From assembly GCA_009619095.1 (NCBI GenBank), contig WJOT01000115.1, positions 1 through 32,562 of the forward strand: a stretch of DNA of 32,562 nt, given 5' to 3'. Under the pieces are notes generated by a model that was not told the origin of the DNA, made no database searches, and saw nothing but the letters and a program-made list of their open reading frames with translations. The translations under genes were made by a program, and so were the position numbers. Source of the stretch: Clostridia bacterium (GTDB taxonomy: Bacteria; UBA6262; WVXT01). Each line of letters opens with the position of its first letter. The first letter of the stretch is position 1. Positions 1 through 32,562 of this stretch are shown piece after piece.

Positions 1-983
1 AGACAGCTTTTGTATATCGCATGGTTTAACATATGGAATATTCCACCAGCAATTCCAATAGGATTTCCTGTTCCAATACCAAGGACCATATATCCAACCT
101 GGCTCACAGCATGGTAAGATAATAGCTTCTTTAGATCGTGCTGGACTAAAGCCATCATTACCGCAGCAATTATCGTAAATGCGCCAACAATTAATAGTAG
201 TAACCCCATCGATTTATTCATCACAAAAAGATCCAAAGCAACTCTTGCCAAAAGGTAAATGCCCAACAGTTTATCCAGAGAAGCAGGCAGGAAAGCAGTC
301 ACTGGTATTGGTGCCTTCTCTGCACAATCAGGAATCCAGGTATGCAATGGCATTGCTCCCGCTTTGGCAAAGGAAGCAATAGTTAACGAGATAAATGCAA
401 TCGTTGGTAACATACCCGTTAAGTGAACGCTAATATTGTCCATCTGGAAAGAACCAGTCAAAAACCAGATAATGGCTATTCCCAAAATCATCAGACAATC
501 AGAGCCACCGACAATAATAAATGTCTTCTTCGCCGCTGCAGTAGCCTCTGGTCCACCTATGCCAATAAGTAGATAAAGGGTCAAGCCGAGAAATCCCCAA
601 AAAACCAGAAGGAGAATCAGATTGTTTGCTAAAATTGCCCCACAAGCACCACCAATTGTCCACAGAAGATAAGTATAGTATTCGTTTAAGCGCTCCTTGC
701 CCGCCATAAATTTTAGTGAATAGACAACAATTAAAACCCCAAAAAGACCGATAGCTAAAAGAATAAATCCACTAAGATTGTCGACTTTCAAAAGAAGCAG
801 ATCATTGTAAAACCATTCAACAGGCTTACGGAGAAAAATAACTATAGTGAAGTAGAAAGTTGCCAGTGAACCGCCTATTGCTAACAAATCTCTAAGCTTA
901 CTTAACTTTTTGGGAACTACCAAGCAGAGTAGTCCCACTATGAATGGAATAATAATAAGATAGTGCAACAAATTCATCGGCAT
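1..983 (-). CDS. Proton-translocating NuoL/NuoN/HyfB-like membrane subunit, N-terminal part (runs off window)
   Basis: Manual minus-strand translation from ATG at 983 gives an open hydrophobic frame, MPMNLLHYLIIIPFIVGLLCLVVPKK...FAKAGAMPLHTWIPDCAEKAPIPVTAFLPASLDKLLGIYLLAR...LVQHDLKKLLSYHAVSQVGYM, with antiporter-like hallmark motifs. No stop before the window edge. Confidence 0.88.
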   Translation of the reverse strand, partial: MPMNLLHYLIIIPFIVGLLCLVVPKKLSKLRDLLAIGGSLATFYFTIVIFLRKPVEWFYNDLLLLKVDNLSGFILLAIGLFGVLIVVYSLKFMAGKERLNEYYTYLLWTIGGACGAILANNLILLLVFWGFLGLTLYLLIGIGGPEATAAAKKTFIIVGGSDCLMILGIAIIWFLTGSFQMDNISVHLTGMLPTIAFISLTIASFAKAGAMPLHTWIPDCAEKAPIPVTAFLPASLDKLLGIYLLARVALDLFVMNKSMGLLLLIVGAFTIIAAVMMALVQHDLKKLLSYHAVSQVGYMVLGIGTGNPIGIAGGIFHMLNHAIYKSC

Positions 984-990
984 CCTAACC

Positions 991-1062
991 TTTGTTTATT
1001 TGTAGTGTAGCCCTTTATGGGCGTATTTTGTTTATTTGTAGTGTAGCCCTTTATGGGCGTAT
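991..1062. repeat. Two perfect tandem copies of a 36-bp unit containing a GTAG-headed hairpin
   Basis: TTTGTTTATTTGTAGTGTAGCCCTTTATGGGCGTAT at 991-1026 and 1027-1062. Confidence 0.95.
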
Positions 1063-1083
1063 TTTTCACGGGGATAATCCTTT

Positions 1084-1166
1084 GGGCGACCATCCCGATG
1101 TATCGGGATAAATTGCGGTCGCCCCTACGCGACCAAAACCATTACGGGCATAAAGCCCTACACTAC
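1084..1166 (-). repeat. Two minus-strand GTAG-headed hairpins downstream of the hydrogenase large subunit gene
   Basis: Minus GTAG+GGGCGACC...GGTCGCCC (1128-1084) and GTAGTGTAG+GGC-TTTAT-GCC (1166-1146). Confidence 0.85.
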
Positions 1167-2384
1167 CATTTCTCTCTTAATTCTTAAGGTCTTTTCTTGT
1201 GATAACTTTATCAAGTCTTGACCGGTCAATCCTTTCTTTCCCGTCTTCTTATCCACAACTGCCACTCTTTCCGTGCAACAGTAACAGGGATCAACAGCAG
1301 CCAAGGTTATCGTGGCATCAGAAATAGTACCACCAACTACAGATTTCTGATTAGTGGGAACGTTCATATAACTGGGCGCCCTTATCTTATATCTCACCGG
1401 ACGGTTACTGCCGTCACTACGCACATAATGAAAGACTTCACCCCGCGGTGCCTCGTGGCGACCAATCCCTTCGCCAGGAGGAATCTCCTTAACCTTGGCA
1501 TCTATCTCCCCACCCACTACTTTTAACTTATCCAAACATCCTTTTATAATTTTCACTGACTCGTACATCTCCAATATGCGCACAACCGCCTTGGCAAAAA
1601 CATCCCCCTCTTCCTGAGTAATTACCTGCCAATCAACCAGAGGATAGGCGGCGTAAGGATCGTCTTTTCTGACATCTATAGCCACACCTGAAGCTCGAGC
1701 AGTGGGACCAAGCGCTCCATACTCGAATACATCCTCTTTTGTTAAGATTCCTACTCCTTTTAACCGGGCATGAATAACCGGATCGTCCATAACCACACCT
1801 TTAAACATATCGAGAACTGGTAATAATCCATCGACCATCTTCCAAATTTCCGGAATATCATCCGACTCAATGTCCCTTCTTACCCCACCAATCTTCATCA
1901 TGGCATAATGCTGGCGATTTCCAGTAATTTTCTCAAAAATATCCAGAACCGGCTCCCGGTATCTCCATGCCCACATCCATACTGTATTATAACCTATGAA
2001 ATGGCCAGCTAATCCCAGCCAGAGTAGGTGTGAATGAAGCCTTTCCAGCTCACCAATAATGCTTCGAATGTATAGTGCGCGTTCAGGCACCTTAATATCA
2101 GCCAACTCTTCGACCGCATTTACAGAGGCAAAAGGATGTGATGTGGAACAGATACCACAAACACGCTCCACCAGAAATAATACCTGGTCGTAACTCTTTG
2201 ATTCAGCAATCTTCTCAATTCCCCGGTGATTATATCCCAGTTCTATCTCCAGCTCCAAAACTTTTTCACCTTCTACGAGGAGCTTGAAAAATTCCGGTTC
2301 TTCTTGTAAAGGATGGTATGGACCAATAGGAATAATTGTCTTAGCCACTAATCTCTCCTGAGAGGATACTTTCCTTCTGGCCAA
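1158..2384 (-). CDS. Group 4-type [NiFe] hydrogenase large subunit (EchE/HyfG/NuoD-like)
   Basis: Contains RVCGICSTSH (RxCGxCxxxH) and DPCYCC (DPCxxC), i.e. all four Ni-ligand cysteines. NuoD-like body. Confidence 0.93.
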   Translation of the reverse strand: MARRKVSSQERLVAKTIIPIGPYHPLQEEPEFFKLLVEGEKVLELEIELGYNHRGIEKIAESKSYDQVLFLVERVCGICSTSHPFASVNAVEELADIKVPERALYIRSIIGELERLHSHLLWLGLAGHFIGYNTVWMWAWRYREPVLDIFEKITGNRQHYAMMKIGGVRRDIESDDIPEIWKMVDGLLPVLDMFKGVVMDDPVIHARLKGVGILTKEDVFEYGALGPTARASGVAIDVRKDDPYAAYPLVDWQVITQEEGDVFAKAVVRILEMYESVKIIKGCLDKLKVVGGEIDAKVKEIPPGEGIGRHEAPRGEVFHYVRSDGSNRPVRYKIRAPSYMNVPTNQKSVVGGTISDATITLAAVDPCYCCTERVAVVDKKTGKKGLTGQDLIKLSQEKTLRIKREMVV

Positions 2385-2779
2385 TCCTCTGCCAGAAGTA
2401 GTCTTTTTAAATTTGGATGGTTCTTAAATCTAACTCCCAACAGTTCATAAATTTCTCGCTCGATCCACTCTGCTCCTTTTATAATCGGAGTTACAGATTC
2501 TATTTCTGGATTCTGTTTGTCAATTTTTGTTCGTAGAGTAATTATTTTCCCCTCAATATCAAACGAAAAATGGTATAATATTTCTATTGCGTTTCGGGTA
2601 TCAACTGCCGAGACAATGACAAAGCGAGCTCTCAATCTTCGGAAAATAAATTCAACTATTTCCTTTATATTTTCAGGTTTGAGATCGATATAGGCCCGCC
2701 GAGGAGATTTCTCAAAAATGTTAAGAATTTGCCAGGAAAATTTCTCTTTTATTTTTGCCAAAATTTCTTCTGCCATCAA
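2348..2779 (-). CDS. NuoC/EchD-like hydrogenase subunit (30 kDa subunit family)
   Basis: NuoC-like motif ERE(I)YELLGVRFKNHPNLKRLLLAEDWPEGKYPLRRD at the C-terminus. Confidence 0.88.
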   Translation of the reverse strand: MMAEEILAKIKEKFSWQILNIFEKSPRRAYIDLKPENIKEIVEFIFRRLRARFVIVSAVDTRNAIEILYHFSFDIEGKIITLRTKIDKQNPEIESVTPIIKGAEWIEREIYELLGVRFKNHPNLKRLLLAEDWPEGKYPLRRD

Positions 2780-2780
2780 A

Positions 2781-3203
2781 TTAACCCTTTTTTAATGCCT
2801 TAATCAGTTTAACTACTCCCATAATCATTGCTTCTGGTTTCGGTGGACAACCCGGGATATATGCGTGAACAGGAACAAGTCCATCAAAAGGTCCAGCCAT
2901 GTTATAAGAATCCCGAAACATTGTCATCGAACAAGCACAAGCTCCAACTGCTACCACCAAACAAGGTTTAGGAGCCTGCTCATAAAGCCTCTTTAACCTC
3001 ACTGCTGCTTTGTGAGAAATTGCACCGGTAGCCAATATAACATCTGCATGGCGAATACTTCCCACCAAAAGAATACCAAACCTTTCCAGATCAAACCTGG
3101 GGGTTAACGCATCGAGAATTTCTATATCGCAGTTATTGCAAGAAGCAGCAGCAAAATGGAACACCCATATAGATTTAGTTAATGCCTTCATCTTGATATC
3201 CAT
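2781..3203 (-). CDS. [NiFe] hydrogenase small subunit, NuoB/EchC/HyfI-like
   Basis: CNNCDIEILDAL...GACACSM...IPGCPPKPEA pattern of NuoB-type proteins. The ORF track start (3224) probably over-extends; internal MDIKMKAL start used. Confidence 0.88.
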   Translation of the reverse strand: MDIKMKALTKSIWVFHFAAASCNNCDIEILDALTPRFDLERFGILLVGSIRHADVILATGAISHKAAVRLKRLYEQAPKPCLVVAVGACACSMTMFRDSYNMAGPFDGLVPVHAYIPGCPPKPEAMIMGVVKLIKALKKG

Positions 3204-3204
3204 C

Positions 3205-4134
3205 TCATAGCCCCAGAAATGCAAGGATTACTCCGATAACTGCCAGAATTGTCATCGGTCCCCAGAAAAATTTTATAGCCTGGTCGATACGAAGTCGGGG
3301 GTTAGTGTTACGCATTAAAATAATAATCACTAAAAGCAAGACATATTTCAATATGCCCCATAAAATATGCCAGCCGGAAAATACAATACCGCCCATAAAC
3401 ATAATTACTAAAAACATTGGCACTACAAACAACATCATCCAGCGGGTAAGTTTATAGAGAGCTAAAGGGGCTCCAGAATATTCGATATAAGGACCAGCTA
3501 TTATCTCTGTTTCTGCCTCAGGAATGTCGAAAGGCACTAAAGCCAGTTTTGCCTGCATACAGATTATAGCCACAACAAAAGCAATAAGTCCAGACCAGGA
3601 ATTGAGGAAGATACTATTTGCCCATTGATATTGGAGCAAATCGCCAAGCCTGATTATGCCTTGCGCTTTAATAACCGGAGTGAAAATAGCCAGAATAAAA
3701 GGTAACTCGTATGCTAAAATCATTTTCATTTCCCGGGAAGCGCCTAAAGAAGCTAAAGGATTTCCCGAAGCAAAACCACCTATAATTACACCTATAGATG
3801 GAATTGCCAATAAATAGATAACCACAATTAAATCTCCCAGAAAAGTTTGCCCTGGTGAAATCATCACCAGCCAAAGTAGGGTGGAGACAATAGTCACTGC
3901 AGCCAATCCAAAAAGGGGAGAAAGAAGAAAGGTCAACTTCGCCCCAGCTTGAGGGACAATCGTCTCTTTACCCAAAAGCTTTACAAAATCGTAAAGCGGC
4001 TGAAGTAGCGGCGGACCTACTCGCCACTGCACCCGGGCAGTGACCTTTCGGTCAATCCAACTAACTAACATGCCTACCAATGCTGTAAACAAAAATCCAG
4101 GAAATACTATGAAGTAAAATATAGTCTTTGCCAC
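3205..4134 (-). CDS. NuoH/EchB/HyfC-like membrane subunit
   Basis: Multi-helix protein with DRKVTARVQWRVGPP and PFDIPEAETEIIAGPYIEYSG motifs of the NuoH family. Confidence 0.92.
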   Translation of the reverse strand: MAKTIFYFIVFPGFLFTALVGMLVSWIDRKVTARVQWRVGPPLLQPLYDFVKLLGKETIVPQAGAKLTFLLSPLFGLAAVTIVSTLLWLVMISPGQTFLGDLIVVIYLLAIPSIGVIIGGFASGNPLASLGASREMKMILAYELPFILAIFTPVIKAQGIIRLGDLLQYQWANSIFLNSWSGLIAFVVAIICMQAKLALVPFDIPEAETEIIAGPYIEYSGAPLALYKLTRWMMLFVVPMFLVIMFMGGIVFSGWHILWGILKYVLLLVIIILMRNTNPRLRIDQAIKFFWGPMTILAVIGVILAFLGL

Positions 4135-4136
4135 TC

Positions 4137-4616
4137 TTACTCTCTTTCCCAGGGAATATAATGAACTATTAGATTCTTTCCCACAGCAAAATAATTCTTT
4201 TTCGGGTCTTGTTCAATCTCTTCGTATCTGATTATCTTCTCCGGACAACTCTCTACGCAAAGAGGAGGCTTCCCATCTGCCCGTTGTAAACAATAATCGC
4301 AACTGGAAACGAGGTAGGGAATAAGTTCCGGATAGATTGTTCCAAAAGGGCAAGCCACCACGCAAGAGTTACACCCCACGCAGCGCATATTATATCTTTT
4401 CAATATTCCGTCCTTCTGTTTTTCCAGCGCCTCTTGCGGGCAAACTTTAACACAAGGAGCATCCTCACAGTGCCTGCAGATAAGAGAAAAACTGGCTAAC
4501 TCTCTTAAATCGGTTACTCCATTATTGTCAGGATGATAGAAATAACTGCAGGAGACCGTGCAGTCTTTACATTTAGAACAGGCTTCCAAATCAATAAATA
4601 ACTTCTTCATAGCCAA
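4137..4616 (-). CDS. Poly-[4Fe-4S] ferredoxin-type electron-transfer subunit (HycB/CooF-like)
   Basis: Repeated CxxCxxCxxxC motifs: CSKCKDCTVSC, CRHCEDAPCVKVCP, CVGCNSCVVACP, CDYC. Confidence 0.9.
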   Translation of the reverse strand: MAMKKLFIDLEACSKCKDCTVSCSYFYHPDNNGVTDLRELASFSLICRHCEDAPCVKVCPQEALEKQKDGILKRYNMRCVGCNSCVVACPFGTIYPELIPYLVSSCDYCLQRADGKPPLCVESCPEKIIRYEEIEQDPKKNYFAVGKNLIVHYIPWERE

Positions 4617-5425
4617 ATATCCGGGATATCTTTTATCAGATCGTATTTGAAAACTGGACCATCTTTACAAACATAATATTTACCTAATGCACAGTGTCCA
4701 CATTTGCCCAGACCGCAAGACATATTCTTTTCCATAGAAAGGTAGATACTCTCGGGTTTATAGCCCAAATCTATCAACTTAAACGTGCCGAATTTCATCA
4801 TAATCGGAGGTCCACAAACCACAGCCACAGAATTTTTCAAGTCCATCTTGACTTTGTCCAGAAGGACAGTCACCAGTCCCTCAGTTTCTTCCCACCCAGG
4901 AGCTGCTTTATCTACACTTCTTAAGATTTCTAATTTCTTTTTTTTCTTCCATTCAGGAAAGGCATCTTTATAAACTATATCTTCAGGAGTCTTCGCTCCA
5001 TAACAGAGAACTATCCGTCTGAACTTATCTACATTTTTAAGGAGAGTAAGAAGTAAAGACCTCAGGGGTGCCATACCTACTCCTCCGCCAAGAACCAGAA
5101 CTTCCTTATTATAAAAATCATCGAAAGGATATCCGCGACCATAAGGGCCTCGAATGCCTACAATTTCTCCCTCCCTCATCTCATGCAATTTGCCAGTTAG
5201 AAGTCCAACCTTCATGATGGTTATCTCTATTTTTTCAGTCTGGTAGGGAGAAGAGGAGGGAGTAAATGGTGCCTCGCCAATACCAGGTATAGTTAGTTGA
5301 ACAAATTGACCAGTTTCGAATTTGATTTTTCGGCTGGGCTTCAACACGAATGTCTTTATGTTAGAAGTCTCGTCAATAATCTTCTCAATCTTAGCTTCAA
5401 CTGGTAAATAGGGATTCTCCGTCAT
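4607..5425 (-). CDS. FAD/NAD(P)-binding oxidoreductase, sulfhydrogenase gamma (HydG)-like
   Basis: Ferredoxin-NADP reductase fold motifs (GQFVQLTIPG, GIRGPYGRGYP, VLGGGVGMAPLRSLL) and C-terminal 2Fe-2S CGLGKCGHC...YVCKDGPVF. Confidence 0.88.
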   Translation of the reverse strand: MTENPYLPVEAKIEKIIDETSNIKTFVLKPSRKIKFETGQFVQLTIPGIGEAPFTPSSSPYQTEKIEITIMKVGLLTGKLHEMREGEIVGIRGPYGRGYPFDDFYNKEVLVLGGGVGMAPLRSLLLTLLKNVDKFRRIVLCYGAKTPEDIVYKDAFPEWKKKKKLEILRSVDKAAPGWEETEGLVTVLLDKVKMDLKNSVAVVCGPPIMMKFGTFKLIDLGYKPESIYLSMEKNMSCGLGKCGHCALGKYYVCKDGPVFKYDLIKDIPDIWL

Positions 5426-6439
5426 TCACTTTTCCTCTTTTTCACTTAATTTTTTTATCACTTCTCTTTTATCTATTTTTCCCTGGCAGGCTTCCACACA
5501 GCGACCACAACCGGTACAGGCTACAATTCCAAAATTTTCTGGCCTGTACTCATACTTGCACAAATATCTATTCCTCAGCCTTTCATATAATTTTGCTCGG
5601 GGATTGACATCCGCAGCGACCCGGGCAAAGCCGGTATGCTGGCAGGAATCCCAAAACTTAACTTTGGGAAATTTGCCCTCGTCTTTTGTGTCCACAAGGA
5701 GAAAACAGTAACAGGAAGGGCAGATGTTAGTGCAGGCTCCACATTCCACGCAGGTTTTGGTTACCTCTTCCCACACAGGTGAAGCATACTCATCTTTTAC
5801 AATAACAGAGAAGGGTCTTTTGGTCTTAAATTCCCTGTTTACCTCTACTACTCTCTTCTTCGCCTCTTTTCTCTTCCTTTCTCTCTTTTCCATTAAATCA
5901 GAAGTTGCTTCCTTCAAATCTTCTCTTATAGAAGCGATAAAGCTCTCCCCTTTGGGGGAACCCACTTCCAGCAAAAACCCGTTATCTATGGGAGAAACGT
6001 TGAGGTCAAAGCCTTCTTCTGGAAAAGGATTATTGTCCAGCAAAGTACAAAAACATGTATCTTTTGGTTGGTAACAATCGGAGGAAATAATAAGAGTATT
6101 CTCTCTTCTCTCTCTATAAAAAGGGTCTACAAAGTCTCCTTCCAGGAAAATCTTATCTAAAACTTGAAGCGCCTTAAGGTCACAGTTCTTAACTCCCAGA
6201 ACTATCGTCTTCTCTGGCTGGGAAGTAACTGCTGTCACCTTTTCCTGTGGTAAAGAGAAGAATATCTTTAAAGGTTGAACTGCTCGATAAGTGCCATAAG
6301 TGGTGTTATTAACATTTTCTGGAGATAAGAGCTGATAGGATAGTTCGTCATAAACCTCTTGTGGAGCGTAAATACGATAAGTCTTTGAAATCTGTTCCAG
6401 AAATTTTTCCCAATCTACTTTATTTATATAGAATTTCAT
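5426..6439 (-). CDS. 4Fe-4S protein, sulfhydrogenase beta (HydB)/AsrA-like
   Basis: CVECGACTNICPSCYCF and CTGCGRCVEACQGKID clusters; LGVKNCDLKALQVLD motif. The track start at 6481 is TTG and would place a palindromic operator in the coding region; ATG at 6439 (MKFYINKVDW) preferred. Confidence 0.85.
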   Translation of the reverse strand: MKFYINKVDWEKFLEQISKTYRIYAPQEVYDELSYQLLSPENVNNTTYGTYRAVQPLKIFFSLPQEKVTAVTSQPEKTIVLGVKNCDLKALQVLDKIFLEGDFVDPFYRERRENTLIISSDCYQPKDTCFCTLLDNNPFPEEGFDLNVSPIDNGFLLEVGSPKGESFIASIREDLKEATSDLMEKRERKRKEAKKRVVEVNREFKTKRPFSVIVKDEYASPVWEEVTKTCVECGACTNICPSCYCFLLVDTKDEGKFPKVKFWDSCQHTGFARVAADVNPRAKLYERLRNRYLCKYEYRPENFGIVACTGCGRCVEACQGKIDKREVIKKLSEKEEK

Positions 6440-6458
6440 AACTGGTAACTTTGAAACT

Positions 6459-6476
6459 TTGTGAAATCTTTCACAA
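6459..6476. promoter_or_regulatory. Rex-type operator TTGTGAAATCTTTCACAA
   Basis: Perfect 8-bp inverted repeat TTGTGAAA-TC-TTTCACAA, 20 bp upstream of the preferred hydrogenase-operon ATG, with the rex gene adjacent. Confidence 0.8.
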
Positions 6477-6517
6477 ACCAAGCTAAAAAATTTAAAACCT
6501 AACTATTTTAAGTTGAG

Positions 6518-6547
6518 ATTATACAAAATGAATCAAGCAAGCGTCAA
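6518..6547 (-). promoter_or_regulatory. Predicted sigma70-type promoter of the hydrogenase operon
   Basis: Minus strand: -35 TTGACG (6547-6542), 18-bp spacer, -10 TATAAT (6523-6518). Confidence 0.7.
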
Positions 6548-6628
6548 GCAAATCTTTAAAACTTTCGTTTGACACTCCAAAAAATTCCTCAGCCTACCCC
6601 CCATTAAATTTTACACTACCTTTAAAAT

Positions 6629-7246
6629 TTATTTGGTCAAGAAACAACTCAAGCTCTGTAGTTCGGTAGACAAGTCTATATTTTTTAACTTCAACCCTTC
6701 TGGTACAGCCAATTTATAAGGAGCAAAGTTTAAGATTGCTTTCACCCCTGAACGCATTAAAATGTCAGCAGCCTGCTGGGCGGAAAAATAAGGTACAGCA
6801 ATGATGGCAATTTTTATCTTTTTCTCCTTTATTACTTTTGGCATCTGTTTTATATCCCGAATCTCCACTCCCAGCCAGGTCTTTCCTATCTTTGTTGGTG
6901 AGTTATCAAAGATGACTGAAATTTTGAATCCATGTTGGCGGAATCCAGGATAGGCAGAGAGTGCCCTACCCAAATTTCCTGCTCCTACCAATGCCACCTG
7001 CCATTTCCTGTCCAATCCCAAGGTCTTATCTAGTCCCTGGGAAAGCTTCTTTACATTGTACCCCTTTCCTCTCTCACCAAATTGCCCTACATAGGAAAGG
7101 TCACGGCGGATTTGAGAAGGCTTAAAATGCATCTTCTTCCCTAACTTTTCAGAAGTCACCAAAAGTTTCCCTTTCTTAAGCAGAGACTTTACATAACGGC
7201 GATAAATGCTTAAACGGTTGACTGTTATCTCAGGTAGCTTTTCCAT
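6629..7246 (-). CDS. rex: Redox-sensing transcriptional repressor Rex
   Basis: N-terminal winged-helix (SEKLGKKMHFKPSQIRRDLSYVGQFGERGKGYNV) and Rossmann VALVGAGNLGRAL; typical Rex length. Confidence 0.95.
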   Translation of the reverse strand: MEKLPEITVNRLSIYRRYVKSLLKKGKLLVTSEKLGKKMHFKPSQIRRDLSYVGQFGERGKGYNVKKLSQGLDKTLGLDRKWQVALVGAGNLGRALSAYPGFRQHGFKISVIFDNSPTKIGKTWLGVEIRDIKQMPKVIKEKKIKIAIIAVPYFSAQQAADILMRSGVKAILNFAPYKLAVPEGLKLKNIDLSTELQSLSCFLTK

Positions 7247-8057
7247 TCCCTTTAAATATTACCCTTTCTGGGTGAGAGTATATATTCATTCGCTCACCTC
7301 GACAGAAACCTATCAAGGTTATCCCTGCCTTTTTGGAAAGTGCAACCGAAAGGTCAGTAGGTGCTCCGCGTGATATCAAGAAAGTAGCATTCATTCTCCT
7401 TGCCTTAATAACCATTTCTGCAGAGACTCTTCCTGTGGTTAGAATTATGGAATCCTCTGTCCCCATCCCCTCCATAACACATTTTCCTACAACTTTATCC
7501 AGAGCATTATGTCTACCAATGTCTTCCCTGAAAATAATAATTCCACCTTCATTGGCCAGGGCACACGAGTGAACTCCTCCTGTGGTGAGATACAACTGAG
7601 ACCTCTTGTAAAATTCTCTAATCAACTGGCTTATCCAATAAGAGGAGAGAGAAATCCCTCTAATTGAAATCTCATTCTCCCCTTGTTCCTCAGAAGGAAA
7701 GAGAAACGCCCCCTGGCCACATCCAGAAGTTATGACTCTCTCAACAGGTTCTTGAGTTCTATTCTCTACACATCCTTCTACCATTACTCTTCCTCTCTCA
7801 GGATCTTCTGATATCCATCTTATCTCCTCAAAATGGGAGAGAATCCCCTCAGAGAAGAGAAACCCTATAGCCAGCTCCATAAGTTCCACCGGGGTACAGA
7901 GAAGGGTAACTATCTTTCTCTCATTGTAGAATATGGTAATGGAAGATTCCCTCACCAAAACATCTTCTACATGTTTCTTTCTATCTCTGTAACTCCGTAA
8001 TATTGGCAACCTGTGAATATTCCCTTCCATACTGTTGTTTCCCTCTTTTTTTCTCAA
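7230..8057 (-). CDS. fdhD: Formate dehydrogenase accessory sulfurtransferase FdhD
   Basis: LCTPVELMELAIGFLFSEGI, TSGCGQG, TTGGVHSCAL, FREDIGRHNALDKVVG motifs. Start may be internal (MEGNIHRL). Confidence 0.93.
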   Translation of the reverse strand: MRKKEGNNSMEGNIHRLPILRSYRDRKKHVEDVLVRESSITIFYNERKIVTLLCTPVELMELAIGFLFSEGILSHFEEIRWISEDPERGRVMVEGCVENRTQEPVERVITSGCGQGAFLFPSEEQGENEISIRGISLSSYWISQLIREFYKRSQLYLTTGGVHSCALANEGGIIIFREDIGRHNALDKVVGKCVMEGMGTEDSIILTTGRVSAEMVIKARRMNATFLISRGAPTDLSVALSKKAGITLIGFCRGERMNIYSHPERVIFKGNGKAT

Positions 8058-8664
8058 TCTCTATTGCCTTTTTCCAGTCATCTATAGTATTAATATTGAA
8101 AAATGAGATACCCTGGGAATCGAAAATTGCAATCTCTTCCCTTTCTAAATACTCTACCTCAACATAAGGGAAAAAAGAGACCATTTTCTTCTCCCCTTTT
8201 CCCAACACTTTTTCTATACTGTGTAAGCACCTTGACGAATAGAATGCGTGTAATGGCTCCAGAAATTTTCCCGTGCGAGGAATCAATATATCGGTTCGGG
8301 AAATTCTCCTGGCCATATAGGATATCAGTTCTCTCTGAAGAAAGGGCATATCACACCCTACCAGAAAGTTAAACTTCGCCGGAGAGTAGAGAAGACCACT
8401 ATATAGACCTCGCAGTGGGCATTTCGGTCCAACCACATCGCTGACCAATTTCACAGAACGTCCAAAACTATACATAAGTTTTTCTAAATAATCTAATTTA
8501 TCTTCATCAACGACTATCAGAATATCCTTAAACAGAGAAAGAAGCGATAGGGTAATTCTCCTGATTAGAATCTCTCCTCCCACTAAAAGCTCAGACTTTA
8601 AGTGAGGAAGCCTTAAGTTTTCTCCTCCTGCCAATACTATTGCTACAAAATCAGTCATTCTCAT
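7981..8664 (-). CDS. mobA: Molybdenum cofactor guanylyltransferase (MobA-like)
   Basis: FVAIVLAGGENLRLPHLKSELLVGG (degenerate GT-A nucleotidyltransferase signature), FLVGCDMPFL. Track start 8787 lies inside the upstream CDS; ATGA-overlap start at 8664 (or ATG 8658) preferred. Confidence 0.82.
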   Translation of the reverse strand: MRMTDFVAIVLAGGENLRLPHLKSELLVGGEILIRRITLSLLSLFKDILIVVDEDKLDYLEKLMYSFGRSVKLVSDVVGPKCPLRGLYSGLLYSPAKFNFLVGCDMPFLQRELISYMARRISRTDILIPRTGKFLEPLHAFYSSRCLHSIEKVLGKGEKKMVSFFPYVEVEYLEREEIAIFDSQGISFFNINTIDDWKKAIEIEKKRGKQQYGREYSQVANITELQR

Positions 8665-9710
8665 TTCACCTGAATCTCGCCGGCAACCTTTAATATATCG
8701 ATTTCCCCGTAGCAAACCTTCCAGCAACGTCCACAACCAACACATCCCAGAAGGCCTTGATTCTCCTGGGAATATAATAATTTGCAAAAGAACCTTCTCT
8801 TAATTCTATCTCGCTTGTTTTCTCCGGGGTTAGCTCCACTGGCCATCCTGGTAAAGCCTGAAAAATTACAAGAATCCCATATCCTCATCCTTTCGCCGAC
8901 TTCTATATTTCTATCTGCCTTATCCATGATACTGAAACAAGTACAGGTGGGACATATGTAATTACATCCTCCGCAATCGAGGCAACGATTTCCTATCTCT
9001 TCCCAGAATTCATTCTCTATGACCGCACCGCTAAATCCATCTTCTAATAATCTACTGGCAACTTTCTTTAATTCTATTCTCTTATGAGAAAATTTTCCTT
9101 CCAATTTCTCTTCCAAAATCTCTTTCTCTCTCCTATCACCAGGGCTAGCCGGTGAGAAGAAATCCGAGTAAGTGGAGACTAATTTCTCTCCCTGGGAGGA
9201 ACCTACCTCCACCAGGTAAGAGTTCTCCAATGGGGCCAGTTGAAGGTCATAACCTCGCCTGGCAAACGGGCCGCTTCCACAAAGAAAGCAGAAACAGCTC
9301 TCTTCCGGTTCAAGACAGTTAATACCGACAAGAAGAGTATTTCTGCGGCGAATCCAATAGTAGATATCTTCGTATCCACCATGCTCGCTGGAAAAGAACC
9401 TATCAGAAAACTCTAAAGCTGCCAGATCGCAAGGACGAATCCCAAATAATATCCTTCTCTTTTTCTCTGCCTCCTCTTTGAAAGAAAAAACTCCCTTTCG
9501 GAACTGGAACAGCTCATCAGTCTGGGGAAAGAAGAACTGTTTGGGCGAGGAAAGAGGATTACCCTCTAAGAAACTCACTTCACTAATATCTTTTATCTGT
9601 TCAAAAGTCGCTCCTCCTAATCTTTGAACGGGAGCTATAAGTTCTGCCTCTCTTTTGAGCTTATCCAGGAATTTTAAAAGACTTTCTCTGTCTATGGTCA
9701 AAAGAATCAA
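8661..9710 (-). CDS. 4Fe-4S protein, HydB/AsrA-like, probable formate dehydrogenase partner subunit
   Basis: CLDCGGCNYICPTCTCF and CVGCGRCWKVCYGEID; LFGIRPCDLAALEF. Paralogous to the 5426-6439 product. ATGA-type overlap with fdhA. Confidence 0.85.
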   Translation of the reverse strand: MILLTIDRESLLKFLDKLKREAELIAPVQRLGGATFEQIKDISEVSFLEGNPLSSPKQFFFPQTDELFQFRKGVFSFKEEAEKKRRILFGIRPCDLAALEFSDRFFSSEHGGYEDIYYWIRRRNTLLVGINCLEPEESCFCFLCGSGPFARRGYDLQLAPLENSYLVEVGSSQGEKLVSTYSDFFSPASPGDRREKEILEEKLEGKFSHKRIELKKVASRLLEDGFSGAVIENEFWEEIGNRCLDCGGCNYICPTCTCFSIMDKADRNIEVGERMRIWDSCNFSGFTRMASGANPGENKRDRIKRRFFCKLLYSQENQGLLGCVGCGRCWKVCYGEIDILKVAGEIQVK

Positions 9711-11776
9711 TTATTTCCTCCCCATAGCTCGATCTTGACCGCACATACTTTATATTCGGGTATCTTTGCCTGAGGGTCCAGACTATCCAGAGTCAACCTG
9801 TTAGCTGCCGCCTCTGAAAAATGAAAAGGAATGAAAATGGTCTTTTCCCCTACCTTTTCAGTAAGAAAAGCTTTTGCAATTATCTCTCCTCTGCGAGAGA
9901 CTACTTTTATCAATTGTCTATTTCTTATGCCCAGAAATTGACCATCCCGGGGATTCATCTCCACAAAAGCCTGGGGAACTTCTCTCTGAAGAGTGAAGGT
10001 GAGCCTGCTCATAGTTCCAGTATGCCAGTGCTGATAAATCCTCCCTGTGGTGAGGAGGAAAGGATACTCCTCATCAGTAGTCTCCTGAGCAGGTTTATAT
10101 TCTACTGGAGTAAAAAGTCCCTTGCCTCTTTTAAATCCTCCTTTGTGCAAATAAGGCGTTCCAGGATGGCTGTCTTCAGGACAGGGCCACTGCAACCCTT
10201 CAATCTTATCCAGTCTGGAATAGTTTACACCGCCATATATGGGTGTAAGGGAAGCTATCTCCTCCATAATTTGAGCAGGGTGAGAATACTCCATAGGATA
10301 TCCCAACTCTTTAGCCAGCTGGCAGATTATTTTCCAATCAGATTGACTCTCTCCTACAGGTTCTACGACCTTTCTTACTCTCTGGATTCTTCTCTCCGTG
10401 CTCGTAAAAGTACCATCTTTTTCGGCAAAAGAGCTCCCCGGAAGGATTACATCGGCCCACCTGGCTGTTTCGGTAAAGAAGATGTCCTGCACTACTAAGA
10501 ACTCCAAAGACTCCATAAACTTTTCTACCCGTCCAATATTCGGCTCACTGAGCAATGGATTCTCTCCCATTATATACAGAGCTTGAATGGGATTCCCCTC
10601 GATAAACATCTCTGTCTCTGTAAGCCCAACATCAGTGGGAAGTTTCACATCCCAGCACTGTTCAAATTTTTTTCTACTATCTCTATCTTCAACTTTCTGG
10701 TAGCCAGTTAAAAAATCTGGCAATGCACCCATATCGCAGGCTCCCTGAACGTTATTCTGGCCCCTCAAAGGATTTACTCCAGTGGAAGGTCGGCCAACAT
10801 TACCTGTGACCATAGAAAGATTGGCCAGGGAAAGAACATTGTCAGTACCCGTGACATGCTGGGTAATTCCCATCGCGTAGAATATCATTGCTTGCCGTGA
10901 GCTACCATAAATTCGGGCTGTCTCCATTAGTTTCTTAGCCGGGATTCCAGTGATTTCCTCCACAAATTTGGGTGTATATTTTTTTACTATCTCTTTCATT
11001 GACAAGAAATTTTCTGTGTACTTATCGATGAAATCCAAATCCGCAAGACCTTCTTTTAAAATTACATGGATAAGTCCATTTATCCAGGCAACATCAGTCC
11101 CTGGTCGAGGTCGCAAATGGAGAGTAGCAAATTTGGCAAGATGAATGTTGCGGGGATCTACAAGGATAAGTTTTGCTCCTTTCAGGACTCGCCTTATTAT
11201 CCTGCCTCCTATTTCTGGATGTTGCTCAGTTGTGTTGGAACCAGTAACCAGAATAACTTCAGCTTTTTCTATCTCTTCAATGGAATTAGTCATTGCCCCA
11301 CTTCCAAAAGCTCTCGCCAGTCCCACCACTGTGGAAGAATGGCAAAGACGAGCACAGTGGTCGATATTGTTGGTTTGAAGAACAGCTCGAGCCAATTTCA
11401 TCATAAGATAGTTCTCTTCATTGGTGCACTTCGCTGAACTGAGAAGACCTAAAGCAACACTTCCCTTTTTCTCTCGAATATCTTTGAACTTCGATGCAAT
11501 AAATTTGAGAGCCTTTCTCCAGGAGACTTCCCGGAAATCGTCTAAAGAGCCGGCACTCTTTCTATATCCCCTACTTCTTTCTCTCATTAGAGGTTTTACC
11601 AGACGGAGAGGACTACTAACGTATTCATAACAGTTCCATCCCTTAACACAGAGTCTCCCCTGGTTGACAGGACTATCAGAGGAAGGTAATGTCTCTACAA
11701 TTTTCCCCTCTCTTTCTCGTAGAAGGAGAGAACATCCACATCCACACCAGGGACAGATAGTAAGTATAGTATTCAT
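9707..11776 (-). CDS. fdhA: Molybdopterin-dependent formate dehydrogenase catalytic subunit (Cys type)
   Basis: N-terminal CPWCGCGCSLLL...GRLCVKG 4Fe-4S site, HCARLCHSSTVVGLARAFGSGAMTNS active-site region, C-terminal molydopterin dinucleotide-binding domain; fdhD and mobA downstream. Confidence 0.9.
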   Translation of the reverse strand: MNTILTICPWCGCGCSLLLREREGKIVETLPSSDSPVNQGRLCVKGWNCYEYVSSPLRLVKPLMRERSRGYRKSAGSLDDFREVSWRKALKFIASKFKDIREKKGSVALGLLSSAKCTNEENYLMMKLARAVLQTNNIDHCARLCHSSTVVGLARAFGSGAMTNSIEEIEKAEVILVTGSNTTEQHPEIGGRIIRRVLKGAKLILVDPRNIHLAKFATLHLRPRPGTDVAWINGLIHVILKEGLADLDFIDKYTENFLSMKEIVKKYTPKFVEEITGIPAKKLMETARIYGSSRQAMIFYAMGITQHVTGTDNVLSLANLSMVTGNVGRPSTGVNPLRGQNNVQGACDMGALPDFLTGYQKVEDRDSRKKFEQCWDVKLPTDVGLTETEMFIEGNPIQALYIMGENPLLSEPNIGRVEKFMESLEFLVVQDIFFTETARWADVILPGSSFAEKDGTFTSTERRIQRVRKVVEPVGESQSDWKIICQLAKELGYPMEYSHPAQIMEEIASLTPIYGGVNYSRLDKIEGLQWPCPEDSHPGTPYLHKGGFKRGKGLFTPVEYKPAQETTDEEYPFLLTTGRIYQHWHTGTMSRLTFTLQREVPQAFVEMNPRDGQFLGIRNRQLIKVVSRRGEIIAKAFLTEKVGEKTIFIPFHFSEAAANRLTLDSLDPQAKIPEYKVCAVKIELWGGNN

Positions 11777-11792
11777 TTTTTATTCTTAAAGG

Positions 11793-11820
11793 AAAAATGG
11801 GGTCAGAAAAATGGGGTCAG
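11793..11820. repeat. Tandem 14-bp direct repeat (AAAAATGGGGTCAG)x2
   Basis: AAAAATGGGGTCAG at 11793-11806 and 11807-11820, exactly repeated. Confidence 0.9.
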
Positions 11821-11822
11821 CC

Positions 11823-12611
11823 CTATTTTTTTCTGTAGGCCTCAAGATAGTTACCGCAATATATCTGTTTCCCCATTAACAGTTCAGCAGTAATCATACT
11901 ATTCATTAAATCTTTATCCAAGGGGTCCAGTATTGCCGCATCCAGACCACAGGCAATAGCCATTGCCAGGTAGGTTCGGTTGACTAAGGGACGATTAAGT
12001 GCCTTCTGAGAAACATTACTCAGTCCTAAAATCGTCTTAGGAGGAGGGTCGCACAGGAGTTTACACTGCCTTATTGTCTCTAAAACCTCCCGGGAATGGT
12101 CCTGTGCCACATTGACCGGAAGGATTACTCCGTCAATATAAAGATCGTTCATATCTATCCCCTGTTCCTGGGCACACGTTACAATCTGGGCAGCAATTTC
12201 TGCCCTGCTCTGTGCATCTTGAGGAATTCCGCTCTTATTCATGGTCAAAGCGATTATAGAAGCATTGTATTTCTTGGCTAAAGGAAGAAACCTGTCCAGT
12301 TTTTCTTTATCTCCCGATGTAGAATTTATTATCGCTTTACCTTTGCATAGTTTAAGTCCAGTTTCCATTACTTCGAACTTTGTAGTATCAATCGCTAAAG
12401 GAGCATCAGTAACTTCACCAATAGTGTTGACCAGCCACTCCATAGCTCGTAGAGGCTCTTCGGCAGCTGGACCAACATTGACATCCAGTGCGTCTGCTCC
12501 TGCCTCCATCTGTTTGCGAGCCAAACCCTGTATAGTAGCCTTATCACCCTGTTTAATTGCCTTAGCTACATCATTAAACATACCGTTAATTCTTTCCCCA
12601 ATCACAAACAT
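11823..12611 (-). CDS. acsE: Methyltetrahydrofolate:corrinoid/iron-sulfur protein methyltransferase
   Basis: MFVIGERINGMFNDVAKAI...GADALDVNVGPA...AIDTTKFEVMETGLKL...INSTSGDKEKL (pterin-binding methyltransferase). ATG at 12611 is preceded by GGAGG; the GTG extension to 12641 overlaps a hairpin repeat. Confidence 0.93.
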   Translation of the reverse strand: MFVIGERINGMFNDVAKAIKQGDKATIQGLARKQMEAGADALDVNVGPAAEEPLRAMEWLVNTIGEVTDAPLAIDTTKFEVMETGLKLCKGKAIINSTSGDKEKLDRFLPLAKKYNASIIALTMNKSGIPQDAQSRAEIAAQIVTCAQEQGIDMNDLYIDGVILPVNVAQDHSREVLETIRQCKLLCDPPPKTILGLSNVSQKALNRPLVNRTYLAMAIACGLDAAILDPLDKDLMNSMITAELLMGKQIYCGNYLEAYRKK

Positions 12612-12637
12612 ATTCTTTCCCTCCAGAATGTATCCCT

Positions 12638-12709
12638 GCACAATTTGAAATTGTGCCTACAAAACCTCTCGTGATGCCCTCTTGTTGTAGGCACAGATTC
12701 AATCTGTGC
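12638..12709. repeat. Head-to-head pair of GTAG-headed hairpin repeats
   Basis: Minus: GTAG+GCACAATTTCAAATTGTGC (12660-12638). Plus: GTAG+GCACAGATTCAATCTGTGC (12687-12709). Confidence 0.85.
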
Positions 12710-12724
12710 AAGCTTCCAAATTCC

Positions 12725-13687
12725 TTATTCCTTTTTCATTAATTCTTCGATAACCTTCTTGACGCTATCTATTGCTTTAGGGTGGCACATTACCAAGATA
12801 TCTGCTCCTGCCTGAAGATAACTAACAGCAGTAGTAACTTCCCACAGTGGCCCTCTGGAAGCTATTGGTCCCCATTCGGGAATCTCTTGTTCAGAAGCTT
12901 TAGCTTCTTTGGCTCTCCACGCTTCCTGTCCAACGAAATTTACCATGGGCATAGACATCATCTTATCTCCTTGCAGAGCTGCCAGGCGACTGCGCTCCAT
13001 TATGGAATAAGTATATTCCAGACCATAGCCCAAAGCTCCTGTGGCAGGGTGCATAATTATCTTCTCCGGAGAAAAACCCATATCTGATATAAGAATATTC
13101 AATTGCTTGGCTAAATTGATATCAATGGGAGATTCTGCAATTATCGAATGTCCATCACTTTGACAGGCTGCAGTTATTGTCTTGTAGTTTGCCTCCACTG
13201 CTATGCCTACCAGGCAGTTATCTCCCCGAGCAGCTTCACTGACTGCGGGAATAACTTCAGTATCTTTTTCTGCCTGGTTACATCCTATAATCATTAAAGG
13301 CACGGACACCACTTCCAGAACTTTCTTGACCGTGGCTGCAGCCTCTTCCGGAGAGTTATTTTTGGTGTCCGGGTGTGTGGAGGCGAGTCGCAGGCACAGG
13401 AAATTAGCTCCATACTCGTTTATACATTTCTTAGCCCATTCTACTGGATCACCAAGCACTTCTCCAAATGGCTCCTTTAGTACAGCCGGCCAATCGGGAG
13501 GTTCCATATCCCAGACTTCCATAGCAATTACCGGTGGATTAGGAATAACTCCTTCAAAATGAAGAAACGGTAGAGTAGTGGCTCCTCCAACTTTAATAAG
13601 AGAATTCCTCGTTCCCCCCTCTTTCTGCGTTGCTCCAATAATTAGTTCGTTAACTTTACTTGCCCACTTTTCAGTAGCTTTTTCCAA
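12725..13687 (-). CDS. acsD: Corrinoid/iron-sulfur protein small subunit
   Basis: TIM-barrel CFeSP small subunit features: IKVGGATTLPFLHFEG, VIAMEVWDMEPPDWP, IIMHPATGALGYGLEYTYSIMER. Confidence 0.93.
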   Translation of the reverse strand: MEKATEKWASKVNELIIGATQKEGGTRNSLIKVGGATTLPFLHFEGVIPNPPVIAMEVWDMEPPDWPAVLKEPFGEVLGDPVEWAKKCINEYGANFLCLRLASTHPDTKNNSPEEAAATVKKVLEVVSVPLMIIGCNQAEKDTEVIPAVSEAARGDNCLVGIAVEANYKTITAACQSDGHSIIAESPIDINLAKQLNILISDMGFSPEKIIMHPATGALGYGLEYTYSIMERSRLAALQGDKMMSMPMVNFVGQEAWRAKEAKASEQEIPEWGPIASRGPLWEVTTAVSYLQAGADILVMCHPKAIDSVKKVIEELMKKE

Positions 13688-13751
13688 TTTTATGCTCCTA
13701 TATTTTACTTGATATGCCCACCATTCTTTAGTGGAGAGAGGGGTGGCACCT

Positions 13752-14507
13752 CTACAACTTCAGCTTTTTCATTAATTTACCAACTGCTTGAAAAGCAGGA
13801 GATTCCATTGGAAGAGAAAGAAGGTTTTCCTCTTTTTTAGAGGCCTCAAGAACCAAAGGGTCTTCGGGTATATTTTCCAGTAGCGATAACCTATCGGAGA
13901 TAGTTCCTGAAATGAGAGAGGAAATATCTTTAGTTTTTGCTACTCGATTAATAATTAAATATATATCTTTTATTTTTAGCTTTATCTGCAGAGCGATTTC
14001 CTGAATTCTCGCTGCAGATCTGATACTTACTATAGTAGGGTCACTGGTGATAAGTAGTACATCCACACCATCGGTCGTTCTCCTGCTCAAATGTTCCATT
14101 CCCGCCTCGTTATCCATAATTACATATTTGTACTGCTTAGAAATTCTGGAGAGATATTGCCTGAGAAGATTGTTGACTGCACAATAACAGCCAGAACCCT
14201 CCGGCCGACCCATCACCAGAAGATCGATTTTATCACCCTCGACCAGACATTCGTGTAAGCGATAATCGAAAAAATCTGTTTTGGACATCCCTGAAGGAAT
14301 TTCTTTAGTCAGAACCTCTTCTCGTAGGTCAGCTATAGTCTCTTCAAATTTCATACCCAGACCTACGTTCAGATTGGAATTGGGGTCAGCATCAACTGCC
14401 AGAACAGGTCCCTTATTCTCTCTGATGAGCTGGAGAATAGTCAGAGTGGCTAAAGTCGTCTTGCCACTTCCACCTTTACCGGCCACTGCAATAGTAAAAG
14501 CCATCAC
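13752..14507 (-). CDS. CooC/AcsF-like nickel-insertion (MinD-family) ATPase
   Basis: P-loop AGKGGSGKTTLA, VDADPNSNLNVGLG, MGRPEGSGCYCAVNNLLR (CooC-type CxC), DNEAGMEHLSRRT. Confidence 0.92.
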   Translation of the reverse strand: MMAFTIAVAGKGGSGKTTLATLTILQLIRENKGPVLAVDADPNSNLNVGLGMKFEETIADLREEVLTKEIPSGMSKTDFFDYRLHECLVEGDKIDLLVMGRPEGSGCYCAVNNLLRQYLSRISKQYKYVIMDNEAGMEHLSRRTTDGVDVLLITSDPTIVSIRSAARIQEIALQIKLKIKDIYLIINRVAKTKDISSLISGTISDRLSLLENIPEDPLVLEASKKEENLLSLPMESPAFQAVGKLMKKLKL

Positions 14508-14519
14508 TAGCCACCTAAA

Positions 14520-16460
14520 TCAACCTATCAATTTCTTCACGCTGGGGAAGAGGCTTATATCTGTATGGGGCAAAAAAAGTGAAGCAGTATAATTATTCAT
14601 AAATTCTGGCTCTGTACTCAAATCGACATAGGTCATCTTCCCCGCAATCTTTTCTGCCTTTATCATTGCCTCCTGAGAAAGTAGACACATCCTTGTTCCA
14701 GCAATGGCGCTATTGCCAATGAAGATGAATTTTTCCGGAGGAAGGTCGGGCAGAAGCCCAATCATAATTGCTTTCTCCACATCTAAAGCTGTCCCCAATC
14801 CGCCGGCGATGAACACTTGTTCTAAATCCTGGAAACTCAAGCCCACCCGTTTCAATAGAACTTCAGCTCCGGAATAGATTGCTCCTTTTGAATGTATTAA
14901 GTTCTTTATATCCGTCTCAGTTATAACAATGTCCTGTCCCACAGCAGACTTCTTCGACTCTACTAAGAGGAATTCCCAACCATCTTCTCCCTCCCTTATT
15001 CGTTTCGACGACTCGGGAATTAGCTTACCTGCCCTGTTGAGCCTGCCACTTTTCATGAGCTCAGCTACACAGTCGACCAGTCCAGCACCACAGATACCCT
15101 TGGGCTTCCCTTTTCCGATAGTATAGAGATTGACCTTATCCCTGGAAGGATTTATCTCCACTCTCTGAATAGCGCCTTTCATAGCGCGAATTCCCCATTT
15201 TATCCCCCCACCTTCAAAACAGGGACCAGCAGAAGTGGAACAGCAAACCAACCAATCTTTATTTCCTAACACTACCTCACCGTTTGTTCCCAGATCTATA
15301 AACAGTCCCAGAGTTGGCAAATCATCCAATCCCGAAGCTAAAACGCCAGCTGTTATATCCCCACCAACATAGCTACTCACTCCAGGGATGCAACAGAGAA
15401 GCCCTCGATGATTAATCTTAATTCCTGCCTCAGCAGCTCTTATAACAGGCATGAAACCAGCAGTGGAGACATACGGTTCCTTTCGTAAATATTCGGGAGG
15501 AACTCGCAACAAAAGGTGAACCATAGTTGTGTTCCCGGCACAGGCAACGCCATTAATATCGTTAAGAGTCAAATCGTGTTCCAGAGCCATTCCTAAAATG
15601 AGATTGTTAATTGCATCTATTACCACATGGTGCAACTTTTCTAACCTATCCTTTTCCTGAGCAAAAATTATTCTGGAGATAACGTCCTCACCAAAATCGA
15701 CTTGCGGATTATAGCAAGCCTTTGCACCCAGGACCTGACGCTCTGGCAAGTTGACCAGATAAGCCACTATTGTCGTTGTCCCGATATCTACTGCCACGCC
15801 ATAGTTCTTATTGGTTGTATCTCCGGGCTCAATTAGAACCACTTCGGTAGTCTCGTTTCGATTACCAAGGGTGGCAGTCACTTTCCAGTTACTATCTCGG
15901 AGAAGTTTGCTCAATTTTTTAATATTGGCTAAGCCCATCTGCATAATGGGAATTTCCCGTCCCTTTCTGATTTCCCGATAGACCCGTTCCAAGTCGCCAA
16001 CATTATCTTCCAAAGTAGGAGGAGAAGGTTCTAAATATAACTTGGTTGAAAGGGGACCATGAGTAAACACTCTCTCCAGAGCCACTTCAGGCCCCTTTTC
16101 CACTTCTTCTGCTGGTGTATAAAGTCCAACCAGCCTCTTTGCCTTTGCCTCCTCAGTAAGAATTTCCAAACCTTCCAGGCGAGATTCAGGAGGCACTTCA
16201 ATTTCCATTCTTCCTTTGCAGGTAGTACGGCAAGCAAGAACATAGCCCTTCTTCCTCTCCTCAGCACTCAAACGTCCCGTTGGTTCGGTAATGACCTCGC
16301 CCTTTCTGACAATAACCTTGCATCGACCACAGACCCCTTCACCTCCACAACTGTTATAAATATTGACACCAGCTCTTATTGCTGCGGTCAACAGGTCAGT
16401 GCCACTAGGGACAGTTACTTCCTTTTTCCAGGGATAAAAGATTATCTTACATTTCTCCAT
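14520..16460 (-). CDS. Reductive activator of the corrinoid/iron-sulfur protein (2Fe-2S plus ASKHA ATPase domain, RACo-like)
   Basis: N-terminal 2Fe-2S CGGEGVCGRCKVIV...CRTTC; VDIGTTTIVAYLV, LFIDLGTNGEVVLG, FIAGGLGTALD ASKHA motifs. Confidence 0.92.
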   Translation of the reverse strand: MEKCKIIFYPWKKEVTVPSGTDLLTAAIRAGVNIYNSCGGEGVCGRCKVIVRKGEVITEPTGRLSAEERKKGYVLACRTTCKGRMEIEVPPESRLEGLEILTEEAKAKRLVGLYTPAEEVEKGPEVALERVFTHGPLSTKLYLEPSPPTLEDNVGDLERVYREIRKGREIPIMQMGLANIKKLSKLLRDSNWKVTATLGNRNETTEVVLIEPGDTTNKNYGVAVDIGTTTIVAYLVNLPERQVLGAKACYNPQVDFGEDVISRIIFAQEKDRLEKLHHVVIDAINNLILGMALEHDLTLNDINGVACAGNTTMVHLLLRVPPEYLRKEPYVSTAGFMPVIRAAEAGIKINHRGLLCCIPGVSSYVGGDITAGVLASGLDDLPTLGLFIDLGTNGEVVLGNKDWLVCCSTSAGPCFEGGGIKWGIRAMKGAIQRVEINPSRDKVNLYTIGKGKPKGICGAGLVDCVAELMKSGRLNRAGKLIPESSKRIREGEDGWEFLLVESKKSAVGQDIVITETDIKNLIHSKGAIYSGAEVLLKRVGLSFQDLEQVFIAGGLGTALDVEKAIMIGLLPDLPPEKFIFIGNSAIAGTRMCLLSQEAMIKAEKIAGKMTYVDLSTEPEFMNNYTASLFLPHTDISLFPSVKKLIG

Positions 16461-16475
16461 AATGCCATTCGCTTC

Positions 16476-17813
16476 CTATTGCCATGTCCCTTTCAGATAC
16501 TTGGGAATTCCCGAACCCTCTTTGGGACCTACCAGAACTTCCCAGCCACTCTCATCTTCTAATTTTGCCTTCATTACAGCTACATAGCCAGGAATGATTA
16601 TTTTTTTATGAGATAGTTTTTTCTCTACCTCTGCCTTGTTCATTGCCTCAGCAATCCCCTCGGGGGTAAACTTCTCAGCAGCCCAGGCAGTAAGCACAGA
16701 GAGACCTTCAGCTTCAACGATTAATAGATAGGAGGGAACTTTACTCGCTTCAATCTCCGGCTGAACCGTAAAGAATGTAAGAGAAAAGTTTGTAGTTACC
16801 AATAGTGGAGAATTTTCGTTTGGTGTGCCAACCTCATAAAGTTTAGGCTCAACCATTATCGGCTTCTGAGGATCGGTATAGATATTCTGTCTCAGAGTAA
16901 TTAAAGGTAGAATCTCCTCCGGCTCAATTCTATCCAGCACCACAATATTAGCATACTTAGCAATATAAGTGGCTGCCATAGAAACTTCCTGGTAAAGGTC
17001 ACTACCATTAACAAAGGTAATTACCGGATAACCGAATGGTCGGTAACCTCTCTTTAAGGCTAACCTCCTGAGCTGGGTAAAATCCTGAACAGAGCCACCC
17101 AGATTTCTTGTCCCAGGGTCAAGGACAACATCTTTTATTCCCGAGGCAACTACCTTCTGGGAAAGGGAATCTAATTCCTCTAAATTTTTCCCATAAATTA
17201 CCAGGGGACAGGAATATTTCTTAGCTAAACCTACCATGGTTTCTTGATTATCTTCCTTAGCCGAATAAATTAATGGTTTTCTTTCAGCACATATTTTCAA
17301 ACCAGCCTCTAAGGCTTGTGGATTATTGGAGATTAAAATTAATGGTAAATTAGATTTTTCCGTCGCGGTTTTTACTGCATCGCAAAACTTATCCTGATTA
17401 TTGCTATCGTCGGAAATAGCAATGAGATTTACCTGAAGCGGGATACCTATCCTTTCAAATTTTAACTTATTGACCTTTTCAATTCGCTCAAGAATCTTTT
17501 CCTTTTCCAGCGAGTCACTCAAAGTGATGCCAATAGCGCAAGGGTGATAGAAAGTCTTCTCGTGCCGGAAGAGAACTGTCTCACCACCAATCTCTACTTG
17601 ATTTTCTCCTTTTCCGATAGTAACTGTTGCCATAGGAGGTTGAGAAGCAGATTCCAGGGCAATCTTCGCCTCTTCTGTAATGTCGGGGCACTTATCCAGC
17701 GAAGTCTTCTTTCCCGCCAGAGCCATAGCAAATGCTAAACAAGTGGGAAAACCACACTTCTTACAATTTGTCTTCGGCAAATGTTTATAAATTTCAAGAC
17801 CTGTTAAAGCCAT
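16476..17813 (-). CDS. acsC: Corrinoid/iron-sulfur protein large subunit
   Basis: MALTGLEIYKHLPKTNCKKCGFPTCLAFAMALA 4Fe-4S domain followed by TIM-barrel and B12-binding domain; good SD (GGAGGAG). Confidence 0.95.
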   Translation of the reverse strand: MALTGLEIYKHLPKTNCKKCGFPTCLAFAMALAGKKTSLDKCPDITEEAKIALESASQPPMATVTIGKGENQVEIGGETVLFRHEKTFYHPCAIGITLSDSLEKEKILERIEKVNKLKFERIGIPLQVNLIAISDDSNNQDKFCDAVKTATEKSNLPLILISNNPQALEAGLKICAERKPLIYSAKEDNQETMVGLAKKYSCPLVIYGKNLEELDSLSQKVVASGIKDVVLDPGTRNLGGSVQDFTQLRRLALKRGYRPFGYPVITFVNGSDLYQEVSMAATYIAKYANIVVLDRIEPEEILPLITLRQNIYTDPQKPIMVEPKLYEVGTPNENSPLLVTTNFSLTFFTVQPEIEASKVPSYLLIVEAEGLSVLTAWAAEKFTPEGIAEAMNKAEVEKKLSHKKIIIPGYVAVMKAKLEDESGWEVLVGPKEGSGIPKYLKGTWQ

Positions 17814-17881
17814 CCTCTCCTCCGATAGAGGTGCAAAATTATAGCATCCGCTTCATCGAGCCCACCGCGTCCATCCTATTT

Positions 17882-18036
17882 GTAGCAGCAAAGTGAAAGC
17901 TTTGCCTTCCTGTAGGGGACGGACGCAGTTTATGCCGACCTTTCGGCATGCCGTCCCTCTCTTTGGGCGATCACCCCGCTTGCACGGGATAAACTGCGTG
18001 TCGCCTCTACATTCCAGAGCTTCACTCTGCTGCTAC
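17882..18036. repeat. Nested cluster of four GTAG-headed hairpin repeats (two plus, two minus)
   Basis: Plus GTAG at 17882 (GCAAAG/CTTTGC stem) and 17912 (GGGACGG/CCGTCCC stem). Minus GTAG at 18010 (GGCGA/TCGCC stem) and 18036 (CAGAG/CTCTG stem). Confidence 0.85.
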
Positions 18037-18057
18037 GGAATAACTGCACAGAGACTC

Positions 18058-18456
18058 TTATGACCCGAGGGCTTTTAGCGCTTTCTCATTATCGTTGGAA
18101 TTGAACACGAGGAGGGCCATGGTGCCATTACCAGTAGAACCATAACAATACTTTAGATTCACTCCGGCATCTGCCAATTTTTGAGTCGTCTTTTTCGCTG
18201 CCCCCACCTCGTTTTCCAGTTCAATAGCTATAACCTCCTCCTGACTGGCTGTGAAACCAGCAGATTTGAGTGCCTGTTCTGCCTTTGAACTGTCCTCCGT
18301 CAGAAGCATAAAATAGCCCTTGCCTTCTTTAACATAAGCAGAGATCGCTTTAATGTTTACTTCCACATCCGAAATTGCCGAGCAGACCTTTGCCATCATA
18401 CCCACTTCATCAGGAGTCTCCACAATTAACTGGTTGACTTTAGTCGCTTTTGCCAT
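18058..18456 (-). CDS. Small ACT-domain protein (likely tandem ACT)
   Basis: NQLIVETPDEVGMMAKVCSAISDVEVNIKAISAYVKEGKGYFMLLTED...; second half AIELENEVGAAKKTTQKLADAGVNLKYCYGSTGNGTMALLVF. SD AAAGGAGGTGA upstream of ATG. Confidence 0.85.
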   Translation of the reverse strand: MAKATKVNQLIVETPDEVGMMAKVCSAISDVEVNIKAISAYVKEGKGYFMLLTEDSSKAEQALKSAGFTASQEEVIAIELENEVGAAKKTTQKLADAGVNLKYCYGSTGNGTMALLVFNSNDNEKALKALGS

Positions 18457-18468
18457 AATCTCACCTCC

Positions 18469-18497
18469 TTTCGCTTTCGCTTTCGCTTTCGCTTCGC
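18469..18497. repeat. Hexanucleotide microsatellite (TTTCGC)4 plus TTCGC
   Basis: Four perfect TTTCGC units at 18469-18492 followed by TTCGC; on the minus strand (GCGAAA)n abutting the SD of the ACT gene. Confidence 0.92.
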
Positions 18498-18545
18498 TTC
18501 AGTCGGTGACCTGCCCCGATTTACTCATCGGGACGTCGCTAACCC

Positions 18546-18646
18546 GTTCCTCCTTATTCGTCGGAACAGCGGTCCGGGGCGCTCACCATCTCGCGCCCGC
18601 GCCTTTCCCTCGCTACGCTCAGTCGTCGCTCCTTATTCGTCGCGAC
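18546..18646. repeat. Two hairpins with identical 12-nt loop and different stems
   Basis: GTTCC-TCCTTATTCGTC-GGAAC (18546-18567) and GTCGC-TCCTTATTCGTC-GCGAC (18625-18646). Confidence 0.8.
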
Positions 18647-18666
18647 CGGCGCCCCTCCTTTCTTAA

Positions 18667-21600
18667 TTATATCAGGGGCTCCATCTCTAAAGCGGGGTGC
18701 TTCACCTTCTGCAAATAGGAGAGAAGTTCTTCTGTTGTAGTGGCTACTGTCTCATCAGCAATTTTATCTATCAGGTCAGGGTCACCCTCTTCTTCGCACC
18801 TTTTCTTAAATTTGTCTCCCAGTGCTTCTTTGAGCTCTTTGGTCATCCATACTATGCGTTTTATCCCTCCATCGGCAGAGATAAACTTCCTGCTCACGAT
18901 ATACAGCCTTCCGATTCCCATAAAGCCTGGTGTCTGCGCTCCTCCACCTACAGAGCCAGCCAGGGTGCTGAAAGTCATTCCTATAGGAGTCATACCAGCA
19001 AATTCCCTATTTACAATCATAAAACCATTCGTCTCAGGAAGTATAGCTATGATACACTCGAAGCATCCGCAACTTGTTTCAGGGCAACTTATTATGGAAT
19101 AACCGTGGAAGCGGTCTAAAGTTTTGTTCGATTTTTGATAGATGAATTCATTCACTCCTTTCCACTCACCCCTTACCGGGTCAAGACATTCTCCTTTCTT
19201 CACCGGCTGATTGGGTCCTGTGGGATTCAGTTCAAAAGAAGCCTTAGCATCAATGTAACTATAAGCGCCACATAATCCTAACCTCTCCGGTTTAACTATA
19301 CAGAGGTGATTGGGAGCAAACGATTGGCAATTTTTGGCTACGATCCAATTCACTAAATAATTATGTGTCCCCGGAACACTAAAATTGTAGACTTCCTTCT
19401 CATTATACCTTACTTTTTCTACGCTTTTTACCTTTTCAAATGTTATCTCACTCTCTACCCATTTTAATAGCTCTTGATATAATCGGTCATTTTCATCTAT
19501 TTTGCCTTTTAGGCTATGCAATAATAATTTCAGCTTCCCTTTTGAAGCCCGGCACTTTATTTTAGTCCAGGCCTCGATGCTCTTATAATCAACGGCCAAT
19601 TTTGTAATTTCAATCTTTTTCTTATATTTCTCAAGCAGTTCCTTTAATATTTTCCCGCATTTAAGCGGCACAGTATCCGTACGCACCACATGATTTTTAT
19701 CAAAAGAAGTTTTCATCCCATCCATCTTTTTTCTCTTTCTGGGATGATTTGACGAAATAACTTCTCGGAAACGGATATAGTCACCAAAACTTCTAGTTCC
19801 AACTTGATATCCACGTTTTATCTTGGTAATGTATGTGGAAATCCCTAATTTCTTAAGAAGTAAAAATATATGTTGAGCGCCTTTGTAAGTTCCGGTAGTA
19901 ATGAGGATATGTGTATCGGTCACATGCCCGTCTCCATCAAAGAAACCCTTGATGAAGGCACTTGTCAATTTCGGAGACAACTGGGAAATCTTCTCTCCAG
20001 TCCAGCTTTCGCTTTTTTCACCTCTCTTTCTCTTATGGCCTATTCCTAATCCCAGCATTAGCTTACCGATCAAAGGATTATAAACTAACGATACATTGAT
20101 AGGCTTTCTTCCTATAATCGTAAGGCCCTTTGCAGACGATTTAAGAGGTCTGACAACATATGTCTTAGGTAAAACTCCAAAAAGAGATTTCACTATTTGA
20201 CCAAACTTATCAATGAGAGCTTTTTCGGAATTGGTGAACTGAACATAGGTGCCTTTTCCTCTATGCCTGACGTGACCGTCGGATGCTATCAAACCAGCGA
20301 GATACATTATATCTTCATCCAGAATTAGCCTTTTAAGTTCGCACCCTGGAGCCTTGGGCACTCCGAACTTGTTGATTCTTTGCTTGGCTATCTCCCAATC
20401 CCATCCTATCTCTTGACAAATAGACCTAATCTCATCAATAGTCAAACGATAAAAACAAATTCGATAAGCGGTTGTTTTGGGAAAGTAAAAAGCATAGTAA
20501 AGCTTGCGCCACTCAATCCCTAACTCTCTCGCTGCGTTACCGAATTTACCATATCTTTCTAATATAGCGCTTTTTAGTTGTTGTAAAAACTGGTTGTCGA
20601 AGACCTTAACTTCATCGGGTAATAAATCTATTAAATAAAGTGACTTATCCTTATCTTGATTTCTTCCGTTTAAATCGGCTGTTCTTGCAGATAAAAGTCG
20701 GTCGCCTTTCCTTAAAGCACCTGCCTCGGTCCAGATTAAACCCTCAGGCTTATCCACCAGAACCTTATGGTTTGCAGTTAATCTGATTAAATTGTTATTG
20801 GTGGTCATTATATGTGCCAACTTCCTGGGAGCTGGGTTAACAAAAAGCTCTCTAATGGGTTTTGTCGTAAGATGTGGGTTTTCGAAGGATAATACCTCAA
20901 CGTCTCGCTCTTCTGCCATGGTCTCGATGACATTCTCTATTTTGTCAAATGAACCATCGGCAAGAACTATCGACTCGCCTTTGGGAACACATAAAGTACA
21001 GGAGTAGAACGTATCCACGCTCTCATCGGTCATTCCTGCCATACGCTCATCGCGTTCCTCATAAGCTTTTTTTGCCTGGGCATGATATTTTTCCACATCT
21101 TCCTGTCGAGTATAAATGGTAACCTGAGCCTTGTCCACAATTGCCCTGAAGGTATCGTGAAGGCGTGCGTGAATAATTACTCCAAAATGGCGAATCTTAA
21201 AGCCCTTCTTCTTCGCGTCCTTACTGATTCTTAACCAGCACATGTCTCTTTGTCCCATATGGAATATCCCCATAGCCTCGTTTAAAAAAGTATGAATCTG
21301 CCTCTCCAATATGGGCTCAAAATCCTTCTGCATCTTTCTGCCAGCTACTTCGACATAGATTCCCAAAGGCATTGCTCCACCCTCTTCGGCTTCGTCCACT
21401 TCCGGCCCAATTACTTCTATTTTCTCATCTTCCACTTTATCCAAGTCTCTACTGGTCACATATTCAAAAGCAGTGGAATATTTTCCTCCAAACTGGACAT
21501 ACATCTGTTCTTTTCTTACAGATTCCCCTTCAAAAGCAGCAGAATAGGAAACGGGAATGGGAATTTCCGCTACCTTCACCTTAACACCCCTTACTTGAAT

Positions 21601-22506
21601 GCAGGTAGGAACCAATTTCTTATAATCAAGTTCTTTCACTAAATGTTCATAGGTGCAGATACCACTGGGCTTTACCTCAGGAATATCAGTATCGGCAATT
21701 ATAGGAAAACCCATGTTGATAGCTCCTGCGCCAGTAGCATACTTTACATCATCCAGCTCGCCTAAAGTCAAACCAAAGGCAAATGTTCTATTCTGACAGT
21801 ATTTGAGACACTTCAGTGCTTCTCCCTTCTTAAGGCCACCAAAGGTGAGAGCTGCCCTGATAGCCCAGTTGGCCGCATAGATTGCAGTTATAGTATCGCG
21901 TCCGTAAGGTACTATATATGTCTCCCAACCCATCTGGACATTCTCTTCTTTAAGTTGGTCGATTATACTCTTGCCATTAGAACTAGAACCAACAAAACAT
22001 ATAATACTTCTCTTCTGAAATTCCCTGACTATCTCCACCGCCGCTTTGTTATCCTTAGCCGCACCTAATATAACAGCAAAACCGGGCATTCTTCCATCTA
22101 CCAGTTGTATCCCATAACTTCTCATCCAGGTATCGGTATAGAAACCCACACAATCGGGTTGGGGCTCTTTACCATACAGGTATCTCAGGGCAACAATAAT
22201 TTCTTCTCCGAAAAGGGTGGCTATACCAGAATCGAGAGCATCGCCAAGATAGGGGAGCCAGAGAGACTGGCTCGGCTCCTCTCTCAAAAGTGACTTTGCT
22301 TCTTTCAACACCGGTATCATATCTCCCAAATTCTTTACTTCTATTCCCAAAAGTGCATAGACCATGGGAAGGAAGTAAGCTGTCTCGGGAAACTCAACTT
22401 TCTGGTCTTTCCCTTTTTCCTTAATTGCCTTATTTAAAAATTCCTCTGCTTCTCCGACAATCTTTCGCGCTCCCCTAATTGCTGCTGCCATAACTATTTT
22501 CGACAT
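18667..22506 (-). CDS. acsB: Acetyl-CoA synthase (bacterial AcsB) precursor, interrupted by an intein
   Basis: Extein DESVDTFYSCTL^CQSFAPNHLCIVKPERLGLCGA and PETSCGCFECI = A-cluster ligands. N-extein 505 aa (20992-22506) plus C-extein 220 aa (18667-19329) = 725-aa mature protein. SD GGAGG before ATG. Confidence 0.96.
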   Translation of the reverse strand: MSKIVMAAAIRGARKIVGEAEEFLNKAIKEKGKDQKVEFPETAYFLPMVYALLGIEVKNLGDMIPVLKEAKSLLREEPSQSLWLPYLGDALDSGIATLFGEEIIVALRYLYGKEPQPDCVGFYTDTWMRSYGIQLVDGRMPGFAVILGAAKDNKAAVEIVREFQKRSIICFVGSSSNGKSIIDQLKEENVQMGWETYIVPYGRDTITAIYAANWAIRAALTFGGLKKGEALKCLKYCQNRTFAFGLTLGELDDVKYATGAGAINMGFPIIADTDIPEVKPSGICTYEHLVKELDYKKLVPTCIQVRGVKVKVAEIPIPVSYSAAFEGESVRKEQMYVQFGGKYSTAFEYVTSRDLDKVEDEKIEVIGPEVDEAEEGGAMPLGIYVEVAGRKMQKDFEPILERQIHTFLNEAMGIFHMGQRDMCWLRISKDAKKKGFKIRHFGVIIHARLHDTFRAIVDKAQVTIYTRQEDVEKYHAQAKKAYEERDERMAGMTDESVDTFYSCTLCVPKGESIVLADGSFDKIENVIETMAEERDVEVLSFENPHLTTKPIRELFVNPAPRKLAHIMTTNNNLIRLTANHKVLVDKPEGLIWTEAGALRKGDRLLSARTADLNGRNQDKDKSLYLIDLLPDEVKVFDNQFLQQLKSAILERYGKFGNAARELGIEWRKLYYAFYFPKTTAYRICFYRLTIDEIRSICQEIGWDWEIAKQRINKFGVPKAPGCELKRLILDEDIMYLAGLIASDGHVRHRGKGTYVQFTNSEKALIDKFGQIVKSLFGVLPKTYVVRPLKSSAKGLTIIGRKPINVSLVYNPLIGKLMLGLGIGHKRKRGEKSESWTGEKISQLSPKLTSAFIKGFFDGDGHVTDTHILITTGTYKGAQHIFLLLKKLGISTYITKIKRGYQVGTRSFGDYIRFREVISSNHPRKRKKMDGMKTSFDKNHVVRTDTVPLKCGKILKELLEKYKKKIEITKLAVDYKSIEAWTKIKCRASKGKLKLLLHSLKGKIDENDRLYQELLKWVESEITFEKVKSVEKVRYNEKEVYNFSVPGTHNYLVNWIVAKNCQSFAPNHLCIVKPERLGLCGAYSYIDAKASFELNPTGPNQPVKKGECLDPVRGEWKGVNEFIYQKSNKTLDRFHGYSIISCPETSCGCFECIIAILPETNGFMIVNREFAGMTPIGMTFSTLAGSVGGGAQTPGFMGIGRLYIVSRKFISADGGIKRIVWMTKELKEALGDKFKKRCEEEGDPDLIDKIADETVATTTEELLSYLQKVKHPALEMEPLI
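19330..20991 (-). other. Intein with LAGLIDADG homing endonuclease, ~554 aa, inside AcsB
   Basis: Starts Cys (CVPKGESIVLADG, block A); block B IRLTANHKVLV; LAGLIDADG motifs YLAGLIASDGHV and FIKGFFDGDGHV; block F VYNFSVPGTHNYLVNWI; ends VAKN followed by Cys+1. Excision restores contiguous FYSCTLCQSFAPNH. Confidence 0.95.
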
Positions 22507-22546
22507 ACTATTCCTCCCTTGTCACAAGAAAATAGCCTTCACATTA

Positions 22547-23305
22547 TCAAATTGCACCTGTTTTAATTTCACCTATTTTCCCAGTTAGACTTTTTCTCTT
22601 ACAATCCGTACAGATTTCGAAAATATCTTCTGGCAATTCAATCTTTTCTTTTAAATGTTCGAGTTCTTTTTTAGGCACAAAATATCTGCCGCAAATTTTA
22701 CAACTTTTAAGTTCCAATTCCGTGTGCCAGGTTTCCAGAATTCTCTTATCAAACATCTCTTTAATCTTAATTGCTTCTGTTGGACAAACTGAACTGCAAG
22801 CCCCACAGCCTATGCAAACATCGGATTGAGCCTGGAAGGGCGTCTCCACCTCTCTATTTGCCCCCCTGTTGATGAATCCTATCACACTGGCTTCAATTAT
22901 CTCCTGACAGACGCGTACGCAAAGACCACATAAAATACATTCCTTATCTTCTCTCTTGAATCTCACTCCTTCAATTCCCATCTTCCTGGCTAAATCCTTT
23001 ACTTTCTCTGCCTCTGGACATCGAGCCAAGAGAAGCTCAACCATTAACTTTCGACTCTCTAACACTCTCGGGGAATCACTCTTTACCTCCATGCCCTCTT
23101 CTGCCAGGCAGGTACACGAAGTTGTAAGTCCTGTCTTTATCCCCTTAACTACCTCCACCAAGCAGACCCTACAAGCTCCATAGGGGCTGACCCCTTCGTG
23201 ATAACATAGGGTAGGAATTTCGATTCCCAGTTTCCTGGCTGCGTGAAGGACAGTTGTGCCTTTCTCTACCGAAACTTTTTTACCATCAATAGTCAGATTT
23301 AACAT
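22547..23305 (-). CDS. NuoG/HydA N-terminal-like 2Fe-2S plus 2x[4Fe-4S] protein with C-terminal Cys4 site
   Basis: PTLCYHEGVSPYGACRVCLVEV (2Fe-2S), CILCGLCVRVCQE, CIGCGACSSVCPTEA, and CKICGRYF...CTDCKR; no H-cluster or molybdopterin domain. Confidence 0.87.
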   Translation of the reverse strand: MLNLTIDGKKVSVEKGTTVLHAARKLGIEIPTLCYHEGVSPYGACRVCLVEVVKGIKTGLTTSCTCLAEEGMEVKSDSPRVLESRKLMVELLLARCPEAEKVKDLARKMGIEGVRFKREDKECILCGLCVRVCQEIIEASVIGFINRGANREVETPFQAQSDVCIGCGACSSVCPTEAIKIKEMFDKRILETWHTELELKSCKICGRYFVPKKELEHLKEKIELPEDIFEICTDCKRKSLTGKIGEIKTGAI

Positions 23306-23314
23306 CTGTCTCTC

Positions 23315-25219
23315 TCAGTCTATCTCTACCGCATCAAAATTGCAGACTTCAAAACATACCCCGCACTTGATGCACTTACTTTTGTCTATCGAATGCGGTT
23401 TCTTTTTCTCTCCGGAAATTGCAGTTTGAGGACACTCCTTAAGGCAGAGCCCACAACCTGTGCACTTTTCCTTATCTATCGAGTAGTGAATTAAATCGGG
23501 ACAGATATGAGCCGGACATTTCTTATCTTTTATGTGAGCCTCGTATTCGTTACGAAAATAGCGCAGAGTAGTCAACACTGGATTGGGTGCAGTTCCTCCC
23601 AGTGCACAAAGCGAAGCGTCCTTAACTACTCTGGCCAGGGTCTCCAGCAATTCTAAGTCAGTTTCCTTAGCTTTACCCTTGCTTATGTCATCGAGAATCT
23701 CCAGCATCCTCTTTATGCCCTCCCTGCAAGGCGTGCATTTTCCGCAAGATTCATCTTTTGTGAAGTTAAGAAAGTACTTGGCCACATTTACCATACAGGT
23801 GTCTTCATCCATAACCACCATTCCCCCCGAGCCCATCATCGACCCCGCCTGAGTTAACTTTTCATAATCGACTTCCAGGTCGGCCAATTCTGAGGGAATG
23901 CAACCTCCGGAAGGACCGCCTGTCTGCACTGCCTTGAACTTCTTACCTTCAGGAATTCCTTCTCCAATATCATAAATCATCTCTCTCAACTTAATTCCCA
24001 TAGGAACTTCCACTAATCCAGTGTTATTGATCTTCCCTACTAAGGAGAAAACCATTGTGCCTTTGCTTTTCGCAGTCCCCATCTTAGAATACCAATCTGC
24101 TCCCCTGGCTATGATGACAGGGACATTTGCCCACGTCTTGACATTATTAATATTTGTCGGCTTATCCCAAAGTCCTCTCTCTGCAGGGAAAGGTGGCCTT
24201 GGTCTGGGCTCACCTATCTTCCCCTCAATGGAAGCCAAAAGTGCCGTCTCTTCTCCGCAAACGAAAGCGCCCGCACCCTGACTTATCCTTATCCTGAAAT
24301 TGAATCCAGAATTAAATATGTTTTCTCCCAGAAGACCATATTCTTCGGCCTGTCTAATTGCCCGCTCGACGCTCTGAGCAGCTAATGGATACTCATTCCT
24401 TACATAAATATATCCCTCATGGGAGCCAATCGCATATGCTCCGATAACCATTCCCTCCAAAACACTGTGGGGATCTCCCTCAAGTATGCTCCTGTCCATA
24501 TACGCTCCAGGGTCGCCTTCATCTGCATTACAAATTATATATTTGGGTTCTCCCCGAGCATCTCGACAGAATTTCCACTTAAGACCCGTAGGAAATCCTG
24601 CTCCCCCTCTTCCCCTCAAACCGGAGTTCTTTATTTCTTCGATTACCTCTTCCTCCTTAAGCCTGGAGAGAACTCTGGCTAGAGAGAAGTAACCCCCTCG
24701 AGCTATATATTCTTCTATATTCTCAGGGTTCATAAAACCACAATTTCTCAGAGCAATCTTCTTTTGTTTCCTATAGAACGGAATCTCTCGATATAATGGA
24801 ATATCCTTCCCGTCTTTTTCCTTGATGGAATATTTCTTTTTCGTATTCTCTATTATGAACTCTTCTTCTTCCATCCTGCAGAGGGCCCATTCTTTTCTCG
24901 TCTTCCCTTGAGCAAGCCCAGTCACCAAATCCCTCGCCTTTTCAGGATCCATTTGGCAATAGATTATCCGGGACTTCCCAGGCTGCCAGACATCGACAAG
25001 GGGCTCCCTCTGGCAAAACCCAAGACATCCCGTCTTGCCCACTAGAGCATCGATTCCCTGCTTTTCTATTTCATCGGCTATTGAATCAAATACTGCCCGC
25101 GCACCTGTGGCTATTCCGCAAGTCCCCAACCCCACATTTATTTTTGTCCTCTTTGGGTAAAGAGATTCTAACCCCTTTATTTTTAATTCTTCGAGATCTT
25201 TCAGGTTTTTTATTTTCAT
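23315..25219 (-). CDS. NuoF/HydB/HndC-like NADH-binding flavoprotein with N-terminal 2Fe-2S and C-terminal ferredoxin domain
   Basis: GLRGRGGAGFPTGLKW (NADH/FMN), CNADEGDPGAYMDR, ESCGKCTPCREG, and C-terminal CTGCGLCLKECP / CIKCGVCFEVC. Confidence 0.93.
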   Translation of the reverse strand: MKIKNLKDLEELKIKGLESLYPKRTKINVGLGTCGIATGARAVFDSIADEIEKQGIDALVGKTGCLGFCQREPLVDVWQPGKSRIIYCQMDPEKARDLVTGLAQGKTRKEWALCRMEEEEFIIENTKKKYSIKEKDGKDIPLYREIPFYRKQKKIALRNCGFMNPENIEEYIARGGYFSLARVLSRLKEEEVIEEIKNSGLRGRGGAGFPTGLKWKFCRDARGEPKYIICNADEGDPGAYMDRSILEGDPHSVLEGMVIGAYAIGSHEGYIYVRNEYPLAAQSVERAIRQAEEYGLLGENIFNSGFNFRIRISQGAGAFVCGEETALLASIEGKIGEPRPRPPFPAERGLWDKPTNINNVKTWANVPVIIARGADWYSKMGTAKSKGTMVFSLVGKINNTGLVEVPMGIKLREMIYDIGEGIPEGKKFKAVQTGGPSGGCIPSELADLEVDYEKLTQAGSMMGSGGMVVMDEDTCMVNVAKYFLNFTKDESCGKCTPCREGIKRMLEILDDISKGKAKETDLELLETLARVVKDASLCALGGTAPNPVLTTLRYFRNEYEAHIKDKKCPAHICPDLIHYSIDKEKCTGCGLCLKECPQTAISGEKKKPHSIDKSKCIKCGVCFEVCNFDAVEID

Positions 25220-25710
25220 TTATGCTTTTTTAATATTTCTGGAACTTTTTCCTGTTTCAATCGGCCATAGGCATCTTCGTCAATTCTAATCACGGGAGCC
25301 AGGCTGCAACATCCGATACAATGAACGGTATCTAAAGAATACCTCAACTCCTTGGTTGTCTCGCCGGCCTTTATCCCCAATTCTCTTTCCAGCTTTTCCA
25401 GAATCCTATTTCCCCCCTTTACAAAGCAGGCCGTTCCCAGGCAGACATTTATCAAGTGGCGTCCTCTGGGCTTCAGGCTAAAGGCAGTATAGAAGGTAGC
25501 GATACTATAAACCTGAATTAAAGGAACATCCAGTTTCTTGGCTACCAGCTTCAAGGCATCTTCAGATAAATAACCATATTCACGATTTATTTCCTGCAAC
25601 ACAGAAATTATTCCACCTTTCTCCGCCTTGTATTTGTTTATCACTTTCTCTAAGTCTACTTTTCTTTTCATCTTGTCATTCATTATTTTATCCTTTGATT
25701 GTTTTACCAT
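25216..25710 (-). CDS. NuoE/HydC-like thioredoxin-fold [2Fe-2S] subunit
   Basis: YKAEKGGIISVLQEINREYGYL, CLGTACFVKGG, CIGCCSLAPVI motifs; ATGA overlap with the nuoF-like gene. Confidence 0.92.
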   Translation of the reverse strand: MVKQSKDKIMNDKMKRKVDLEKVINKYKAEKGGIISVLQEINREYGYLSEDALKLVAKKLDVPLIQVYSIATFYTAFSLKPRGRHLINVCLGTACFVKGGNRILEKLERELGIKAGETTKELRYSLDTVHCIGCCSLAPVIRIDEDAYGRLKQEKVPEILKKHK

Positions 25711-26209
25711 CCTTTTTGAAGCCGACCAGAAACTCTGCTTTCTTTAATTTAGCTACTTCTTCCGGAGAAAGAAGTTTCAACGCTTTTGTCGGGCATGCCT
25801 CTACGCAGGCTGGTTCCTCACCTTTTTCCAGCCTCTCCAGGCAAAGGTCACACTTGATAATTACCTTTCCTTCCCGATTAAGATTCAAAACTCCAAAAGG
25901 GCAAACCAGAAGACACCACTTGCAGCCGATACACAAATCTTCTTTAATAATGACTGGCTCCCCAGGCGCTAACTTCTCCAGCGCCTTTGTGGGACAAATT
26001 TTGATGCAGGGGGCATCCTCACAGTGGCGGCATTGTAAAGGAACGGCTAAGTCCTCGTAAGCTTCCACCTTCACCCGAGCCTGTGGGAGGGGTTCCTCTT
26101 CAATTGCTTTGAAAAGGTCTTTGGACTGGGAATGTTCTATAGCACACTGCAGTTCGCAAGTCTTACAGGCCAAACACTTATCCAGATCAACATAAAGAAT
26201 TGTTTTCAT
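25688..26209 (-). CDS. CooF-like polyferredoxin
   Basis: CLACKTCELQC, CRHCEDAPCIKICP, CIGCKWCLLVCPFG, CDLC...CVEACP. Immediately downstream of cooS with ATGA overlap. Confidence 0.9.
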   Translation of the reverse strand: MKTILYVDLDKCLACKTCELQCAIEHSQSKDLFKAIEEEPLPQARVKVEAYEDLAVPLQCRHCEDAPCIKICPTKALEKLAPGEPVIIKEDLCIGCKWCLLVCPFGVLNLNREGKVIIKCDLCLERLEKGEEPACVEACPTKALKLLSPEEVAKLKKAEFLVGFKKDGKTIKG

Positions 26210-28131
26210 ACCAGTACTTTCTCCTTGGCTTCGTACATTACGGGATTTAGCTTCAAAGCTTCCCTTTTCTTATTTATATGTTCAATCATCAGGTGGGCAG
26301 CCTTGATGGGGTCAGATTCGAAAGCAAAATTTGCTCCCACAGTCCCTTCCAATTTCTTGGTAAGTAACTCGGTTACTTCTTTACTTCCCAAAATTGGAAA
26401 GGGACTCCCCAGCACAGTAAAAACTCCCGAAGCCACAACATAGAATGCGATAGAAACTGCTTTCTCGCTCATCCATTCTGGAGCCGCGCCGGCAACAGGC
26501 AAATCGGATATATCTTCACCCAATCCACCTTCGGCAAGAACGTTGCAGAGAGTAATTAGAATTCGGCTGTTATCTACGCATGAGCCAAGGTGGAGGACTG
26601 GAGGAAGTCCCACTGTCTCGCATATTTCCCGAAGACCCTTTCCCGCATATTGAAACGCAGCTTCTGGCTTCAAAAGTCCTGCCTTGGCATCGGCAATAGC
26701 TGAACAACCAGTGACCACTACCAGGACATCATTTTTAATTAACTCCTTAGTCATCTCCACATGACCCCAATCATGCTTTATCTTGGGATTGTTGCAGCCA
26801 ACAATACCTGCTGCCCCTCTCAATCTTCCACTGATTATACCATCGTTCAACGGACGATAAGTAGCTCGATATTTCCCTCCCAGAAACTTAAACACACTCT
26901 CTGCAGTAAATCCCGCCACCAAATCCATTTTCTCTTTGGGTATATTAACTTTCTCTTTCACTCTATTCTTGAAATTCTCCACCGCCATTCTTACAATCTT
27001 TTTAGCAATAGGCAGAGCTTCCTCTTCTTTGAACTCTACATGTTCTGTTCCGGGAAATTTTGCCTTGGGAGAAGTGGAGACAAGCTTTGTATGGAAACAT
27101 TTAGCTACTGAGGAAAGAGCAGGCATTATACATTGCACATCCACCAGCATTAAATCGATTGCTCCCGTAGCTATGGCCAGCTCTTGCTGGAGAAAGTTTC
27201 CTGCAATAGGAATGCCATGACGCATCAAAATCTCATTGGCAGTGCAGCAGATTCCAGCTAAGTTAATACCTTTTGCTCCGTTCTTTTTGGCAAGTTCGAT
27301 TAACTCCCGGTCCTGACTAGCAGCGACAATAACGTCAGAAAGCGTAGGCTCGTGACCATGCACTACTAAGTTGACTTCATCCTGTTTAAGTACACCCAAG
27401 TTCACCTTAGCCCGGATAGGTTTGGGGGTCCCAAAAAGGACATCGGAAAGTTCGGTAGCAATCATAGAACCACCCCATCCATCTCCTAAAGCAGTTCTCA
27501 TACCGTGAGTTATGAGATTTTCACAATCATTATCCACTCCTATGTGTGTACGATGCATCACCTCCACAATCTCCCTGTCAATTCCTCTGGGCATAATCCC
27601 TAGTTTCCGCCATAAGGCCTGTCTCTTCTCTGGAGCCCGGCGAGAAAATTGGAGCTCTCCGTGTTGTTGACCAAACTCAGAAAATACTTTTTCCGCCACC
27701 TCCACTGCAATTTTTTTCTTATCTTTTCCATTAGTCTTTATTCCCAACTCATTGGCAAGGGAAAGTAACTTTTCTTCATCCTTAACCTCATAGCCCTTCG
27801 TCTTTCCCTGAGCAGTCATGAGCAACGTATGGGCAATGTCCCGTCCGTGGTCAGAGTGGGCAGCAGCCCCGGCAGCAATCATACGGATTAAATTTCGAGC
27901 GGCAATAATCTCTGCCGTAGCCCCACAAACTCCTTTTTGGGGACCCTCCTCAAAGGGATCAATCCGGCATGGCCCTAAAATACAGTTCCTGCAGCAAAGA
28001 CCAAGTTCACCAAACCCACACTGGGGAAGCATCGCTTCATATCTATCCCATGCAGTATCGATTCCCTCTTTTTCGGCAATCTTCAATAGTTCCTGGCTTG
28101 CCTTATCTATGGACTTCTCTTTCTCTCTCAT
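26206..28131 (-). CDS. cooS: Anaerobic Ni-Fe-S carbon monoxide dehydrogenase
   Basis: CGFGELGLCCRNCILGPCRIDPF (B/D cluster), AGICCTANE, VTGCSAIADAKAGL, HLGSCVDNSRI motifs. Confidence 0.96.
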   Translation of the reverse strand: MREKEKSIDKASQELLKIAEKEGIDTAWDRYEAMLPQCGFGELGLCCRNCILGPCRIDPFEEGPQKGVCGATAEIIAARNLIRMIAAGAAAHSDHGRDIAHTLLMTAQGKTKGYEVKDEEKLLSLANELGIKTNGKDKKKIAVEVAEKVFSEFGQQHGELQFSRRAPEKRQALWRKLGIMPRGIDREIVEVMHRTHIGVDNDCENLITHGMRTALGDGWGGSMIATELSDVLFGTPKPIRAKVNLGVLKQDEVNLVVHGHEPTLSDVIVAASQDRELIELAKKNGAKGINLAGICCTANEILMRHGIPIAGNFLQQELAIATGAIDLMLVDVQCIMPALSSVAKCFHTKLVSTSPKAKFPGTEHVEFKEEEALPIAKKIVRMAVENFKNRVKEKVNIPKEKMDLVAGFTAESVFKFLGGKYRATYRPLNDGIISGRLRGAAGIVGCNNPKIKHDWGHVEMTKELIKNDVLVVVTGCSAIADAKAGLLKPEAAFQYAGKGLREICETVGLPPVLHLGSCVDNSRILITLCNVLAEGGLGEDISDLPVAGAAPEWMSEKAVSIAFYVVASGVFTVLGSPFPILGSKEVTELLTKKLEGTVGANFAFESDPIKAAHLMIEHINKKREALKLNPVMYEAKEKVLV

Positions 28132-28870
28132 CTTGCCTCCTGATTAAACCTTCCTTAATTTCTTTTATCTCTGCAATTATAGAATTTGTAACTTTATCAA
28201 TTAACTTATTATTATACCAAATGAAACCCAAAATTTCAAAATCAGAACTATTCTTTCTAATGAAATCTATATCTTCATCACTATGAACTTTATTACCAAC
28301 AAGAAAAACTCTTTCTATTTTCAAATCTTTTGCCAGAGACTTAATTCTAAACGCCGTCTCCAGAGACCTCATACTCGGCTCCACAACCACAATGAGACCA
28401 TCCACTCCTTCTGCTGTGCCTCTTCCTAAATGTTCTATGCCTGCTTCCATATCGAGAATTACAATATCTTCCCGACTAAAAAATAGATAGGAAAGTATTG
28501 CTTTAAGAAAAGCGTTTTCAGGACAGAAACATCCACTTCCACCCTTCTTTACCCTTCCCATAAGCAGAAGTTTTATGCCTTGATGCTCTTTGGAAAACTT
28601 ATCAGGAATATCATCTACTTTGGGATTGAGTTTGAAGTAGCCTCCCACTGTGCCGGGTTCAACCCCTGTCCTCTCTGCAATCAGTTCCTTCATCTCCACA
28701 AGGGGGACTATCTTCTCCGGTTCAGGAAAGCCGAGAGTGGCTGCCAGGTTACTGTCGGGGTCGGCATCAATAGCAATAACTTTCTTCCCCTCCTGAGAAA
28801 AACTAAGGGCCAATCCTGCAGCCAGAGTAGTCTTTCCCACTCCCCCTTTACCGGTTATTGCCAATTTCAT
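28103..28870 (-). CDS. cooC: CODH nickel-insertion ATPase CooC
   Basis: MKLAITGKGGVGKTTLAAGLA, IDADPDSNLAATLG, GGSGCFCPENAFLKA, DMEAGIEHLGRGT. Confidence 0.93.
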   Translation of the reverse strand: MKLAITGKGGVGKTTLAAGLALSFSQEGKKVIAIDADPDSNLAATLGFPEPEKIVPLVEMKELIAERTGVEPGTVGGYFKLNPKVDDIPDKFSKEHQGIKLLLMGRVKKGGSGCFCPENAFLKAILSYLFFSREDIVILDMEAGIEHLGRGTAEGVDGLIVVVEPSMRSLETAFRIKSLAKDLKIERVFLVGNKVHSDEDIDFIRKNSSDFEILGFIWYNNKLIDKVTNSIIAEIKEIKEGLIRRQDEREREVHR

Positions 28871-29736
28871 TCTTTTCTCCCAATTTCGCTTTTCACCAGG
28901 GTTTTATATGCCTTATGGATTCTCTGAGTGAGGGTGCCTGGTTTTCCCTTGCCGATTCGACGACAATCTATTTCTACCAGGGGCATAATTTCAATTAAAG
29001 AATTAGTAAGGAAAGCCTCCTCTGCTCCTATCAGCTCATCTAAGGAAATCCTTCTTTTATATACCTTAAGTCCCAGGCTGGTAGCCAACTCCAGAACGAC
29101 TCTTCGCGTTATCCCGGGCAATAACCCTGACTCTTCTGGTGGTGTAATTACAATTCCTCTTTTCACCAAAAAGATATTGCTCGTCGAAGCTTCAGTAACA
29201 TCACCTATAGTATTGAGCAAAATTCCCTCATCAACTCCCTTGGCTTTTGCCTCTTTTCTGGCCAATATATTATTTAGAAAGTTGAGCGACTTCAATCTGG
29301 ATACAGGGGATGCCTGATTCTGTCTGGGCCCAACTACTGTAGCTCTCCATCCTCTTCTATACTCTACAGGAGAAAGTGGCTTGAACTTTCTGGCCACTAT
29401 TACTAAAGTGGCTGATGATTTAGATTTAGAAATTAAGCCAGTCTCGGAAACTCCTCTGGAAAGAGTAAGTCTTATATAGGCTTCGGAAAGATTATTTGTT
29501 TTTAGTATTCTCTTGATTATATTTTTTAGCTCTTTTCGAGTATAGGAGAAAGAGATCTCTATTTCTTTTGCCGAGCGGAATAGCCTATCCAGATGGTCTT
29601 CCAGGCGAAAAACTTCACCCCAATAGGCTCGCATTGTCTCAAATAGACCATCTCCATAGAGAAATCCTCTATCGAAGACGGAAATTTTTGCCTGGGCAAG
29701 ATTCACAAAAGAACCATTGAGAAAGATTTTCTCCAT
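28867..29736 (-). CDS. pabC: Aminotransferase class IV, probable 4-amino-4-deoxychorismate lyase (or D-/branched-chain aminotransferase)
   Basis: FDRGFLYGDGLFETMRAYWGEVF, YIRLTLSRG, SLNFLNNILARKEAKAKGVDEGILLN, GLLPGITRRVVLELA; follows pabB. Track start 29814 extends into a hairpin repeat; MEKIFLNGSF start preferred. Confidence 0.82.
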   Translation of the reverse strand: MEKIFLNGSFVNLAQAKISVFDRGFLYGDGLFETMRAYWGEVFRLEDHLDRLFRSAKEIEISFSYTRKELKNIIKRILKTNNLSEAYIRLTLSRGVSETGLISKSKSSATLVIVARKFKPLSPVEYRRGWRATVVGPRQNQASPVSRLKSLNFLNNILARKEAKAKGVDEGILLNTIGDVTEASTSNIFLVKRGIVITPPEESGLLPGITRRVVLELATSLGLKVYKRRISLDELIGAEEAFLTNSLIEIMPLVEIDCRRIGKGKPGTLTQRIHKAYKTLVKSEIGRKE

Positions 29737-29766
29737 ATTCAGAACTTTCCCGACCCTCCAAAATTC

Positions 29767-29842
29767 TGGAGTGTGAAACGAAAGTTTCACCCTGATCAAG
29801 CTTTCGCTTGACACTCCAACCTCCCTTTTGGGAGGACTCCAA
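29767..29842. repeat. Cluster of TGGAGT-headed hairpin repeats (one plus, two minus)
   Basis: Plus TGGAGTGTGAAAC-GAAA-GTTTCAC (29767-29790); minus TTGGAGTGTCAAGC-GAAA-GCTTGA; minus TTGGAGT-CCTCCC-AAAA-GGGAGG (29842-29820). Confidence 0.82.
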
Positions 29843-29852
29843 AAGGCTCAGT

Positions 29853-31304
29853 TTACAAACTGCTGGGATGGGTAAGCGCCTCTTTCCCTTTCCCCATAGT
29901 CAGAGTTTCTATTAAAGCTCTGGCTTTATGTAGCGTCTCCTCATATTCTGACGCGGGATCAGAGTCGGCTACAATTCCGCCACCAGCGTGGAAGTATATC
30001 TTTCCAGCAGTAATTACCATGGTTCTAATTACAATGTTGAGGTCGGTTTCGCCATTAAATCCTATGTATCCGATAGAGCCAGTGTAAACCCCCCTCTGAT
30101 TTGGCTCCAGCTCATCGATTATTTCCATAGCCCTTATCTTGGGCGCACCTGTTATCGACCCCCCTGGAAAACAGGCTCTTAAACAGTCGATGTGGTCTTT
30201 GTCTTCCTTTAGCACTCCCTCCACCGTAGAAACAAGATGAAAGACTGTGGGATAGGTCTCCAGAGTGATGAGTTTGGGTACCTTTACAGAGCCGTATTCG
30301 CAAACTCTCCCCAAATCATTTCTTTCCAGGTCAACTATCATTATTAGTTCTGCTTTATCCTTTTCACTTTCCCAGAGTTCTCTGGCTAACTCTTTATCTT
30401 CGAGGTCGTCTCTACCCCGGGGCCGCGTGCCTTTAATAGGACGAGTCTGAACCTTTCTTCCCGATATGCGTAAGAACCTTTCGGGAGAGGCACTTACTAT
30501 AGTTAGTTCAGGAAAATTTAACAAACTGGCAAACGGTGCCGGATTAATTCGACGAAGCTTCTCATATATAATGAACGGCGAAGCCATCTGAGAACATACA
30601 AACCTCTGGGAAAGGTTTACCTGAAAGATGTCTCCTGCCCTGATATACTCTTTGACTCTCTCTATAGCGTCAAGATAAGCTGGCCGTGAAAAATTCGAGC
30701 TTATTTCCCCAATATTGTATTCTTCTCTGACTGAGAAATCTTCTGGGGAAGTTTTGTTCAATATCTCCATCGCTTCTTCCAGTCGCCACTTGGCTCTCTC
30801 TCTTCTTCTGGCCGGTTCTTTTTCCGGAAGACCCGACGAAGAGATGAACAGTCTACCCGTTAAGTGGTCGAAAGATAACACCAGGTCATAAAAACCTAAA
30901 TAGCAGTCGGGAAGTTGTAAATCGTCAAAGCTGTTTCTGGGCAATTTTTCCACGAAATGGCATAAGTCATAGCCAAAATAACCCACTGCTCCACCGGGAA
31001 AAGGAGAATGTCCAGAAGAAGCTAAGTTGTACTGAGAAATGAGCCGTTTGAGAACATCAAAAGGGTCTCCCGAGAATCTCTGAGTCTGTCCTTGTTCATA
31101 AATTTCAATCTGTTTTCCCTTGCTCTTGAACACAAGAAAGGGCTCACTACCGATGAACGAATACCTGCTGAAATCGCCTGCAGAACCTCCGCTTTCCAGG
31201 AAAAAGCTATAGCGACTATTCAAAAATTGCCGGAATAACTTATGCGGAGGAGATAGAGGGGAAATTTCCCCTATCCACTGTAAGGGTTCGACTAACTCCT
31301 TCAC
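29853..31304 (-). CDS. pabB: Aminodeoxychorismate synthase component I (PabB; anthranilate synthase I family)
   Basis: [72 protein letters not shown] chorismate-binding motifs. Confidence 0.9.
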
Positions 31305-31308
31305 TCAC

Positions 31309-32370
31309 TCACCCCCGGAAATAACTGGCTTTAATATTATCGGAAACTCCTCTGGTCAACTTCACTACTTTCTCAGCAACCTCTACCGGTAGAGTTCCTG
31401 TGCCGCAACTGGGAGTAATCAATAAATTCCCCAGAATCCTTTCTCTCTCTACACCTTTACTGTTTAAGAGTTTCAATCCATCTTCGAATCTTTTAATTAA
31501 ACTGTTTATCTCCTCTTCCATTACCTGGGAGGATGCGGGCACAATACCCCATGCTAAGTGTCGACCTTGACTCAAAAATTCTTTTAACTTTTCTGGGTAC
31601 AAACTAATGGTTTCCAAATAACTATATGCATCGAAACTTATAATGTCCACTTTTGTGTCCATAAGAATCGACCAGTCTGTGTTCCCACAACAGTGTATCC
31701 CGGCAATCGCTCCCTCTGATTTAATGGAGTCGATAACCTGATTCAGATAATTTACCACTTCATCTCTACTCAGTGAGACGAAAGCAGAACCAAAGGACGC
31801 AAGATAGGGCTCATCTATAAAAATAATAATTTGAGGGAAGACCTCTTTCATTCTTCTAACCTGCCAGCGAGCCTTCATCCCACAAGTCTTCACTACTGCA
31901 TCCACAAGCTGCTCGTGGTAAAGAATGGATTTTCTATTTTCGTCAGTAACAGTGAGTCCGAAACTAATAGGACCAATAAGTTGTCCCTTGAGCGCTAAAA
32001 TACCAGTTCCCTCCCCCTCCTTTGAGAGAGTCTTTCTAACAAGTTCCATAAAAGCGTGGAACCCTGCTGCGTAATCCTCGCTAATCTTAAAATAATCGAC
32101 TTTGTTCTCTATTATCTTTTCATAGAACTTCTCTAACTCCCCACTTATATCTCCTTTTGTCTGGAAGTAGACCTTTCCTTTCTCCTCATCTAAGACGAGA
32201 CAAGGCATCCCTTCACTCACCTGTACATACATATTCTCCCGTAAATTACGCTTGGGAAGTTGTGGCCAAGCCGGTATTTGAGGAAAACTCTCCAACACTA
32301 TCTCACAGGCTCTGTCAACGTCCTGGTGAGGTAAGCTGCCAATCGCTGTACACACTCCCTTAAATTCCAT
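31309..32370 (-). CDS. Core-MetE/UroD-superfamily protein, candidate corrinoid-dependent methionine synthase
   Basis: ~353 aa UroD/MetE-like barrel with Zn-site-like GIHCCGNTDW (HxC) and TPSCGTGTLP (C); lacks the MetE N-terminal domain. Confidence 0.7.
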   Translation of the reverse strand: MEFKGVCTAIGSLPHQDVDRACEIVLESFPQIPAWPQLPKRNLRENMYVQVSEGMPCLVLDEEKGKVYFQTKGDISGELEKFYEKIIENKVDYFKISEDYAAGFHAFMELVRKTLSKEGEGTGILALKGQLIGPISFGLTVTDENRKSILYHEQLVDAVVKTCGMKARWQVRRMKEVFPQIIIFIDEPYLASFGSAFVSLSRDEVVNYLNQVIDSIKSEGAIAGIHCCGNTDWSILMDTKVDIISFDAYSYLETISLYPEKLKEFLSQGRHLAWGIVPASSQVMEEEINSLIKRFEDGLKLLNSKGVERERILGNLLITPSCGTGTLPVEVAEKVVKLTRGVSDNIKASYFRG

Positions 32371-32410
32371 TCTACTAGCCCCCTAAATATTTTTCTCAAG
32401 GGGAAATGTC

Positions 32411-32562
32411 TTACTTTTTCTCCCATTTCAAGAGTTCTGTAACTTTTCCCAGGGTCCCGCCTTGTTTAATCTCTTTTCGTATCCTGTTCTCCCTCTCTAA
32501 TACGTCCATTGCCCGATTGGTAATTTCCACTGCTCTCTTTTGAGGAATGACTACCACTCCGT
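32411..32562 (-). CDS. RraA-like (HMG aldolase/RraA family) protein, C-terminal fragment
   Basis: Manual translation ...GVVVIPQKRAVEITNRAMDVLERENRIRKEIKQGGTLGKVTELLKWEKK*. Runs off the window. Confidence 0.6.
   Translation of the reverse strand, partial: GVVVIPQKRAVEITNRAMDVLERENRIRKEIKQGGTLGKVTELLKWEKK

Follow-up and report, generated by a model that had tools for sequence, protein, structure and literature searches.

An 18-bp palindrome at positions 6459–6476 is, with a probability of about 0.9, an operator for the redox-sensing repressor Rex encoded just upstream, and it stands in front of an operon for a group-4-type [NiFe] hydrogenase (Table 1). The window analyzed here, 32,562 nucleotides long, is the entire contig C82 of a 1.99-Mb metagenome-assembled genome (G000; 86% complete). 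Rex is a known NADH-sensing repressor, and its use on hydrogenases is already known. An initial annotation had proposed a Rex operator ahead of this operon; at the sequence level, the exact site, its conservation, the identity of the rex gene and the co-occurrence of gene and site all support the proposal.

The perfect inverted repeat recorded in that annotation holds: TTGTGAAATCTTTCACAA shows no mismatch to the Rex operator consensus TTGTGAA-N4-TTCACAA, which is an 18-bp palindrome (PMC5355995, PMC13077300). It has 8-bp arms and a 2-bp centre (7+4+7 in Rex notation), and its minus-strand reading is TTGTGAAAGATTTCACAA (6476–6459). No other exact match occurs in the window, where matches with three mismatches are at chance level (3 found vs 2.35 expected). 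From the base composition of the window, the exact motif is expected 0.014 times per 1.99-Mb genome. The genome-wide scan suggested in the annotation returned three exact matches, which count as two independent loci because one locus is represented twice, by near-identical copies on contigs C129 and C43. A reversed control pattern gave no match with up to one mismatch in the same genome. Allowing up to two mismatches, the control itself gave five matches, and two-mismatch sites in this genome were therefore dropped as candidate targets.

Table 1 Predicted features of the operator region and the hydrogenase operon.
Feature	Position	Strand	Basis or remark
rex, redox-sensing repressor	6629..7246	-	Pfam, NCBIfam, alignment; sole copy found in assembly
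-35 box TTGACG	6542..6547	-	TTGACA in three congeners
-10 box TATAAT	6518..6523	-	18-nt spacer; invariant in four species
Predicted transcription start	6511	-	Inferred: 7 nt past -10 box
Rex operator (predicted) TTGTGAAATCTTTCACAA	6459..6476	.	Palindrome; conservation in relatives
First operon gene, HydB/AsrA-like iron-sulphur subunit (Fer4_22)	5426..6439	-	Start ATG 6439
HydG/AsrB-like FAD/NAD(P)-binding, [2Fe-2S] subunit	4607..5425	-	Domain match
4Fe-4S dicluster electron-transfer subunit (ferredoxin-like)	4137..4616	-	Domain match
NuoH/EchB-like membrane subunit	3205..4134	-	Domain match
NuoB-like small subunit	2781..3224	-	Domain match
NuoC-like subunit	2348..2779	-	Domain match
[NiFe] group-4-type large subunit	1158..2384	-	CGIC and CYCC motifs both present
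Proton-pumping NuoL/Mrp-type antiporter subunit	1..977	-	Truncated by contig end

On the minus strand, the rex stop codon at 6629 is followed after 81 nt by the -35 box TTGACG, then by an 18-nt spacer, TATAAT, the predicted start at ~6511, the operator and the ATG at 6439. The promoter (6547..6518) scores 11/12, the highest value in 4 kb, which agrees with the annotated promoter and with rex lying directly upstream of it. Relative to the predicted start, the operator would span ~+36 to +53, close to the ~35–50 bp given previously. The ATG at 6439 and a TTG codon at 6481 were likewise found where the annotation had placed them, and the open reading frame called from that TTG does appear to be over-extended. 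Were the TTG the true start, the palindrome would be coding sequence inside the first gene, a reading that seems barely conceivable. Three of four species have the frame open, with a similar translation, as follows from the conservation of the DNA itself, but in congener G002 a 7-nt insertion and a stop codon interrupt it, and for orthologues from other families the alignment begins where ATG 6439 lies. Protein conservation across the operator, which the annotation had named as evidence against its reading, is thus replaced in G002 by a broken frame, and for this reason ATG 6439 is the better start.

By sequence, the gene upstream of the promoter encodes a canonical Rex. Its N-terminal winged helix matches PF06971 with 59.8 bits (cut-off 27), its C-terminal Rossmann domain matches PF02629 (CoA_binding) with 77.2 bits (cut-off 22.3), and the NCBIfam Rex model NF003995 gives 256 bits (cut-off 126); the nucleotide loop GAGNLG is present. 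The Rex proteins of congeners G001 and G002 are 98% identical to this one. We also aligned the protein to solved Rex proteins. The residues of Thermotoga maritima Rex that contact DNA are known from Rex–operator structures (PMC8836258), and Arg47, Arg59, Gly60, Gln45 and Tyr63 correspond in this alignment to T. maritima Arg48, Arg60, Gly61, Gln46 and Tyr64. One contact is changed, Arg48 of the recognition helix taking the place of T. maritima Lys49. Rex operators (ROP) of Streptomyces, Staphylococcus, Bacillus and Thermotoga share the same 18-bp palindrome, and the contact residues are the same (PMC8836258); unlike those cases, the present one comes from an uncultured candidate lineage, and its operator would lie at ~+36 rather than overlapping the promoter. 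The encoded Rex is likely the reader of the operator.

Conservation among relatives points in the same direction. Both exact sites, that of the hydrogenase operon and a second one ahead of panE, are kept in all three congeners; the hydrogenase site also recurs with a single mismatch in two genomes of a sister family that belongs to the same taxonomic order, so that the operator of this operon is conserved in 5/5 relatives. Across the four congeneric sequences, all 14 arm positions are invariant and the operator centre varies; the -10 box is invariant at 6/6 positions, the -35 box at 5/6 (one base differs, in one of four species), the promoter spacer at 10/18 and the DNA between operator and ATG at 4 of 26 columns. 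As judged from these alignments, such conservation of arms and boxes marks an operator rather than a coding or RNA element. Two additional one-mismatch sites, in G002 and G003, are asymmetric and occur in one genome each, and were taken as chance matches.

Beyond the genus, scanning genome contigs by HydB alignment yielded 80 loci in Aerophobetes, Omnitrophota, Elusimicrobia and others, the closest of which include Ca. Aerophobetes (45%); in most of them the genes after HydB are syntenic with the hydrogenase operon. A Rex-type site lies within 300 bp upstream in 21 of these 80 orthologous loci, whereas 200 palindromes with shuffled arms produced a mean of 0.12 ± 0.37 and never more than 2 at the same loci. 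The rex gene is present in 17/21 site-bearing genomes vs 13/29 others (Fisher p = 0.01), a contrast that is understated because the group of 29 had been deliberately weighted towards loci where rex is adjacent. The four site-bearing genomes in which no rex was seen may be incomplete or may use another regulator. Upstream of rex itself, weak sites with two mismatches were all that was found, in 4 of 10 loci where rex adjoins the operon.

Since the repeat would be transcribed, it might instead work at the RNA level, through a hairpin in the 5′ leader, which we regard as hardly credible. An 8-bp stem could form (-6.7 kcal/mol for the element), but the stability of the leader does not clearly exceed that of shuffled sequences (z = -1.62). 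The commonest change in other phyla, TTGTGAT..TTCACAA, is one-sided and uncompensated and breaks the pairing, as does the likewise one-sided and uncompensated change of the outer A in the sister family; moreover, homologous sites that begin at -5 would lie partly outside the transcript.

A further reading, that the palindrome is a site for a CRP/FNR-family regulator, arises from the fact that TGTGA-N6-TCACA is contained in the Rex consensus, and we consider it very improbable. The 16-mer core does fit the CRP consensus, CRP-like palindromes exist in the genus, and one PF00027 protein is found in each of the congeners G001 and G003, with a 226-aa CRP-type regulator in G003. Against this, PF00027 was found neither in G000 (86% complete) nor in the 96%-complete G002, both of which carry the operator. 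The CRP gene of G000 may be missing from its assembly, given that CRP-like sites are present there (C121), and the argument therefore rests mainly on G002 and on the sequence of the sites. The CRP-like sites of the genus occur in tandem at a 23-bp distance and read TGTGA-N6-TCACA without the inner AA..TT, which every congeneric copy of the Rex-type operator retains. Three site-bearing genomes do have PF00027 and no rex, but their PF00027 frames exceed 600 aa and, at that length, are not CRP-like.

Tandem CRP-like palindromes with a spacing of exactly 23 bp lie at L165:1901-1939 (G000:C121), G003:C54:27736-27774 and G001:C96:17-55. Those of G000 and G003 are upstream of a gene for a PorV-like outer-membrane protein, and in G003 they also adjoin the gene of the CRP-type regulator; the G001 copy, on another contig, is 450 bp from the PF00027 gene. 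Other pairs with the 23-bp spacing are G000:C44:7599/7622, G001:C99:703/726 and G003:C82:14092/14115.

The operon downstream of the putative Rex site matches its earlier assignment to group-4 hydrogenases, as confirmed by both CxxC motifs, the complex-I-like subunits and the Mrp/Mbh module of a congener. Hydrogenase domains in the window comprise PF00374, PF00346, PF01058 and PF00146; the large subunit has two CxxC Ni-binding motifs and is accompanied by complex-I-like NuoB/C/D/H subunits. Of the Mrp-type module, the window holds only the first antiporter subunit, at which the contig stops. The operon can be followed further in congener G001, where MbhD/E, MnhB, 4L-like, MnhD-like, MnhE, MnhG and a 4Fe-4S subunit precede HycI, HypA, NikR and a CbiM-type metal importer, so that both an Mrp-type ion-pumping module and maturation genes are present.

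Several other features of the window were noted. Between the large-subunit and antiporter genes, a 36-bp unit (TTTGTTTATTTGTAGTGTAGCCCTTTATGGGCGTAT) is present in two perfect copies at 991–1065; the corresponding gap in G001 is just ~90 nt. A second HydB-like gene (8661–9710) overlaps the formate dehydrogenase alpha gene (9707–11776), which suggests a formate dehydrogenase whose electron-entry subunit is of the same type; in G002, this second HydB-like frame holds one TGA. At 18667–22506, an intein interrupts the acetyl-CoA synthase alpha/beta subunit (TIGR01445 at residues 506–584, TIGR01443 at 1038–1060).

The second locus with an exact motif lies ahead of panE, at L006:6782-6799 and L005:4322-4339 on C129 and C43, respectively. 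These contigs are near-duplicates (~90% identity in panE), which points to mixed strains or to redundant binning. The gene order in G001 is panE, fhs, metV-like, lpd, lipB and lipA, then metF, and the operon belongs to the Wood–Ljungdahl methyl branch. Its operator is kept in all four congeneric genomes, 35–39 nt after the -10 box of a TTGACA-18-TAAAAT promoter, vs 41–43 nt at the hydrogenase operon. As far as promoters can be predicted from sequence, the downstream placement of the operator is conserved at both target operons across the genus.

We then compared operator placement at 27 loci, namely the 21 site-bearing loci, the window and five close relatives. A promoter scoring at least 11/12 occurs no more than 110 bp upstream of the site in 18 of the 27, against 0.7% in shuffled sequence; promoters in other phyla are consensus matches, and placement was measured from predicted starts. 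On this scale, the first operator base falls at ~-5 to +11 in 12 loci and at +20 to +38 in 15, with none between the groups. One member of the former group, L105, has a promoter of just 7/12 and is to be discounted; the window and the panE operon of all four congeneric genomes belong to the latter. The two groups are an observation and not a test, because the loci are not phylogenetically independent. Tentatively, and at slightly under even odds, they may represent two classes of site, one overlapping the start and one just beyond the polymerase footprint, the latter acting in this genus as a conserved block of elongation or promoter escape at both the hydrogenase and the Wood–Ljungdahl operons. 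At L014 of the distant genome G032 (first gene 44% identical), two TTGACA promoters follow one another and each carries an imperfect Rex-type site, placed at the -10 box or immediately behind it.

From these sequence features we infer the following switch. When NADH/NAD+ is low, a Rex dimer would occupy the operator, ~36–53 bp into the transcribed region, and would stop polymerase coming from the TTGACG/TATAAT promoter, either as a roadblock or by blocking promoter escape. As NADH rises, Rex would bind it and leave the DNA, allowing transcription of the operon for the membrane-bound, Mrp/Mbh-like group-4 [NiFe] hydrogenase with its NAD(P)H-type flavin module, and excess reductant may then be discharged as H2. 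The same switch, in near-identical geometry, would control the panE-fhs-metV-lpd-lipB-lipA operon. A roadblock would call for an operator wholly past the polymerase footprint (beyond ~+20), and the distance of the operator from the predicted start, ~+36 here, is what suggests this step. With the operator near +36, simple occlusion would be impossible if transcription starts as predicted, and a block of elongation or escape is then the best inference; we hold this step to be somewhat probable.

The same Rex operator could instead block initiation, if the true start were closer to it or if Rex acted by looping or by contacting polymerase. Such an arrangement has precedent in about half of the homologous loci, where the operator at -5 to +11 overlaps the start region and occlusion would suffice. 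For the present locus it appears unlikely, though it deserves serious consideration: the stretch from the -10 box to the ATG holds no other minus-strand promoter of at least 9/12, TATAAT is unchanged in four species and the -35 box nearly so while the spacer drifts, and a search of the window for a nearby second operator, as looping might use, found none.

Earlier publications describe both Ech-type hydrogenases under Rex control and Rex sites located past the transcription start. In Caldicellulosiruptor bescii, control of an Ech-type hydrogenase is supported by gel shifts (PMC6391272), and for the CO-dependent Ni-CODH/ECH operons of Parageobacillus and Calderihabitans it was predicted (PMC13077300, PMC7306483); Rex control of clostridial Wood–Ljungdahl enzymes is mentioned as quoted in PMC7306483. 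As in these three organisms, a Rex site here precedes a membrane-bound group-4 [NiFe] hydrogenase operon, but unlike their Ech operons, the present one has HydB/HydG-like subunits of the NAD(P)H type at its start and includes an Mrp/Mbh-like module. Rex footprints in Streptomyces avermitilis extend from +108 to +135 at wblE and from -3 to +25 at cydA1, and inhibition of polymerase progress was proposed for both genes (PMC5355995). These footprints lie downstream of the start, as predicted here; they are single cases from one species, whereas the placement described above is conserved throughout a genus at two operons and turns up again in other phyla. The conserved two-class operator placement would thus be somewhat new. 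Our literature search found no paper on regulation experiments for these uncultured lineages.

Knowledge of Rex itself is unchanged by the finding. What it extends is the range of a known redox switch, which would now include Aerophobetes-, Omnitrophota- and Elusimicrobia-like genomes, and the recurring placement at +20 to +38 would make Rex a handy case for asking why some repressors act after, and not at, the promoter. For the uncultured lineages themselves, it offers a testable regulatory connection that would tie NADH level to H2 metabolism and CO2 fixation.
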